Of a stretch of 64,000 nt of DNA, positions 1-64,000 are shown piece after piece. Within the stretch, counting starts at the first letter, position 1. Each line of letters begins with the position of its first letter. A model generated the notes under the pieces. That model saw only the letters and a program-made list of their open reading frames with translations, was not told the origin of the DNA and searched no databases. The position numbers and the translations under genes were made by a program. The DNA comes from Kaistia adipata DSM 17808 (GTDB lineage: Bacteria; Pseudomonadota; Alphaproteobacteria; Rhizobiales; Kaistiaceae), in NCBI RefSeq assembly GCF_000423225.1, contig NZ_KE383992.1:2971-66970 (forward strand), written 5' to 3'.

Positions 1-1
1 G

Positions 2-100
2 AACGGCACCAACTCCTTGACCTATGGTCGGGGAGCCTGTGGCGTATACAACAGGCTTTCCGAGCTAAAGGCCATGGGGCCGTTTCGTGACGGTTACTAA
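2..100 (+). CDS. C-terminal end of an unidentified protein (5' end outside window)
   Basis: An open frame enters from the left edge and stops with TAA at 98-100, giving about 32 residues that end in FRDGY. Both other forward frames look less protein-like. The next gene starts 75 bases downstream on the same strand, so the two may be co-transcribed. I do not recognise the family. It sits beside integrative-element genes, so a conjugation or maintenance protein is a guess only. Confidence 0.3.
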   Translation, partial: NGTNSLTYGRGACGVYNRLSELKAMGPFRDGY

Positions 101-175
101 CTCCCCGATCACCAAGAGTCAGAGAGAATCGTTTGCGGGGGCGCACCGCAGACAAAGCTCTCTCGGATACGGGGA

Positions 176-469
176 ATGACTATGCGGGTTCCCGTCGAAC
201 TCGATCCAGATGTGGACGATGAAGCGCCGACCGGCGACACCATAACCGTCTATGACGAACAACATTACGTCACATATCTGCGTTTGCTGGATGCGAAGGC
301 CGAGGGCGCGGACTGGAAGGAAGTCGCGCGGATCGTGCTGCACCGTGATCCGGCCGCTGAGGAACTGCTGACCCGCCGTTGCTGGCAAAGCCATCTCGAA
401 CGCGCGCAATGGCTATCGCGTGAAGGCTATCGGAAGATTCTGGAGCAGGCGGCAGCCAATAGGGCGTGA
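176..469 (+). CDS. Small DUF2285 family protein (QseM-like position)
   Basis: The protein has 97 residues. After an acidic N-terminus of about 30 residues comes the DUF2285 core, seen as YLRLLDAKAEGADWKEVARI, then a conserved W-x-SHLERAQW-x(4)-GY-x-KIL tail. DUF2285 proteins are common on integrative elements of Hyphomicrobiales. The best-studied small member is QseM of ICEMlSymR7A, an antiactivator that blocks TraR and FseA. This gene converges on a frameshifted DUF6499/DUF2285 gene, which fits an activator/antiactivator pair, but that role is inferred from family and position. The ATG at 176 follows a purine-rich GGGGA. Family call is firm; function is not. Confidence 0.75.
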   Translation: MTMRVPVELDPDVDDEAPTGDTITVYDEQHYVTYLRLLDAKAEGADWKEVARIVLHRDPAAEELLTRRCWQSHLERAQWLSREGYRKILEQAAANRA

Positions 470-487
470 GGTCGATGGCCGTGCCCA

Positions 488-1180
488 TCAACGCTTGTCG
501 GGCTTGATCGGATAGTGGAGCAGAAGGCGATAGCCCCCGCGCATCATCTTGATGCCGTGCGCGACCAGGCGGCGGGCTTTGTTCTTGCGCGGATCGCTCT
601 CGAAATCCTCCTTCGTGCCGCGAAAGCCGAGCAGGACTTCAGCGATGGTGCGATAGCTTTCGCCGCGCAACCGCGCGTCAAGCGCGCGCAGGGTCAAGAT
701 ATGCCATTGCCGGAGTTGGGCAGGCACGGCTCGGAAATCAGGACCGGGCGCGCGACCGTTGAGGGACCGCCAAAATCGGCGGGCCGCGTGAGCACGCAGT
801 TCCAGAAACGAATCCATCGGCAACGTGACGGCGTAGAATGCGGCGGCATCGGGCACGGCATCGGGCAGCCAGAATTGATGCGCGACGCCATCCACCTGCC
901 AGATGCCGTGCCAACCATCGGCGGCGCGGCGCAAGTCAAGGCCATCGAGATGCGCCAGCGTCAATATTGGTTCGGTATCGCCGTTCTTGTGATCGACCGG
1001 CGACAACATCACCGCTTGCGGGTGAAGATTCGGATTCCAGATCGGCGATTGCGGGTCATGCTGCGCGTCGGGATCGCACGGGAAATCGCAAGCCCCAGCG
1101 ATGTGCAAACATTTCGAGGTCACTGCCGGTCGGTTCCCCGGTCCTAGCGATGGTCTCGAAGTCCTGACGATAATCGTCAT
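488..1180 (-). CDS. DUF2285 C-terminal half, probably expressed by +1 frameshift from the upstream ORF
   Basis: From about 1078 down to 488 the frame encodes CDPDAQHDPQSPIWNPN, then a W-x-P-type linker, then a DUF2285 domain with FWRSLNGR, QLRQWHILTLRALDARLRGE, SYRTIAEVLLGFRG and a basic C-terminus. Residues upstream of about 1078 in this frame are shadow of the DUF6499 ORF. There is no convincing ribosome site of its own, so translation is most simply explained by a frameshift from the ORF starting at 1271. In ICEMlSymR7A the equivalent pair msi172-msi171 makes FseA, which turns on excision. It might instead be a broken gene; the absence of decay on either side argues against that. Confidence 0.75.
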   Translation of the reverse strand: MTIIVRTSRPSLGPGNRPAVTSKCLHIAGACDFPCDPDAQHDPQSPIWNPNLHPQAVMLSPVDHKNGDTEPILTLAHLDGLDLRRAADGWHGIWQVDGVAHQFWLPDAVPDAAAFYAVTLPMDSFLELRAHAARRFWRSLNGRAPGPDFRAVPAQLRQWHILTLRALDARLRGESYRTIAEVLLGFRGTKEDFESDPRKNKARRLVAHGIKMMRGGYRLLLHYPIKPDKR

Positions 1181-1271
1181 TCCGGCGCAGGTATTCCCAA
1201 GCGAAACCGGCGGCCGGAATTTGCTTCGCGTGTCTGTATGCCGCCGGCAAACGCCAGTCGATGCTTAGCAT
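1056..1271 (-). CDS. DUF6499 / transcriptional-regulator-like N-terminal half of an FseA-type activator
   Basis: The zero-frame ORF encodes 71 residues starting MLSIDWRLPAAYRHAKQI and containing FAWEYLRRNDDYRQDFE, the hallmark of the small DUF6499 domain that precedes DUF2285 in mobile-element regulators. The ATG at 1271 has a good GAGAGGTGA site 5 bases upstream, so the longer frame to 1376 is not used. The frame ends in a TGA at 1056-1058, just after the motif RWGLRFP. In intact fusion relatives that motif leads straight into the DUF2285 half. Here that continuation lies in the +1 frame, in the ORF ending at 488. A +1 slip on TTT CCC G TGC would join the halves into a protein of about 260 residues. 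Confidence 0.75.
   Translation of the reverse strand: MLSIDWRLPAAYRHAKQIPAAGFAWEYLRRNDDYRQDFETIARTGEPTGSDLEMFAHRWGLRFPVRSRRAA
1076..1085 (-). other. Candidate +1 programmed ribosomal frameshift site
   Basis: On the minus strand the zero frame reads CGA TTT CCC GTG CGA. Skipping the G at 1079 after CCC gives TTT CCC TGC GAT CCC, which continues RWGLRFP into CDPDAQHD and the DUF2285 domain. CCC is a proline codon known to be prone to +1 slippage. The zero-frame stop lies seven codons downstream. FseA translation by +1 frameshifting is established for ICEMlSymR7A; its occurrence here is inferred from the frame arrangement. Confidence 0.6.
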
Positions 1272-1467
1272 GGCGTCACCTCTCAAAGCCGGGGCGCGCG
1301 AGGCTGCGCCCGGACAAGAGAGATTCAAGTATCTATTCAAGTAATATAAGATGCTCAAAGCAGATATATTGATCATCTAACGCGATCAATATTGGTTATT
1401 TTCTTCTTAACACTATCTCGTTGAGTTTTACAGTCGTCGCCCGCATGTGCGAGCAAGCGACCGGCCT

Positions 1468-1995
1468 TCATCTGCTGGAAAACACATGGACCTCATCATG
1501 TGCGGTCTCTACGGTGAAAAGGTCGCCACTCATTTCAGCGTCTCGCGCCATTGCCTGCCAATCGACATAGTAGCGTAGCGCCTCGGGAATCGTGATGCTC
1601 TCGGTGGTCAGTTCCTCCATGTAATCGGCGAGACTGCCAAACTGACCATGATAGCAGTCCTGCAAGGCGGTTTCGGCTTGGTCCATGTCGCCGATGAACT
1701 GCTCCAGCAAGCCCGCGCCGAGTGCGCCATGCTCTGAGATGAAAGCGCCTATACGCGCCACGGTGTCGATGCCGGCATATTCGCTGATCGTGATGCCCTC
1801 GAAGCCTTCAAAGTCGTGGATGGCGTATTCCTCTGCGTGCGCGATGGGGGACCGTGCCAGCATGGTCACAATCTTATCCCTGATTTGGTCCGCGTCCTGA
1901 TCCGCGTCGATCCAAGCCCCATGCAGATAGCCGCTATTGTAGGCGGCAAGGCAGGCCACATAGATGCGGGGGCTGCTCTCGGATATGTTGGTCAT
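1468..1995 (-). CDS. ardA: Antirestriction protein ArdA
   Basis: The 175-residue protein has the standard ArdA opening PRIYVACLAAYNSGYLHGAW and the acidic central segment EEYAIHDFEGF with ISEYAGID. It is strongly acidic overall. ArdA dimers mimic bent B-form DNA and occupy the DNA-binding groove of type I restriction enzymes, protecting incoming conjugative DNA. Length matches the family (about 165-180). It lies beside the DUF6499/DUF2285 regulator, as expected for an integrative conjugative element. It reads away from the defence operon that follows, with a 640-base gap between the divergent starts. Confidence 0.92.
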   Translation of the reverse strand: MTNISESSPRIYVACLAAYNSGYLHGAWIDADQDADQIRDKIVTMLARSPIAHAEEYAIHDFEGFEGITISEYAGIDTVARIGAFISEHGALGAGLLEQFIGDMDQAETALQDCYHGQFGSLADYMEELTTESITIPEALRYYVDWQAMARDAEMSGDLFTVETAHDEVHVFSSR

Positions 1996-2403
1996 GTCTC
2001 TGATCCTCGGGTCTGAAGGTCAGCGAAGCGGAACGCCGCGCCTGACCTTCTGGCCGTCGCCGAGACTGGGGTAGCAACGAGCAAGGGCGACCGGGGTGGA
2101 GGGGGATCACCCGGCATGCACAAGCCCCTCGGGGTGCGGAAGGCTGGGGATGCCGCCCCGGACGGTTCCACTTACCTTGCTGGCGCGAGGGCAAGGCCCT
2201 TAGCAAAATTGTTGAGGATCGCGCGGCGGCGGCCGTGCCGGCCCGGAGGCGAACGCGCTTCCACATTGCGCTGTAGAGAGCCGGAGGGCAGCGAGTGGCA
2301 AAGCCACGCCACCACCTTTTCTCCGTCGCAAACATCCTGCAACAGACTGAACAGAAAGGATATTTCAGCGGTTCAAACGGCATCGAGCCAGTTCCGCGCC
2401 AAT

Positions 2404-2424
2404 GGGGAGACTTCGGCCCTCCCC
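2404..2424. repeat. Inverted repeat, GGGGAG stem
   Basis: GGGGAG (2404-2409) pairs with CTCCCC (2419-2424) around a nine-base loop. No T-run follows on either strand. It could be a structured leader, a protein-binding site or a processing element. Confidence 0.4.
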
Positions 2425-2471
2425 AAATCCCATCGACAAGGAAGCGTTCCTGCTCCCATTGACCCATAACC

Positions 2472-2491
2472 GAGGAGCTTTCGAGCTCCTC
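2472..2491. repeat. Perfect hairpin with TTCG tetraloop
   Basis: GAGGAGCT at 2472-2479 and AGCTCCTC at 2484-2491 form an eight-pair stem closed by TTCG, an exceptionally stable tetraloop. There is no T-run. It lies 145 bases upstream of the OLD-nuclease gene. Confidence 0.55.
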
Positions 2492-2636
2492 TGGACACTC
2501 CCGGTCAACCCTGAGCGGATTGGATGCCTTCAGGAGTTTCGCGCTCTGAACCATGGCCGAGCAACCAACAGGCGGATATTGACCTTTTGCTTCAGGGAGT
2601 CTCGATGCTATTCTAGGACACAGGGGGAGTGTCAAA

Positions 2637-4235
2637 GTGTTCATACATCGCGTCGTTATTCAAAATTACCGCTGCCTAAAAGCAGCGGATGTCATAATGA
2701 ACGACAATCTAAACGTGATCGTCGGAAACAACGAATGCGGAAAATCTACGCTTCTTGAAGCCGTTCACCTCGCGTTGTCCGGTCAGCTCAATGGCCGACC
2801 GCTTGTGGTGGAGATGCACCCGTATCTGTTCAATCTCGACCTTGTACGCAAATACATCGATAGTCTAGCAGCAGGCGAGAAACCACACCCCCCGCACATC
2901 CTCCTTGAGGTTTATCTCGCCGACGACCCGAACCTGACTAAGCTCAAGGGCGATCACAATTCGCTTAAAATAGACCGCCCCGGCGTATCGCTCAGCATTG
3001 AGCTTAATCCATCACATGCCGAAGACTTCATTCAGTATGTCAGCGATCCCGCAGAAATTCGCACCGTTCCGATTGAATATTATCGTATCGTATGGCGCAA
3101 CTTTGCAGGCAACGACATTGCCCACTCTCGCGACATTCCACTTCACGCGAGCCTCATCGACGCCAGCACGCTCAAGAACAATGCTGCCGCAAGCAGGTAT
3201 GTCGTGGACATTGTTAAAGAGAGCCTGTCGGCACAAGAAAAAGTCGATCTTGCTCTCACTTATCGTCTGATGAAGGACCGCTTTCTGGAGCAGCCCAAGG
3301 TCAAAACAATCAATGACGCGCTTGCTCTAAAAAAAGGGAAGATCAGCGAGAAAACCATATCTGTTTCGCTCGACACGTCGGCCCGTGCGAGTTGGGAGGC
3401 AGGGGTAATGCCCCACCTCGACGACATTCCGCTCACGCTTGTCGGCAAGGGTGAGCAGAACGCCGTCAAGATCAAGCTCGCGATGGAGACGTCCGCCAAG
3501 TCCCACATCATCCTGATCGAAGAGGCGGAAAACCATCTCTCCTACGCCAGCCTCAACGAGTTGATCGGGCATATTTCCGCGAACGCGGGCACGAGACAGA
3601 TTTTTATTACGACCCATAGCAGCTTTGTGCTGAACAAACTGGGCGTAGAGTCGGTGCTCCTGTTCCAGCGAGGCAGCGGCGTTCGGCTTTCTGATTTAGC
3701 AAATACGTCAACACAAGACTATTTCATGAAGCTGCCGGGCCACGACACGCTGCGTCTTATTCTCGCTAAGCGGTCCATTTTGGTCGAAGGCCCATCCGAC
3801 GAGCTGATTGTGCAGCGCGGCTACCAAAAAAAGCACGGAAAGATGCCACTGGAAGATGGAGTCGACGTGATTTCCGTCAACTCCCTCGCCTTTAAACGCT
3901 TTCTCGAAATTGCGGTTCTGCTAAAAACCGAGACCGATGTCGTGACCGACAATGATGGCAGCGTGGCCGGGCTGCTGGCGAAATATGCTAATTACCTCAC
4001 CTCGGATGTTGTCAAAATCCGGTACGACACGGACGAGACGGCCAAGACCCTTGAGCCACAGCTCGTCAAAAAGAACGGGCTGACAACCATAAATGCGGTA
4101 CTCGGCAAGACTTTCACCGACGAAGCGAGCGCCATCGAATACATGGTCAAGAACAAGGCAGATGTAGCCTTGAGGTTCTTCGAGACCACCGTGGATTGGT
4201 CCGTGCCGGACTATATAGCCGATGCCATCCGCTAG
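2637..4235 (+). CDS. OLD-family nuclease: ABC-type ATPase plus TOPRIM domain (GajA-like)
   Basis: The 532-residue protein opens as an SMC/RecF-like ATPase (VVIQNYRCL) with Walker A GNNECGKST at residues 30-38, an ABC-signature-like LVGKGEQN near 283, and Walker B HIILIEEAEN near 290-300 followed by THSS. A TOPRIM nuclease domain follows: ILVEGPSDE at about 381-389 and VVTDNDG at about 434-440, the acidic residues that bind metal. Class 2 OLD nucleases sit beside UvrD-like helicases, exactly as here; GajA of the Gabija anti-phage system is one. The GTG start at 2637 has GGGGGAG seven bases upstream. The next gene overlaps its end by 14 bases. Family is firm; Gabija function is inferred. Confidence 0.85.
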   Translation: MFIHRVVIQNYRCLKAADVIMNDNLNVIVGNNECGKSTLLEAVHLALSGQLNGRPLVVEMHPYLFNLDLVRKYIDSLAAGEKPHPPHILLEVYLADDPNLTKLKGDHNSLKIDRPGVSLSIELNPSHAEDFIQYVSDPAEIRTVPIEYYRIVWRNFAGNDIAHSRDIPLHASLIDASTLKNNAAASRYVVDIVKESLSAQEKVDLALTYRLMKDRFLEQPKVKTINDALALKKGKISEKTISVSLDTSARASWEAGVMPHLDDIPLTLVGKGEQNAVKIKLAMETSAKSHIILIEEAENHLSYASLNELIGHISANAGTRQIFITTHSSFVLNKLGVESVLLFQRGSGVRLSDLANTSTQDYFMKLPGHDTLRLILAKRSILVEGPSDELIVQRGYQKKHGKMPLEDGVDVISVNSLAFKRFLEIAVLLKTETDVVTDNDGSVAGLLAKYANYLTSDVVKIRYDTDETAKTLEPQLVKKNGLTTINAVLGKTFTDEASAIEYMVKNKADVALRFFETTVDWSVPDYIADAIR

Positions 4236-5304
4236 CCGCATCGTTATAGCCGCCGCCGGCGGCGGCAAGACCACCCGCGTCGTCGATCAGGCGCTAGGTG
4301 CTGACACAGGCATTACGGCGCTTGTGACATACACGCGGAATAATATCCGCGAGATCGGGCTCAAGATGCATGAACGCTCAAGGGCGATCCCTCCGCATGT
4401 CGAGGTGATTTCGTGGTACACGTTCCTCTTGCATGAACTGGCCCGCCCCTACCAGTCAGCAATGCACTCCCGCAGGATCGATGGATTTTTTTGGACCGAA
4501 GGAAAGTCGGTCATTTATGCGCCGGAGGCCAACACGGCAGCACATTATTTTTCCGATGGCCGCCTAATCTACTCCGATAAAATCTCGAAGTTCATCTGCG
4601 CGTGCGACGCCAAATCCGGCGGTTCGGTGATGCGAAGGTTGCGGCAGCGGTTTGCCCATATCATCATCGACGAAATTCAGGACATGGCGGGCTACGACCT
4701 AGATTTGCTGGAGCTGATGCTCAGGTCGAACGTCAGGGTGACGTTCGTCGGCGATCACCGCCAAGCCACCTTTGCCACCAACAATGCTCCGAAGAACAAG
4801 GCTTTCCGAGGCCCGGCTATCATCAATAAGTTCGAAGCATGGAAGAAGGCAGGACTAGTCTCGATTGACTACGAGAGCGAAACTTACCGCTGCAATCAGG
4901 CGCTTGCTAATCTTGGCGACAGCTTCTTCCCGAACGAGCCGAAAACGAAATCACTCAATGGCACGATCACAGGACACGACGGCGTGTTCCTCGTCAAAAG
5001 TGCCGACGTGGACGCCTACATGCATCAGTTCGCGCCGCAGGCTCTACGCTACTCCGCAGCAACGAACTGCGAGCTTCCCGGAGTCATGAATTTTGGAGAA
5101 TCGAAAGGGCTCACGTTCGACCGCGTCATGATCTACCCGCACGGACTTGCTAAGAAATGGCTGAAAACCGGAGACCTCACTCATGTAGCTAAGTCGGTGG
5201 CGAAGATGTATGTTGCATCAACACGCGCGCGGTATAGTGTCGCGTTTGTCTATGACGGCGCGACCTGTGCTATCCCCGCCACTCGGTGGATGGCAGTCGT
5301 CTGA
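4222..5304 (+). CDS. Compact UvrD/Rep-like SF1 helicase (GajB-like)
   Basis: The 360-residue protein has Walker A AAAGGGKTT (residues 10-18), motif II IIIDEIQDM near 148, motif III VTFVGDHRQA near 174, a motif V-like ESKGLTFDRVM near 293 and motif VI MYVASTRAR near 330. That is a complete set of SF1A ATPase motifs in a protein clearly shorter than GajB (around 500 residues) or UvrD (over 700), so the 1B/2B accessory domains must be small or missing. It overlaps the OLD gene by 14 bases and touches the next gene by one base. In Gabija the helicase partner joins the nuclease complex; the same coupling is likely here. Confidence 0.82.
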   Translation: MPSASRIVIAAAGGGKTTRVVDQALGADTGITALVTYTRNNIREIGLKMHERSRAIPPHVEVISWYTFLLHELARPYQSAMHSRRIDGFFWTEGKSVIYAPEANTAAHYFSDGRLIYSDKISKFICACDAKSGGSVMRRLRQRFAHIIIDEIQDMAGYDLDLLELMLRSNVRVTFVGDHRQATFATNNAPKNKAFRGPAIINKFEAWKKAGLVSIDYESETYRCNQALANLGDSFFPNEPKTKSLNGTITGHDGVFLVKSADVDAYMHQFAPQALRYSAATNCELPGVMNFGESKGLTFDRVMIYPHGLAKKWLKTGDLTHVAKSVAKMYVASTRARYSVAFVYDGATCAIPATRWMAVV

Positions 5305-5882
5305 TGGGCAACATCAAAACCAACTCAGCACCTAAAATCGCCTGTATCGGCTGGGGTTCGCTCATATGGGAGCCGCGTGATTTGCCTATAATTGGCGATT
5401 GGCATTCTAACGGGCCTAGCCTTCCGGTGGAGTTTGCTCGGCAATCCTCCGCAGATCATATCACACTCGTCATAGTTGAAAGCGATCATCGCGTTCCCAC
5501 GCTGTGGGCCGAGTTGAATGTGGAGACCGTCGCTCAAGCCGTTGAGGCGCTCAGGGTAAGGGAGGGCGTGCCCTATGAAAGTTCAATCGGCCGTTGGCCT
5601 AACGATACTCAAAAAGAATATCTATCGAGCGATGCTATAGCCGAGTGGGCAACAGCGAATGGAGTGCAGGCAGTTGTATGGACCGCGCTGCTGCCGGGAA
5701 TGAAGGGAAATAGGGGTTCGATTCCAACCCTGGACGAATTAACCGTCCACCTCGCAAAGCTGGAAGGCTCAGCTCTCTCAAAAGCCAAAATCTACATAGC
5801 GAATGCGCCGTCTCAGATAGCCACGCCTTATCGGCAAGACCTTGCCAAGGCTTGCGAAACCTCGTCGAGCGATACGCTATGA
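5304..5882 (+). CDS. Gamma-glutamylcyclotransferase-like (GGCT-fold) protein of unknown role
   Basis: The 192-residue protein begins KIACIGWGSLIWEPRDL (residues 12 on), the glycine-rich strand-loop seen in GGCT/AIG2-like folds (Y/W-G-S-L). The ATG at 5304 overlaps the helicase stop as TGATG; a longer frame to 5286 has no support. Its stop overlaps the next start as ATGA. GGCT-fold enzymes cleave gamma-glutamyl amide bonds with release of 5-oxoproline, acting on small molecules or protein adducts. A role inside a nuclease-helicase operon is not known to me. The fold assignment rests mainly on the N-terminal motif, so it is moderate. Confidence 0.6.
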   Translation: MGNIKTNSAPKIACIGWGSLIWEPRDLPIIGDWHSNGPSLPVEFARQSSADHITLVIVESDHRVPTLWAELNVETVAQAVEALRVREGVPYESSIGRWPNDTQKEYLSSDAIAEWATANGVQAVVWTALLPGMKGNRGSIPTLDELTVHLAKLEGSALSKAKIYIANAPSQIATPYRQDLAKACETSSSDTL

Positions 5883-7570
5883 CAGATGGCGGCCGTAAGT
5901 TTTCTGAGCTGCGTCACGACCTGCTTGATCCACAAGCGGACCACTATGAGGTGCCTTTGACATTCGCCGCGACGCTGCGTGCGCACGGTTCATATGAGAC
6001 CACGCGCTTCGTGCTGCGCCTCAGCCCGAAAAATCATGAGCTGGTGGATAAGCTTGAGGTAAACGCATACGGCGACGGTCCCATCCCTTGGGAAGCGATA
6101 CAGGCTTACTCGACCTACATTCACGAGACCATACACTGGTGGCAGCATGTGGGCTCGACGTCAGGACTGCTGCTGAGCCTGAGCTATTTCTCGCAGCTAC
6201 ATTCGACAATGGACGAGCTTCGGGAATGCCTGAAAAGGTTTGGCCCGATCAAATCGCTGAAACGATATACCGATGAGGTGTTGCTGGACGAAGGATGGGA
6301 GGCTCAGGAAAAGCTCGCTCCAGCAAACTTTGCTGTAAATAATGCGCTCGATATATTCTACTATAAATCATACGCTCTTCGCCCAAGGCAGGCAATACAA
6401 TGGATGATTAAAGATAATCATTTCGAAGACATTGGATATATGTATAGCATCGTTTACGGACAGCTTATCGGCTTGGTTTCAGGTGCTATCGATCCAGAAT
6501 TCCAATTTTTGCCAAGCCTAGAGCGCCTCAGCGAAGAAACTCTTCGCTTACATACAGAAGGCCATGAGGGGTTTGTAAAAAACTCAAACGTGCATCTTCC
6601 TTATGTTGGACTTCACGCGATTTACGAAGGGCAGGCACGTTTCATTCAGCTTGATTTTCTTAATCGCGCGCGGGACGAGCCGTTGACCTGCGAGGAGTGG
6701 CGAACCGAGGGCTATCTCTCAGGCATATACGTTGAGGCTTTTGAAAGCTTCCTGAAGCATACGGAAACGGAATGGCCCTCTTCTCTTTCCGACCCGATTG
6801 TCCCGCTTTTCCTTTTGGTGTGCGATCTCGCGATCAATCCTACGCGCGGGCTCCCGTTTGATTTCGGCCATTTGGAAAACTTGATCCACCACGTCGATGT
6901 AGGAATACGGTTTGCCGAATTTTGCTTCGCGATCAAAGACGCACCGAATTTGAAATCCGCGATAAAGAAATTATCTTTAGAGGAATATGTTGAGGTTTCA
7001 AGCGAGCTTTGTAAAGCGCGCCATTACGACCATCCAATGGCAGCTTTGGAAGAGGTAGTGCGATGGGCGGAGGAATATCCGCTTGTTCAGCGGCTTATGG
7101 AGGAGCACCGGACATTCAAATTCAACCCTGAGAACCTGAATATCAGAGTCTTTCTTTCGCACTACATTTCGATGTGTAAAGACAAGTATGAACATCCGCA
7201 CTTTTTCTGCTGGCCGGGGGCATATATGGCAGGTCATCCGAGCGAGGTGGATTTCCGACAAGTATGGTTGCGCCACTTGTCGCTGTTTAGCGACAAGGCC
7301 GACAAGGACGGGGTATACCCCCGAAAATGGCCCGACCGCTCTGAAAAGGCTGTGATGGAAACCTTCAATCGCTTTTATGGCACGATGGCGCTCTATGAAT
7401 TAACCGAGCAATGGATTTTGCGCGATGGGCCGTTCAATTGTGATTTTAGCTGGATGTCTGACAATTACGATGAACAGTCTTTCAGAGGCTGGGCAAATGA
7501 CAGTTTCAGAAAGGCTTTCGGGGCTGATCTTTCCGCGTTCAAAATTCTAGGCTCCAAGCCGCAGACGTAA
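5879..7570 (+). CDS. HExxH zincin-like protein, last gene of the OLD-helicase operon
   Basis: The 563-residue protein carries YIHETIHWWQHVGSTSG, a clear HExxH zinc-protease motif at residues 82-86, with a possible third ligand Glu250 in IYEGQARF. The rest is helical and I recognise no named family; no signal peptide or membrane segment is visible, so it should be cytosolic. ATG at 5879 overlaps the preceding stop (ATGA); the upstream TTG at 5852 is less likely. Translational coupling through four genes suggests one functional unit. A proteolytic effector or regulator would be the natural hypothesis, but only the motif is seen. Confidence 0.65.
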   Translation: MTDGGRKFSELRHDLLDPQADHYEVPLTFAATLRAHGSYETTRFVLRLSPKNHELVDKLEVNAYGDGPIPWEAIQAYSTYIHETIHWWQHVGSTSGLLLSLSYFSQLHSTMDELRECLKRFGPIKSLKRYTDEVLLDEGWEAQEKLAPANFAVNNALDIFYYKSYALRPRQAIQWMIKDNHFEDIGYMYSIVYGQLIGLVSGAIDPEFQFLPSLERLSEETLRLHTEGHEGFVKNSNVHLPYVGLHAIYEGQARFIQLDFLNRARDEPLTCEEWRTEGYLSGIYVEAFESFLKHTETEWPSSLSDPIVPLFLLVCDLAINPTRGLPFDFGHLENLIHHVDVGIRFAEFCFAIKDAPNLKSAIKKLSLEEYVEVSSELCKARHYDHPMAALEEVVRWAEEYPLVQRLMEEHRTFKFNPENLNIRVFLSHYISMCKDKYEHPHFFCWPGAYMAGHPSEVDFRQVWLRHLSLFSDKADKDGVYPRKWPDRSEKAVMETFNRFYGTMALYELTEQWILRDGPFNCDFSWMSDNYDEQSFRGWANDSFRKAFGADLSAFKILGSKPQT

Positions 7571-7824
7571 ATGGCAGGGGCGAAGTCCATCCAAACGTTG
7601 AATGCGCGCGGCAATGTCATGCTTTAGGTCACGTGCGACTATTTTAGAAAGCCGCCGATTCTAAGCTATGACCCGATATTCTGGTAGCGGCACACGGCAG
7701 CTTCCCACTCCATTCCCGACAAAACTACCACTGATTGTCACCTCTACTTGGAATACTTCCATTTCGGTTCTTGCTTGATCATTCTCGGCCCCGTACGCTC
7801 TTCGTCGCAGCGGGGGGCTGAACA

Positions 7825-8862
7825 ATGGCAAAGCGTTTTCCATGGAAAAGAAATTACCTTATAATTCCGCCGTTTGTGCAGAGCGCACTTAATGACATTG
7901 ACGGCGACTTCATCGCTGTCGCTGCGACAAAGAAAATCAAACGTGAAGATATTGAAGCGGGGCAGTATAGTCACGCTGGATTAAGCATAGACGGCTCCTT
8001 CATCATCGCCGTTGGTCCAACCCACCCCCCTGCCGATGCAGGAAAGTGGTCTGAGCGGAACGCTTATGGCTGGGACCGTAAGCGTGAGGATTGGCCGATG
8101 GTCCAGAAGACATGGACCTTCGAGTCACCCAACTTCGGGGACGGCGCGCGCAACGGCTGGACAATGCGTTCTTGGACAAAAGACGTTTACCAGCACCAAA
8201 TTTTTGAACCGCAGGGCATGACCATCGAAGCGAGTGTACTTGAAGATAGAGGCGGCGAGCAGGTGGTAGTCAAATTTGCTCTCGCGCCCATGCTTAGCCG
8301 AAGCGCAGCCGAGTTCGACTTAATGCTGCTTTGGGCGATCAACGTCCTGCAAGAGAATACGGGCGTCACGGGCGTGTTCGCGAGCGACGCGACGCGCGAA
8401 GAATACATTTCAACCGTCGCGCTGGACTGGCAAATTTTCCCGCCGGGCAACGCTGACGAAGTTGTTGCTCGCTTGTTGGGATCGGCCGATCCGACGAACG
8501 CCGCCGACTTTGAGAAGCATGTTCGCGAGCGGGTGCGACTGTTCGAGGGTTTCGAGCCGAGGGCCTACATACGCGGTCAGGGCGGCTTCGGCTCATATTT
8601 CGGAGCACAGTTTGCTGACGATTTAGTCGTGTTCGAGAACCTTAGATACGGCAACGCGGTCTATTTGCTGTATCAAGATTGGAATGAAGCATCGCAACGG
8701 TCGCGGCTCGATCTTCTCCGCGATCAGGACGCACACTTTGATCGCGTAGTGCATACTGATGGATGGCAAGATAGGCTTGTATCACTGTTGCACGATAAGC
8801 TCTTTGAACGCGGCCTACGGCGGCGGCGGAGTGGCTACCGGTCAAAACGTAGCGGCCGCTGA
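7825..8862 (+). CDS. Unknown protein, first gene of the TIR module
   Basis: The 345-residue protein has no motif I can assign. It opens with a basic MAKRFPWKRNYLIIPPFV, has a mixed alpha/beta middle with many aromatic residues (WTFESPNFGDGARNGW) and ends in a very basic RRRRSGYRSKRSGR, which could bind nucleic acid. No signal peptide or clear membrane helix. The ATG at 7825 follows GGGGGG at proper spacing. The gene lies 255 bases after the metalloprotease-like gene, so it probably has its own promoter, and 62 bases before the TIR gene, so the two likely form an operon. It may be the sensor or partner of the TIR protein. Confidence 0.6.
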   Translation: MAKRFPWKRNYLIIPPFVQSALNDIDGDFIAVAATKKIKREDIEAGQYSHAGLSIDGSFIIAVGPTHPPADAGKWSERNAYGWDRKREDWPMVQKTWTFESPNFGDGARNGWTMRSWTKDVYQHQIFEPQGMTIEASVLEDRGGEQVVVKFALAPMLSRSAAEFDLMLLWAINVLQENTGVTGVFASDATREEYISTVALDWQIFPPGNADEVVARLLGSADPTNAADFEKHVRERVRLFEGFEPRAYIRGQGGFGSYFGAQFADDLVVFENLRYGNAVYLLYQDWNEASQRSRLDLLRDQDAHFDRVVHTDGWQDRLVSLLHDKLFERGLRRRRSGYRSKRSGR

Positions 8863-8924
8863 CTTGCTGGAAAACAACTTCAACGTTCCGACAGAACAGT
8901 GGATGAGCAGGAGGGGGAGAGCAT

Positions 8925-9641
8925 ATGGCTAGATGTACTGCACCAGTAAGGGGACACCGCTCGGCGGCGGCGGCAGCCGACTGCCCCGCATGCGGAGGGC
9001 GTTATGGTCGCTCGGGGGGGTATGGCAGCTACGGCAGTTACAGTGATTATAGTAGCTATCGGCCATCTCCCACCCCTTCTTCGTCGGTTAACCGGGGCGG
9101 TGGCAGTTCGGGGCAGCGCAGCTCAAAGCCGCGCTGGTCCCCATCGAGTTCCGGGGTGTGGTACACGACTGAAGAAGTGAGGACACTTACTCCTGTCCGT
9201 GAATCTGTCGAAAGCCTCGCAGTTTCGCAGCCTGATCTCCGAGACGTTTTCCTGTGCCACGCGTGGGATGACCGACAGGGGGCCGCGAAAGACCTTCATG
9301 ACCTTCTCGAAGCGCGCGGTGTTCGCGTGTGGTTTAGCGAAAAGGACCTCGGCCTTGGGGTGCCAATGATGCGGGCGATTGACAAGGGCTTGGTGAACTC
9401 TCGCGTAGGTATCGTGCTGGTTACGCCGGCCATGTTGCGTCGCCTACCGGCAGAAGGTGTCGCGGACAAAGAGCTTTCAGCGCTTCTTCGACGTGAGCGG
9501 CTCGTGCCAGTTGTACACGGAACGACGTACGAGGAACTTGAGAAGGTCAGCCTTCTACTAGCGTCTCGGGCTGGGTTGAACACTGCCGAAGAATCTATGG
9601 CGGCAGTTGCGGCTAAGATTGCCGAGTTGGTCGCGGCTTAG
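8925..9641 (+). CDS. TIR-domain protein with N-terminal Cys/His knuckle and low-complexity linker
   Basis: The 238-residue protein has three parts. Residues 1-24 hold C4, H11, C20 and C23, spaced like a small zinc knuckle. Residues 25-85 are almost all Gly, Ser, Tyr, Pro and Arg, a disordered tether. From about residue 105 is a TIR domain: DVFLCHAWDDR, then VWFSEKDLGLG with the Glu expected for an NADase catalytic residue, then RVGIVLVTPAML. Bacterial TIR domains in defence systems degrade NAD or make cyclic nucleotide signals. A strong AGGAGGGGGA lies just upstream of ATG 8925. The role in defence is inferred from the domain and neighbours. Confidence 0.85.
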   Translation: MARCTAPVRGHRSAAAAADCPACGGRYGRSGGYGSYGSYSDYSSYRPSPTPSSSVNRGGGSSGQRSSKPRWSPSSSGVWYTTEEVRTLTPVRESVESLAVSQPDLRDVFLCHAWDDRQGAAKDLHDLLEARGVRVWFSEKDLGLGVPMMRAIDKGLVNSRVGIVLVTPAMLRRLPAEGVADKELSALLRRERLVPVVHGTTYEELEKVSLLLASRAGLNTAEESMAAVAAKIAELVAA

Positions 9642-10053
9642 GAAAATCGGGTGATAAGCGGGTTGAGCGTCCGAACTCGGGACTAGGTGCCACCAGATCG
9701 CGATTGTGCCTGAAAGGCGGGTTTCATGGAATGTCCGCTGGAACCCGCTACTCCGCTTCGCACCCCATTTTAGCCATTCGTTCTTGCTTCAATTTAGAGG
9801 GCTATAGCGTAGGTGTAGTTCTCCGTTTCGTCGGCTTCGGCCCGCCATTCATCCAAGCCGATAGCTTTGAAACTGCCTGGCAACGGGTCGCTGGACAGGC
9901 ATCTGTCCGGACCTTCACCGCCGCCGATGCAGCCTGCTCGCCGCCGCGCTCGTCAGCGTGCGCGGACGACGCGATTCAAGCCGAGCGCTTCCGCTGTCGC
10001 GTCGGCCGGATGGCCCATGCCCATCCGCTGTCGCAAATCGAATCCCCGGATTC
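9642..10053. other. Non-coding interval at the likely edge of the accessory region
   Basis: About 410 bases with no credible gene. Base composition shifts here from the more AT-rich accessory block to the GC-rich backbone. I see no tRNA gene, integrase or obvious direct repeat, so an attachment site cannot be named. Confidence 0.4.
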
Positions 10054-12099
10054 TCAATCCTCGCCCAGGTCGGCGAATTCGTTGCGGAGAGGCGTCGTCC
10101 GGCCCGAAACAGGATCGTCCCGGCCTGCCGCCTCGACGAGAGGCAGGGAGAGACGGAATGTCGACCCGTCGGCACGGCTGGCGACGAGGGTGAGGTCGCC
10201 GCCATGCTGCCGGGCGATCTCGCGCGAAATGTAGAGACCCAGGCCCGATCCGTTCGTCCGCTGGCCCGCGGCGCGATAGTATTTCGCGAAGACCATCTCC
10301 CGGTCCTCTGGCCGCACGCCGGTGCCGCGGTCCTCCACGTCCACGAACGCGACCTCCGGATCGACGCTCAGGCGAACCGTGACCGGGCTTCCGGCCGGCG
10401 AGTATTTCAGCGCGTTCTGGATCAGGTTCTGCAGCGTGATCTCCAGCAGGTAGCGGTCGCCACGGACCAGGACTTCGCGGCCGTGCAGGACGCGCACGCG
10501 CTCGGCGGAATCATCATCGAGCCCGGCCCTGGCGACCTCGAGGATATCGTTCAGGTCCAGCGTCTCGATCATCGCGTGCGGGGCCTCGCCGGCATCGAGC
10601 CGGTCGCCGGCGAGCACATTCTCGATCAGGATCGACATCCGCTTGACCGTCTGGCGGATCTTGGTCGCGCGCAACCTGATGTTGTCGGCGCCCTCGGCCC
10701 CGAAATGCGAGAGATTGTCGGCCGCCGCCGCGATCACCGCCAGCGGTCCGCGAAACTCGTGCGATACCACCGCCACGAAGTCGCGCTGCTGGGCCAGGGC
10801 GTCGTTGACGGAATCGAGCGACTGCCTGAGCTTCGCCTCAAGCCCATGGCGCCGATCCATCTCCGCCTTGAGCGAGGCGTTGCTTTCGGCAAGCTCCGAC
10901 GTCCGCTCGCGGACCTTGATCGTGAGGTCGCGCTCGGCCGCCTTCGAGATCGCGATCACGCGATCCTGTTCCGCGCGCAGACGACGCTCGGCAAGCTGGG
11001 TCGCGATGCGGCCGCCGAGCAGGATCAGGGCGAGGCCGAGCCCCGCCGCCAACCCCGCCGTCACCAGATGCTGCGTGCGCATCGGGGCCAACTCATCCAG
11101 CGCAGCCAGCGTGAGCAGTCGGTAAGGCGTATTCATTAGCGCCTGACGCCTCAGGAGATAGGGCCTGCCTTCGATGAGCCATTGGTCGGTTTGCCCGGCC
11201 TCGGCCAACGCCCGCACGGCCATGGGCTCACCGAGTTCTTCCTCGCCGTCAGGCGGCGCGATCGTGCCTGGCGGCAGAAGCGCCGCGACGTTGCGCAGCA
11301 TGAAGGGCTCGGACGAGGTGGTGATCACGCGCCCCTGGCGGTTCACGATCAACGCCACGTGGCGCCCTGTCAGGTAGTGCGCCACGTCCGGCGCATCGAA
11401 CTTCACCGTGACTGAGCCCAGCGGAACACCACTGTCGTCATCGATGCGGCTGGCTACGAAATAGGATGGAGTTTTGTTCAGGCGTGCGATGCCAAAGGAG
11501 GAGCCCGTGCCGTTGCGCAGCGCCTCGAGGAGATAGGGCCGGCCCGAATAGATCATGCCGACGATGCTGTCCGGCTCGGCCCAGTTGCTGGCAGTCACCG
11601 TATCGTCCGACATGTTGTTCATGTAGATGCGGGCATAGTCCAGATCGCTTGCCAGCCCGTTCATGAAGTCGCCGACCGCCCGCACCAGCGGGTCGCGCGT
11701 GAATTGGGCGGCGCGCTGCTGCCGCGTCAGGTCGATGGCGCCGGGCGGATCGGTGCGGTAGCGGGCCGCGAGCTGAACCACCTGGGCCTGGTTCGCCACC
11801 ATGTTGGCGACGCTGACCATTTCGGTGAACAACCGGTCCATGACGCGGGCGGTGGTGGTGGCCTCGTATTCGGCGCTCGCTGCCAGGCTGTCGAGCTGCT
11901 CTGTCAGGATGCGCTGCGACATCCACCAGCCCGTGCCGGCGACCAGCGCCAGCCAGGCGACGGCAACGATCAGCGTCACCCGGCGCACGATCCGCATCTG
12001 CCGCTTGCGCTGGCCATTGCGCGGCAGCCCATGGTTCTCTCCCTCCCCGCCGAGAGAGCGAACGCCCGAAACGGCCTCCTCCATCGCCGTGCCCGTCAT
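10054..12099 (-). CDS. Membrane sensor histidine kinase with periplasmic dCACHE-type domain
   Basis: The protein has 681 residues from the ATG at 12099, chosen because GGAGG lies seven bases upstream; earlier ATGs at 12132 and 12105 are less well placed. A membrane helix near residues 38-55, a periplasmic domain of about 260 residues with RNGTGSSFGIARL and NRQGRVITTS (double-CACHE, small-ligand binding), a second helix, a coiled coil, then H-box VVSHEFRGPLAVI, N-box NLIQNALKYSP, G1 DRGTGVRPEDR and G2 GSGLGLYISREIA. It is divergent from the response regulator at 12410, its likely partner. The ligand is unknown; DctB-like organic acid sensing is possible. Confidence 0.88.
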   Translation of the reverse strand: MTGTAMEEAVSGVRSLGGEGENHGLPRNGQRKRQMRIVRRVTLIVAVAWLALVAGTGWWMSQRILTEQLDSLAASAEYEATTTARVMDRLFTEMVSVANMVANQAQVVQLAARYRTDPPGAIDLTRQQRAAQFTRDPLVRAVGDFMNGLASDLDYARIYMNNMSDDTVTASNWAEPDSIVGMIYSGRPYLLEALRNGTGSSFGIARLNKTPSYFVASRIDDDSGVPLGSVTVKFDAPDVAHYLTGRHVALIVNRQGRVITTSSEPFMLRNVAALLPPGTIAPPDGEEELGEPMAVRALAEAGQTDQWLIEGRPYLLRRQALMNTPYRLLTLAALDELAPMRTQHLVTAGLAAGLGLALILLGGRIATQLAERRLRAEQDRVIAISKAAERDLTIKVRERTSELAESNASLKAEMDRRHGLEAKLRQSLDSVNDALAQQRDFVAVVSHEFRGPLAVIAAAADNLSHFGAEGADNIRLRATKIRQTVKRMSILIENVLAGDRLDAGEAPHAMIETLDLNDILEVARAGLDDDSAERVRVLHGREVLVRGDRYLLEITLQNLIQNALKYSPAGSPVTVRLSVDPEVAFVDVEDRGTGVRPEDREMVFAKYYRAAGQRTNGSGLGLYISREIARQHGGDLTLVASRADGSTFRLSLPLVEAAGRDDPVSGRTTPLRNEFADLGED

Positions 12100-12409
12100 C
12101 GACATGCCTCCATCCGGTCCGCATCCATCCATTGGCCTTGCTTGCCTCTCGGGCGGCCAATGCGTTCGGGATGGAGCTCAAGCGGCATGTCGGATTGTCC
12201 GGAAGCGATATTGTTGGTGATGAGCGTGCCGGCGGAATCATCGGCAACGGCGTGGCAGTCGCCGCCGGAAGGCGGCCCCCCGCGCGAGCCCGCCGGCCAC
12301 GCCGGGCGGACCCAGGCGACTTGCGGCGGCAGGCATCCGGGCGGGATGGACAACGCAACCAATAGATGAAATCGAAGACTGTCGAAGTGCTGCATCGGGA
12401 GCTTGGGGG
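12100..12409. promoter_or_regulatory. Divergent promoter region of the two-component pair
   Basis: The 310 bases between the kinase and regulator starts are GC-rich, with no credible gene. Both promoters should lie here, but I could not pick convincing -35/-10 boxes. Confidence 0.35.
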
Positions 12410-13123
12410 ATGACCGGGGAAGTGGGTAGGGAGAGCGACGCCGCGATCGGTCCCCTCGTCTATATCGTGGATGATGACGAGGATTTTCGCGAGGAGATGG
12501 TGTTTGGCCTATCCAGGCTCGGCGTGAACGTCCGCGGGTTCCACGATGCCGCCGCCCTCTACCGGGCCTACGCCGCCACGCCATCCGACATCGTCATCCT
12601 CGACATTGGCCTGGAGGGCGAAGACGGCCTGTCGATCGCGAGCCATCTGCGGAGCTCGCAATCGGTCGGCATCATCATGGCAACGGCGCGGGGCTCGATC
12701 GATGACCGGGTCGGCGGCCTCAGCACGGGCGCGGACGCCTATCTCGTCAAGCCGATCGATGTCCGGGAGCTCGCCGCCACGGTGGTGGCGCTCAACGACC
12801 GCCTCGACAGGAGCCGCGCTTCCGCGCCGCCGCCGGTCCCGCAATGGGCCTTGGTGGAGGGGGGATGGGTGCTGACCGACGGCCTGGGCCATCGTCTCCG
12901 CCTCACCACGTCGGAGCAGCGCTTCCTCGATCGCCTGTTCCTCGAGCGCGGCCAGACGGTCGAACGCCGCGCGCTCGTCGAGGCGCTCGGCGCGGACGTC
13001 TATGACTTCAACTACGCCCATCTGGACACCATAGCGAGCCGCCTGCGTCGTAGAGCCCAGAAGTGCGACATGCTGCTCCCTCTGCATGCGATCCGTGGTC
13101 AAGGCTTCGCCTTCACCGAATAG
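12410..13123 (+). CDS. OmpR-like response regulator
   Basis: The 237-residue protein has a receiver domain with the acidic pair in IVDDDED, phospho-acceptor Asp in DIVILDIGLEG, the conserved Thr in MATARGS and Lys in YLVKPID. A proline-rich linker leads to a C-terminal winged-helix region (LTTSEQRFLDRLFLERGQTV, then LDTIASRLRRRAQ and IRGQGFAF), as in OmpR/PhoB transcription factors, though divergent at the start. It faces away from the kinase gene and lies upstream of the autotransporter, which may be among its targets; no operator was identified. Confidence 0.85.
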   Translation: MTGEVGRESDAAIGPLVYIVDDDEDFREEMVFGLSRLGVNVRGFHDAAALYRAYAATPSDIVILDIGLEGEDGLSIASHLRSSQSVGIIMATARGSIDDRVGGLSTGADAYLVKPIDVRELAATVVALNDRLDRSRASAPPPVPQWALVEGGWVLTDGLGHRLRLTTSEQRFLDRLFLERGQTVERRALVEALGADVYDFNYAHLDTIASRLRRRAQKCDMLLPLHAIRGQGFAFTE

Positions 13124-13859
13124 AGTGACCCGCTTAATCCAGATTCCGCAAGGTATTTTCGCAGGATTCCGACCAGTAAAACTTTCGCCTAAAGCTCTTC
13201 CAAGTGTCAGGAAGTGACAGGATCTGAAAGTTACTGAAATTGAGACTGGTCGTTCCGGCAATTATTTGAAGGGAGGGGAAGAGCTCGCGTTCGGCGCGCT
13301 CCATTGAGAAATGCAGGCGGGCGCATCGCAAGATCGGCAACGATCCCGGCACCGCATGCAGGCGGGGATGACATGGATCGGGTTCTGCTCGAAAGACCAG
13401 CCGAACCGGGGCGCGTGCGGCCATCCATATCCGTTGAGCCTATCCGGGAAGCGGCGGGGGACTTGCCCGATGATCGCCGCGCCCTGGCCACCCGAAATCC
13501 CGCCAGCTCCTTTCGTCGGTTCGCTCCGACCGCCCTCCTTGCGCGGTCCCGGTCCTCGCCGGAACGCTCCCGCGCATCGCGGCTCCCGATCCCCGTAACG
13601 AAGCTTCCGCGAACCCGGGCGATCCAAGCCGGATCGCCGATCCCGCCCGCGCGCCTCTGCGCCGCCCCGGGCGGCTCGTCGCGCGCGACCAGTCCGCCTG
13701 CGACCGGACGGCCGCCTTCCGCCGCCTGCCGCGCCCTGGCGCGCCGCGTCATCCGCTCCGGACGTCGCCCAGCCCCATGAGCCCTCGGATCGCCCGCCCC
13801 CCCGGCCCCGATTGCCTCCCATGACCTCGAACAGCCACCAGCACCATCAGGAACGAACC
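13124..13859. other. Long intergenic region upstream of the autotransporter
   Basis: About 735 bases without a convincing gene. The left third (13140-13270) is relatively AT-rich with ordinary promoter-like composition. The right part is very GC-rich and open in several frames on both strands, but none has family resemblance. It could hold a long 5' leader or a decayed gene. Confidence 0.4.
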
Positions 13860-16800
13860 ATGCGCAAAGTAAATCTCATGAAATCCGCTGGCGAAGAGAG
13901 CAATGCGTGCTCGAAGCAGGAGTCCGGCTGGCGCTCGTTCCTTGTGAGAGGGGGCCGTGCGACCAAGTACAAGGGCGTCGTCGGTGGCGTCGCGCCGCAG
14001 CTCGCCTCGGCCGGACTGGTCGCGCTGGGTGTCGTCGCGTTTTCGGGTTCCGCCGCCTATGCCGGCTCTTGCAGCACGTCCGACAACATCAACTTTGAAT
14101 GCTCGGGCGCCGCGGGCGCGCCCGGCGCCGACGCGCCAATTGTGATCAACAATTCCGGGACGACAACGGTGACGACCGCTCCGGGATTCGGGATCGACGC
14201 CAACGACACGGCCATCCGTATCGACAGCAGCGGCGTTGGTGATGTGACCTTCTCGGATACGAATGCGTCTTCGATCACGGGAGCCAATGCTGGCATTCAT
14301 CTGAACGCCACGAACACCGGCACGGTTACCGTAGAGTCGAACGGAACCATCACAGGCAACACCGGCGCGGGCATCTATTACCAAGGCACCGGCAATCAGA
14401 TGGGGCTGACCATTGACGTCAACGACGTAAATGGTGGCGGGTACGGCATAAATATCATCGACTATGACGGTTCTGACGCGGTCAACATAACCGCGAATGA
14501 TGTTACCGGCTCGGGCAACGACGGGGTCTTTGTCTCCACCGCGGGCGCGAACACCGACCTGACGATCGACGTCAATGACGTCGAAGGGGCGTGGCGGGGC
14601 ATCAACGCCATCCACAATGGTTCCGGCACCCTTTCCATCACCGCGAACGATGTCACGTCGGGCGCGGGCTACTCGGGTATCGTTGCCGATATGGGGGCGA
14701 ACACCGACGGCCTGACCATCGATGTCCATGATATCAACGCCGGGCTCTACGGCGTCCTGGCGACTGGCAATCAGGGCACGGGCGATGTTTCGATCACGGC
14801 CAACAACATCGACTCGGTCAACAACGGCATCTATGTCGACAATGGTCCGCAGACGCACGACTTCACCGTCGACGTCAACAAGATCACATCCGCCAATGCC
14901 AACGGCATCTTCGGCTACTCCAGCGGTACCGGGGACACCAACATCACGGTGCGCGACTCCATCACGGCCGGCACCAACGGCATCTGGATCGATGTGGATC
15001 CGAGCTCTGCCGCCGGCGCCACGACCATCGATGTCGGCGACATCTACGCCGGCAACGAAGGCATCAATCTCGAGGCGAATGCGAACACGACCGACCTCAC
15101 GATCAAGGTGAACGATGTCACGTCGGGCGCCAGTGGCATTCGGTTCAACACCTGGGGTTCCGGCGACGTCAAGGTCACCGCCAACGATATCGACGCAGGC
15201 TTCATCGGCGTCTGGCTCGACACGGATTGGACCACCAAGGACCTGACCATCGACGTGAACAACATCACGGCCGCTGACGACGGCATCAATGCCGTCCACA
15301 GCGGCGACGGCTCGGTCAACATCACGGTGCGCGATTCCATCGTCTCCGGCGACGACGCCATCGAGCTCTATCTCGACAATGGGGCCGTCAAGGACGTCAA
15401 CCTCGACATCAACAACGCCAAGGGCGCCGACTACGGCATCTATGTCGTCGACCATTCCGACGCCGTCGACCCGACCGATCCCGACGCCAACAACGACCTC
15501 ACCATCACCACCCGGGGCAATATCGAAGCCGGCAGCGGCTGGGGCATCTACACGGCAACGGATGCCGGCGTGATGACCCGGATCCACGTCAAGGACGGTT
15601 CGACCGTCCGGGCGAACAGCAACCTGGCGATCTTCAACGACGATGGCGACAGCGTGGTGACCATCGAGGACGCCTCCGAGGCCTCGAACAGCATCGTCGG
15701 TCGGATCGAGCTCGGCGCGGGCGTCGACGTCCTGAACCTGCATGGCGGCTTCTCCGGCATCACCTCGCTGTATGGCGGCAAGACTGTCGGCGACACATTG
15801 AACGTGTATGACGCCAACAGCAGCTATGATGCCGACGCGCTCGGCCCGTGGGACACGATCAACCTCGTCAACACCACGCTGAAGCTGTCGACCGGCACGG
15901 ATACGGACGTCGGCGCGGCGACGGACATGTCGAACGGCATCTTCCTGCACAATTCCGTGCTCGATGTCAGTGAAAACACCGACTACGACTCGTGGGGCAA
16001 CCTGTCGATCGACGCGACGAGCGCGTTCTATTCCCGCGGCGACGCGGTGGGGAACGGCGTCCTGATCGTCGGCGGCCTCCACAATGACGGCCTCGTCTCG
16101 CTCGCCACGCCCGCAGGCGTCGGCGTTGCCGGCGATACGCTGACCATCCAGGGCCAGTACTCGGGCGATGGCGGCGCCCTGCTGATCGACACGGTGCTCG
16201 GCGACGACACCTCCGTGACAGACCAGCTCCGTTTCCAGGGTGGCACGGCCGAAGGCACCACCCGCGTCGCGGTGAACAATACCGGCGGACTGGGCGCACC
16301 GACGGTCGAGGGCATCAAGATCATCGACGTCAGCGGTGCTTCCGACGGCACGTTCTCGCTGATCGGCGACTACAAGATCGCCGGCCAGCAGGCCGTGCTG
16401 GGCGGCGCCTATGGCTATACGCTGTGGAAGGACGGCCTCTCGACCCCGAATGACGGCGACTGGTATCTGCGTTCGCAGGTCGCTCCGTCTGGTTCGGGAA
16501 ATGGCGGCCTTCTCTACCAGCCTGGCGCGCCGGTCTTCGAGGCCTATGCGGGTGTCCTGCTCGGCCTGAACGGCCTGTCCACCCTGCAGCAGCGCGTCGG
16601 CAACCGGTCTTGGAGCGGAACGCCCGCCAGCGATTCCAAGCTGGCCGGCGAGCCCCTGTCGGGGATCGAGGGCCGCGGCATCTGGGGTCGCATCGAGGCG
16701 GCGCACACCGCGATCGATCCCAATGCCTCGACCACGGGTTCCGACTATGACTTCGACACGCTGAAGTTCCAGGCCGGCGTGGACTTCCCGGTCCTCGAGA

Positions 16801-17519
16801 ACGAATCCGGCAAGCTGGTCGGCGCCGTGACGGCGCATTACGGCCACGCGTCAGCCGACATCTCGTCCTCGTTCGGCAATGGCTCGATCAGCACGGATGG
16901 CGCCGGCTTCGGCGGCACGCTGACCTGGTATGGCAATAGCGGCTTCTATGTCGACGGCCAGGCGCAGGTGAGCTGGTACGACAGCGATCTCGGCTCGGAC
17001 GTGCTCGGCAACCTCGCTTCCGGCAATGACGCCACGGGCTATGCCCTGTCGCTGGAAACCGGCAAGCGGATCAGCCTCGACAACGGCCTGTCGCTCACCC
17101 CGCAGGCCCAGCTGGTCTATTCCTCCGTCGACTTCGACTCGTTCACGCAGACCTATGATGACCGGGACATTGCCTCGATCTCGCTGCTGAACAATGACAG
17201 CCTGCGTGGTCGTCTCGGCCTGTCGCTCGACCAGAACAAATCCTGGCGCGCCGACGACGGCCTGGTGTCTCGCAGCCATGTCTACGGGATTGCCAACCTC
17301 TACTACGAGTTCCTAGACGGCACCTCCGTCGATGTGTCCGGTGCCACCCTCTCCAGCCGGCCCGACCGTCTGTGGGGCGGCGTCGGCCTCGGCGGATCCT
17401 ATGACTGGAACGACGACAAGTATTCGATCTACGGCGAGGGTCTGATCAACACCAGCCTCGAGAACGTCGCCGACAGCTATGACCTCAGGGGGACCGCCGG
17501 CTTCCGCGTGAAGTGGTAG
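13860..17519 (+). CDS. Autotransporter (type Va) with repetitive beta-helix passenger
   Basis: The 1219-residue protein begins with an unusually long signal region of 68 residues (hydrophobic LASAGLVALGVVAFSG, cleavage after AYA). The passenger, about residues 70-900, contains from 175 to 560 a series of imperfect repeats of about 45 residues alternating L-T-I-D-V-N-D-V and I-T-A-N-D-V strands with G-I/G-Y turns, typical of a right-handed beta-helix. A C-terminal barrel of about 285 residues starts near RGIWGRIEAAH and ends FRVKW, with the aromatic last residue needed for outer-membrane insertion. ATG 13860 has AGGAACG upstream; the frame is open to 13812. Probably a surface adhesin. Two Cys lie close together at the mature N-terminus. 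Confidence 0.9.
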   Translation: MRKVNLMKSAGEESNACSKQESGWRSFLVRGGRATKYKGVVGGVAPQLASAGLVALGVVAFSGSAAYAGSCSTSDNINFECSGAAGAPGADAPIVINNSGTTTVTTAPGFGIDANDTAIRIDSSGVGDVTFSDTNASSITGANAGIHLNATNTGTVTVESNGTITGNTGAGIYYQGTGNQMGLTIDVNDVNGGGYGINIIDYDGSDAVNITANDVTGSGNDGVFVSTAGANTDLTIDVNDVEGAWRGINAIHNGSGTLSITANDVTSGAGYSGIVADMGANTDGLTIDVHDINAGLYGVLATGNQGTGDVSITANNIDSVNNGIYVDNGPQTHDFTVDVNKITSANANGIFGYSSGTGDTNITVRDSITAGTNGIWIDVDPSSAAGATTIDVGDIYAGNEGINLEANANTTDLTIKVNDVTSGASGIRFNTWGSGDVKVTANDIDAGFIGVWLDTDWTTKDLTIDVNNITAADDGINAVHSGDGSVNITVRDSIVSGDDAIELYLDNGAVKDVNLDINNAKGADYGIYVVDHSDAVDPTDPDANNDLTITTRGNIEAGSGWGIYTATDAGVMTRIHVKDGSTVRANSNLAIFNDDGDSVVTIEDASEASNSIVGRIELGAGVDVLNLHGGFSGITSLYGGKTVGDTLNVYDANSSYDADALGPWDTINLVNTTLKLSTGTDTDVGAATDMSNGIFLHNSVLDVSENTDYDSWGNLSIDATSAFYSRGDAVGNGVLIVGGLHNDGLVSLATPAGVGVAGDTLTIQGQYSGDGGALLIDTVLGDDTSVTDQLRFQGGTAEGTTRVAVNNTGGLGAPTVEGIKIIDVSGASDGTFSLIGDYKIAGQQAVLGGAYGYTLWKDGLSTPNDGDWYLRSQVAPSGSGNGGLLYQPGAPVFEAYAGVLLGLNGLSTLQQRVGNRSWSGTPASDSKLAGEPLSGIEGRGIWGRIEAAHTAIDPNASTTGSDYDFDTLKFQAGVDFPVLENESGKLVGAVTAHYGHASADISSSFGNGSISTDGAGFGGTLTWYGNSGFYVDGQAQVSWYDSDLGSDVLGNLASGNDATGYALSLETGKRISLDNGLSLTPQAQLVYSSVDFDSFTQTYDDRDIASISLLNNDSLRGRLGLSLDQNKSWRADDGLVSRSHVYGIANLYYEFLDGTSVDVSGATLSSRPDRLWGGVGLGGSYDWNDDKYSIYGEGLINTSLENVADSYDLRGTAGFRVKW

Positions 17520-17545
17520 CCGCCTCCTGAAGCGGGAGCAATTGC

Positions 17546-17580
17546 GGGGAGGCGCGGGCCGGCAAGGCCCGCGCCTCCCC
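17546..17580. terminator. Strong hairpin after the autotransporter
   Basis: A perfect 15-pair GC stem (17546-17560 with 17566-17580) around a five-base loop, 26 bases past the stop codon. No T-run follows, so it is a terminator-like or mRNA-stabilising structure. Confidence 0.6.
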
Positions 17581-17618
17581 GAAACGTCGAGAAACGTGGA
17601 CCAGCCCGACCGAGAGGC

Positions 17619-18767
17619 ATGTCTCGAAAAATCACGATGTCCGACAAAGAAGAAACGGCCCGGTTGCCATTTGTCGAACGACGGCACTGGCCCCGTATGG
17701 AACAGGCTCCGCTGGGTGACGCCATGGCGCGGCGGCCATGCCTTGTTCCATTGCGGTTTGCGACGAACCCCCTCCCCAGGCAGGAACAGTTCGCCGCCTG
17801 GCGGGCTCACATGTCCATCCTGGTCGAGACGCGGCTGCCGGACGAAACTGACCCCGATAACGGATTCGAAGTCAGCCAGACCGCGTGGGACCTGGGCGGC
17901 ATGGTGCTCCTGCAGCAGACCGCCCCTGCCTATCGCTTCGAGCGGACACAGGAGAAGTTGCAGTTCAGCCCCGTCGATCACTGGACCATCACGTTCCTGC
18001 GCAAGGGCAGCACCTGGACGGGTGTCGACGGGCGCGTCGCCATGAATACGCCGGGCACCCTGGAAATCCGTTCGCTGGGCACGCCGTTCCGCGGCCGCGC
18101 CTTGGCCACGGAAGCGGTTTCGCTGATCGTCCCCGTCGATGAGTTCGCGGATTGCGGAGGCCTGCCCGCAACCAGCAACAACGCGATCCTTGGCGGCCTG
18201 CGAGCCGAATTGCTGATCAACTACCTGGCCAGCCTTGCGGCCAAGCTAGACCACATCACCTGCGAAGACCTGCCCTCCGTCAAGGACCGGTTGCGCGAGA
18301 TGGTATTCGAGACCGTCGCGCCCCTCGTGACGCGCGACCGGGATGATGACCGCACCACCCAAATCGGCCTGATGGCGCGAGCCCGCCGCTTCATTCAGGG
18401 TAACCTGGCTTCCGCCGAATTGACGCCGGACACGCTCTGTCGCGAGCTTGGCATTTCGCGCACCCGGCTTTACGAGCTCTTCGCCAGTTCGGGTGGCGTT
18501 GCCAACTATATCCGCAGGCGGCGTCTGTCGACGGTTCATGCGATCCTGTTCGACCCAAGCAACTCGCAGAGAATTGCGGAAGTGGCCTATGCCTTCGGCT
18601 TCGAGTCCGCGGCCAATTTCAGCCGGGCGTTCACGCAGCAATTCGGATACAGCCCAAGCAATGTGCGCAAGCATATGCAGCCGCGGAACGGCCAACCCGA
18701 TGCAGCATCGGCGGAAAGAGCCAAAATCAGCTTCGAAAAATTGCTGATCATGCTCGGGAATGCATGA
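17619..18767 (+). CDS. AraC-family transcriptional regulator
   Basis: The 382-residue protein has an N-terminal sensory half resembling the AraC-binding-like domain found in many rhizobial regulators, and a C-terminal double helix-turn-helix: LTPDTLCRELGISRTRLYELF, then the second unit with IAEVAYAFGFESAANFSRAF and the signature FGYSPSNVRK. Members of this layout often respond to aromatic or small organic inducers. The start at 17619 is uncertain; the ATG at 17637 is also possible. It lies after a strong hairpin and is probably transcribed alone. Its targets cannot be seen. Confidence 0.88.
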   Translation: MSRKITMSDKEETARLPFVERRHWPRMEQAPLGDAMARRPCLVPLRFATNPLPRQEQFAAWRAHMSILVETRLPDETDPDNGFEVSQTAWDLGGMVLLQQTAPAYRFERTQEKLQFSPVDHWTITFLRKGSTWTGVDGRVAMNTPGTLEIRSLGTPFRGRALATEAVSLIVPVDEFADCGGLPATSNNAILGGLRAELLINYLASLAAKLDHITCEDLPSVKDRLREMVFETVAPLVTRDRDDDRTTQIGLMARARRFIQGNLASAELTPDTLCRELGISRTRLYELFASSGGVANYIRRRRLSTVHAILFDPSNSQRIAEVAYAFGFESAANFSRAFTQQFGYSPSNVRKHMQPRNGQPDAASAERAKISFEKLLIMLGNA

Positions 18768-18982
18768 CGCCCGCGAACTCGCACCCCCTCCGCCATCTGG
18801 CCATCGAGCCCCATCGACGGAAGGGGGGCGCCATCAGCGCGGTTCAGAACCGGCGCCTCGTTCGCCGGGCATGCGCCCTCTGCCATTCCCGGCCGTGGCC
18901 CTGCCGGTCCAATCCACGCTCAACCGGCTAGTGCCGCTTGCATTTCGATACCGATCTGATCAGGCTGGGCGGCCCCGCGCCG

Positions 18983-20494
18983 ATGCGCGAAAACCCCGTT
19001 CCATCAGCCATCAGGGCGGCCGAGTTGACCCACAAGCTTCCTTCCCTGTCCGAGATCACCACCGCCACGGTCCCCGGCTATGACCGCGCCGCGCTCCGCG
19101 CCGGCATCCTGCATTTCGGCCTCGGCAATTTCCATCGCGCGCACCAGGCGGTCTATCTGAACGACCTGTTCCAGCGCGGCGAAGGCCACGACTGGGCCAT
19201 CGTCGGCGCCAGCGTGCGCGAGGCGGACAAGCCGATCCAGGAGAAACTGAAGGGCCAGGACTGGCTCAGCACCGTGGTCGAGCAGGAAGCCGACCACGCC
19301 AGCGCCACCATCACCGGCTCGATGATCGACTACATCGCGCCCGGCGACACCGAAGCGATCCTCGCGCGCCTGCGCGACCCGTCGATCCGCATCGTCTCGC
19401 TGACCATCACCGAGGGCGGCTACTACATCGATCCGGCGACGCAGGCCTTCGACGCCACGCATCCGGACATCATCCACGACGCCGCCCATCCCGAGGCGCC
19501 GCGCACCCCTTTCGGGCTGATCCTGGCCGGCCTCGTCCACCGCCGTGACACCGGCATCGCGCCGTTCACCGTGATGAGCTGCGACAACATCCCCGGCAAT
19601 GGCCATGTCACCGCCAACGCCGTCGCCGGACTGGCCGAGAAGATCGATCCGGCGCTGGCGCGCTGGGTGCGCGGGACCGTCGCCTTTCCGAACAGCATGG
19701 TCGACCGCATCACCCCGGCCACATCGCAGCGCGAGCGCGACATCCTCGCCCGCGACTTCGACATCGACGACGCCTGGCCGGTGTTCTGCGAGAGCTTCCG
19801 GCAATGGGTTCTGGAAGACCACTTCCCCGCCGGGCGGCCGGCGCTCGAAGCGGTCGGCGTGCAGTTCGTGCCCGACGTGGCGCCCTACGAGCACATGAAG
19901 ATCCGCATCCTGAATGGCGGCCATGCCACCATCGCCTATCCGGCGAGCCTGCTCGGCATCCACTTCGTGCACGAGGCGATGGAAGACGAGCAGATCGCGC
20001 GCTTCCTGACCAAGGTGGAGACCGACGACATCATCCCGATCGTGCCGCCCGTGCCGGACACGGATCTCGCCGCCTATTTCGCGCTCTGCCAGAGCCGCTT
20101 CGGCAATCCGAAGATCGGCGACACCAACCGGCGACTCGCCCATGACGGCGCCAACCGCCAGCCGAAGTTCATCATCCCCTCGGCGGCGGACAGCCTCGCC
20201 GCCGGCCGCGACGCCCTCGGCCTCGCGCTCGTCAGCGCGCTCTGGTGCCGTTACTGCTTCGGCACGACCGACGCCGGCGCCCCGGTCGAACCCAACGATC
20301 CGAGCTGGGAGCGCCTGAACGCCACCGCCAGGCAGGCGAAGGACGACCCGCGGGCCTGGCTGGCGATGCGCGACATCTATGGCGATCTCGGCGGCAACGA
20401 GCGCTTCTCGGCCGGCTTTGCGCGCGCGCTGGACAGCCTCTGGACGAATGGCGTCCGGGCGACGCTCGAACGCTACCTCGCCGGCACCCTGTAG
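18983..20494 (+). CDS. Mannitol 2-dehydrogenase / polyol dehydrogenase (long-chain MDR family)
   Basis: The 503-residue enzyme has the N-terminal NAD-binding motif GILHFGLGNFHRAHQA, the mid-chain FPNSMVDRITP and the catalytic KIRILNGGH (Lys, Asn and His of the polyol-specific long-chain dehydrogenases). These oxidise D-mannitol to fructose, or D-arabinitol or sorbitol to ketoses; fructuronate reductases share the fold. Length agrees with mannitol 2-dehydrogenase (about 490). ATG 18983 is preferred over the TTG at 18938. It stands alone, convergent to the Cys/Met enzyme operon; the ABC importer operon on the other strand could supply a polyol, but that is only proximity. Confidence 0.88.
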   Translation: MRENPVPSAIRAAELTHKLPSLSEITTATVPGYDRAALRAGILHFGLGNFHRAHQAVYLNDLFQRGEGHDWAIVGASVREADKPIQEKLKGQDWLSTVVEQEADHASATITGSMIDYIAPGDTEAILARLRDPSIRIVSLTITEGGYYIDPATQAFDATHPDIIHDAAHPEAPRTPFGLILAGLVHRRDTGIAPFTVMSCDNIPGNGHVTANAVAGLAEKIDPALARWVRGTVAFPNSMVDRITPATSQRERDILARDFDIDDAWPVFCESFRQWVLEDHFPAGRPALEAVGVQFVPDVAPYEHMKIRILNGGHATIAYPASLLGIHFVHEAMEDEQIARFLTKVETDDIIPIVPPVPDTDLAAYFALCQSRFGNPKIGDTNRRLAHDGANRQPKFIIPSAADSLAAGRDALGLALVSALWCRYCFGTTDAGAPVEPNDPSWERLNATARQAKDDPRAWLAMRDIYGDLGGNERFSAGFARALDSLWTNGVRATLERYLAGTL

Positions 20495-20500
20495 TCATAC

Positions 20501-20522
20501 GGGGGCGTCGAGCGGCGCCCCC
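20501..20522 (+). terminator. Hairpin just after the polyol dehydrogenase stop
   Basis: GGGGGCG at 20501-20507 pairs with CGCCCCC at 20516-20522 across an eight-base loop, six bases past the stop codon. No T-run, so terminator-like. Confidence 0.45.
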
Positions 20523-20531
20523 CGCTTCGTC

Positions 20532-20553
20532 CGCCGCCAGGACCCTGGCGGCG
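20532..20553. terminator. Hairpin between convergent genes
   Basis: CGCCGCCAG at 20532-20540 pairs with CTGGCGGCG at 20545-20553 around GACC. It abuts the stop codon of the small minus-strand frame at 20554 and could stop transcripts from both sides. Confidence 0.45.
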
Positions 20554-20760
20554 TCAGTTCTCGGATTTTCCGGTTTCGGCCTTCTCGCGGGCGATGCGGG
20601 CGCGGCGCACGGCGCGGCGAGCCTCGATCTCTTCCGGCGTGCTGACATGCGGCGGCGGCAGATCGGCCGCGGCCCGCGCCAGCGCTTCGGCGGCGTCGAT
20701 ATCGACGCCGTCGGCGATCAGGGCGGCCTTGAGTTCGTCGGCGCGGGGCAGAGCGTTGTC
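20554..20760 (-). pseudogene. Small minus-strand frame without a clear start; remnant or small hypothetical
   Basis: The frame ending at 20554 encodes a protein-like stretch: ADELKAALIADGVDIDAAEA, then PPPHVSTPEEIEARRA and a very charged RRARIAREKAETGKSEN tail. It is followed at once by a hairpin, as real genes are. No ATG, GTG or TTG is in frame near the left end of this stretch, and a strong hairpin (20872-20895) separates it from the upstream PLP-enzyme gene. It may be the tail of a degraded gene or start from a rare codon such as CTG. I do not recognise the family. Confidence 0.3.
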
Positions 20761-20871
20761 CTCGTTGGCCGCGGCGAAGCAGCGGCGGCTGCGGATATCG
20801 CCGTCGTAGCAGCCCCTCCGGCCCGGCTCAACCGTGGCGCCCCGATCTCCACGCCTGACGGCTGCGAGCGC

Positions 20872-20895
20872 GGAGGGCGCGCGGACGCGCCCTCC
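20872..20895 (-). terminator. Hairpin after the Cys/Met PLP enzyme gene
   Basis: A perfect ten-pair stem GGAGGGCGCG / CGCGCCCTCC with a four-base loop lies 24 bases past the stop of the gene ending at 20919. There is no strong T-run. Confidence 0.5.
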
Positions 20896-20918
20896 TTGAA
20901 TGGACGTAGAGCGCGACG

Positions 20919-22133
20919 TCAGACGTCGATGTGCATCTGCGCGATCGCCTGGTCGACGTCGGCGATGATGTCGTCGATGTGCTCGATGCCGACCGAGAAG
21001 CGGACCAGGCCGTCGACGACGCCCATCGCCTCGCGCTCCTGGCTCGGAATGTCGAGGAACGCCATGGTGGCGGGCATCTGGGTCGTGGTGCGCAGGCCGC
21101 CGAGGCTCGCAGCGAAGGAGCAGAGCCTCAGCCGCTTCAGGAGGCGCACGCCGGAGATCTCGTCCGCGACGCGGAACGACAGCATGGCGCCGCCATCCTT
21201 CAGCTGCTCCTTGGCCGAGGCGTAGTTCGGGTGCGACTCGAGGCCCGGATAGAACACCCGCATCACCTTCGGGTGCTTCTCCAGATATTCCGCCAGCTTG
21301 CGCGCGTTGGAGCACTGCTTCTCGACCCGCAGCGCCAGCGTCTGCGCGCCGCGCAAAAGCAGCCAGGCGTTGAAGGGCGACAGCGGCGCGCCGAGCTTGT
21401 TCAGCGTGTTCCAGCGCACGTCCTCGAGCCAGTCGGCCGGCAGGATGTCCGACTTCAGCGTGATCACGCCGCCGACGGCGTCGTTGTGGCCGCCGATGAA
21501 CTTGGTCGCGCTCTCGACGACGACGTCGACGCCGAAATCATGCGGCCGGCAGACGGCGGGCGAAGCGAAGGTGTTGTCGCAGATGACGACGATGCCGCGC
21601 GAATGAGCGAGTTCGACCAGCGCCTTGAGCGGCGGCACCTTCATGGTCGGGTTGGCGATCGACTCGACGTAGAGCACCTTGGTCTTGTCGGTGAACGCCG
21701 CCTCGACGGCCTTCACGTTGGTGCAGTCGACGAGATTGACCGACAGGCCGAAATCCTGGGCGCGGTGATCGAAGAACTCGTGCGTGCTGGAATAGGTCGT
21801 GAGGTCGGCGACGAGGTGGTCGCCCGCCTTCAGGATGCCGAACAGCGCATGCGAGATCGCCGCCATGCCGGAGGCGGTGGCGAGGCAGGCGGTGCCGCCG
21901 GTCAGCTTGGCGACATGGTCCTCGAGCGCGTACTCGGTCGGGTTGCCGCAGCGCGAGTAGATGTTCACTTCCTTGCGCGCGCCGGCCACGATCTGGTCGT
22001 AGATGTCGCCGCCATACTGGAAGTTGGCCGACATGTAGATCGGGTAGCTGATCGACTGCGAGTGTTCCTCGGGCTCGTAGAACACCGCCTGGCTGGCGAA
22101 TTTCAGGTCCGGAAGCGGGGGCTTGGACGACAT
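20919..22133 (-). CDS. Cys/Met metabolism PLP-dependent enzyme (trans-sulfuration family lyase)
   Basis: The 404-residue protein shows the family core: IYSRCGNPTEYALEDHVAKL, the cofactor-contact segment TASGMAAI, YVESIANPTMKV, CDNTFASP and the PLP-binding lysine in VESATKFIGGHND, ending with VRFSVGIEHIDDII. Related enzymes are cystathionine gamma-lyase or beta-lyase, methionine gamma-lyase and O-acetylhomoserine sulfhydrylase; residues visible do not decide between them. It starts 14 bases after the stop of an ABC permease with GGAG before the ATG, so it is the last gene of the importer operon. That link with a sugar-type transporter is odd. Confidence 0.88.
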   Translation of the reverse strand: MSSKPPLPDLKFASQAVFYEPEEHSQSISYPIYMSANFQYGGDIYDQIVAGARKEVNIYSRCGNPTEYALEDHVAKLTGGTACLATASGMAAISHALFGILKAGDHLVADLTTYSSTHEFFDHRAQDFGLSVNLVDCTNVKAVEAAFTDKTKVLYVESIANPTMKVPPLKALVELAHSRGIVVICDNTFASPAVCRPHDFGVDVVVESATKFIGGHNDAVGGVITLKSDILPADWLEDVRWNTLNKLGAPLSPFNAWLLLRGAQTLALRVEKQCSNARKLAEYLEKHPKVMRVFYPGLESHPNYASAKEQLKDGGAMLSFRVADEISGVRLLKRLRLCSFAASLGGLRTTTQMPATMAFLDIPSQEREAMGVVDGLVRFSVGIEHIDDIIADVDQAIAQMHIDV

Positions 22134-22147
22134 GGGGGAGCTCCTGA

Positions 22148-23014
22148 TTATTCCTTCACGGCGCCGCCCAGGAGGGCGGACGTGATCTGGCGTTCGAAGA
22201 AGACGAAAAGGACCAAGGGGGCGATGGCGGCGATCAGGATCGCGGCCAGCATCACCGGGTAGTTGGTGATGTGCTCGCCGACGAAATCCGTCAGGCCGAC
22301 CGGCAGCGTCTTGCGGGCCGGGCTGTTGATGAACACGACCGGGAACAGGAAGTCGTTCCAGACCCAGATCATGTTGACGACGGCGACCGTGAACATGGCC
22401 GGCCAGGCGATCGGCATGGCGATGTGGCGGAAGATGCCGAACTCGCCGGTGCCGTCGAGCCGCGCCGCGTCGAAGAGCTCGCGCGGCAGCGTGACGAAGA
22501 AGGCCCGCATGATGAAGATCGAGACCGGGATGTTGAACGCCGCCGTCGGCAGGATGACGCCGAGATGGGTGTCGAGCAGCCCGGCATTGCGCAAGAGCAC
22601 GACCAGCGGCACCAGCGCGACATAAGCGGGGATCGCCATCGCCGCCATCAGGCTCAGCTCGACGCCGGCCATCCAGCGCGGCTTGTAGACGGCGAGCGCA
22701 TAGCCGGCGAGCGTCGCGACGATCACGGTGAGCAAGGTCGCGCCGGCCATGATCCAGAGCGAGTTCATCGCGTAGGTGCCGAGCGCGCCGCCGCTCCAGG
22801 CGCCGATATAGGCGTCGAAGGAGAAGGTGGTCGGCAGCGACCAGACGGAGCGCATGAACTCCTTGTTGGTCTTGAAGGTGCTATAGCCCATCCAGACGAA
22901 CGGGAAGATCACCATCAGCACATGCGCGGTCAGCACGGCGAGCACGACGATCGTCGTCGGCGTGACGCGGGTGACGGGGCCGGACGCGGCGAGGGTTGCG
23001 GCGCGCTTGCTCAT
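22148..23014 (-). CDS. ABC transporter permease, MalG type
   Basis: The 288-residue inner-membrane protein has six predicted helices and the EAA-loop signature DAARLDGTGEFGIFRHIAMP, which docks on the ATPase. It belongs to the carbohydrate CUT1 family. The ATG at 23014 overlaps the stop of the MalF-type gene (ATGA). The much longer frame running up to 23998 is a shadow across that upstream gene. No ATPase gene is nearby, so a shared MsmX/UgpC-like ATPase elsewhere must energise it. Confidence 0.9.
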   Translation of the reverse strand: MSKRAATLAASGPVTRVTPTTIVVLAVLTAHVLMVIFPFVWMGYSTFKTNKEFMRSVWSLPTTFSFDAYIGAWSGGALGTYAMNSLWIMAGATLLTVIVATLAGYALAVYKPRWMAGVELSLMAAMAIPAYVALVPLVVLLRNAGLLDTHLGVILPTAAFNIPVSIFIMRAFFVTLPRELFDAARLDGTGEFGIFRHIAMPIAWPAMFTVAVVNMIWVWNDFLFPVVFINSPARKTLPVGLTDFVGEHITNYPVMLAAILIAAIAPLVLFVFFERQITSALLGGAVKE

Positions 23015-23919
23015 CGTTCGCTCCCGCCGCGCGCCCGCTTCAGATAGCGGAAGATGATGAAGGCGCCCGCCGCCGTCAGCACCATCTGGGCGAAGCCGAT
23101 CGTCGCGGCGTAGCCCATCTCGAAGCTGCTGAAGCCGGCCTTGTAGAGATAGGTCGAGACCACCTCGCTGGCGTGGTTGGGGCCGCCATTGGTGAGCACG
23201 AAGACGAGCGAGAAGGTCTTCAGCGAGCCGATGATGGCGAGCAGCGTGTTGGCGCGCACCGCGTCCCAGACCATCGGCACGGTGATCGAGAAGAACTTGG
23301 TGAAATGGCCGGCGCCGTCGATCTCGGCCGTCTCGTAGAGCGTCTCGGGCACGTTGCGCACGGCGGCGACGAACAGCAGCACATAGAGGCCGAGATAGGT
23401 GAAGCTCATCACCACCACGACCGCCGGGAAGGCGGTGGCGGAATCGCCGAGCCAGCCGCGCTGCAGCGAGCCGAGGCCGAGCGCCTTCAGGCTCGCGTTC
23501 ACCAGCCCGAAATAGGGATTGTACAGGAAGCGCCAGAGCAGGCCGATGCAGATCTCGCTGACCATCACCGGCACCAGGTAGAAGAACAGGAACAGCCGGC
23601 TGACGAATGGAACGATGCGGACCAGGCAATAGGCGATCAGCAGCGCCAGGAACACCTGCAGCACGATCGCGGTCGCGGCGATCAGGAGGTTGCGGCCGAG
23701 CGATTTCCAGAAGATAGCGTCGGTGGCGAGGCGCAGGAAATTGTCCAGTCCGACGAAGGCCGGGGCCGAGGCGCCGTCCCACTGGAAGAAGGACAGCCAG
23801 CCGGCATAGACGATCGGATAGGCGACGAAGACCGCGATGAGGACAAAGGCCGGCAGCAGGAACAGCAGCGCCGCCCGGGTCTGCTCTTTTGGCGCCACGT
23901 CGCGCGAAGTCGATGTCAT
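23011..23919 (-). CDS. ABC transporter permease, MalF type
   Basis: The 302-residue protein has an N-terminal helix ALLFLLPAFVLIAVFVAYP, further membrane helices and the EAA loop YETAEIDGAGHFTKFFSITVP, followed by the typical FVLTNGGPNHASEV segment. It pairs with the MalG-type gene, which it overlaps by four bases, and with the binding protein 97 bases upstream. It forms one half of a CUT1-type sugar or polyol importer. Confidence 0.9.
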   Translation of the reverse strand: MTSTSRDVAPKEQTRAALLFLLPAFVLIAVFVAYPIVYAGWLSFFQWDGASAPAFVGLDNFLRLATDAIFWKSLGRNLLIAATAIVLQVFLALLIAYCLVRIVPFVSRLFLFFYLVPVMVSEICIGLLWRFLYNPYFGLVNASLKALGLGSLQRGWLGDSATAFPAVVVVMSFTYLGLYVLLFVAAVRNVPETLYETAEIDGAGHFTKFFSITVPMVWDAVRANTLLAIIGSLKTFSLVFVLTNGGPNHASEVVSTYLYKAGFSSFEMGYAATIGFAQMVLTAAGAFIIFRYLKRARGGSER

Positions 23920-23974
23920 GGATTTTCCTTGGGTCTTCCTTGGGCTTTCCGCGGGAGCTTCCTCGGAAACGCAG

Positions 23975-23996
23975 GCGGCGGGGTCGCCCCCGCCGC
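23975..23996 (-). repeat. Hairpin between binding-protein and permease genes
   Basis: GCGGCGGGG at 23975-23983 pairs with CCCCGCCGC at 23988-23996 around four bases. In maltose-type operons a structure in this position lets the binding-protein mRNA outlast the permease part; the same role is inferred here. Confidence 0.5.
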
Positions 23997-24016
23997 ATGG
24001 TCGTGAACTGGGAGGA

Positions 24017-25270
24017 CTACTGGCCGGCCTTGAGCGCGTCTTCGAGCTTCTTGGCGGCGTCTTCCGGCTTCACCGAGCCGTCGAGCACGCCCTGCAGGCT
24101 GGTGTAGTAGGCGTTGGTGGCCTTGGGCTGCATCGCCGTGTCGTAGAACGGATCGAGATGGCCGGCCGACTTCATCAGGCCGTTGCTGATGCCGTAGAGG
24201 ACCGGGCCGGCGGCCGCCTCGGTGGTTGCGTCCTTGACGGTGACCATCGTCTTGCGCAGGTCGACATACTTGGTCATCACCTCGGGCGAGGTCAGGAAGC
24301 GCAGCAGCGTCACCGCGTCGGCCTTGTTGGCGGCCTTCTCGGAGATGCCGAACGCCGCCGCAACACCGGCGAGCACGTCGGTCTGGTCGCCCTTGCCACC
24401 GGCCACTTCCGGGAAGGCGAAGGAGGCGAGCTCGAAGCCCTCCGGCGCGTCCTTCGAGGCGCCGATCTGCCAGGTGCCGTTCAGCAGCATGGCGGCCTGG
24501 CCGTTCAGGAAGAGCATGTTGGCTTCCTGGTCGCTCATGCCGTTGAAGCCGATCGGGAAATAGCCCTTCTGGGCGAGGTCGGCGATGCGCGCGAAGGCGT
24601 CGGCGGCTTCCGGCTGCAGCGTCGCGTCGGCGTCCTTGTTGACGAAGGCGGCGACGGCGCCGGAGCCCTTCAGACGCATCTCGAGATACTGGAACCAGAA
24701 GGTGGCCGGCCAGGAATCCTTGTTGCCGAGCGCGAACGGGATCAGGCCCTCGCCCTTGATCTTCTCGGCGAGCGCGACGAGCTCGTCATAGGTCTTGGGG
24801 ACTTCCCAGCCATGCTCGGCGAACAGCGCCTTGTTGTACCAGAACACGGCGGCGTCGACGTCGACCGGCGCGGCGTAGACCTTGCCGTTCTTGGTGGTCT
24901 GGGCGAGCGCGCTCTCCAGGAAGCTGGCGCCCCAGCCATCCTTGGCGAGGTCCTCGTCGAGCGCGTACATCTGGCCGCCATCGACGAAGGCGCCGAGGAA
25001 GCCGCCCGGCAGCGTATAGAACACGTCCGGCGGATTGCCGGAGGCCATGGCGGTATTCAGCTTGGTCTTGTAGGCGGACTGTTCCGCCGGCACGACGTCG
25101 AGCTTGATGTCGGGATGCGCCTTGGCGAAGGCATCGAGCGCGAAATTGATGAAATCGGTCTTGTCCTGCTGGCCGGCATAGGCGTGCCAGAAGCTGAGTT
25201 CACCGGCCGCCGCGGGCGCCGCGCCCAGCATGACGGCCACGCCCATGGCCAGAAGCCCCTTCAGTCGCAT
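24017..25270 (-). CDS. ABC transporter substrate-binding protein, sugar type
   Basis: The 417-residue periplasmic protein has a Sec signal peptide (MRLKGLLAMGVAVMLGAAPAAA) and the family-1 fold opening ELSFWHAYAGQQDKTDF, with PPDVFYTLPGG and NGQAAMLLNGTWQ later. ATG 25270 follows GAGAAGGG at good spacing. It is the first gene of an importer operon running through both permeases to the PLP enzyme. Extracytoplasmic family 1 proteins bind oligosaccharides, glycerol-3-phosphate or polyols; the substrate cannot be told from sequence. Confidence 0.9.
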   Translation of the reverse strand: MRLKGLLAMGVAVMLGAAPAAAGELSFWHAYAGQQDKTDFINFALDAFAKAHPDIKLDVVPAEQSAYKTKLNTAMASGNPPDVFYTLPGGFLGAFVDGGQMYALDEDLAKDGWGASFLESALAQTTKNGKVYAAPVDVDAAVFWYNKALFAEHGWEVPKTYDELVALAEKIKGEGLIPFALGNKDSWPATFWFQYLEMRLKGSGAVAAFVNKDADATLQPEAADAFARIADLAQKGYFPIGFNGMSDQEANMLFLNGQAAMLLNGTWQIGASKDAPEGFELASFAFPEVAGGKGDQTDVLAGVAAAFGISEKAANKADAVTLLRFLTSPEVMTKYVDLRKTMVTVKDATTEAAAGPVLYGISNGLMKSAGHLDPFYDTAMQPKATNAYYTSLQGVLDGSVKPEDAAKKLEDALKAGQ

Positions 25271-25575
25271 TACCCTTCTCCCCGACTTTGTCTTGGTGTG
25301 ATCGCGTAGTCGTGTCACACAACGCTTCCCGTTTCCAGATCACCCGCGACCGGCGCGACGGCGCGGTGTTTTGCCGTTTCCAACGCCGGCGGCCGGAGTT
25401 GCGCGCGCCGTCGGGCAGAATCCAAGACGGACGCTACGGAAGGAAGCGGCGGCATCCGACCGCCTCGCGCGATCCTGCCCGGCAAGGCCGGGGCCGGCGC
25501 GGAAGCGCGGATTCCTGGGGATCTTCCCCGCGAGGCGCGTCCCTTCCCGCCGCCCGGGACGCCTCGCGAAAGAAA
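25271..25575. other. Promoter region of the first importer operon
   Basis: About 300 GC-rich bases without a credible gene, between the binding-protein start and the terminator of the DapA-like gene. The importer promoter should lie here; I could not pick its boxes. Confidence 0.35.
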
Positions 25576-25597
25576 AAGGCCCTCGCGAGAGGGCCTT
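25576..25597 (-). terminator. Intrinsic terminator of the DapA-like gene
   Basis: A perfect nine-pair stem AAGGCCCTC / GAGGGCCTT with loop GCGA, followed on the minus strand by TTTTTCTTT. It sits 16 bases past the stop of the gene ending at 25613. Confidence 0.85.
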
Positions 25598-25612
25598 GTC
25601 GTTTCACAGCGG

Positions 25613-26575
25613 TCAGGCCGCGATCTTCAGCGCCGCTTCGAGCTGATGGCTCCAGCCGGCATACCACGCGTCGAACAGGGCGAGCTGCGCCTCGGCATAG
25701 CCGCGCTGGCTGTCGCTGAGCGCGTCGGCCTCGTTGAAGTTGAGGGTGTATTCGGCGTCGCCCTTCAGCACCATCAGGTGCTTGAAATAAAGCACCAGGT
25801 CCGGGCCCTCGTCGAAGGAGGACAGCACGGCGAGCGCCTCCTCCAGCTCCTGCGCGCGGACACGCGCCGCGACATCACCCTTCGCGGCGGCGGCGCTGAG
25901 CGCGACGAGGTGGAGCACCTCCTTCGGCAGCACGTTGCCGATGCCGGTGATCGCGCCGGTCGCGCCGCACTTGACGAAGCCATGGAAGACCGCCGTGTCG
26001 ACGCCGACCATCAGCGTGACGTCGTCGTCGCGGCTGGTGATGTTCTCGGCCGCGTAGGTCATGTCGGCGGGGCCGCCGAACTCCTTGAAGCCGACCAGGT
26101 TCGGATGCTCGGCGCGCAGCGCGAAGAAGAGATCGGCGCGGGTGGCGAAGCCGTAATAGGGGCTGTTGTAGATCACGGCCGGCAGGTCCGGCGCGGCGGC
26201 GAGGACCGCCTTGAAATGGCCGCGCTGGGCGGCGGCCGACGAACCGCGCGACAGCAGGCGCGGAATGACCATCAGGCCCCTGGCACCGACCTTCTGGGCG
26301 TGCGCGGCATGGGCCACGGCGCTGGCGGTGTTGACGGCCCCGGTGCCGACGATGACCGGCACGCCGGCCTTCACCAGGCGCTCGACGCCCTCCATGCGCT
26401 GCGCGTCGGAGAGCAGCGGCCAGTCGCCCATCGAGCCGCAATAGACGACGGCCGACATGCCGGCGGCGACCAGCTCTTTCGCCTTGCGCACCAGCGCATC
26501 GAAATCGGGCGTGCGATCAGCCTTGCACGGCGTCATCAATGCCGGAATGCAGCCTGAGAAGATCGTGGACTTCAT
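25613..26575 (-). CDS. DapA-family aldolase/lyase (dihydrodipicolinate synthase-like)
   Basis: The 320-residue TIM-barrel enzyme has the Schiff-base lysine in NLVGFKEFGG and the family tyrosine in VIYNSPYYGFATRAD; the usual GTTGE is replaced by CGSMGDW, so it is probably not a true DapA. Relatives catalyse pyruvate-linked aldol or dehydratase reactions on keto-sugar acids or hydroxyproline-derived imines. ATG 26575 has GGGAGACC upstream. It is divergent from a GntR regulator, 196 bases away, which likely controls it, and has its own terminator. Confidence 0.85.
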   Translation of the reverse strand: MKSTIFSGCIPALMTPCKADRTPDFDALVRKAKELVAAGMSAVVYCGSMGDWPLLSDAQRMEGVERLVKAGVPVIVGTGAVNTASAVAHAAHAQKVGARGLMVIPRLLSRGSSAAAQRGHFKAVLAAAPDLPAVIYNSPYYGFATRADLFFALRAEHPNLVGFKEFGGPADMTYAAENITSRDDDVTLMVGVDTAVFHGFVKCGATGAITGIGNVLPKEVLHLVALSAAAAKGDVAARVRAQELEEALAVLSSFDEGPDLVLYFKHLMVLKGDAEYTLNFNEADALSDSQRGYAEAQLALFDAWYAGWSHQLEAALKIAA

Positions 26576-26771
26576 GGTGGTCTCCCTGTGAGCCGCGCGC
26601 GAGCGCGCATCCCGAAACAGCTTGGATCCCGGCCATTCTAGCATTTGTATTTTCTGTGTCGACAAATTTCGGAGTCGCGCGTCCGGCGGGCGCGCCGCGC
26701 CGGCGAGGCCGTGACGCGGGCCGCATCCTTGGCTAAGAAGTGACACGGGAACGCGAAGGGTGGCCGTCACG

Positions 26772-27494
26772 ATGAACAAGCAGCGCGGCGCTGAGGGCGT
26801 CGACAATCCGGCCGGACACCGGCGCGGATCCGGCGTCGGACATGTCTACGAGGCGCTGAGGAACGACATCATCGAGCTCGTCCTGCCGCCGGGGAGCCCG
26901 ATCGACGAGGTGCAGCTGGCGCAGCGCTTCGCGATGTCGCGCACGCCGATCCGCGAGGCGCTGGTCCGCCTGGCGGCCGAGGGGCTGATCACCACGCTGC
27001 CGAACCGGGCGACGATCGTCGCCAACATCGACTTTTTGAGCCTGCCGCAGTTCTTCGACGCGCTGACGCTGATGTATCGCGTCACCACCCGCCTGGCGGC
27101 CCTGCATCACCGCGACGACGACATCGAGCGGATCGGGGCGTTGCAGGAGACCTTCACTCGCGCGGTGGAGGCGCGGGACGCTCTGGCGATGATCGCCACC
27201 AACCGCGACTTCCATCTCGAGATCGCCCGCGCCGGCCGCAACCGCTACTACACGGAGCTGTTCACCCAGCTGCTCGACGAGGGCCGGCGAATCCTGCGGC
27301 TCTACTATTCTTCGTTCCGCGACGTGCTGCCGCGGGAATATGTCGACGAGCACGCGGCGATGATCGCCGCGATCGTCGCCCGCGATGTCGAGCGGGCCGA
27401 TGCGCTCGCGAGCGCCCATGCCGCGCAGATCGTCCGCCACATCCAGGCCGCGATCACCGCCGAGGGCCGCGCCAACGCCGGGATCGCGCTCTGA
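26772..27494 (+). CDS. GntR-family regulator, FadR/FCD subfamily
   Basis: The 240-residue protein has a winged helix-turn-helix at about residues 20-85 (GHVYEALRNDIIELVLPPGS, then LAQRFAMSRTPIREALVRLA) and an all-helical FCD ligand-binding domain with the metal-binding pattern NRDFHLEIARAGRN and later EHAAMI and AHAAQIV histidines. ATG 26772 has GAAGGG upstream; GTG 26760 is an alternative. Divergence from the DapA-like gene suggests it represses that gene and responds to its substrate or product, as FCD regulators commonly respond to organic acids. Confidence 0.9.
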   Translation: MNKQRGAEGVDNPAGHRRGSGVGHVYEALRNDIIELVLPPGSPIDEVQLAQRFAMSRTPIREALVRLAAEGLITTLPNRATIVANIDFLSLPQFFDALTLMYRVTTRLAALHHRDDDIERIGALQETFTRAVEARDALAMIATNRDFHLEIARAGRNRYYTELFTQLLDEGRRILRLYYSSFRDVLPREYVDEHAAMIAAIVARDVERADALASAHAAQIVRHIQAAITAEGRANAGIAL

Positions 27495-27510
27495 GGGCGC
27501 CTCCTCGCGC

Positions 27511-27942
27511 CTAGGCGCGCAGGGAAATCTCGCGCAACGGCTCGCCGCCGTCGATGAAGAAACGGCCGGCAGGCGTGAGGGCAGCCCGGAGACGCTCCAG
27601 CGCCTGGCGCTCGAGTTCCGGATGCCGCCCGTCAAGCGCTCCGACCCGGACGGCGACGGCGAGATCGAAGGGCGCCTCCTCGGGCGCGCGCACAAAATCC
27701 TCGATCGCGACCCGACGCAGCACGAGGGTTCCGGCGGCCCGCTCGGCCGCCGACGCGGCCATGGCCTGGGCGATCGCCGTGGCGGAGCGATCGATGGCGA
27801 GGACCTGCCCGGGACCGATGCGGCGGGCGATGGCGCGCGCCATCGCGCCGGGGCCGCAGCCGATCTCGAGCACGCGCAGGCCCGGCTTCAGCGGCAGCGC
27901 CGCGACGATCCCGGCCAGCCTGGGAGACAGCTCCGACGCCAT
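27511..27942 (-). CDS. Small SAM-dependent methyltransferase
   Basis: The 143-residue protein contains motif I VLEIGCGPGAMARAIA, then VLAIDRSATAI and AGRFFIDGG, the class I Rossmann methyltransferase core. It is short (usual 180-250) but its N-terminal helix and motif I are intact; the frame is open up to 28128, and ATG 27942 is the best-looking start. It converges on the GntR gene with 16 bases between the stops. The substrate is unknown. Confidence 0.75.
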   Translation of the reverse strand: MASELSPRLAGIVAALPLKPGLRVLEIGCGPGAMARAIARRIGPGQVLAIDRSATAIAQAMAASAAERAAGTLVLRRVAIEDFVRAPEEAPFDLAVAVRVGALDGRHPELERQALERLRAALTPAGRFFIDGGEPLREISLRA

Positions 27943-28623
27943 GCGTACCCCCCACCAATTGCTCCTCGCCCCACGATATCCGCGATTTTGCGCGCGCACC
28001 ATCGCCGCGCCGGGCCGCCGAGACGGGCCGATATTGCGGAGCCCCGGATGCCGCGGCCGCCCGCCGCGACCCGCCATCGCCGCCGCCGCGCTTGACAGGT
28101 CGACGCCGGTCTTTTTAGTCTGGTTCACATAACAAATTCAAAATTCACCAGATGAACTTTACATCCCAAACCAACGCCCCCCCGGACATCGCAGTCCTGG
28201 CTTTCACCGATCCGGCAGCCAGCCGGCGGGCGGTGCCGACGGCAAGCGGCGGCTGGGTTTCCGAAAACCGTGCACGAACCCGTGATCGCGATTATTTTAC
28301 GAGCAATATTATACGTTGATATTTGATAACGCTCGTCATTGCGTGATACAGCTCGACATGACGGGTCGGTCCGAAGACCGGAGCGCGCGAGGGCAGAGGG
28401 GCCCTCGGCCACGGGGACCGAAGGAAACGGGGACGGCATCCATCGCCCGGTCGGCGCCAACGCGCCGGACAGGGCCGGAACAAGGCTCCGGATCAGGAAC
28501 GACCGGGCTTCGAAGGGCGGATCACACGCCCGCGAGGCCGGGAACGGCGGCGGCGAGGGCTCGGGCCCGGACCCTGGCGACTACCCAAACGGCTTCAACA
28601 CCATCCACGGGAAGGGGTTCAGA
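27943..28623. promoter_or_regulatory. Long upstream region of the second importer operon
   Basis: About 680 bases without a credible gene. Two AT-rich patches stand out against the GC background: 28128-28170 and 28285-28345 (including TTTTACGAGCAATATTATACG). These are plausible promoter and operator zones for the operon starting at 28624. No clear palindrome was fixed. Confidence 0.4.
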
Positions 28624-29961
28624 ATGACATCCAACAATTCGACGAAGCGCCCGGGCGGCCTCGATCGGCGCGCCTTTCTGAAGGCCGGCGGCGCCACGGC
28701 GCTGGCAGCCATCCTGGCGCCGGGCCTCGCGGGCCGCGCCGAGGCGGCGTTCTCCGGCACGCTCGACATGCTCGCCTGGGATTTCCAGCCCGACACGATC
28801 AAGACGCTGGTCGGCGAATGGACCGCCAAGGGCAACCCCGCCGTCAACGTCGCCGTCATCCCCAATCTCGGCTTCTCGCCGGCCCTGCAGACCCGCCTGC
28901 GCGGCGGCGACGCCATCGATCTCTTCTATAACTTCGCCTACAACTCGCAGAAGTTCATCGACCAGGGCTGGGCGGCCAAGCTGAACGATCTTCCCGGCGT
29001 CGACGACATGGTCGCCGACATGTTCGAGAGCGCCCGCCCCGCCTATGTCAACGCGGCCGGCGACATCATCAGCGCGCCCTATTTCTCGGCCGTGCACATG
29101 ATGCACTACAACGACCGCATGCTGAAGGAAGCCGGCATCGCCGCGCCGCCGCAGACGCTGCAGGAGATCCATGACGCGTCGAAGGCGCTCAAGGACAAGA
29201 AGATCGTCGATAGCCCCTACGTCGCCTACTGGGTGAAGGAATTCTGCGAGGAATACCTGCACACCTACCTCTTGAACGAGGGCATCACCGCGTTCGACAC
29301 GGCCGGCAAGCCGGTCTTCGCCGACGACCCGAAGACCGAGGGCGTCTTCGCCTGGTGGCAGACCATGTACCAGGACGGCCTCGCCCCGAAGTCGGTGCTG
29401 AACGACGATCCGGGCAAGCTCTCCAACGTGATGGCGCAGGGCGACGCCGCCTTCTTCGTGCTGCACCACTACTTCCTGACCTCGATCCGCAGCCTCAACG
29501 GCCCGGAATCGGCCAATGTGATGCAGAGCCCGATCGGCGGCTCCAACCACACCTTCCAGATCGGCGAAGTGCTGCAGCTCGGCCAGATCGAGGACGAGGA
29601 GCGCCGCAACGCCGCCTGGGACCTGATGAAGTTCTACGGCTGGAAGGATTCGGCCGGCAAGTTCACGGTCTTCAACCAGTGGGCCAAGGCCGCCGGCCTC
29701 GCCGCGCCCTATCCGGGCTTCTTCAAGGATCCGGACGTCATCGCCGCCTTCCCGGACTATTACGACCTGCCGCTGATCTCGAAGACCTTCGAGACCGGCT
29801 CCAAGGTCATCCCGGCCCGCACGCTGCCCTGGTATCCGGACTTCCAGGCCAAGGTCGGCGACATCGTCCACGCCCTGCTGCTCGGCCAGGCGACGCCGAA
29901 GAAGACGGTCGAGGACCTGACCGCCGCGGCGAACTCCGCCCAGAAGGGCCGCAGCCTCTAA
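28624..29961 (+). CDS. ABC transporter substrate-binding protein with Tat signal
   Basis: The 445-residue protein starts with a twin-arginine signal: LDRRAFLKAGGATALAAILA and cleavage near AEAAF. The mature part is a family-1 binding fold (LDMLAWDFQPDTIKTLV, YFSAVHMMHYNDRML, NVMAQGDAAFFVLHHYF). Tat export means it folds in the cytoplasm first. ATG 28624 lies after GGAAGGGG. It heads an operon with two permeases, an oxidoreductase and an amidohydrolase; a RIME-like half repeat sits between it and the first permease. The substrate may be an amino-sugar or N-acyl compound given the downstream enzymes, but this is inferred. Confidence 0.88.
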   Translation: MTSNNSTKRPGGLDRRAFLKAGGATALAAILAPGLAGRAEAAFSGTLDMLAWDFQPDTIKTLVGEWTAKGNPAVNVAVIPNLGFSPALQTRLRGGDAIDLFYNFAYNSQKFIDQGWAAKLNDLPGVDDMVADMFESARPAYVNAAGDIISAPYFSAVHMMHYNDRMLKEAGIAAPPQTLQEIHDASKALKDKKIVDSPYVAYWVKEFCEEYLHTYLLNEGITAFDTAGKPVFADDPKTEGVFAWWQTMYQDGLAPKSVLNDDPGKLSNVMAQGDAAFFVLHHYFLTSIRSLNGPESANVMQSPIGGSNHTFQIGEVLQLGQIEDEERRNAAWDLMKFYGWKDSAGKFTVFNQWAKAAGLAAPYPGFFKDPDVIAAFPDYYDLPLISKTFETGSKVIPARTLPWYPDFQAKVGDIVHALLLGQATPKKTVEDLTAAANSAQKGRSL

Positions 29962-29981
29962 GGCTCGCGCGCCGTTCTTCG

Positions 29982-30030
29982 CCTCTCCCCGAGGGGAGAG
30001 GCCGACGGCCGCAGGCCGGCGGGTGAGGGT
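29982..30030. repeat. RIME-like palindromic repeat, half copy
   Basis: CCTCTCCCC at 29982-29990 pairs with GGGGAGAGG at 29993-30001, followed by CGACGGCCGCAGGCCGGCGG and GTGAGGG. The same segment, inverted, occurs at 35931-35981. It lies between the binding protein and permease genes. Confidence 0.7.
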
Positions 30031-30167
30031 TCGCGCCCTCGCCGGAGAAAGTCCTGCGCCTCGCCTTAAGGGACGAGATGCGTGGAAATACGCGCCGGGA
30101 GGCATGGTCCGACCGACCCTGCCCTCCGGCGCCCAAGATCCCCAGACAATGCCTGAAGGGAGTGACC

Positions 30168-31082
30168 GTGGCGGCCTCACCTACATCCAGCGGCGCCCTG
30201 AACCGGGGCGACAGGCTGTTCGGCGTCAAGCTGACGGCGCCGGCCGGCGTCATCCTGGCGGTCCTGCTCCTAATACCGACCGTCCTGACCATCCTCTACA
30301 GCCTGCACGACGTGCCGGCGAACGGCCGCAGCCTCGGCCCGTTCGTCGGGCTCGAGAACTACACCATCGTGCTCGGCAGTTCGGTGTTCTGGCGCTCGGC
30401 CTGGGTGACCTTCGTCTTCTCGGTTGGCTTCGTCATCTTCTCGACGCTATTCGGCCTCGGCATGGCGATCCTGCTCAACCAACGCTTCGTCGGACGCGGC
30501 CTCGCCCGCGCCCTGCTCATCATTCCGTGGGCGACGCCGTGGCTGGTGATCGGCATCCTGTGGAAGTGGTTCGCCGACGGCAGCGTCGGCGGACTGAACG
30601 CGGTGCTGCTGATGCTCGGCGCCACCACCGACTACTACGACTTCATGGCCGACCCGAACTCGGCGCTGGTGCTCACCATCATCGCCGCCGTCTGGCGCCA
30701 GGCGAGCTTCGCCGGCATCCTGCTGCTCGCCGGCCTGCAGACCCTACCGGAAGACCTGAACGAGGCCGCCTCGCTCGACGGCGCCGGCGTCTTCCAGCGC
30801 TTCCGCAACATCACCCTGCCCTGGCTGAAGCCGGCGCTGGTCACGGTGACCGTGCTCAACATCATCTACGCCTTCCTGCAGTTCGACGTGATCTTCGCCA
30901 TGACCCAGGGCGGCCCCGGCGACGCGACGCAGGTGCTGTCGATCCTGATCTACCGCCAGCTCTTCGGCGTCACCCAGATCGGCCTCGGCTCGGCGCTCGC
31001 CGTCATCCTCGGCTTCATCGCGCTCGCCGGCGGCCTCCTCACCGTCAAGCTGCTCTATCGTGCGGAAAGGCAATCGGCATGA
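30168..31082 (+). CDS. ABC transporter permease, MalF type (second importer)
   Basis: The 304-residue membrane protein has an N-terminal helix VILAVLLLIPTVLTILYSL, several further helices, EAA loop NEAASLDGAGVFQRFRNITLP and IFAMTQGGPGDAT. GTG 30168 is chosen because GAAGGGA lies seven bases before it; GTG 30162 is possible. The frame open to 30078 lacks a ribosome site. It overlaps the next permease by four bases. Confidence 0.88.
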   Translation: MAASPTSSGALNRGDRLFGVKLTAPAGVILAVLLLIPTVLTILYSLHDVPANGRSLGPFVGLENYTIVLGSSVFWRSAWVTFVFSVGFVIFSTLFGLGMAILLNQRFVGRGLARALLIIPWATPWLVIGILWKWFADGSVGGLNAVLLMLGATTDYYDFMADPNSALVLTIIAAVWRQASFAGILLLAGLQTLPEDLNEAASLDGAGVFQRFRNITLPWLKPALVTVTVLNIIYAFLQFDVIFAMTQGGPGDATQVLSILIYRQLFGVTQIGLGSALAVILGFIALAGGLLTVKLLYRAERQSA

Positions 31083-31999
31083 GCGACATCGCCCTCACCC
31101 GCACCTCGCGTCGCCGCGGCAAGGCCGCCACCGCGGCCGGCCTGCAGCGCAGCACGACGGCGACGGTCATCCTCTATCTCTGCGTCGCCGTATTCGCCGT
31201 CTGGATCCTGCTGCCGGTCTGGTACCTCGTCGTCTCCAGCCTGATCACGCCCACCCAGCTCGGCGTGAAACCCTTCCCGATGATCCCCTCCAGCATCACC
31301 TTCGACAACTACCTGTCGGTGCTGACCGGGGCGACCGGATCGAAGGGCTTCGGCAGCACCGACATGGGCGCCCGCCTGATCCCGGCGATCGGCCAGAGCT
31401 TCTTCGTCAGCTCGGTTCTGGTGATCCTGAACCTCTTCATCGCCGGTATCGCCGCCTACGGCCTGTCGCGCTATCCGTTCACGGGATCGCGCGGGTTCGA
31501 ACTGGCGATCATCGTCTCGCGAGTCGTCCCGGCGATCGCCATCATCGGCCCGTTCTTCGTCGCCTTCCGCGTCGTCGGCATCCTGAACACGCCGTGGGCG
31601 CTGATCATCAGCTACAACGTGTTCACGCTGCCGCTGGCGATCATGATCTTGAAGAACTACTTCGACCAGATGCCGCGCGAGATCGAGGAAGCCGCCAAGA
31701 TCGACGGCGCCTCGCGGCTGCAGACGCTCTGGATCATCATCGTGCCGATCGCCCGCCCCGGCCTCGTCGCCGCCGGCGTGCTGATCTTCCTCGAGTCCTG
31801 GAGCGAGTTCTTCTATTCGCTCGTGCTGACCAACCAGCTGACGGTGCCGCCGCTCCTCGCCGGCTTCCAGTCGGTGCAGCAGTTCAACTGGAACTCACTC
31901 GCCGCCGCCACCGTCATGTCGATGATCCCGCCCGTCGTGCTGGTCGTCATCTTCCAGCGCCACGTCGTCGGCGCGCTGACCGCCGGAGCCGTGAAATGA
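31079..31999 (+). CDS. ABC transporter permease, MalG type (second importer)
   Basis: The 306-residue protein has six predicted helices and EAA loop EEAAKIDGASRLQTLWIIIVP. Both its ends are coupled by ATGA overlaps, to the MalF-type gene and to the oxidoreductase. Again no ATPase gene is in the operon. Confidence 0.9.
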   Translation: MSDIALTRTSRRRGKAATAAGLQRSTTATVILYLCVAVFAVWILLPVWYLVVSSLITPTQLGVKPFPMIPSSITFDNYLSVLTGATGSKGFGSTDMGARLIPAIGQSFFVSSVLVILNLFIAGIAAYGLSRYPFTGSRGFELAIIVSRVVPAIAIIGPFFVAFRVVGILNTPWALIISYNVFTLPLAIMILKNYFDQMPREIEEAAKIDGASRLQTLWIIIVPIARPGLVAAGVLIFLESWSEFFYSLVLTNQLTVPPLLAGFQSVQQFNWNSLAAATVMSMIPPVVLVVIFQRHVVGALTAGAVK

Positions 32000-33048
32000 C
32001 GAAGTCCATCCGCGCAGGCGTCATCAGCGCCGGCGCCTGGTCGCAATCGAGCCATCTGCCGGCGCTCGCCGCCCATCCCGACGTCGAGCTCGTCGCGCTC
32101 TCCAGCCCGAACGGCGAGACGGCGAAGAAGCTCGCCGCCGACTTCGACGTGCCGCTGGCCTTCGCCGACTGGCGCGACGTGCTGGCGGAGCGGCCCGACA
32201 TCGTCGTCGTGTCGAGCCCGCCTGTGGCGCATGAGGAGCAGGTGATCGCGGCGCTCGAGGCCGGCGCGCATGTGCTGGTCGAAAAGCCCTTCGCGCTCGA
32301 GGCCGGCGCCGCCCGGCGCATGCGCGACACCGCCGAGCGGGTCGGCCGCGTGTTGCTGGTCGGCTTCGGCTGGCCGGCGGCGCCCGGCTTCGCGCTCTCG
32401 AAGGCGCTGATCGACGCCGGCGAGATCGGCGCGGTCGAGCAGATGACCATGCATCTCGCCGTCAATACGCGCGCGCTCTTGATGGGCGGCACCGATGGCG
32501 GCTGGGGCGGCGACGGTTCGTCCGATGCCTCGACCTACACCGACCGCAAGGTCTCGGGCGGCGGTTCGGCCGCCGTCTCGATGTCGCACCAGCTCGGCCT
32601 GATCGAATGGCTGGCGGGCGAACCGATCGTCGCCGTCGGCGCCAGCACCTACCCACCCGGCCGCGAGATCGACCTGCACACCACCGTCAACGCCGATTTC
32701 GCCGGCGGCGGCTCGGCGGCGATCAGCAGCGCCTCGACGCATGCCTATCTGGCGCGGCCGCAATGGCACATGGCGCTCTACGGATCCAAGGGCCAGATCT
32801 GGCTCGATTCGATCGCCGACCATGTCCGTCTGGTGCGGGCGAATGGCGACGTCGTCGAATACGGCCCCGACGAAGCGTCGGGCCTGTACGACGCGGGGGC
32901 GCCGACCAAGGCGCTGATCGCCTGCGCGCAAGGTTCGCCCGCCCCCGCCGGCCTGACGGCCCGGCTCGCGGCGCATGTCGTCGCCGTCACCGACGGCATC
33001 TACGAAAGCGCCCGCACCGGGCAGAGAATACGGATCCCCACAGAATGA
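31996..33048 (+). CDS. Gfo/Idh/MocA-family oxidoreductase
   Basis: The 350-residue enzyme has an N-terminal Rossmann NAD(P)-binding part (AGVISAGAWSQSSHLPAL, DIVVVSSPPVAHEEQ) with the family signature HVLVEKPFAL, and the C-terminal GFOR/MocA alpha/beta domain. Such enzymes oxidise or reduce sugars, inositols and amino sugars. It is translationally coupled on both sides, between the permease and the D-aminoacylase-like gene, so it should act on the imported compound. Confidence 0.88.
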   Translation: MTKSIRAGVISAGAWSQSSHLPALAAHPDVELVALSSPNGETAKKLAADFDVPLAFADWRDVLAERPDIVVVSSPPVAHEEQVIAALEAGAHVLVEKPFALEAGAARRMRDTAERVGRVLLVGFGWPAAPGFALSKALIDAGEIGAVEQMTMHLAVNTRALLMGGTDGGWGGDGSSDASTYTDRKVSGGGSAAVSMSHQLGLIEWLAGEPIVAVGASTYPPGREIDLHTTVNADFAGGGSAAISSASTHAYLARPQWHMALYGSKGQIWLDSIADHVRLVRANGDVVEYGPDEASGLYDAGAPTKALIACAQGSPAPAGLTARLAAHVVAVTDGIYESARTGQRIRIPTE

Positions 33049-34646
33049 CTTCTGAGACCACGCTCTTCTCCGGCGGCATCATCGTCGACGGCCTCGGCTC
33101 GGAACCCGTGCGCGGCGACGTGCTCGTCGCCGGCGACCGTATCCTCCGCGTCACCGACGGCAGCGAAAAGCTCGAAGCCGACCGGGAGATCGCCATCGAC
33201 GGGCTGATCATCGCCCCCGGCTTCATCGACATGCACACCCATTCCGATCTGCAGGTGCTGGTCCAGCCGGACCACACCTCGAAGATCACGCAGGGCGTGA
33301 CCACCGAGGTGCTGGGCCAGGACGGCCTGAGCTACGCGCCGATCGACGAGGCGACGCTGGCCGAGCTGCGCGCCCAGCTGAAGGGCTGGAACGACGACCC
33401 GCCGGGCTTCGACTGGAACTGGCGCTCGGTCGCCGAATATCTGAAGCGGCTCGACGGCAACACGGCCGTCAACACCGCCTATCTCGTGCCGCACGGCAAT
33501 CTGCGCATGCTGGTGATGGGCAACGCCCCCCGACTCGCCACGCCGGACGAGCTGGAGCAGATGAAGGCGCTGCTGCGCACCGCGCTCGAGGAAGGTGGCG
33601 TCGGCCTCTCGACCGGCCTCACCTATGTGCCGGCGATGTATTCCGACACCGACGAGCTGGTCGCGCTCTGCGAGGTCGTGGCCGAATATGGCGGCTTCTA
33701 TTGCCCGCACCACCGCAATTACGGCCTCGACGCGCTCGGCGGCTATCGCGAATGCTTCGAGATCGCCCGCCGCTCCGGCGTCGCGCTGCATCTCGCGCAC
33801 ACGCATCTCTCCTTCGAGTGCAACCGCGGCAAGCTGCCGGAACTCCTGAAAATGCTCGATGACGCCATCGCCGACGGCGTCGACCTGACCTTCGACAGCT
33901 ATCCCTATCTCGCCGGCATGACGACGCTGCTGTCGCAGCTGCCGGGCTGGGCGCTCGCCGGCACCGGCGAGGAGCAGATGGCCCGCCTGCGCTCTCCCGA
34001 GCAGCGCGCCAAGATCATCGAGGCGCTCGACGTCACCGGCTCGGACGGCCACCAGGGCCTGACCGTCAACTGGTCGACCGTGCATGTCGTCGGCACGCCC
34101 GGCGCGCCCGGCCTCGAATGGGTGATGGAGACGGACCTCGCCGCCGCCGCGGCCAAGGTCGGCAAGAAGCCGGCCGAATTCGCGCTCGACATCCTGGTCG
34201 CCACCGAGCGCAGCGCCCCTTGCGTCTTCTTCATCGGCCATGAGGAACATGTGCGCGCGCTGATGCAGCGCGACGAGCACACCGTCGGCAGCGACGGCAT
34301 CCTCGTCGGCGACCGGCCGCATCCGCGCTCCTGGGGCACCTTCCCGCGCATGCTGGAAACCTATGTGCGCGAGGAGAAGGTCCTGACGCTCGCCGAATGC
34401 GTGCGCCACATGACCAGCACGGCGGCGAACCGCCTGCGCCAGCCCGATCGCGGCCGTATCGCCGAGGGCGCCAAGGCCGACCTCGTGGTGTTCGACCACA
34501 TGACGGTGAAGGCGCACGCCACCTATGAGGTGCCGCGCCAGGCCGCCTCCGGCATCTTCCACGTGATGGTGAATGGCGAACTGGCGCTTAGGGATGGCCA
34601 GATGACCGGCAGCCGCGCCGGCCGCGTCATCCGCATGCCGTCCTGA
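33045..34646 (+). CDS. D-aminoacylase-like amidohydrolase
   Basis: The 533-residue protein belongs to the amidohydrolase superfamily: metal motif GFIDMHTHSDL near residue 65, catalytic-type HLAHTHLSFE, HEEHV and the C-terminal TAANRLRQPDRGRIAEGAKADLVVF. It most resembles N-acyl-D-amino-acid deacylases, but where those have the metal-ligand cysteine in GNCG it reads GQDGLSY, so the metal site and substrate may differ. It starts by ATGA overlap and precedes a D-amino-acid PLP enzyme by 30 bases, which supports a D-amino-acid theme: deacylate, then dehydrate or cleave. Confidence 0.82.
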   Translation: MTSETTLFSGGIIVDGLGSEPVRGDVLVAGDRILRVTDGSEKLEADREIAIDGLIIAPGFIDMHTHSDLQVLVQPDHTSKITQGVTTEVLGQDGLSYAPIDEATLAELRAQLKGWNDDPPGFDWNWRSVAEYLKRLDGNTAVNTAYLVPHGNLRMLVMGNAPRLATPDELEQMKALLRTALEEGGVGLSTGLTYVPAMYSDTDELVALCEVVAEYGGFYCPHHRNYGLDALGGYRECFEIARRSGVALHLAHTHLSFECNRGKLPELLKMLDDAIADGVDLTFDSYPYLAGMTTLLSQLPGWALAGTGEEQMARLRSPEQRAKIIEALDVTGSDGHQGLTVNWSTVHVVGTPGAPGLEWVMETDLAAAAAKVGKKPAEFALDILVATERSAPCVFFIGHEEHVRALMQRDEHTVGSDGILVGDRPHPRSWGTFPRMLETYVREEKVLTLAECVRHMTSTAANRLRQPDRGRIAEGAKADLVVFDHMTVKAHATYEVPRQAASGIFHVMVNGELALRDGQMTGSRAGRVIRMPS

Positions 34647-34676
34647 CCGCTTCCTCCTGAGAATTCGAGAACAACC

Positions 34677-35828
34677 ATGTCCGCTGTATCCTCCGCCCCC
34701 GCCGCCTCGCGCTGGACCGACATCCCGGTCGCGACGCCCGGCCTCGTGCTCGACCGCGACGTCCTCGACCGCAATCTCGACGAGATGGCGGCGATCGCCC
34801 GCTCCGCCGGCGTCGAGCTCTTCCCGCACGCCAAGACGCACCGCATGGCCGATGCCGGCAGGCGCCAGATCGAACGCGGCGCGCACGGCCTCTGCGTCGC
34901 CAAGCTCGGCGAGGCCGAGGCCTTCGCCGACGCCGGCATCGAGCGGCTCTTCGTCGCCAACCCGATCTTCGGCGCCGAGAACGGGGCCCGCGCGCTGGCG
35001 CTGTCGCGCCGGGCCGACCTGCTGCTCGCGACCGACAGCGTCGATGCGGCCGCCAGCATCGGCGCGGTCTTCGCCGCCGCCGGCGCCACGGCGCGCATGA
35101 TGCTGGCGATCGATTCCGGCCTCGGCCGCGAGGGCGTCTCGCCGGCCAAGGCGCCCGAAGTCGCCAAGGCGATCGCCGCGGCGCCCGGCGTCGAGCTGGT
35201 CGGCATCTACACGCATGAGGGCAGCACCTACGGCGCCAAGGATCGCGCCGACCTCGAAGCCCGCGCCGTCGCCGCCGGCGAGGCGATGGTCGCCGTCGCC
35301 GAGGCGATCCGCGCCGAGGGCATTCCGCTGCCGATCGTCTCGCTCGGCGCCTCGGCCTCGGCGCGCGCCGTCGCCCATGTGCCGGGCGTCACCCAGATCC
35401 GCCCCGGCATCTACGCCTTCAACGATGTCGGCCAGGTCGCGCTCGGCAACGCCACGCTCGACACAGTCGCCGTCCGCGTCATCGGCACGGTGGTCAGCCA
35501 TCCCGATCCCGACCGCGCCTGCATCGACGCCGGCTCGAAGTCGCTCTCGACCGATCTCGTGCCGGCCGCCGCCCATCGCGACGAATATCCCGGCATGGGG
35601 CTGATCGTGAACGCGCCCGGCTGGGTCATCGAGAAGATGTCCGAGGAACATGGCTGGCTGCGCTGGCACGGCGCCGGCGAGCCGACGCCGCTGCCGGTCG
35701 GCACGCGACTCGAGATCGTGCCGAACCATGTCTGCATGGCCTTCGCCATGCTCCGCCGCGCCGCCGTCCTCAAGGACGGTACGGTAGCCGAGACCTGGGA
35801 AGGATTCGGGCCCGGCTCGTCGGAGTAA
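34677..35828 (+). CDS. D-serine dehydratase / D-threonine aldolase-like PLP enzyme
   Basis: The 383-residue protein has the alanine racemase-type barrel with PLP lysine in FPHAKTHRM near residue 43, then CVAKLGEAEAFADAG, AIDSGLGREGV, TQIRPGIYAFND and the C-terminal zinc-site motif IVPNHVCMAF (His and Cys ligands) of eukaryotic-type D-serine dehydratase and D-threonine aldolase. It would release ammonia and a keto acid, or glycine and an aldehyde, from a D-beta-hydroxy amino acid. It closes the importer operon and follows the D-aminoacylase-like gene. Confidence 0.85.
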   Translation: MSAVSSAPAASRWTDIPVATPGLVLDRDVLDRNLDEMAAIARSAGVELFPHAKTHRMADAGRRQIERGAHGLCVAKLGEAEAFADAGIERLFVANPIFGAENGARALALSRRADLLLATDSVDAAASIGAVFAAAGATARMMLAIDSGLGREGVSPAKAPEVAKAIAAAPGVELVGIYTHEGSTYGAKDRADLEARAVAAGEAMVAVAEAIRAEGIPLPIVSLGASASARAVAHVPGVTQIRPGIYAFNDVGQVALGNATLDTVAVRVIGTVVSHPDPDRACIDAGSKSLSTDLVPAAAHRDEYPGMGLIVNAPGWVIEKMSEEHGWLRWHGAGEPTPLPVGTRLEIVPNHVCMAFAMLRRAAVLKDGTVAETWEGFGPGSSE

Positions 35829-35857
35829 GGGGACCGGGACGCATGGCGGCGCAGCTT

Positions 35858-35983
35858 CTCACCTCTCCCATAGGGAGAGGTCGGAGCAAAGCTCCGGGTG
35901 AGGGGTTGGGGACTATCCGGAAGGGACTGTACCCCTCACCCGCCGGCCTGCGGCCGTCGACCTCTCCCTGTGGGAGAGGTGAG
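35858..35983. repeat. RIME-like inverted-repeat element, full copy
   Basis: A 126-base element with nested symmetry. Outer arms CTCACCTCTCCC (35858-35869) and GGGAGAGGTGAG (35972-35983) are perfect inverted repeats, and inner arms GGGTGAGGGGT (35896-35906) and ACCCCTCACCC (35931-35941) too. Each half also has its own hairpin. It matches the style of Rhizobium-specific intergenic mosaic elements and fills the gap between the D-amino-acid operon and the lactonase gene. Confidence 0.8.
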
Positions 35984-36062
35984 AGGGGAGCCCCGGTTTC
36001 TGGGCGCGAAGAATCGATCTAGGCTTCGGCCAACGCTGAAATTCAATCCGGGGGAATCGCAG

Positions 36063-37115
36063 ATGTCCGACTTCAATCTCGCCAAGGGCGAAGCGCTGTT
36101 CGTCGCCTCGCGCGGCGTCTTCGAGCTGCACGGCCTCACCCGCTGGGTGCAGAAGGACGGCGCGTGGGAAGGCAAGACGCTGGCGCGCGCCGAGCAGCTC
36201 TCGGCGCTCTGCTGGCACCCGGCCCTGCCGGTGATCTACGGCACGTCGCGCGCGGGCATGGATGGCGAGATCCACGCCTGGCGGATCGAGGGCGATACCG
36301 CCGAGACGATCGGCGAGAAGAAGAGCGGCGGCGCCGAGCCCTGCCATCTGGTCGTCGACCCGGCCGGCCGCATGCTGATCTTCACCAACTACACGACCTC
36401 GACGCTCGGCATCCAAGGGCTCGCCACCGACGGATCCTTCGACGGCGAGATCGAGACGATCAAGCTTTCGGGCGGCGGCCCGGAGATCGAACGGCAGGAC
36501 GACGCCCACCCGCACCAGGCCTTCTTCGTCGGCGAGACGCTCTTCGTCATCGACCTCGGCGATGACAGCGTGCGCGAGTTCGCGATCGATCCGGCGAAGC
36601 GCGGCGCGGCAGCGCTGACCCAGACGCGCCTGACCAAGCTTCCCGCCGGCTGCGGCCCGCGCCATGCCGTGGTGCTGCCGGACGGACGGCTCGCGATCTC
36701 CGGCGAGCTCGGCTCCAACCTGCTCGTCGGCCATCCCGGCGCGCCGGAAGGCGCCTGGCAGGACGTGCCGAGCACGACCCGGCCTGGACCGGCCCGCACC
36801 CGCCACCGCCGCAACTATCCGGGTGACATCCAGCGCTCGGTCGACGGCCGCTTCGTCTATTTCGCCAATCGCGGCAACGACACGATCGCGACCTTCGACG
36901 TCTCCGGCGCCAAGCCGGTGCTGGTCTCGGAGCTCGATTCCACCGTGTTCTGGCCGCAGCATCTGCTCGTCCATGGCGACCACCTGCTCGTCGCCGGCTG
37001 GGATTCCTCGCGCGTCGTCGCGATGAAGCTTCAGGACGGCGTGCCCGGCGCGGCCGAGACGATCTTCGAATGCGCCGGCCCGGGCTGGCTCCTGATGCAG
37101 AACCGGCCGGCCTGA
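36063..37115 (+). CDS. Lactonase-like seven-bladed beta-propeller protein
   Basis: The 350-residue protein has repeated blade patterns typical of the 6-phosphogluconolactonase (Pgl/YbhE) family: CHLVVDPAGRMLIFTNYTTS, HPHQAFFVGETLFVIDLGDD, CGPRHAVVLPDGR, and GRFVYFANRGNDTIATF followed by PQHLLVHGDHLLVAGW. No signal peptide, so cytosolic. ATG 36063 follows GGGGGAA. It could open a sugar lactone made by one of the neighbouring Gfo/Idh oxidoreductases. It begins just after the RIME-like element, so it has its own transcription start. Confidence 0.8.
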   Translation: MSDFNLAKGEALFVASRGVFELHGLTRWVQKDGAWEGKTLARAEQLSALCWHPALPVIYGTSRAGMDGEIHAWRIEGDTAETIGEKKSGGAEPCHLVVDPAGRMLIFTNYTTSTLGIQGLATDGSFDGEIETIKLSGGGPEIERQDDAHPHQAFFVGETLFVIDLGDDSVREFAIDPAKRGAAALTQTRLTKLPAGCGPRHAVVLPDGRLAISGELGSNLLVGHPGAPEGAWQDVPSTTRPGPARTRHRRNYPGDIQRSVDGRFVYFANRGNDTIATFDVSGAKPVLVSELDSTVFWPQHLLVHGDHLLVAGWDSSRVVAMKLQDGVPGAAETIFECAGPGWLLMQNRPA

Positions 37116-37155
37116 CTAGGCCGATTTGGTCAGGCGCCATTAAGATCCTACCGCT

Positions 37156-37188
37156 ATGGTCGCGGCGCGCTGTTTGCGGCGCGACCAT
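37156..37188. repeat. Inverted repeat before the second oxidoreductase
   Basis: ATGGTCGCG (37156-37164) and CGCGACCAT (37180-37188) form a nine-pair stem with a 15-base loop, between the lactonase stop and the next start. It may be a terminator-like structure or an operator. Confidence 0.4.
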
Positions 37189-37214
37189 GAGGACGGCGCA
37201 GGGAAGCAGGCGGC

Positions 37215-38372
37215 ATGGCGACGACGACGGAAACCGGCATCGCCATCATCGGCTGCGGCTATGTCGCCGATTCCTACCGCCACTGCCTGCCGCTGCATGC
37301 GGGCCGTCTGAAGCTCACCGGCATCTATGACCGCGTCGCCGAGCGGCGCGCCGCCTTCACGGCGACCTGGGGCGACCCCGCTTATGAGAGCCTCGACGCG
37401 CTGCTCGCCGACGACCGCTGCTCGATCGTCCTGAACCTGACCGATCCCGAGAGCCACGCCGCCGTCACGGAAGCCGCGATCGCCGCCGGCAAGCATGTCT
37501 ATTCCGAGAAGCCGCTCGCGATGACGGCGACCACCGCGGCCGAACTGCGCGAGCGCGCCCGCGCGGCCGGCGTCCGCCTTGCCTCGGCGCCGTGCAATTT
37601 TCTCGGCGAGAGCATGCAGACGATCTGGGCGGCGGTGCGCGCCGGCACCATCGGCAAGGTGCTGCTCGCCTATGCCGAGATGGACGACGGCATGATCCAC
37701 CGCACCCAATACGGTTCATGGCTCAGCCGCAGCGGCAAGCCCTGGCCGGCGCGCGGCGAGTTCGAGACCGGCTGCACCTACGAGCACGCCGGCTACGCGC
37801 TCGGCCTGTTCGGGGCGATGTTCGGGCCGGCCGTGCAGGTCACCTCCTTCGCCGCGCTCATCGTGCCGGACAAGCAGACCACGCCGCCGCTCGCCCATCC
37901 GGCGCCGGATTTCTCCGTCGGCTGCATCGAATACGAGACCGGCGTCGTCGCGCGGCTGACCAATTCGATTGTCGCGCCCTATGACCACCGCATGCGGATC
38001 ATCGGCGAGACCGGCACGCTCGAGATCAAGGAGCCGTGGGACTATGCCTCGCCGGTCATCCTGCGCCGCCCGGGCGAAGGCCGGATCGCCCGCGTGATCG
38101 AGCGCCATTTCGGTGCCTTCGGCAAGCGCCTGCCGATGGCGCGGCCGGTGCCGTTCAAGGGCGGGCGCGGCAAGCCGACCATGGATTTCATGCGCGGACC
38201 GGCGGAGCTCGCCGACGCGATCGCGACCGGGCGCCGCGCGCGCCTCGACGAGGACTTCGCCGTGCATGTGACGGAGGTGACCGAAATGCTGCAACACCCC
38301 GAGCGCTTCGACCGCCCGGCCCGCGTGCAGTCCCGCTTCGCGCCGATCGAACCGATGGAGTGGGCACGATGA
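37215..38372 (+). CDS. Gfo/Idh/MocA-family oxidoreductase, polysaccharide-locus type
   Basis: The 385-residue protein has the NAD-binding start IAIIGCGYVADSYRHCL, then SIVLNLTDPESHAAV and the signature HVYSEKPLAM, with the C-terminal domain bearing CTYEHAGYALGLF. Its overlap with the following glycosyltransferase-like gene (ATGA) and the convergent glycosyltransferase beyond place it in surface sugar synthesis rather than catabolism. The sugar nucleotide it acts on is not known. Confidence 0.85.
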   Translation: MATTTETGIAIIGCGYVADSYRHCLPLHAGRLKLTGIYDRVAERRAAFTATWGDPAYESLDALLADDRCSIVLNLTDPESHAAVTEAAIAAGKHVYSEKPLAMTATTAAELRERARAAGVRLASAPCNFLGESMQTIWAAVRAGTIGKVLLAYAEMDDGMIHRTQYGSWLSRSGKPWPARGEFETGCTYEHAGYALGLFGAMFGPAVQVTSFAALIVPDKQTTPPLAHPAPDFSVGCIEYETGVVARLTNSIVAPYDHRMRIIGETGTLEIKEPWDYASPVILRRPGEGRIARVIERHFGAFGKRLPMARPVPFKGGRGKPTMDFMRGPAELADAIATGRRARLDEDFAVHVTEVTEMLQHPERFDRPARVQSRFAPIEPMEWAR

Positions 38373-39328
38373 GCCGGCCGGAACCCGAAGCCAACCTGAT
38401 CACCTGCTCGTTCCGGGGCGATCTCGACGTCTGCCGCATGCTCTGCGAGAGCATCGACCGCTTCGTGCCCGAGACGATCCCGCACAGCCTCTACGTGCCG
38501 CGCGCCGACATCCCGCTTTTCGCCGATCTCGCCTCGCCGCGCCGCACCATCGGCGCGCAGGAGGACCTGCTGCCGCGCTGGTTCATCAAGCTGCCGCTGC
38601 CGAGCCCGGAATGGCGCCGCCGGCTGCATCTCCCCCGCCGCAACATGTATGTGACGCCCTACAGCCCGCTGGTGCGCGGCTGGATCGCGCAGCAGATCAT
38701 GAAGATCGCCGCGACGGCGCGCGCCGTGTCCGAGATCACGGTCCATGTCGACAGCGACAACGCCTTCATCCGTCCGCTGACGCTCGAACATCTCACGCGC
38801 GACGGCAAGGTGCGCCTCTACCGCAATCCCGAGAGGGTCGAGCTGGAGACGCATCGCGTCTGGCAGGAGGTGGCCGGACGGCTGCTCGGCCTGCCGCCCT
38901 CGCGCTACTACGGCGCCGAGTACATCGACCAGCTCGTCGTCTGGCGTCGCTCGGTGATCCGCCGCATGACGGCGCGGATCGAGGAGATCTCGGGGCGGGA
39001 CTGGCGCGTCACCCTCGCCCGCACGCCGCATTTCGCCGAATACGTGCTCCATGGCGTCTACGCCGACCAGGTGCTGGGCCTCGAGGAGGCCGGCCTGATG
39101 GCGGAGGATTTCTCCCTCAGCCACGCGCGCTGGAGCGACGAGTTCGACGGCGCGGCGGGCGTGCAGGCCTTCATCGACGCGTTGCGCCCCGAGCATGTCG
39201 CGAGCCTGATCCAGTCGACCATGAGCACGTCGATGGCCGAGCGCCAGGCGATCTTCGAGCGGCTCGCGGCGCGCGCCGCGGCGCAGGATCAGGAAGCCGG
39301 CCGCCTGGCCCCGTCCGCCTCGCGATAG
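38369..39328 (+). CDS. DUF6492-like putative glycosyltransferase
   Basis: The 319-residue protein opens NLITCSFRGDLDVCRMLCESIDRF, has the acidic motif ITVHVDSDNAFIRPL (a DxD-like nucleotide-sugar site) and WSDEFDGAAGVQAFID near the end, as in the DUF6492 family found in polysaccharide loci. It is coupled by ATGA to the oxidoreductase upstream. Its last 40 bases overlap the last 40 of the convergent glycosyltransferase gene. Confidence 0.7.
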   Translation: MSRPEPEANLITCSFRGDLDVCRMLCESIDRFVPETIPHSLYVPRADIPLFADLASPRRTIGAQEDLLPRWFIKLPLPSPEWRRRLHLPRRNMYVTPYSPLVRGWIAQQIMKIAATARAVSEITVHVDSDNAFIRPLTLEHLTRDGKVRLYRNPERVELETHRVWQEVAGRLLGLPPSRYYGAEYIDQLVVWRRSVIRRMTARIEEISGRDWRVTLARTPHFAEYVLHGVYADQVLGLEEAGLMAEDFSLSHARWSDEFDGAAGVQAFIDALRPEHVASLIQSTMSTSMAERQAIFERLAARAAAQDQEAGRLAPSASR

Positions 39329-40326
39329 ACGGGGTAGAGCTGCGCCAGCGAGAGCTTGCCGCGCACGCCGGCCCAGCGGAACCCGAAATCGGTGAGCACG
39401 GCACCGCCCTGGCGCCGCGCCGAGGGATAGCGGAGCGCGAGCAGGCAGAGCTGGACGAGCGCCTTGGCGCGCAGCCACCAGCGCACCGCCACCGGCGCGG
39501 CGCTGTTGCGCGCCACCGCCTCGGCATAGGCCTGGCCGCCGGCATAGAAGCGGCGGCGCAGATAGGCCGGGTCGCAACGGGAGGCCGGCACGAACTCCGA
39601 GGCCCGCGCTTCCGGCAGCCAGGCGAAGCGGCGGCCGCGCATCTGCAGGCGGCAATAGAAATCGAGATCCTCGCCGCCGACATTGCCAAAATCCGGATCG
39701 AACGGCGTCGCGTCGGTCAGGGTGGTGGCGCGGCGGAGAATCGAATTGGACGTCCCGACCGTCAGCCCGCGCCCCTTGGGCGCGCCGATCGCGACGACCT
39801 CCTGGCCCGACGGGGCCTGCATGAAGCGCGAGAACAGCTGGCGGATCGCCGGCGTCACCCGCTCGGTCGTCTCGAACACGGTGTCGACATGGCCGAACAG
39901 GACGTCGTGCGGATAGGTGCGGAGCCCGTTGACGACCGCCTCGAGCCAGCCCGGCGCCAGTTCCTCGTCATCGTCGACGAAGGCGACGAAGGGCGCGTCG
40001 CTGGCGCGGATGCCGGCGTTGCGGGCCACCGAGATGTTGGGCGGATGCGCCTCGACATAGCGGATCTCGAACGGGCTCTTGGCCGCCTCGGCCGCCACGA
40101 CCGCCGCCGCCGAGCCTTCGTCGCTGTTGTCGGAGACGACCACGGAAATCCGGGTTCCCGGCGGGACCGTCTGCGCGCGGATGCTGTCGAGCACGAGCGA
40201 CAGAAGCTTCTCGCGCCGGAAGGTGCAGATCACGATGACGAGGTCGATCGGAGCCAGTTCGCCCGACGCTGCGACGGCACCCTGATATTCCGTATCCAAG
40301 ACCGCTTCGCCCCCTGTTTCGATCAT
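39289..40326 (-). CDS. Family 2 glycosyltransferase
   Basis: The 345-residue protein has the GT-A core: LVIVICTFRREKLLSLVLDS, SVVVSDNSDE, ISVARNAGIRASDAPFVAFVDDDEE (DxD-type metal site) and NVGGEDLDFYCRL (catalytic ED). It is cytosolic or membrane-associated and adds a sugar to a growing repeat unit. It lies 94 bases downstream of the polymerase/ligase gene on the same strand. The 3' end overlaps a convergent gene. Confidence 0.88.
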   Translation of the reverse strand: MIETGGEAVLDTEYQGAVAASGELAPIDLVIVICTFRREKLLSLVLDSIRAQTVPPGTRISVVVSDNSDEGSAAAVVAAEAAKSPFEIRYVEAHPPNISVARNAGIRASDAPFVAFVDDDEELAPGWLEAVVNGLRTYPHDVLFGHVDTVFETTERVTPAIRQLFSRFMQAPSGQEVVAIGAPKGRGLTVGTSNSILRRATTLTDATPFDPDFGNVGGEDLDFYCRLQMRGRRFAWLPEARASEFVPASRCDPAYLRRRFYAGGQAYAEAVARNSAAPVAVRWWLRAKALVQLCLLALRYPSARRQGGAVLTDFGFRWAGVRGKLSLAQLYPVYREADGARRPAS

Positions 40327-40420
40327 CGCGATTCTCTCTGGCCCGGTTCCCGCGCGATTTCAAGCGAGCCGGGCGGCGTTTCGCGCCCCGCCGCCGCCCC
40401 CGTCGCCACGAAGGAAAGGA

Positions 40421-41785
40421 CTAGCCGGCCGCCGCCGCGCCGCCGACCCGATGCTCCGCCCTGCCGAGCCCGCGACTGCGCGACAGGGCGAACAGGAACA
40501 GCACCGCCACGTTCGATAGCACCGCGCCGCGCATGAACAGCGACGCCTCGGTCAGGTTGTGGAAGAGATAGACCAGCAGGAACATCGTCATGAAGCCGAT
40601 CGCGGCCCGCGCCGGCACGGTGAGCGCCGTCGAGACGGTCTGCATGATGCCGGAAATCGCGCCGCCGATGACGATCAGCGTCGCGACGATCGTCGCCGGC
40701 AGGCCGATATGCAGCCAAAGCTCCAGATAGCCGTTATGCGCCTGGTTGATCGTGCCGATCTCGATGTCGCCGAGCCAGGTGCCCGGCTCCAGCCGGTTGA
40801 GCGGATCGGCCGCGAGGCCGACATCCCAGAAGGCGCCGTAGCCGTGGCCGAACCAGAAGCGCTCCTGCGCCGCCCGCAGCGCGAAGGCCCAGAGCTCGTC
40901 GCGCCCCGTGAAGGAGGAATCGCCCATCGTCGCCGTCAGGAACAGGTCGAGATCGAAATCATAGGCGGCGAAGGCCACCAGCAGCGCCGCCAGGCCGACG
41001 AGGACGAGCCCGATCATCAGCAGGATGAAGCGCGGGCCGAGCCGCTCGGCCAGCGCCATGCCGGCGATGACAACGAGCGCGAGGCCCGTCAGGCCGATCG
41101 AGGTCTTGCTCTTGGTGATGACGAGGAAGAACAGGGTCGGCAGCAGGGCGAGGAGCGCCAGGACCACCGGCCGGGCGCCGCGCGCGCCGAGCATCCACGT
41201 GGCGCCCGAGATCACGGTGATCATGGCGACGAGGCCGGCGACGTTCTTCTGCGTGTAGAGGCCGCGCACGCCGATCTCGGTGATGGCCGTGCCGGGAAAG
41301 AGAACCGTGCCGGCCAGATTGAACAGGATCACGCCGGTCAGGCCCAGGAACCACCAGGTATGGAAACGCCGGAGGTCCCGGAGGCTCGCCGCGATGCCGG
41401 CGGCGATCACGGTCAGGAAGATGAGCAGCAGCGCGCGGCGCAGCGTCAGGCCCGGATAATCCGACCACAGCAGGCTGAGGAAGCAGAACCCGGTCAGCGC
41501 CAGCAGCGGGATGTTCTTCAGCGCCATCACCAGCGCGGCGCGCCAGTGGATCGCCAGGGTCAGGACCGCCAGGCCGAATAGCCCGAGCACCATCAGCCGG
41601 TCGAGCGGATTGCCGTCGAGCCGCTCCGCAACGGAGGCCTCGGCGAAGGGACGCGTTCCGACGAAGGTATAGACCAGGAAGCCCGCCAGCAGCACGCCGT
41701 TGAGGCCGATTCCGGCAAGGAAACCCGGGCGCTCGCGAGCCGACGCGGGCAGCAGGGCAGGCATCGGGGCATCGGTCATCGTCAT
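40421..41785 (-). CDS. O-antigen ligase/polymerase (Wzy/WaaL-like) membrane protein
   Basis: The 454-residue protein has about twelve hydrophobic helices and the large periplasmic loop with GHGYGAFWDVG and INQAHNGYLELWLHIGLP, whose H-N-x-Y-L-E pattern is typical of the PF04932 ligase/polymerase family. ATG 41785 has GGAG six bases upstream and is preferred over 41854. It would join repeat units in the periplasm or ligate them to a lipid carrier. It is divergent from a GT2 gene at 41946. Confidence 0.87.
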   Translation of the reverse strand: MTMTDAPMPALLPASARERPGFLAGIGLNGVLLAGFLVYTFVGTRPFAEASVAERLDGNPLDRLMVLGLFGLAVLTLAIHWRAALVMALKNIPLLALTGFCFLSLLWSDYPGLTLRRALLLIFLTVIAAGIAASLRDLRRFHTWWFLGLTGVILFNLAGTVLFPGTAITEIGVRGLYTQKNVAGLVAMITVISGATWMLGARGARPVVLALLALLPTLFFLVITKSKTSIGLTGLALVVIAGMALAERLGPRFILLMIGLVLVGLAALLVAFAAYDFDLDLFLTATMGDSSFTGRDELWAFALRAAQERFWFGHGYGAFWDVGLAADPLNRLEPGTWLGDIEIGTINQAHNGYLELWLHIGLPATIVATLIVIGGAISGIMQTVSTALTVPARAAIGFMTMFLLVYLFHNLTEASLFMRGAVLSNVAVLFLFALSRSRGLGRAEHRVGGAAAAG

Positions 41786-41945
41786 CGGCTCCGGCGTCTG
41801 GACATCGGCGCATGGTCTCGGGGAAACCTCCGCGCCGGCTTGCCTTCCTAGCATGGAATTGTAGAATCAAAGGCTAAGCGAAACAGTCGTCCCGCGGGTA
41901 CGCATTCGGACGTCCCTGACGATCATCCACGACGGGAGACGTTCG

Positions 41946-42875
41946 GTGGCCAGCGTTTCCATCGTCATTCCGACCCTGAACCGGCCCAAGGCCCTTGCCC
42001 GCGCGCTCACCAGCGCCCGCGCCCAGACCGGCGTCGATGACCTCGACATCGAGATCCTCGTCGTCGACAATTCGGCCGATGGCAATGCGCGCGCCGGCGT
42101 CGCGGCGATCGCGGCGGCGCCCGGCCATGCGATCCATTATGTCTCCGCCCCGGTTCCCGGCGTCGCCAATGCCCGAAACGCCGGTGTCGCGGCCGCGACG
42201 GGCGACTGGATCGCCTTTCTCGACGACGACGAGGAAGCCGCTCCGGACTGGCTCGCCAGCCATGTCGCGACGGCGCGGCGGACGGGCGCGGCGGCCGTGT
42301 TCGGCCCGGTCGGCGCCGAGGCCGAGGACGACAGGCCTATCGGCCCGCTCGCGCCCTATTTCTCGCGCTCCCTCGACCTGCCGGACGGCGCGGACGTGAC
42401 GGGCCGGGCCGCCTATCTCGGCACCAACAACTCGATGTTCGAACGCGCCACCTGCCTCGCCGGCGACAGGCCCTTCGACACCAGCATGAACGAGATCGGC
42501 GGCGAGGACACGCTGCTGCTGAAGCGTCTCGTCGAGGAAGGCAAGCGCTTCGCCTGGTCGGCGCGCGGCGGCGTCACCGAATGGGTGCCCGAGCGGCGGC
42601 TCAACTGGGCCTATGTGCGCAAGCGCAAGTTCCTCTCCGGCCAGATCCGCGTTCTCACCCACTGGAAGGCGCAGCCGGTCGAATGGACCCGCATCGCCTT
42701 CTGGATGGCGGCCGGATCGATCCAGACGGTGCTGCACGGGATCGCGGCGCTCGTCCTCGCGCCGATCGACCCGGTTCGCGCCGAGGTGGCGCGGGTCAAG
42801 ATGAATGGCGGCCTCGGCAAGCTGCTCTGGCTGCGCAGCCGGCCCGCGCTCTACGGCTCGGGCCTCGTTTCGTGA
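41946..42875 (+). CDS. Family 2 glycosyltransferase
   Basis: The 309-residue protein has VSIVIPTLNRPKALARALTS, ILVVDNSADG, VANARNAGVAAATGDWIAFL followed by DDDEE, and IGGEDTLLLKRL (catalytic ED), with a C-terminal hydrophobic stretch that could hold it at the membrane. The start is GTG 41946. It overlaps the GH44-like gene by GTGA. It belongs to the same sugar-assembly group as the GT2 at 39289, with which it shares the same layout. Confidence 0.87.
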   Translation: MASVSIVIPTLNRPKALARALTSARAQTGVDDLDIEILVVDNSADGNARAGVAAIAAAPGHAIHYVSAPVPGVANARNAGVAAATGDWIAFLDDDEEAAPDWLASHVATARRTGAAAVFGPVGAEAEDDRPIGPLAPYFSRSLDLPDGADVTGRAAYLGTNNSMFERATCLAGDRPFDTSMNEIGGEDTLLLKRLVEEGKRFAWSARGGVTEWVPERRLNWAYVRKRKFLSGQIRVLTHWKAQPVEWTRIAFWMAAGSIQTVLHGIAALVLAPIDPVRAEVARVKMNGGLGKLLWLRSRPALYGSGLVS

Positions 42876-44524
42876 AGCGCCGCCCGACGCGCCGCACCGT
42901 GCTCGCCGGCGGCCTCGCGGCGGGCGGGCTCGGCATCGCGCGCCTCGGCGCCCTTCCCGCAGCCGCGCAAGCCGGCGCGAAATTCACGATCCGCGTGGCG
43001 GATGGCGGTCCCGGGCGGCCGATCAGCCCGCTGATCTACGGCTCGAACGAGATCGGCACGATGGACGGCGGCGCCCCTTCGGCGACGCTGGACCGCGCCG
43101 CCGGCGTCACGGCGCGACGCCTCGGCGGCAATCTGATGACGACCTACAACTGGGTCAACAATGCCGCCCATGCCGGCAAGGACTACCAGCAGGCGAACGG
43201 GCCGTTCCTGCTCGACGCGCTCGGCCTGCCGCGGGAGGAATGGACGAAGCCCGCCCTGCTGATCGAGACGATGCACGAGGCTTCGCTCGGCATGGGTGCG
43301 AAGAGCCTCGTCACCGTGCCGCTGGCCGGATCGGTCGCCGCCGATTTCGACGGGCCGGTGCCGCCGGAGCAGGCGGCGCCCTCTCCGCGCTTCGTGCCGA
43401 TCCGGTGGACACCGGGCGCCAAGGCCGGCGACCCGATCGTGCCGGCGGTCGCCGACATCCCGCAATTGCTCGCCCGCCTGGTCGAGACCTATGGCGGCGC
43501 CGACAGCGAGCGCGGCATCTACGCCTATGCGCTCGACAACGAGCCGGGGCTCTGGTTCGAGACGCATCCCCGCGTCGTCGCCGGCAAGCCGACCATCCGC
43601 GCCTTCATCGAACGCTCGCTGGCGGCGGCGCGGGCGATCAAGCGCGCCGACCCGGCCGCCCTCGTCTTCGGCCCGGCCAGCTGGGGCGCGACCGAGATGG
43701 CGAGCTTCCAGGATGCACCGGACTGGAACGACTACCGCCATCACGGCAGCTTCGTCGCCGCCTATCTCGACGCCTTCCGCCGGGCTTCCGAACAGGACGG
43801 CATCCGCCTGCTCGATGCGCTCGACGTGCACTGGTACCCCTACAGCAATTCCGGCGACCTGTTCCGCACCGAGGACCCGGCGCTGGCGGCGGCGCTGCTC
43901 GACGCCCCCCGCTCGCTGACCGAGCCCGGCTTCCGGGAGGACAGCTGGGTGCCGCGCGCCCTGCCGGAATTCACGGGCGGGGCTGAGCTCGGCCTGCCGC
44001 TGCTGCCGAGCCTCGAGGCGATCATCGCCGCCAACTATCCCGGCACGGCGATCGCCGTCACCGAATTCAACTATGGCGGCGCCGGCCAACTCGCCTCTGG
44101 CCTGGCGCTCGCCGACGTGCTCGGCCGGTTCGGCCGCCACGACATCGTCTTCGCCAGCCATTGGGGCAGCCTCGATGGCTGGCTCGGCCAGGCCTACCGG
44201 CTCTATCGCGACCCGGATGCGGCCGGAGCGCGCTTCGGCGAACAGGGGCACGCCGTCACGATCGAGGGCGGGCCGGCGCTCGTCGCCTATGCCGCGACCA
44301 GCGAGGGCGGCGGCCTGCAGCTGGTGGTGATCAACAAGGCGGAGCAGCCGGCGACGGTCGAACTCGCCTTCGAGAGCGCGCGCGCGCCGCTTCCCGTGGC
44401 TGCCCTCGGCTTCGACGCGGGGCACCGGCACGTCACCGCGCTCGACATCGCCGCCGAGCCGGTCGAGGGCGGCGTGCGACTGACGCTGCCGGCGCGCTCG
44501 GCCCGGCGCTACAGTTTCGCTTGA
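42872..44524 (+). CDS. Exported glycoside hydrolase, family 44-like
   Basis: The 550-residue protein begins with a twin-arginine-like signal (RRPTRRTVLAGGLAAGGLG, cut near AAQA). The mature part shows GH44 features: LIYGSNEIG, ARRLGGNLMTTYNWVNNAAH, YALDNEPGLWFETHPR (acid/base Glu), DALDVHWYPYS and AVTEFNYGG (nucleophile Glu). GH44 enzymes are beta-glucanases or xyloglucanases. It starts with GTG inside the preceding glycosyltransferase stop, so the two are made together. A periplasmic endoglycanase could trim or control the length of the polymer made here. Confidence 0.82.
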   Translation: MKRRPTRRTVLAGGLAAGGLGIARLGALPAAAQAGAKFTIRVADGGPGRPISPLIYGSNEIGTMDGGAPSATLDRAAGVTARRLGGNLMTTYNWVNNAAHAGKDYQQANGPFLLDALGLPREEWTKPALLIETMHEASLGMGAKSLVTVPLAGSVAADFDGPVPPEQAAPSPRFVPIRWTPGAKAGDPIVPAVADIPQLLARLVETYGGADSERGIYAYALDNEPGLWFETHPRVVAGKPTIRAFIERSLAAARAIKRADPAALVFGPASWGATEMASFQDAPDWNDYRHHGSFVAAYLDAFRRASEQDGIRLLDALDVHWYPYSNSGDLFRTEDPALAAALLDAPRSLTEPGFREDSWVPRALPEFTGGAELGLPLLPSLEAIIAANYPGTAIAVTEFNYGGAGQLASGLALADVLGRFGRHDIVFASHWGSLDGWLGQAYRLYRDPDAAGARFGEQGHAVTIEGGPALVAYAATSEGGGLQLVVINKAEQPATVELAFESARAPLPVAALGFDAGHRHVTALDIAAEPVEGGVRLTLPARSARRYSFA

Positions 44525-44530
44525 ACGAGA

Positions 44531-45535
44531 TCAGCGCGGCGGCTTGAAGGCGGTGCGCGAAAGCCCTTCCGCCACGCCGATGCGCGGCGCCAGGCCACGC
44601 GCCCGGATTGCCGCCGTGTCGTAGCGGACGTCGCGGCCGAAGATCGCCATCTCTGGACCGGTCGGCGCCAGCGCCGCGCGGCGGAACAGCGGCAGGCCGA
44701 GCTTGCGCGCGACCTTGGCCGGCACGGCCAGCCCCTGGCGCAGCGACAGCCGCAGGCCGCCGAGCGGGCGGAGCGGCGGCGCGCCGATCCGCGCCGCCAG
44801 CGCGGCGAAATAGTCGTTCCAGCGCGGCGTCTCAGGTCCGACCACGTTGAACACGCTGACCTGCGGCCATTCCGACGGCGCCAGCGTCAGCCAGCGCACG
44901 GCGCCAGCGACCAGCGCACCGATGTCGTCGACATGCACCAGCGCGGCGGGCCCCGCCCCGGCGGCGCCGAAATCGCCCCAGGCGCGGGCGCGGATGCGCT
45001 CGGCCAGCTTGTCGACCCAGAAGGTGCTGCCGGTGCCATAGACGATGCCGGGCCGCAGGATCAGCACGCGCCGGTCCGGCGCGGCGGGATCGCGCGCCCA
45101 GGCCCGCACGAAGGCCTCGCAGGCGATCTTGGCGTCGCCATAGGCGCCGGCCGGGCCGGGCGTCGCCACCTCCTCGTCGACGCTGCCGGTCCGGTCGCCA
45201 TAGACCGCGACCGAGCTGAAATAGACGAGGCACGGCACCCTGGCCGCGGTCATCGCCGCGAGCAGCGTGCGGCATTCGGCGACCATGGTGGCGCTGTCGC
45301 CATAGGCCGCGTGCACCACGGCGCTGGTCCCGGCCACGGCGGCCCGCGTCGCCGCCGCGTTGGCGAGATCGCAGCGCACCGCCACCGCCCCTTCGGGCAG
45401 GGAGACGGCGCTCCGCCGCATGCCGGCCCGGACCGGGAAGCCGACGGCCGCGAGATCGCGTGCCACCACCTGGCCGATGAAACCGGCGGCACCGGTGACG
45501 AGGACGGCGCGATCACGCAGGGACGGGTCGAACAT
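44531..45535 (-). CDS. NAD-dependent epimerase/dehydratase (extended SDR)
   Basis: The 334-residue protein has the Rossmann motif VLVTGAAGFIGQVVARDL, AVVHAAYGD, LVYFSSVAVYGD and the catalytic AYGDAKIACE (Tyr-x3-Lys), then RPGIVYGTGS. Such enzymes epimerise, dehydrate or reduce nucleotide sugars. It lies three bases after the flippase gene, so it is in the same operon, and converges on the GH44-like gene with six bases between stops. Confidence 0.88.
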   Translation of the reverse strand: MFDPSLRDRAVLVTGAAGFIGQVVARDLAAVGFPVRAGMRRSAVSLPEGAVAVRCDLANAAATRAAVAGTSAVVHAAYGDSATMVAECRTLLAAMTAARVPCLVYFSSVAVYGDRTGSVDEEVATPGPAGAYGDAKIACEAFVRAWARDPAAPDRRVLILRPGIVYGTGSTFWVDKLAERIRARAWGDFGAAGAGPAALVHVDDIGALVAGAVRWLTLAPSEWPQVSVFNVVGPETPRWNDYFAALAARIGAPPLRPLGGLRLSLRQGLAVPAKVARKLGLPLFRRAALAPTGPEMAIFGRDVRYDTAAIRARGLAPRIGVAEGLSRTAFKPPR

Positions 45536-45538
45536 GGG

Positions 45539-47008
45539 CTAGGTTTCCACCTCGAGGGTCGCCGCGCGGCGCCGGCCGGGCCGGACGACGGCGAGCAGGT
45601 TGCGCAGGGCGGGACGGGCGAAGACCGCCAGCAACACGACATAGACGATGACGCCGAGCAAAATCGAGAGGATGAGCGCCAGCGGCCGGTTCAATCCCGC
45701 CTCCAGCACGCCGACACCGGCGACCACCAGCCCCATCGCGGCGGAGATCACCCAGGCCGGCGCCAGCGTCCGAAAGCGCTCGAGGCGCGACCAGGCGAGG
45801 TGGCGCGGCGGCAGGGCGATGGCAAGCGCCGCCTGCACGCTATCGCCGACGAGGCGCGAGAGGCCGACGCTGATCGGCCCGAGCGGGCTCGCGGCGACCA
45901 GCACGACCAGCGTGGCGCCAAAGCTCGCCAGCGCGCCGATCAGGCTGAATTCGGGCCGGGCGCTCGCCGACAGCGCCGTATAGACCAGCCGCGCCGGCAG
46001 GATGATGGCGGCGCCGACGGCGAGGCAGACGGCGATGTCGATCGCCCCCTCCCAGCCCGGGCCGGCGACGATCGGCAACAGGATCGGCGTCACGGCGGCG
46101 AGGCCGACGAAGAGCGGCGCGATCACAAAGGCGGCGTTGCCGACGACCGGCTCGACGCGGTCGCGCAGCCGCGCCGGCTGTCCGGCGGCGGCGGCGAAAT
46201 AGGAGAAGGCGAGATTGTGCGAGGTGGCGATGATGGCGCCGCGGATCGGCTCGATCAGCCGCATCGCCATGTTGACATAGCCGAGCACCGCGACGCCGTA
46301 GAGCAGGCCGACGACGTTGTTGAAGGCGAGATAGGTCAGGTTGTCGGCGAGGCGATCGAGGAAGGAGATGCGCGCGAAGCGACCGAGATGGCCGAGATGG
46401 GCGCGCGACCAGCGCGGCAGGATCCAGTAGCCGAGCCGCCATTGCAGGATCAGGGCGCGGGCGACCACCACCAGCAGGCGCTGCGCGATCAGCGCCCAGA
46501 CGCCGCCGCCGGCGAACGCGATGGCGAGCGACAGCGCGATGCCGACGACATGGCCGACCAGCGTCGCCATGGCGACGTCGTTGAAGCGCTTGAGCCGCCG
46601 CGCCAGCGCGGTGGCGATGTCGGAATGGCCGCTGAAAAAGATGGAAAGCATGGCGACCGGCAGCAGCAGCCGCATCTCCGGCGCGCCATAGAGGTCGGCG
46701 AGCCAGATGCCGCCGGGGATGGAGACCAGGAGCAGGCCGAGCGCCACCAGCCACGACAGGGCGAGCGCGGCGCCGAGATGGGCGCGCCGCAGCGCCCGGC
46801 GCTGCGCCAGCGCCTCCTCGAACGGCGCCCCGACGCAGACCGCGGCCACGGCCACGAGGATGAGAACCAGCGCGCTGACGCCGAAATCATGCGGCGTCAG
46901 CATGCGCGAGAGGATGATCGTGCTGCCCGTCAGCAGGGCCAGCCGACCGATCGCGTCGGCTCCGGCCCAGCCGATCCAGCCGAGCAGCCGGGAGGAGCCG
47001 GCCGGCAT
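45539..47008 (-). CDS. Polysaccharide flippase (Wzx / MOP superfamily)
   Basis: The 489-residue integral membrane protein has about 12-14 helices; the N-terminus GRLALLTGSTIILSRMLTPHDFGVSAL is typical of oligosaccharide flippases. It would move undecaprenyl-linked repeat units across the inner membrane for the polymerase at 40421. Its ATG overlaps the stop of the Wzz-like gene by one base (TGATG). Confidence 0.87.
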   Translation of the reverse strand: MPAGSSRLLGWIGWAGADAIGRLALLTGSTIILSRMLTPHDFGVSALVLILVAVAAVCVGAPFEEALAQRRALRRAHLGAALALSWLVALGLLLVSIPGGIWLADLYGAPEMRLLLPVAMLSIFFSGHSDIATALARRLKRFNDVAMATLVGHVVGIALSLAIAFAGGGVWALIAQRLLVVVARALILQWRLGYWILPRWSRAHLGHLGRFARISFLDRLADNLTYLAFNNVVGLLYGVAVLGYVNMAMRLIEPIRGAIIATSHNLAFSYFAAAAGQPARLRDRVEPVVGNAAFVIAPLFVGLAAVTPILLPIVAGPGWEGAIDIAVCLAVGAAIILPARLVYTALSASARPEFSLIGALASFGATLVVLVAASPLGPISVGLSRLVGDSVQAALAIALPPRHLAWSRLERFRTLAPAWVISAAMGLVVAGVGVLEAGLNRPLALILSILLGVIVYVVLLAVFARPALRNLLAVVRPGRRRAATLEVET

Positions 47009-48426
47009 CAGCCCGGCTGCGCCAGTCCGCCGCGCGCCAGGGCAACGCCGAGGGTCAGCATGGCGCGGAAGGTGACGAGAACGGTCGCCAGGATCACGCC
47101 GAGCAGCCCGCTGAACACGCCCCAGACGAGCATGCCCTTCAGGCCGCGGCTCTCCGGCGGCGGCTGCGCCACCGAGACGATCCGCACGGCGCCGGGATCG
47201 ATGCGGCCGAACTCGCCGAGTTGCAGCGCTCGGGTCTGGAAGCTCTCGAGCAGGGCGCGGTTCGATTCGACCTCCTGCTCCAGCGTCCGCATCTCGATCT
47301 TGGCCTGCTGCGTCTTGGCGACGGCGGCGGAAAGCGTCTCCACCGAGCGCGCCAGCGCCTGCTGCGTCGTCCGCGCCCGCTCCATCTCGGCCGCCGCGGC
47401 GGCCTTGATGCGGCCGAGCTCGACGTCGATGCGGCGGTTGATCGCCTCGACGCGCTCACGCGCCTCGGCCAGCGCCGGGTGACGGGCGCCGAGCCGCATG
47501 GTGAGCGCCGCCAGCTCTTCCTGGGCGGTATTCTGCCGCTCGATCAGCACGAGGAGCGAACGCGTGTCCTCATTGGAGCCGAGCATACCGACGTCGTGGC
47601 TCGAGCTGTCGAGCTGCGCGGCACGCGAGGTGGCCTGGTCGAGCTTCAGCTGCGCCATGCCCAGTTCGCTGATCGCCTCGGCCAGCTTCTGCTCGACCAC
47701 GAGCCGGTCGCCGGTGCTGACCAGCCCCTGCGCCAGCCGGTACTGCTCGGCGCGCTGCTGCGCGTCGCTGAGACGCTGGCGCAGCGACGCCAGCCGGCTC
47801 GTCAGCTCGTCGGTCAGGCGCTTCGCCGTCTCGGCGCGGTTCGCCGCGTCCTCCGCGACATAGGCCTCGACCACGGCATTGGCGAGGCGCGCCGCGAGCG
47901 CCGGCGTCCGCGCCGTGGCGGTCACGTCGACGACATAGCTGCGTTCGGCGCGCTGGACGCTGAGCGACCGCTGCAGCGCCGCCAGGGCCCGCGCCTTGCC
48001 GCCGGTCGCGTCGACCTCCGGACGCTGCGGCATCGGCTCAAGCGGCGCTTCCGCCGTCTCGGAGACTTCCGCGAGGTCCGCCATCAGCGACGTGTCGTCC
48101 AGAACGCGCGACAGCACGCGTTCCGAGGTGATCACCCGCATCTGGCTCTCGACGATGCCGATCTGGCTGTTGGCGTCGTATTGCGGGCTCGACAGATCGC
48201 CAGGGAAAACGGGGTTTCCCCTGGGATCGATGAGGAACTGCGCCGTCGCGCTGTAGCGCTTCGGCAGCAGCGTCTTGGCGGCCATGCCCAATGCGCCGAA
48301 GGCGATGCCGGCGATGACGATCGCCCAGAGCCAGCGGCGCAACGCAGCGCCGAGGGCATCCAGCGCCTGAGGCCAGGGGCCGGCTTGCTCGGTCGCTCTT
48401 CCGATGTCGCGGGAAACGTCGTCCAT
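47008..48426 (-). CDS. Chain-length determinant / GumC-ExoP-like protein without kinase
   Basis: The 472-residue protein has an N-terminal membrane helix (WLWAIVIAGIAFGALGMA), the Wzz segment RYSATAQFLIDPRGNPVFPG, a long periplasmic coiled coil (about residues 190-390) and a C-terminal helix preceded by the proline-rich VAQPPPESRGLKG. There is no Walker A or Tyr-rich tail, so it lacks the BY-kinase domain often fused to GumC-like proteins. It sets polymer length and heads the wzz-wzx-epimerase operon. Confidence 0.87.
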   Translation of the reverse strand: MDDVSRDIGRATEQAGPWPQALDALGAALRRWLWAIVIAGIAFGALGMAAKTLLPKRYSATAQFLIDPRGNPVFPGDLSSPQYDANSQIGIVESQMRVITSERVLSRVLDDTSLMADLAEVSETAEAPLEPMPQRPEVDATGGKARALAALQRSLSVQRAERSYVVDVTATARTPALAARLANAVVEAYVAEDAANRAETAKRLTDELTSRLASLRQRLSDAQQRAEQYRLAQGLVSTGDRLVVEQKLAEAISELGMAQLKLDQATSRAAQLDSSSHDVGMLGSNEDTRSLLVLIERQNTAQEELAALTMRLGARHPALAEARERVEAINRRIDVELGRIKAAAAAEMERARTTQQALARSVETLSAAVAKTQQAKIEMRTLEQEVESNRALLESFQTRALQLGEFGRIDPGAVRIVSVAQPPPESRGLKGMLVWGVFSGLLGVILATVLVTFRAMLTLGVALARGGLAQPG

Positions 48427-48610
48427 GGACGCCCGACTTCCTCTTTCCTGTCCGGACAGGCTCCACGCGGGAGCCTCGACCGGAGTTCATGACGAGACAC
48501 GGTCCGCGGACACGACTGCGCCGGGCCATCCGAGCCACAGGGATAGCCCGGCTCCGATTAACATTCGGTTCCGGCGGCGGCAAACATTGTAGCTATTGTC
48601 GGCCTGACGA

Positions 48611-49945
48611 TCAGGATGCGATGGCGTCGCCGTCGCCGAGCGCGCGCAGCTCGGCGCGGAGCCCCGGTCCGGCCGCCCGCGGGCCGAGATACAGGCTCCA
48701 GCCGATCCGGGCGGTGGCGACCTCGACGATGGCGAGGCCGAGGCCGCTGCCGACCGGGCTGCGGCTGCGGCCGCGATAGAAGCGCTGGCGCACGAGCGGC
48801 AGCTCGTCGACATCGATGCCCGGCCCCTCGTCCTCGACGACGATGCCCTTGCCATCGGATGACAGCGACCAGCGCACCGCGCCGCCCGTCGGGCCGTGCT
48901 GGACGGCGTTCTCATGCAGGTTGCGCAGCGCCACGCCGAGGATCTCGCGGTCCGCGACGACGCGATGGGCATGAAGCGCCGGATCGACGACGACGCAGCC
49001 GCCGCCGGTGGCGCCGATCTCGTCGAGGATCTCGCCGACGCTGACCGCCGCGGCCGGCGCCGCGACCGGCGCGGCATCGAGCCTGGCCAGCACCAGCAGC
49101 TGGCGGACCAGCCGGGTGGTGCGATCGACCGAGAACAGGATCTGGCGCAGGGCGCCGTCGCGGATCGCCGGATCGTCGGTCGCCAGCGCGATCTGGGTCT
49201 GCGTTTTCAGCCCGGCGAGCGGCGTCTTCAACTCATGCGCGGCGAACGCCGTCACGTCGCGCTCCTGCTGGCGCGCCGCCTCGACCTTGGCGAGAAGCGC
49301 GTTGAGGGCGTCGGCCACGGGCCGGATCTCGGTCGGCGCGTGACCGACATCGATCGGGCGCATGTCCTCGGCGTTGCGGCCCTTCAGCGCCGCGGTGATG
49401 TCGTCGAGCGGCCGCAGCCCGCGTCCGATGCTGACCCAGGTGATCAGGCCGAGCAGCGGCGCGATCAGCAGGGTCGGCCAGAGCAGGCCCTTGATCAGGT
49501 CGGCGATCAGCTGGTCGCGCAGGCCGAGCCGGTCGCCGACCATGACGCGGACGCCCTTCTCCGCGTCGTCGACGGTGAAGATGCGCCAGCGCTCGCCATC
49601 GATCACCCGTTCCGTGAAGCCGGGCGCCGGCCCGGCGAGCTGCTCGTCCGGCGCGCCGGACGAGCGCGCGATCAGTCGTCCGTCGAGCGACCAGATCTGG
49701 CAGGAGAGCTGGCGCTCGTAACCGACCGTCTCGTGGCTTGGAATCGTCAGCGGCTCGGCCGGCGAAGCCGGCATGTGGCCGGCGACGAGCGAATCGACCA
49801 TGCGCGCCGCTTCCTGCAGGCGCGAATCGAGGACGTGCTCCACCTCGAGACGGCTGACCTGGTAGATCCAGACGACGGCGGTGAACCAGATCACGCCGGT
49901 CGCGAACAGGAGGATCAGGAACAGGCGGCGACGCAGCGAGGTCAT
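48611..49945 (-). CDS. Sensor histidine kinase, QseC/PmrB/TctE-like
   Basis: The 444-residue protein has a first membrane helix LFLILLFATGVIWFTAVVWI, a periplasmic domain of about 120 residues, a second helix near 170, HAMP, H-box FAAHELKTPLAGLKTQ, N-box LHENAVQHGP and G boxes EDEGPGI and GSGLGLAIVEVA. It overlaps its response regulator by ATGA. With the PmrA-like box nearby, cationic, redox or metal stress on the envelope is a reasonable stimulus, but nothing in the sensor domain proves it. Confidence 0.88.
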   Translation of the reverse strand: MTSLRRRLFLILLFATGVIWFTAVVWIYQVSRLEVEHVLDSRLQEAARMVDSLVAGHMPASPAEPLTIPSHETVGYERQLSCQIWSLDGRLIARSSGAPDEQLAGPAPGFTERVIDGERWRIFTVDDAEKGVRVMVGDRLGLRDQLIADLIKGLLWPTLLIAPLLGLITWVSIGRGLRPLDDITAALKGRNAEDMRPIDVGHAPTEIRPVADALNALLAKVEAARQQERDVTAFAAHELKTPLAGLKTQTQIALATDDPAIRDGALRQILFSVDRTTRLVRQLLVLARLDAAPVAAPAAAVSVGEILDEIGATGGGCVVVDPALHAHRVVADREILGVALRNLHENAVQHGPTGGAVRWSLSSDGKGIVVEDEGPGIDVDELPLVRQRFYRGRSRSPVGSGLGLAIVEVATARIGWSLYLGPRAAGPGLRAELRALGDGDAIAS

Positions 49946-50604
49946 GTTCCGCTTCTCATCCGGTAGCCGAGGCCGCGCACCGTCTCGATCACATGGCGGC
50001 CGATCTTGGCGCGGAGATTGTGGACATGCACCTCGACGGCATTGCTCTCCACCTCCTCCTGCCAGCCATAGAGCCGCTCCTCGATCTCGCCCTTCGAGCG
50101 GATGATGCCGGGGCGCTCCATCAGCAGCGACAGCACCGCGAACTCGCGCCGCGACAGCGACACGTCGCGGCCGTCGAGCGCCGCCGTGAGCCCGGCCGGA
50201 TCCAGCACCAACCCGCCCGCGACGAGCAGCGGCGTGGCGCGGCCGCCGGCCCGGCGCGCAATGGCGCGGATGCGGGCCGCCAGTTCGTCGAGATCGAAGG
50301 GCTTGCTCAGATAATCGTCCGCGCCGCCATCGAGGCCGCGGATGCGGTCCGAGACCTCGTCGAGCGCGGTCAGCAGCAGGACCGGCGTCGCGTCGCCGGC
50401 GGCGCGCATTTCCCTCAGCACGTCGAGGCCGGAGCCGTCGGGCAGCATGACGTCGAGCACGACGGCGTCGAACTCATGCGTCGCCAATGCGGCGCGCGCG
50501 TCGCCGCACGTGCCGGTGATGTCGGCCGTGGCCCCCGCCAATCCCAGCCCGACCCTGAGCCCATCGGCCAGGATCGGGTCGTCCTCGACAACCAGAATGC
50601 GCAT
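49942..50604 (-). CDS. OmpR-family response regulator, PmrA/QseB-like
   Basis: The 220-residue protein starts MRILVVEDDPILADG; the receiver has DAVVLDVMLPDGSG (phospho-Asp), LTALDE and DDYLSKPFDLDEL. The DNA-binding half has SRREFAVLSLLMERPG, EIEERLYGWQEEVESNAVEVHVH and LRAKIGRHVIETVRGLGYRM, which is the PmrA/QseB/TctD subgroup. ATG 50604 has AAAGGAG upstream. A tandem CTTAAG box lies 35 bases upstream, suggesting autoregulation and control of dsbD. Confidence 0.9.
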   Translation of the reverse strand: MRILVVEDDPILADGLRVGLGLAGATADITGTCGDARAALATHEFDAVVLDVMLPDGSGLDVLREMRAAGDATPVLLLTALDEVSDRIRGLDGGADDYLSKPFDLDELAARIRAIARRAGGRATPLLVAGGLVLDPAGLTAALDGRDVSLSRREFAVLSLLMERPGIIRSKGEIEERLYGWQEEVESNAVEVHVHNLRAKIGRHVIETVRGLGYRMRSGT

Positions 50605-50638
50605 CCTGTCTCCTTTGTGCCTCATCCAGCTGGTTTAG

Positions 50639-50655
50639 CTTAAGGCTGCCTTAAG
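50639..50655. promoter_or_regulatory. PmrA-like tandem operator between the regulator and dsbD
   Basis: CTTAAG (50639-50644), five bases, CTTAAG (50650-50655): an exact match to the PmrA-type consensus YTTAAK-N5-YTTAAK. It also lies in a 21-base inverted repeat (50637-50657). It is 22 bases from the dsbD start codon and 34 from the regulator start codon. Confidence 0.75.
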
Positions 50656-50677
50656 CTGGAATGCGGATGGACAAGGA

Positions 50678-52621
50678 ATGTCAAAAACGAAAGCCCCCGG
50701 ATCCCCGCGATCATCCGCCCTCCGCCGCGCCGCGTCGATGCGCCTCGCCACGGTCGCGGCCCTGCTGCTGGCCGGCTTCCTCGCCCTGCTCGGCCCGGCG
50801 CCGGCGAAGGCCGGGATGCCGCCGCCGGCCGACGCCGTCTTCCAGCTCGAGGCGAGCCGCGCCGACAATGGCGACCTGAAGCTCGACTGGACGATCATCG
50901 GCGGCAACTACCTCTATCGCGACAAGATCGCCGTGCTCGACGCCGGCGGCAACGCGATCGCCGTCACGACGCCGGCCGGCGAAATGAAGGACGATCCGAA
51001 TTTCGGCCCCACCGAGGTCTATCACGAGCGAGCTAGCGCCCGGATCGCCGCCGCCGCGCTCGGCGCCGCCGGCCCGCTCGCGCTGACATACCAGGGCTGC
51101 GCCGACGAGGGCATCTGCTACCCGCCGACCCGCAAGACGATCGATCCCCAGACGCTGGCGATCCGCGACACCGGGTCCGGCTTCGGCCTCTCGTCGCCGA
51201 AGATCGATTTCGCCGCCCTCGACACCGGCGACACGTCCACCCCGGCGGCGACGCCGGCGCGCATCCCCGCCCCCGAGGTCGCCGAGCCCGTCGCGGCGCC
51301 GGCTTCGGCGAGCGACGCGGCCCCGCTCCCGGCCGCCGCCGGGGCCGGAACCGGCGCGCTGCTCGCCGGCAACCCGGTCGTGATGCTCGCCGCCTTTCTC
51401 GGCTTCGGCCTGCTGCTCGCGCTGACGCCCTGCGTCTTCCCGATGATCCCGATCCTGACCGGCATCATCGCGCGGTCGGGCGGCACGGCCTCGGCGCGGC
51501 GCGGCTTCGCCCTGTCGCTCGCCTATGTGCTCGCCATGGCGGCCGCCTATGGCCTGCTCGGCGTCGTCGCGTCCTGGTCGGGCCAGAACCTGCAGGCGGC
51601 GTTGCAGACGCCGCTGGCGCTCGGGCTGATGAGCCTCGTGCTGGTGGCGCTCGCGCTCTCCATGTTCGGCCTCTTCGATCTGCAGGCCCCGGCTGCGCTC
51701 ACGCGCCTCATCCCGGCCGGCACCGGCGGATCGCTGGCGGGCGCGGCGGTGCTCGGCTTCGGCTCGGCGCTGATCGTCGGCCCCTGCGTCACGCCGCCGC
51801 TCGCCGCGGCCCTGCTCTATGTCTCGCAAACCGGTGACGTCGCGCGCGGCGCCGGCGCGCTGTTCGCGCTCGGGCTCGGCATGGGCCTGCCGCTGATCGC
51901 CGTCGGCACGTTCGGCGCCGGCATCCTGCCGCGCTCGGGGCCGTGGCTCGGCCAGGTCAAGGCGCTGTTCGGCGTCGTCTTCCTCGGCCTCGCCATCGAG
52001 ATGGCCGGCCGCGTGCTGCCGGGCCCGCTGACGCTGGCGCTCTGGGCCCTGCTGGCGATCGGCACCGGCGTGGCGCTGACGGCGTCGCGCGGCGGCAGCC
52101 AGCGGCCGCTCGTCGACCATCCGCGCCGGACGATCGGCTTCGCCGCGCTCGTCTATGGCGTGGTGCTGATCATCGGCGCCAGCGCCGGCAGCGACGATCC
52201 GCTGCGCCCGCTCGCCTTCCTGAGCGGAACGGCGGCGCCCACGGCGACGCCCTACCAGACGGCGACGCGCGTCGCCTCGCCGGCCGCCTTCGACAGCGCG
52301 CTTTCCGCCGCGCGCGCGCAGGGCCGGCCGGTGCTCGTCTCGTTCACCGCCGACTGGTGCACGGTCTGCAAGAGCAACGAGCGCACCGTGCTGCGCGACC
52401 CCGCGATCTCCGCCCGCCTCGAGCGCGCCTCGATCGTGGTCGCCGACGTCACGGAGACCAATGCGGAGACCGAGGCGCTGATGCGGCGCTTCGACGTCGT
52501 CGGCCCGCCGACGCTGCTCCTCATCGATCCGGACAGCGGCCGCGAGATCGACGGCACGCGCAGCATCGGCACGATTGCCACAGCGGCCTTTGAAAAGACT
52601 CTGCGGGCGGCCGGCATCTGA
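50678..52621 (+). CDS. dsbD: Thiol:disulfide interchange protein DsbD
   Basis: The 647-residue protein has all three DsbD parts. A signal peptide (ending AKA) leads to a periplasmic alpha domain with the Cys pair in YQGCADEGICYPP; a central eight-helix membrane domain has Cys in LALTPCVFPMIP and IVGPCVTPPLAA; a C-terminal thioredoxin-like gamma domain has SFTADWCTVCKSNERTV. It carries electrons from cytosolic thioredoxin to periplasmic reductants. Start 50678 is adjacent to AAGGA; ATG 50738 is another option. A PmrA-like box lies just upstream. Confidence 0.93.
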   Translation: MSKTKAPGSPRSSALRRAASMRLATVAALLLAGFLALLGPAPAKAGMPPPADAVFQLEASRADNGDLKLDWTIIGGNYLYRDKIAVLDAGGNAIAVTTPAGEMKDDPNFGPTEVYHERASARIAAAALGAAGPLALTYQGCADEGICYPPTRKTIDPQTLAIRDTGSGFGLSSPKIDFAALDTGDTSTPAATPARIPAPEVAEPVAAPASASDAAPLPAAAGAGTGALLAGNPVVMLAAFLGFGLLLALTPCVFPMIPILTGIIARSGGTASARRGFALSLAYVLAMAAAYGLLGVVASWSGQNLQAALQTPLALGLMSLVLVALALSMFGLFDLQAPAALTRLIPAGTGGSLAGAAVLGFGSALIVGPCVTPPLAAALLYVSQTGDVARGAGALFALGLGMGLPLIAVGTFGAGILPRSGPWLGQVKALFGVVFLGLAIEMAGRVLPGPLTLALWALLAIGTGVALTASRGGSQRPLVDHPRRTIGFAALVYGVVLIIGASAGSDDPLRPLAFLSGTAAPTATPYQTATRVASPAAFDSALSAARAQGRPVLVSFTADWCTVCKSNERTVLRDPAISARLERASIVVADVTETNAETEALMRRFDVVGPPTLLLIDPDSGREIDGTRSIGTIATAAFEKTLRAAGI

Positions 52622-52654
52622 ACATCGCCACAAACCCCGTTATAAGGAGGCCCC

Positions 52655-53287
52655 ATGATCAAACGTCGTAACTTTCTCGCCCTCGGGGCCGCCACCCTGA
52701 TCGCCGCGCCATTGGCCGCCCCGTTGCTGGCCGATGCCGCGCGCGCGCAGTCGGTCGATGTCGAGGCGATCCTGAACGATCCCGAGGCGCCGGTCGGCGG
52801 CAATCCGAAGGGCGACGTCACCATCGTCGCCTATCTCGACTACAACTGCATCTACTGCAAGAAGTCGGCCCCCGACCTGGAGCGCCTGGTCAAGGAGGAT
52901 GGCAAGATCCGGCTCGTCTACAAGGACTGGCCGATCCTTTCTGAATCCTCCGTCGTCGCCGCGCAGCTCGCCATCGGCACCAAGTTCCAGGGCGCCTATG
53001 AGAAGGCGCACAAGGCGCTGATGGGCATTTCCGGCCGCCAGGCCGACCAGGATGCCATCCTGAAGGCGCTGAAGGATGCCGGCGTCGACATGAAGCGCCT
53101 GCAGGCCGACCTCGACAAGCACGGCCCGAAGATTTCCGCGCTGCTCCAGCGCAACCTCGCCCAGGCCGATTCGCTGGGCCTGACCGGCACGCCGACCTAC
53201 CTGGTCGGGCCGTTCCGGACCGGTACGCTCGACTATGCCGGCTTCAAGCAGGTCGTCGCCGACGCCCGCGACCGCCAGGCCAACTAG
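52655..53287 (+). CDS. DsbA/ScsC-like periplasmic thiol oxidoreductase
   Basis: The 210-residue protein has a twin-arginine-like signal (IKRRNFLALGAATLIAA), and a thioredoxin fold with active site DYNCIYCKKSAPDL and cis-Pro loop TGTPTYLVG; the inserted helical domain of DsbA/DsbG-like proteins follows. It has AAGGAGG before ATG 52655 and lies 33 bases after dsbD, so it is probably the partner kept reduced by DsbD, acting as isomerase or reductase. Confidence 0.88.
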   Translation: MIKRRNFLALGAATLIAAPLAAPLLADAARAQSVDVEAILNDPEAPVGGNPKGDVTIVAYLDYNCIYCKKSAPDLERLVKEDGKIRLVYKDWPILSESSVVAAQLAIGTKFQGAYEKAHKALMGISGRQADQDAILKALKDAGVDMKRLQADLDKHGPKISALLQRNLAQADSLGLTGTPTYLVGPFRTGTLDYAGFKQVVADARDRQAN

Positions 53288-53358
53288 CAACCCGCCAAGC
53301 CACCACGCCAAGCCACGACGCCAAGCCACCCATGCCAACCCTGACAGAAAGAAGCGCC

Positions 53359-54123
53359 ATGCCGCTCTCCACCCAGCCGCCCCGCATGGCGCGCCGACTG
53401 ACCGTCCCCGCCCTGCTCACGCTGCTGCCGCTGATGGCGGCCTGCGCGACGACGGGTCCGGTCGCCGAGCAGCCGCGCCTCGACCCGGCCGCCGTCAGCC
53501 GCTATGCGGCGATCGAGGACGACAAGTTCCCGATCCCCGCCGTCGACCTCAATCGCATGAAGCCGCAATACATGCGCAAGGTCGTCCCGGATCCGACCGG
53601 CGAGCAGCCCGGCACGATCGTCGTCGACCCGCAGAACCGCTACCTCTACCTGGTCCAGGAAGGCGGCCAGGCGATGCGCTACGGCGTCGGCGTCGGCAAG
53701 GCCGGCCTCGAGTTCACCGGCAACGCGACGGTGCAGTACAAGCGGCAATGGCCGCGCTGGACGCCGACGCAGGACATGATCAAGCGCGATCCCGAGACCA
53801 ACCAGAAATGGGCGAACGGCATGGAGGGCGGCCCGCAGAACCCGCTCGGCGCCCGCGCGCTCTACCTGTTCAACAACGGCCAGGACACGCTCTACCGCAT
53901 CCACGGCACCAACCAGCCCTGGTCGATCGGCCAGGCGGTTTCGTCCGGCTGTATCCGCATGATGAACCAGGACATCGTCGACCTCTATAACCGCGTGCCG
54001 TCGGGCTCGAAGGTGGTCGTGCTCGGCAGCGGCGGCGGCGGCGATCGCGACTATGCCCCGGACTACGGCTCCGACTATCGCGGCGACCGGATGGCCGGCC
54101 GCCTGCCGCCGGAGAGCATCTAG
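53359..54123 (+). CDS. L,D-transpeptidase (YkuD domain), lipoprotein
   Basis: The 254-residue protein has a lipoprotein signal (LLPLMAACATT, lipidated Cys) and a YkuD catalytic domain: IVVDPQNRYLYLVQEGGQ, then IHGTNQPWSIGQAVSSGCIR with the catalytic Cys and His. It makes 3-3 peptidoglycan crosslinks or links lipoproteins to the wall. The Cys must stay reduced, so its place after dsbD and a DsbA-like gene makes sense. ATG 53359 has AGAAAGAAG upstream. Its stop overlaps the stop of the convergent small gene. Confidence 0.88.
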   Translation: MPLSTQPPRMARRLTVPALLTLLPLMAACATTGPVAEQPRLDPAAVSRYAAIEDDKFPIPAVDLNRMKPQYMRKVVPDPTGEQPGTIVVDPQNRYLYLVQEGGQAMRYGVGVGKAGLEFTGNATVQYKRQWPRWTPTQDMIKRDPETNQKWANGMEGGPQNPLGARALYLFNNGQDTLYRIHGTNQPWSIGQAVSSGCIRMMNQDIVDLYNRVPSGSKVVVLGSGGGGDRDYAPDYGSDYRGDRMAGRLPPESI

Positions 54124-54407
54124 CCCGGCTCCGGAGGCCGGGCGCGCCAGACGGAGACGATCTCGGCCTCCGTCAGCTCCGCCATCGGCTTGTGCAGCGC
54201 GAGGCGGAACGGCGCCGCGCCCGCCGGCACGACCAGGATCACGGTCTCGCGCGGCGCGCAGCCGGGGCGCGTGCAGGCGAGTTCCTGCACCAGCACCTCG
54301 GCCGCCGCATCGAGACCGAGCGCGACGCGCGTCCAGTCCTTGATCCGCGACGCCGCCTCGGCGCGGCCCGCCCTGTCGCGCGGCGCGAACGGATTGCGAA
54401 AACGCAT
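54120..54407 (-). CDS. Small protein associated with CobW GTPase genes
   Basis: The 95-residue protein MRFRNPFAPRDRAGRAEAAS has a conserved Cys pair in ELACTRPGCAPRETVILV and a Leu-rich end. Proteins like this regularly follow CobW-type genes in alphaproteobacteria and are often mislabelled as nitrate reductase subunits. It starts five bases after the CobW gene stop, so it is in the Zur operon. The Cys pair could bind metal; function unknown. Confidence 0.7.
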   Translation of the reverse strand: MRFRNPFAPRDRAGRAEAASRIKDWTRVALGLDAAAEVLVQELACTRPGCAPRETVILVVPAGAAPFRLALHKPMAELTEAEIVSVWRARPPEPG

Positions 54408-54412
54408 CGCCG

Positions 54413-55639
<1,227 letters not shown>

Positions 55640-55702
55640 AGCTTCCGTTTTCGGGCAGAGGTAAATATGCGGCCGGGGATTCCCCGCCCCGGCCGCGCGG
55701 CT

Positions 55703-56434
55703 TCAATGCTCGTGGTGCGGCTCGTTGACGAAGGAGAGCGTCGCGAAATGGCTCGCCTTGTCGGCATCGCGCGTGTCGGCGAGCAGCACGGAATGCGAGA
55801 CCGCGACGACATTGAGTCCCTGGTTCCTCACCAGCACCTCGGCGACGCCGTCGGCGCCCGTCTTGCCCAGCGTCGCCTCCGAGGCGTTGACGTAGTCCGG
55901 GGTGATGGCGGCGTCCGGCAGCGGCTTGCCGTCAAAGAGAACACGCACCTTGAGCAGCGCGCCGGGGGCGAGCTCGGTCGGGTTTGAAAGCGGCACGATC
56001 TGCAGCTTCTGCGCCGGCAGTTCCGGCAGCACGTCGCCATGCAGGTGCAGGATGGTGAGGTTGTGCTTCCAGTTGTCGCCGGCCTCGGTAGCGCCCGGGA
56101 CCTCGCGCTTCGGCTTGTTCACCCACTTGCCGTCCGGGTCCTTGGAATAGATGCCGTTGGCGAAGTCGACGAGCAGGATCGCCGCCCCGTCATCCGCCTC
56201 GATCACCGCGCCGCGCTCGCGGGCGACAGCCTTCGCCGCCACCGGCTTGCCGGCCTTGTCGATGGCGGTCACCGTCTTGACCTTGGCCGGATCATAGGCG
56301 CCGTCCTCGGCGCCGTGGCCATAGACGATGCCGGTCTCGCCCCAGCGCTCGGCGGTCCAGATGCCATGCGCCGCGGCGGTGGCGACGCCGGCGAGAAGGA
56401 TGGCCGGGGCGAGGAGAAGAGGTCGGATCCGCAT
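55703..56434 (-). CDS. DUF4198 periplasmic protein of the zinc-starvation operon
   Basis: The 243-residue protein has a Sec signal peptide (MRIRPLLLAPAILLAGVATA, cut at AAA-HG) and then a DUF4198 domain (HGIWTAERWGETGIVYGHGA, LTILHLHGDVLPELPAQKL, VLFDGKPLPDAAITPDYV), rich in His and ending HHEH. DUF4198 proteins occur with nickel, cobalt and zinc uptake genes. ATG 56434 has GGAG at good spacing and is chosen over 56446. First gene of the operon, 63 bases before the GTPase. Confidence 0.82.
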   Translation of the reverse strand: MRIRPLLLAPAILLAGVATAAAHGIWTAERWGETGIVYGHGAEDGAYDPAKVKTVTAIDKAGKPVAAKAVARERGAVIEADDGAAILLVDFANGIYSKDPDGKWVNKPKREVPGATEAGDNWKHNLTILHLHGDVLPELPAQKLQIVPLSNPTELAPGALLKVRVLFDGKPLPDAAITPDYVNASEATLGKTGADGVAEVLVRNQGLNVVAVSHSVLLADTRDADKASHFATLSFVNEPHHEH

Positions 56435-56446
56435 CGAATGCTCCAT

Positions 56447-56468
56447 ATGTTATGTTATAACATAACAT
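56447..56468. promoter_or_regulatory. Zur box
   Basis: A perfect 22-base palindrome centred at 56457/56458 with core GTTATGTTATAACATAAC, matching Zur operators. It ends 12 bases before the DUF4198 start codon, so a bound zinc-loaded Zur would block the promoter of the DUF4198-CobW operon. Confidence 0.85.
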
Positions 56469-56543
56469 TCATAGGAGGCGATTCGACCGCTGGCAAGCCC
56501 GCGCGCCGACGCCGCTCGGCGATATCCCGGCCAAAACGAAGAA

Positions 56544-56561
56544 GGCCGCCACGAGGCGGCC
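56544..56561 (-). terminator. Second hairpin downstream of the porin gene
   Basis: GGCCGCC (56544-56550) and GGCGGCC (56555-56561) with loop ACGA; on the minus strand it is followed by TTCTTCGTTTT. It may back up the terminator at 56599-56623. Confidence 0.5.
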
Positions 56562-56598
56562 CGGAACGGGCGACGAGGCAGTGTCGCCCCGAAACGAA

Positions 56599-56623
56599 AA
56601 AGGCGGCCCGATGGGCCGCCTTT
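56599..56623 (-). terminator. Intrinsic terminator of the porin gene
   Basis: An 11-pair stem AAAGGCGGCCC / GGGCCGCCTTT with a three-base loop, followed on the minus strand by TTTTTCGTTTC, 24 bases past the stop of the gene ending at 56647. Confidence 0.85.
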
Positions 56624-56646
56624 CCGTATCCGATCGCTCGGAAGGA

Positions 56647-57300
56647 TCAGAACTTGTAGTTCAGACCAGCCTTGATGACGTGGGTCGACAGGTCCGCATT
56701 GATGGCGCCGTCGAAGTAGTCCTCGTTGCCGAGGTCGACGTAGTTGTACTCGACCAGGCCGGTGATGTTCTGCGTGAAGGCGTACTCGGCGCCGGCGCCG
56801 AGGGTCCAGCCGACATGCCACTTCGAGTCGTCCGCGCCGACGAGGTAGTCATCGACCTTCGACTGGCCGTAGGCGACACCGCCCTTGCCGTAGAGCAGGA
56901 AGTTGTCGACGGCGTAACCGACGCGAGCGGTCGTGGTGCCGAGCCAGTCGAGCTTGGCCTCGGCGTCGAACGCGTCGTCCGAGAACTTGGCCGAGGTGTA
57001 GGCGAAGTCGGTCTGCGCGCCGATCACCAGGCTGTCGAACTGCCAGTTGTAGCCGGCCTGCACGCCACCGATGAAGCCGGTGGTGGTGTCGCTGAACGTG
57101 GCAGCACCGTAATTCAGCTCGCCATCGACGATGGCGGCGCCGGCGTGCACGCCGAGGTAGAAGCCGGTCCAGTTGAAGGCCGGGGCGGCCTCGACGACCG
57201 GGGCGGGGGCGGGCTCGTAGGTCAGGTCGGCGGCCTGGGCGGCAGCGCCCAGAGCGAGCAGCGAAGCAGACGCAAGAACAGAAACGCGAAGGAAGTTCAT
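56647..57300 (-). CDS. Omp25/Omp31-like outer membrane beta-barrel protein
   Basis: The 217-residue protein has a signal peptide (LRVSVLASASLLALGAAAQA, cut before ADLTYEP), the proline-rich APAPVVEAAPAFNWTGFYLG segment and an eight-stranded barrel with alternating hydrophobic strands, ending VIKAGLNYKF with the terminal Phe needed for BamA recognition. This layout is the Omp25/31 group of rhizobia and Brucella. AAAGGAG lies upstream of ATG 57300. It is monocistronic with a strong terminator, so probably abundant. Confidence 0.9.
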   Translation of the reverse strand: MNFLRVSVLASASLLALGAAAQAADLTYEPAPAPVVEAAPAFNWTGFYLGVHAGAAIVDGELNYGAATFSDTTTGFIGGVQAGYNWQFDSLVIGAQTDFAYTSAKFSDDAFDAEAKLDWLGTTTARVGYAVDNFLLYGKGGVAYGQSKVDDYLVGADDSKWHVGWTLGAGAEYAFTQNITGLVEYNYVDLGNEDYFDGAINADLSTHVIKAGLNYKF

Positions 57301-57891
57301 TGGGGGGCTCCTTTAGTAACGTGAGTTAGGTATATCACATGCCGTCCGAATTGCTGTTGCGACCGAGACACAGGCAGAGCTTGAATCCGGCGGACCCGGC
57401 CGGAATGGCGGCGCCGCGCCATCTCGGGTCTCCCAAATCCCGAAAACATCAGGGTTTTGCCATTTTCCCGCCATTTTCCATCCCGCTCCAGCCGGAATTG
57501 GCGCCCTTCTCAGACCAGAGGCAACCACGGTCGGTGCATGGCCGAGATGCTGCGACTTCCCTTTGGTAAAGTAAGACATCCGACTTAACTCTGCGGAACC
57601 CTATCTTTCCGGCGACCCAAGCCGCCGCCCGATCAACCGGAACCGCCGGGATCCGCCAAAGCCGCCGTCGGCCCGGGGTTCCGCCTCGCCCGCGCCAACC
57701 CGCAATGGTTGCAGGAATCGATGATGCTCGCATGGAATGCCACCGCGCTTCATGCTAGGAAAACGCAGAGAGAAAGCGGATGCCGGTTCCAGGCGGCGCG
57801 CGACCCGAGGCGGGAGCCCGGGGCGATGCGGCGGGAACGGAATGGATAGCCAGGCCGGGGATCCGGCCGCACGAGCCTCCGGGGGGAGCTC
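57301..57891. promoter_or_regulatory. Intergenic region between the porin and the second polysaccharide locus
   Basis: About 590 bases without a credible gene. It carries the divergent promoters of the porin (left) and the epimerase gene (right, with GGGGGGAG before ATG 57892). A patch at 57560-57600 is relatively AT-rich. No clear operator palindrome seen. Confidence 0.4.
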
Positions 57892-58866
57892 ATGGCAAGC
57901 CATCGCAGCCGGATTCTGGTCACGGGTGGCGCCGGCTTCGTCGGCCGACCGCTTGTACGCCGCCTCGCCGCCCGGCACGACGTCGTCGTTCTCGACACGC
58001 TCCAGCGTGGCACGGATCGCCTTTCGCCGGCCGACCTGGCGCATATCGAGCTGGTCGAGGGCGACATCCGCGACGCGACCACCGTCGCCCGCGCGATGTC
58101 GCGCGCCGCGCCCGAAATCATCATCCATCTCGCCGCCCTGCATTTCATTCCCGAATGCGAGCGCGATCCGGCGACGACGATCGCCGTCAACCTCCTCGGC
58201 ACCGTCAACCTGCTTTGCGCCGCTCCTGTCGGCTGCCGCTTCGTGCTCGCCAGCAGCGCCGCCGTCTACCGTCCCGACGAACGACCGCATGTCGAGGACA
58301 CCTCCGCGCTGGAGCCGGCCGACATCTACGGGCTGACCAAGCTCCATGCCGAGCAGCACCTCGCCCATTTCGCCCGGTCGCGCGGCCTCGCCGGCCTCGC
58401 GGTGCGCCTGTTCAACGTCATCGGCCCCGGCGAGACCAATCCGCACCTCCTGCCCGCGATCATCGGGCAATTGCGCGCCGGCCGTCGCCGCATCGAGCTC
58501 GGCAATCTCTGGCCGAAGCGCGATTATCTGCATGTCGAGGATGCCGCGGCCGGCTTCGCCGCGCTGGCGCTCGGCGGCGCCGTCCCGGCCGGCGACTTCC
58601 TGCCCGTCAATCTCGGCAGCGCGCGGTCCCATTCGGTGGCCGAGATCGTGGCGCGGCTCGGCGCACTCTGCGGCCTCGATTGCGAGATCATCCCGGACGC
58701 CGGCCGGATGCGGCCGGTCGATCGCCCGTTTCTCGCCGCCGACATCGGTCGCATCGGCCGGGAGTTCGGCTGGCGCCCGGCGCGAAGCCTCGACGACGCA
58801 CTGCGCGACCTCTGGGCCAGGCCGGATTTCAGCCCGCGCCTCGCCGCGACGATCGGGGCAGGCTGA
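57892..58866 (+). CDS. NAD-dependent epimerase/dehydratase (extended SDR)
   Basis: The 324-residue protein has RILVTGGAGFVGRPLVRRL, IIHLAALHFIPECERDP, FVLASSAAVYRPD, catalytic DIYGLTKLHAEQ (Tyr-x3-Lys) and VRLFNVIGPGETNP, typical of GalE/UDP-glucose 4-epimerase relatives. It supplies a nucleotide sugar to the glycosyltransferases after it. It overlaps the next gene by one base (TGATG). Confidence 0.9.
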   Translation: MASHRSRILVTGGAGFVGRPLVRRLAARHDVVVLDTLQRGTDRLSPADLAHIELVEGDIRDATTVARAMSRAAPEIIIHLAALHFIPECERDPATTIAVNLLGTVNLLCAAPVGCRFVLASSAAVYRPDERPHVEDTSALEPADIYGLTKLHAEQHLAHFARSRGLAGLAVRLFNVIGPGETNPHLLPAIIGQLRAGRRRIELGNLWPKRDYLHVEDAAAGFAALALGGAVPAGDFLPVNLGSARSHSVAEIVARLGALCGLDCEIIPDAGRMRPVDRPFLAADIGRIGREFGWRPARSLDDALRDLWARPDFSPRLAATIGAG

Positions 58867-59957
58867 TGCGCGTCGTCCTCCTGACCGAGCTCTACCCGCC
58901 CAGCATCGGCGGTCAGGAACTGTTCTTCGCCGGCCTCGGCGCGGCGCTGCGCGATCGCGGCCATGCCGTCGAGGTGCTCTGCATCGGCCATGCCGCCGGC
59001 CTCGCGCCGGACGAGACCATCGATGACATCCGCATCCGTCGCCATCCGATCGCGCCGGCCTACCGGACGCCGCCCTTCGCCTGGATGCGGCGACGCTGGG
59101 ACGTCATGCTGCGTTACGCGCTCTGGACCCGCCAGGCGCTCGCTGCCGCCGCGCCGGACCTGGTCGTCCTCAACCAGTGGCCGCTGCTGCACGCCGCCCT
59201 CCTGCCGCGCCGATTGCGTCGCCGCGCCATGCTGCATTGGTGCGAGGTGCGGACCGACCCGTTCCACAGCGCGATCCAGCGCTTCCTGCCACGTGCCGTG
59301 GCCCGGAATGCCGGCGTCAGCGGCGCCGTCGCGACCGCGATCAGCACCGCCTCCGGACGACCTTTCGTCGTGCTCCCGAGCGGACTGGAGCTTTCCCGAT
59401 ACCGCACCGATCCGACGAGGCCGCGCGACGGGATCCTCGCCCTTGGCCGGATCGCCGCGCACAAGAACCTGCCACTGCTCGTCGCGGCCTTCGAGCAGCT
59501 CCAAGCGCGCGGCTATGCCGGGCGGTTGCGGATCGCCGGCGACGGACCGGCGATGGAAGCGCTCCGCGACCGGATCGCCGCCTCACCCGCCCGCGCCGAC
59601 ATCGACCTCCTCGGCGCCGTCACCGATGCCCGGAAGCTCGACCTGCTCGCCACCAGCGCCCTGCTGCTGCTGACCAGCCGGCGCGAGGGGTTTCCGCGCG
59701 TCGTCGCCGAGGCGATGGCGAGCGGCCTCCCCGTCGTCACCAGCGACGATCCCGGCAATGGAACCCGCGACATCGTCGTCGCCGCCGGCTGCGGGATCGT
59801 CGCGTCGGCCGATCCGGCGGCGCTCGCCATCGCGGCGGAACGGGCGATCGCCGAGCACGCGCGCTACGCCGAAGCCGGCCTGCGCTACGCCGCCGGTCTC
59901 GACTGGTCGGCGATCGCCGCCACGCTGGAGCGCCGGTTCGGCGCGGCGCCGCCATGA
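58866..59957 (+). CDS. Family 4 glycosyltransferase
   Basis: The 363-residue GT-B enzyme has LTELYPPSIGGQELFFAGLG at the start, VLPSGLELSRY in the linker, then ALGRIAAHKNLPLLVAAF, RIAGDGPAM and the nucleotide-binding SRREGFPRVVAEAMASGLPV (Glu-x7-Glu type). It is coupled to both neighbours by TGATG and ATGA overlaps. Confidence 0.9.
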   Translation: MRVVLLTELYPPSIGGQELFFAGLGAALRDRGHAVEVLCIGHAAGLAPDETIDDIRIRRHPIAPAYRTPPFAWMRRRWDVMLRYALWTRQALAAAAPDLVVLNQWPLLHAALLPRRLRRRAMLHWCEVRTDPFHSAIQRFLPRAVARNAGVSGAVATAISTASGRPFVVLPSGLELSRYRTDPTRPRDGILALGRIAAHKNLPLLVAAFEQLQARGYAGRLRIAGDGPAMEALRDRIAASPARADIDLLGAVTDARKLDLLATSALLLLTSRREGFPRVVAEAMASGLPVVTSDDPGNGTRDIVVAAGCGIVASADPAALAIAAERAIAEHARYAEAGLRYAAGLDWSAIAATLERRFGAAPP

Positions 59958-61261
59958 GGCCGGCCCCGCTGCCGGACGGCATCGTCGCCGGCGCCGACCC
60001 CGACCGCCCCCGCCTGCTCCGGCACGCGCTCTTCACGCCGGCCGCCAATCTCTCGATCCGCGCCGCCGGCCTCGGCATGCGCTTCCTCCTCGTCCTCTAT
60101 CTCGCGCGTGCGCTCGGCCTCGACGCGCTCGGCCGCTTCGGGCTGATCCAGGGCGCCGCCGCGATCGCGCCGGTGGCGCTCGGCTGGGGCGTCACCTATT
60201 TCCTCGGCCGCGAGGTCGTCGGCCAGCCGCTAGCGAAGGCGGGTCGCCTGCTGCGCGACCGCCTGGTCCTCACCGTGGCGAGCCTGCTCGCGGCCGGCGC
60301 GATCGGCGCGATGCTCGTCCAGGCCGGCCTGCTGACGCCGCCGGCCGCGCCGCTTCTCGTCGCGGCGATCCTGCTGATGGAGGCGATCGCCTTCGATTCG
60401 CATGTCGCGCTGATCGGCATGGGCCGGCCGCTCGCCGCCAATCTGCTGCTGTTCCTCCGCGGCGGCGCCTGGGTGTTGCCGGCGATCGGCCTCGGCCTGC
60501 TCGCGCCGGCCCTGCGCAGCCTCGACGTCGTGCTCGCCTGCTGGACCGCGGCGCTGGCCGTCAACCTGGCGGCGCTGCTGCCGGTGTTACGTGGCACCGT
60601 CGCCGGTTCGCCGGTGGATCTCGGCTGGATCGCCGCCCGCCTGCGCGGCGGCTTTCTGATCTACCTGAACGACCTCGCCCTGGTCGGCATGGCCTATCTC
60701 GACCGCTACATCCTCGACGACCGCGCCGGCGCCGCGGCGACCGGCGTGTTCGTGCTGCACTGGGCGATCGCCAACGCGCTGCACGTCCTCGTCTCGGCCT
60801 CGATCGTGCAGGTCTCGCTGCCGGGCCTCGTCCTCGCCCGGCGCGACGGCGGCATGGCAGCCTGGCGACGGGCCTTGCGGCGCATGGCCGCCCGCGTCCT
60901 CGCCACGGCGCTCGGCCTGGCGCTCCTCCTGTACGCCGCGGCGCTGCTCGTCCTGCCGGCCCTGCTCGGCGCCGCCGCGCCCGTCGATGGCCGCCTGCTG
61001 GCGCTGATGCTCGCCGCCATGCTGGTCCGCCTCGTCGCCGACGCGCTCAACTACGGGCTCTACAGCCTCGGACGCGACCGGGCGCTGGCGCGGATCAATC
61101 TCGGCGCCGCCCTCGCCTCGGCCCCGCTCGGGCTGGCGCTGATCGCGGCCTGGGGCCTTGTCGGCGCGGCTTTCTCCATGCTGGCGACGGCGACCCTGCT
61201 ACTCGCCCTGCGCGCGACGGCGCTCCGCCCCGACCTCGCCCGGCCCGAGCCCGTTCCATGA
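59954..61261 (+). CDS. Polysaccharide flippase (Wzx / MOP superfamily)
   Basis: The 435-residue integral membrane protein has about twelve helices. The opening segment LSIRAAGLGMRFLLVLYLARALGLDALGRFG is typical of MOP flippases. It is a second flippase in the window, independent of the one at 45539, and would export the unit built by the GT4 enzymes on either side. Both ends overlap neighbours by four bases. Confidence 0.85.
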   Translation: MRPAPLPDGIVAGADPDRPRLLRHALFTPAANLSIRAAGLGMRFLLVLYLARALGLDALGRFGLIQGAAAIAPVALGWGVTYFLGREVVGQPLAKAGRLLRDRLVLTVASLLAAGAIGAMLVQAGLLTPPAAPLLVAAILLMEAIAFDSHVALIGMGRPLAANLLLFLRGGAWVLPAIGLGLLAPALRSLDVVLACWTAALAVNLAALLPVLRGTVAGSPVDLGWIAARLRGGFLIYLNDLALVGMAYLDRYILDDRAGAAATGVFVLHWAIANALHVLVSASIVQVSLPGLVLARRDGGMAAWRRALRRMAARVLATALGLALLLYAAALLVLPALLGAAAPVDGRLLALMLAAMLVRLVADALNYGLYSLGRDRALARINLGAALASAPLGLALIAAWGLVGAAFSMLATATLLLALRATALRPDLARPEPVP

Positions 61262-62376
61262 GCCCGCCCCGCATCCTGCAGATCCTCCCGGACGGCAGCG
61301 CCGGCGGCGGCGCCACCGCCGTGCTCGGCCTCTGCGAGGATCTGATGCGCTCCGGCGCCTTCGAGCCGACGCTGCTGACGCAGCCGGGATCGCCTGTCGC
61401 CGCCAGCGCGGCGGCGGCCGGAATCCCGGTCGCCACGCTCGACTTCTTCACCGCCCGGCTCGACCCGCGCCTGCCCGTCCGCTTGCGCCGGCTGATCGCG
61501 CGGATCCGACCCGACCTCGTCCACGCCCACGGCGCCCGCGCGGCGCTTCCGCTGGCGATGCCGGGGCTACAGCCTGTCGGGCCGCTCGCCTACACCGTGC
61601 ACGGCTACCACCATGCTAACAAGACGCTACCATGGCGCTGGCTCGGACGAGCGGCGGAGCGGCGCATCGCGCGGCGGGCCGATGCCGTGATCTTCGTCTC
61701 GGAAGGCGACCGCGCCCGCGCCGACCGCGAGGCCATCCTCCCCCGCGACGATGCCAGGGGCCGGGTCATCCCGAACGGCATCGACCCCGCCGATTTCGTC
61801 GCGCTTCCCCCGGCCGAAGCGCGCTTCGACCTGATCTTCGCCGGCCGGGCGCATCCGCAGAAGAACCCGCTCCTCCTGGTCGAGATCATGGAAAGGCTCG
61901 CCGGCTCGGGCCTGACGCTGCTGATGATTAGCGGCGGCCCCCTGGAAACGGCGCTTGAGGCCCGGATCGCCAAGAGCCCGGCGCGCGCCGCCATCACCCA
62001 TGTCGGCGCGCGGCCGCGACGCGACATCCTCGCCGCCTTCCGCGCCGCGCGGCTTCTCGTCATGCCATCGCTCTGGGAAGGACTGCCGATCACGCCGCTC
62101 GAGGCGCTGCATCTCGGCCTGCCAATACTCGCCTCGAATGTCGACGGCACGAGCGAACTCCTGACCGACGGGGTCGATGCCTGCCTGATTGACGGCTTCT
62201 CGGCCGACCGATACGCGGCGGCGATCCGAGAATTGCTCGGCGACCCGCCGCGCCTCGCCCGACTCGCCGCCAATGGCCGCCGGCTCGTCGCCACGCGCCA
62301 TCTGCGCCAACTCAACGCCGAGGCCCACGCGGCGCTCTATCGCCGCCTGCTCGCCGCGCGGCCGGACGCTCAGTAG
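61258..62376 (+). CDS. Family 4 glycosyltransferase
   Basis: The 372-residue GT-B enzyme has ILQILPDGSAGGGATAVLGL, PDLVHAHGARAALPLAM, TVHGYHHANKTLPWRW, VIPNGIDPADFVAL, IFAGRAHPQKNPLLLVEIME and MPSLWEGLPITPLEALHLGL (Glu-x7-Glu). It is coupled by ATGA to the flippase. Its last seven bases overlap the end of the convergent sugar transferase gene. Confidence 0.9.
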   Translation: MSPPRILQILPDGSAGGGATAVLGLCEDLMRSGAFEPTLLTQPGSPVAASAAAAGIPVATLDFFTARLDPRLPVRLRRLIARIRPDLVHAHGARAALPLAMPGLQPVGPLAYTVHGYHHANKTLPWRWLGRAAERRIARRADAVIFVSEGDRARADREAILPRDDARGRVIPNGIDPADFVALPPAEARFDLIFAGRAHPQKNPLLLVEIMERLAGSGLTLLMISGGPLETALEARIAKSPARAAITHVGARPRRDILAAFRAARLLVMPSLWEGLPITPLEALHLGLPILASNVDGTSELLTDGVDACLIDGFSADRYAAAIRELLGDPPRLARLAANGRRLVATRHLRQLNAEAHAALYRRLLAARPDAQ

Positions 62377-63086
62377 GCGCCGGTTCCGACCAGCACCACG
62401 GGAATGGTTAGCGCGAGGATCACGAGGTCGCCCTTGAGGCTGATGTCGCGGGCGTAATCGGCATCGAGCCGCAGACGCGTCTGATACTTCGTGCTCGAAC
62501 GACCGGACACCTGCCAGAGGCCGGTCATGCCGGGCCGGCAGAGATAATAGGCCTCGAACAGACGATCGCCCCGCCCGGCCTCCTCGATGAACTCGCGCTC
62601 GACGCGCGGCCGCGGGCCGACCAGGCTCATCTCGCCGCGCAGCACGTTCAGCAGCTGCGGGAGTTCATCCAGGCTGAAGCGGCGCAGGAAGCGGCCGATC
62701 GGCGTGACGCGCGGATCCCGCTCGATCTTGAAGCAGCGGCAATAGCGCGCCAGGGCGTCACGATCGCCTTCGAACTGCGCTTCCAGCACCGCGTCGGCGC
62801 CGGGTACCATCGTCCTGAACTTGTACATCCGGAACACGCGGCCGCCGACGCCGCGCCGCGGCGCCATGTAGAAGACGGGACCGCCGCCGCTCGCTATCAT
62901 CAACGCGATCAGCCCGCCGACCGGCAGCATCAGGATGAGAAGGGCGGCCGCCAGGACCACGTCGATGCCGCGCTTGAGCGGGTAGCCACGCGGCGCCGCG
63001 ATGAGGGTCGCGCCGCCCGCCGGGTCGGCCACGCCACGCCGGCCGGCATCCTGGTCCAGAACGCGGATTGACGATGATCTCATCAT
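62370..63086 (-). CDS. Initiating sugar-1-phosphate transferase (ExoY/WcaJ-like)
   Basis: The 238-residue protein is a monotopic phosphoglycosyl transferase: [20 protein letters not shown] re-entrant helix, [34 protein letters not shown] with the Asp-Glu catalytic dyad, and [18 protein letters not shown]. It moves a sugar-1-phosphate onto undecaprenyl phosphate, the first step of polymer assembly. It is short of the extra N-terminal helices of WcaJ, so it matches ExoY. It is the only priming enzyme seen in the window. Confidence 0.9.
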
Positions 63087-63194
63087 GCGCCCCCCCCTGC
63101 ACAGAGATGAATTGACATGGCCCCCGACCAGCGTCTGATTGTCTGCGGCGTCTGAAGTTCCGTCCGAATCGCTCTTTCAACCGGAATGCGCGTG

Positions 63195-63374
63195 ATGACC
63201 GTCGACAAGCCGGCCCTCGGGCAGAAATCCTCGGAGCGGCGCAGCCTCGAGGTCGAGCGGGACGATGCCGGCCTGATGCGCAGGGCGCTCCTGCGCACCG
63301 CCGTCTATGCCGGCCTGATCACGCTCAGCATCATGCTCTGGTGGATCATCGCCCGCGCGGTCCTCGGCGGCTAG
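63195..63374 (+). CDS. Small single-pass membrane protein
   Basis: The 59-residue protein (62 if ATG 63186 is used) has a charged N-terminus and one C-terminal membrane helix, LRTAVYAGLITLSIMLWWII. ATG 63195 has GGAA eight bases upstream. It is divergent from the ExoY-like gene, 108 bases away. I do not recognise a family; small proteins of this kind sometimes regulate exopolysaccharide synthesis (ExoX type), but there is no sequence proof. Confidence 0.55.
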   Translation: MTVDKPALGQKSSERRSLEVERDDAGLMRRALLRTAVYAGLITLSIMLWWIIARAVLGG

Positions 63375-63748
63375 CCCGGCCATCGCAACCTGGAATTGCC
63401 GATCCGACCTCGCGCCCGGACCGTCCGCGCGCCTCGGGGGGCCGAGCCGCCCTTCCTCGAAACGATCACGACCTGGCAATTCGCGCGCCAATCACGAAAC
63501 GCCCCGGCACTTCGCAAGTCTCGGCAAAGACGAAGACATTCCTCCCCCGGCGATTCGTGAAGAACAGCCAGAATTGGCGGACCATCCCTCCGGCAAATCG
63601 ACTTCCCGGCGCAAGTCAACCGGGATCTACAGGAAGACCTTCATACCTTTGGCCAGCGATATTTTGAAATTCTAAATATCTCGTATGTTACGTTACGTCA
63701 AGATGGCGGATAGCACGCCAAACGTGCAATGCCCCGCTCCGATCGCGG
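63375..63748. other. Intergenic region with an AT-rich patch
   Basis: About 375 bases without a credible gene; an AT-rich stretch lies at 63645-63700 (ATATTTTGAAATTCTAAATA). It could hold a promoter reading right to left or the terminator of the small membrane protein gene; no firm element. Confidence 0.35.
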
Positions 63749-64000
63749 TCAGGCGCCAGCCGCCGCCTCGCGGACACGGAAGCTCCCGACCAGGCTGCGC
63801 AAGCCCGCCCGCAGCGCCTCCGCCACCTCGGCGTCGAAATCATAGCGCAGCCAGTTGTGCAGCATGCCGGACATGAAGCACTCCAGCGTGGTCGCGGCCG
63901 ACTTGACGCTCCAGTCCGGCGCCAGCTGCTTCGCCGCGGCCGCCGCCTCGAACGCGTTCTGGAAGTTGGTCGCCATGCGCTCGTGCAGGTCGCTTTGCCA
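63749..64000 (-). CDS. C-terminal part of a TetR/AcrR-family regulator (5' end outside window)
   Basis: The open frame enters from the right edge and stops at 63749, giving about 83 residues that are all helical: FQNAFEAAAAAKQLAPDWSV, TTLECFMSGMLHNWLRYDFD and AEVAEALRAGLRSLVGSF. This matches the C-terminal dimer and ligand domain of AcrR-type repressors. The DNA-binding half lies beyond the window, so its likely target, often a divergent efflux pump, cannot be seen. Confidence 0.75.
   Translation of the reverse strand, partial: WQSDLHERMATNFQNAFEAAAAAKQLAPDWSVKSAATTLECFMSGMLHNWLRYDFDAEVAEALRAGLRSLVGSFRVREAAAGA

What the first reader, a model, noticed from the sequence alone, without database searches (positions are those of the whole stretch)
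2637..7570. Four-gene operon: OLD nuclease, compact UvrD helicase, GGCT-like protein and HExxH protease-like protein
Seen: four genes with 14-, 1- and 4-base overlaps, so they are made as a unit. The first two carry ATPase/TOPRIM and SF1 helicase motifs, the Gabija (GajA/GajB) pairing. The third resembles gamma-glutamylcyclotransferases and the fourth has HETIH with a possible third ligand. I know of no described Gabija operon extended with these two. A defence system that adds a protease and a small-molecule or adduct-cleaving enzyme would be new. The setting on an integrative element supports a defence role.
Basis: partly seen in the sequence, partly recalled or inferred. Interest (0 to 1): 0.88.

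Follow-up and report, generated by a model that had tools for sequence, protein, structure and literature searches.

The report
Gabija defence operon with two add-ons
A known type of bacterial anti-phage system (Gabija) sits here in one four-gene cassette with a glutathione-enzyme-like protein and a protein that looks like a zinc protease; both extra genes belong to unnamed families that usually live elsewhere, so this is a rare, modular variant whose extra genes are worth testing.

The parts
2637..4235 (+). GajA, compact OLD-family ATPase/TOPRIM nuclease, 532 aa
   Evidence: PADLOC PDLC00102 E 1.4e-234 over 1-532; Pfam AAA_15, AAA_21, OLD-like_TOPRIM; G30, N32, G35, K36, E295, E296, H327, E384, D438, D440 invariant in 11 of 11 compact GajA (motif names recalled, TOPRIM residues as in PMC10781630)
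4222..5304 (+). GajB, compact UvrD-type SF1 helicase, 360 aa
   Evidence: PADLOC PDLC00148 E 2.3e-139; Pfam UvrD-helicase E 7.3e-9; G13, G15, K16, D150, E151, Q153, D154, G177, D178, R180, Q181, K295, G296, R335 invariant in 10 of 10
5304..5882 (+). Gene 3: ChaC/GGCT-fold protein, 192 aa; GWGSL loop (16-20) and Arg86-Glu87 invariant
5879..7570 (+). Gene 4: putative zinc metallopeptidase (gluzincin-like), 563 aa; HETIHWWQ 82-89 and EGQA 250-253
   Evidence: H82, E83, H86, E250 kept in 78 of 78 rows of A3 (two of the rows, L015 and L089, are the same DNA); AF2 model pLDDT 89.2, pTM 0.90, H82-H86 in helix 71-92 and E250 in helix 245-264; no Pfam, PADLOC or NCBIfam match, one weak PHROG row of unknown function at E 0.0075
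2377..7646 (.). Cassette: the only stretch of window 1-15000 shared with Brucella sp. 21LCYQ03 L010 (94.8%)
   Evidence: blastn
9800..9820 (+). att-like repeat at the right border of the island (the same core flanks the cassette on both sides in L010)

Best explanation
A compact-subtype Gabija operon (GajA nuclease-ATPase plus GajB helicase) extended by two accessory genes and carried as one cassette on an integrative element. Shown here: gene identities by profile, operon overlaps, conserved catalytic-type residues, co-transfer of all four genes, and the joining of gene 3 or gene 4 to nuclease/helicase defence genes in other lineages. Inferred: GajAB recognises and cuts phage DNA as in studied Gabija; gene 4 is a zinc peptidase that widens or completes this, most plausibly by cleaving proteins on the invading DNA ends that GajAB works on (or a host factor as a back-up); gene 3 is a gamma-glutamyl cyclotransferase-like enzyme or ligand-binding regulator that tunes it. 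The two extra genes are optional modules, not core Gabija parts.
For: PADLOC hits to GajA and GajB over full length with motifs invariant. Overlaps of 14, 1 and 4 bases. Same four genes in L010 with unrelated flanks and att-like repeats on both sides. A second operon, GajA-GajB-gene 4-SRAP, in Paracoccus aurantiacus (L015; GajA 80%, GajB 72%, gene 4 58% identical). GajB-type helicase (PDLC04173 E 7.7e-63) directly before gene 4 in Bradyrhizobium L021, far away in the gene-4 tree. Gene 3 directly after a very different Gabija pair in L105 (PDLC00070 E 4.6e-235, PDLC00117 E 5.4e-238), 68 bases after an OLD nuclease in L125, and 151 bases after a UvrD-type helicase in L149. Gene 4 beside GmrSD, an AbiJ-type gene and a type I restriction enzyme. 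Gabija is proposed to act where end-binding proteins keep RecBCD off phage DNA (PMC12407980, abstract seen), which gives a peptidase a plausible substrate. Genes 3 and 4 each occur in 1 of 385 class genomes, the window's own, so repeated adjacency looks unlikely by chance (probability not computed).
Against: Most gene-4 and gene-3 loci show no Gabija beside them, and 0 of 11 other compact GajA loci have gene 3 or 4. The four-gene form is seen in two assemblies only, whose proteins are 94-98% identical. In plasmids none of the 30 listed L105-type GajA records is a gene-3 record. Some partners of gene 4 are plain metabolic or integrase genes. Zinc binding, peptidase and cyclotransferase activity are not shown; the gene-4 model has no significant PDB match. 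The DNA-end substrate is a guess.
Confidence: 0.5

Rival explanations
1. Co-packed but independent defences: a complete two-gene Gabija, plus gene 4 and gene 3 that each act alone, kept together only by shared transcription and co-transfer.
For: Gene 4 has none of the other three genes beside it in most loci and is a lone gene at one fixed place in plasmid records and viral contigs that carry phage structural genes (L004, L006, L092, L093, L095, L097-L099); gene 3 is alone in many; the 8 compact Gabija plasmid loci read have two genes.
Against: Overlapping reading frames, and nuclease/helicase partners joined in several lineages.
Confidence: 0.3
2. Gene 4 is a Lit-like abortive-infection protease (Lit recalled from memory): GajAB senses infection and gene 4 then cuts an essential host protein.
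For: HExxH metallopeptidase-like features; place after nuclease or restriction genes in several operons.
Against: Gabija of PA14 is described as non-abortive (section heading of PMC12407980); gene 4 stands without a recognised sensor in most loci.
Confidence: 0.15
3. Genes 3 and 4 are DNA-damage helpers (for example removal of DNA-protein crosslinks) that protect host or element DNA, not anti-phage effectors.
For: Gene 4 is followed by an SRAP gene (abasic-site crosslinking family, recalled) in L015, preceded by one in L062, and follows a UmuC/DinB-type gene, SRAP and SNase in L038; gene 3 lies near Ku, LigD and an SRAP-type gene in L008 and UvsE in L009.
Against: With two SRAP queries, SRAP was found in only 3 distinct gene-4 loci nearby and one more about 5.5 kb away (L082), of 95; other partners are restriction or abortive-type genes.
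Confidence: 0.15

Closest known systems
Gabija (GajA-GajB), class 2 OLD nuclease plus UvrD-type helicase
   Same: Genes 1 and 2 match PADLOC GajA/GajB over full length and keep the ATPase, TOPRIM (E and DxD, as named for B. cereus GajA in PMC10781630, passages seen) and SF1 motifs.
   Different: Compact forms (532 and 360 aa); two further overlapping genes. Gabija operons are described with two genes in the passages I saw (PMC10781630, PMC10568477).
ChaC / gamma-glutamyl cyclotransferases (human ChaC2, yeast ChaC2, GGCT, GGACT)
   Same: Predicted fold of gene 3: the top eight Foldseek rows and top twelve VIA rows are of this superfamily by title or by my reading of it; G-x-G-S-L loop and an invariant Arg-Glu at the end of helix 76-87, likely the counterpart of the conserved catalytic Glu (ChaC2 Glu83, PMC7022552, passages seen; the equivalence is my inference).
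   Different: About 15% identity; Trp in place of the Tyr of YGSL (recalled); no Pfam ChaC/GGCT hit for any of 15 members; operon with defence genes.
Gluzincin zinc metallopeptidases (M1 aminopeptidase type)
PARIS (AriA) and stand-alone OLD
   Same: Same ATPase superfamily as gene 1 (AriA E 1.8e-22).
   Different: Partner is a UvrD-type helicase; GajA models score far higher.

Membership tests
Gabija | OLD-type ABC ATPase plus TOPRIM nuclease with intact active-site residues (GajA) | tested here: met
   PDLC00102; OLD-like_TOPRIM E 1.4e-11; E384, D438, D440, G30, G35, K36 invariant in 11 of 11
Gabija | Adjacent UvrD-type SF1 helicase (GajB) | tested here: met
   (PDLC00148)
Gabija | GajA-GajB complex and anti-phage activity | not testable with these tools
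   needs experiment
ChaC/GGCT superfamily (gene 3) | GGCT-type barrel fold | tested here: met
ChaC/GGCT superfamily (gene 3) | Conserved catalytic Glu | tested here: inconclusive
   E87 kept in 15 of 15; residue-level superposition on ChaC2 Glu74/Glu83 not available
ChaC/GGCT superfamily (gene 3) | Match to the curated Pfam sequence families | tested here: not met
   0 of 15 members match a ChaC or GGCT family at E up to 1
Gluzincin metallopeptidase (gene 4) | HExxH on a helix | tested here: met
   78 of 78 in A3, but one pattern of each scan held part or all of it; the 5 plasmid relatives fetched, of 9 found by tblastn and so not chosen by it, also have it
Gluzincin metallopeptidase (gene 4) | Third ligand Glu on a following helix | tested here: inconclusive
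   E250-G-Q-A invariant in 78 of 78 and not part of any scan pattern; geometry not measured
Gluzincin metallopeptidase (gene 4) | Known peptidase fold | tested here: inconclusive

The most novel reading that the evidence does not exclude
Gene 4 founds an unrecognised, widespread family of defence-island metallopeptidases that bolt onto nuclease-helicase systems (Gabija and others); in Gabija it destroys phage DNA-end-binding proteins, and gene 3 gates it or makes a small-molecule signal, giving a proteolysis-assisted form of Gabija.
Probability: 0.2. Interest if true: 0.85.

Novelty: new variant of a known kind. Interest (0 to 1): 0.56.

Why it matters
Gabija is among the commonest anti-phage systems (more than 15% of sequenced genomes; start of the abstract of PMC10781630 in the listing) and is treated as a two-gene system. 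A cassette that adds a peptidase-like and a GGCT-like gene, with add-ons of both kinds also found after other Gabija-type genes, points to unexplored accessory layers of Gabija. It also marks two protein families, unmatched in the family libraries searched here, that recur in defence islands and can be tested directly.

Tried and rejected
Fixed four-part system: rejected on neighbourhood counts. Gene 4 as a phage structural protease: in phage-plasmid-like records it has a fixed place before a gene annotated 'capsid protein' (PHROG_1014, function unknown), but this does not explain its many chromosomal copies. PARIS or retron membership of gene 1: GajA models score far higher.

Full report
Observation. 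The four ORFs are as described: 2637-4235, 4222-5304, 5304-5882, 5879-7570, all on +, with overlaps of 14, 1 and 4 bases. Genes 1 and 2 match GajA (PDLC00102, E 1.4e-234, residues 1-532) and GajB (PDLC00148, E 2.3e-139) in PADLOC. In alignments of 11 compact GajA and 10 compact GajB, ATPase, TOPRIM (E384, D438, D440) and SF1 helicase residues are invariant (motif names recalled). Genes 3 and 4 match no family in Pfam, PADLOC or NCBIfam at E up to 1 and no convincing PHROG (one gene-4 row of unknown function at E 0.0075).

One cassette. Of window 1-15000, only 2377-7646 is shared with the 17.7 kb fetched from Brucella sp. 21LCYQ03 (L010), at 94.8%. There the cassette lies between two copies of GCTATAGCGTANNNGTAGTT (4450 and 9919); the window has the same core at 9800-9820, shortly before the point (9854) where near-identity to a Paracoccus MAG (L013, 99.9% over 6555-9854) stops. 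To the left lie ArdA and two RovC_DNA-bd proteins. So the four genes move as one cargo, most likely of integrative elements.

How general: gene 4. 95 loci were fetched (79 genome, 11 viral, 5 plasmid; the genome scan kept the best 80 of 106 confirmed stretches), 89 with more than 2 kb upstream in view. One (L010) has all four genes; L015 (same DNA as L089) has GajA-GajB-gene 4-SRAP; L014 and L024 have gene 3-gene 4; L021 has a GajB-type helicase directly before gene 4. L064 has compact GajAB 2 kb further on, and L003, L016 and L065 have Gabija-like pairs elsewhere in the fetched stretch. The other rows gave no operonic GajA, GajB or gene 3 by tblastn with the window proteins or phmmer with window, L105 and L125 queries; L013 starts inside gene 4, and the L021 helicase was missed by these queries, so this is an upper bound on absence. 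I chose 30 neighbours by hand for Pfam or PADLOC (some in both; not a random sample). They include GmrSD after a type I methyltransferase (L076), AbiJ_NTD5 (L075), a type I restriction enzyme (L035, 109 bases before gene 4), a T5orf172 protein (L043), SRAP (L062), UmuC/DinB-type polymerase, SRAP and SNase (L038), but also plain genes (L087 urocanase, L090 and L091 integrase, L027 hydrolase) and several without a match (L018, L032, L040, L048, L054, L055, L060). In plasmid records and viral contigs with phage structural genes, gene 4 is a lone gene at one fixed place (L004, L006, L092, L093, L095, L097-L099).

How general: gene 3. 26 loci were scanned with GajA/GajB queries and neighbours listed for 23; five more plasmid loci were read by annotation and scanned. 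It follows GajB in L010 and in L105, whose GajA and GajB fall to very different PADLOC models (PDLC00070, PDLC00117). It follows an OLD nuclease by 68 bases in L125, overlaps by 4 bases a protein matching the candidate-defence family PDC-S36 in L135, and follows a UvrD-type helicase by 151 bases in L149. Elsewhere it stands apart from such genes, sometimes in defence islands (Qat in L147, CBASS and Piwi in L151), sometimes near repair genes (Ku, LigD and an SRAP-type gene in L008; UvsE in L009), sometimes neither (L148), and in several viral contigs between genes that look like phage genes (L104, L109, L114; by position only).

Compact Gabija itself is common (1687 plasmid records at E up to 1e-30), but 0 of 11 other loci (L126-L128, L137-L144; L128 is a 5.3 kb contig) carry gene 3 or 4. 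In draws of 385 class genomes, gene 4 (E up to 1e-20) and gene 3 (1e-10) occur in 1 each, the window's own, and compact GajA (1e-40) in 4, own included; gene 3 occurs in 10 of 398 phylum genomes, own included, and gene 4 in 1 of 151 relatives, own included.

Tree. In the gene-4 tree (77 rows) the window and L010 group with two copies that lack these neighbours (L011, L012) and with gene 3-gene 4 (L024); L015 lies in the neighbouring clade and L021 far off. Either one old association was lost several times or gene 4 joined Gabija more than once; L021 favours at least two joinings.

Mechanism. Shown: identities, architecture, conservation, co-transfer, association in several lineages. Inferred: Gabija is proposed to attack linear DNA whose ends carry phage proteins that keep RecBCD off (PMC12407980; abstract and section list seen). 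A peptidase encoded after GajB could remove such proteins; the SRAP neighbours in three loci also fit work on protein-DNA complexes. A Lit-like abortive role and independent action remain open. Gene 3 could be an enzyme on gamma-glutamyl compounds or a sensor.

Literature. Searches for Gabija with metalloprotease, gamma-glutamyl cyclotransferase, SRAP, accessory/operon/protease/variant and four-gene operon, and for HExxH or GGCT with phage defence, listed no paper that describes this arrangement, judged by titles and starts of abstracts (one search listed 25 of 31). Passages of PMC10781630 and PMC10568477 present Gabija as two genes. Only open-licence PMC papers are held, so prior description elsewhere is possible.

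Verdict. A real, mobile, modular variant of Gabija with two add-on families that the libraries searched do not contain; not a new fixed system.

Noticed in passing
window 7825-8862 and 8925-9641: A 345-aa protein with no family match directly before a TIR protein (PADLOC ThsB PDLC00424, E 3.9e-118). Both are present in a Paracoccus MAG (L013, DNA 99.9% identical). A possible further two-gene defence unit; ThsA was not sought.
   Followed up: partly
window 9800-9820; L010 4450-4469 and 9919-9938; G000:C3:91814-91833: att-like repeat that, read on the - strand, looks like the last codons of a protein gene (my reading by eye...ENY(T/V)YAIAL stop). It marks the right border of the island and both sides of the cassette in L010.
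   Followed up: partly
L125 6308-12077: OLD nuclease plus gene-3 relative, followed about 1.4 and 2.4 kb later by a 311-aa protein and a protein that looks by eye like a reverse transcriptase.
   Followed up: no
L038 5393-9638: UmuC/DinB-type polymerase, SRAP, SNase and gene 4 in one run of genes: a damage-response-like setting for the gene-4 family.
   Followed up: no
L004, L006, L092, L093, L095, L097-L099: Gene-4 relatives at one conserved place in phage-plasmid-like genomes (a small opposite-strand gene, then a gene of about 580 aa, annotated capsid protein in L004, follow), down to 26% identity to the window protein.
   Followed up: partly
L149 1418-5552: 1141-aa UvrD-type helicase followed by a gene-3 relative, with a multiubiquitin gene at the edge of the stretch.
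   Followed up: partly
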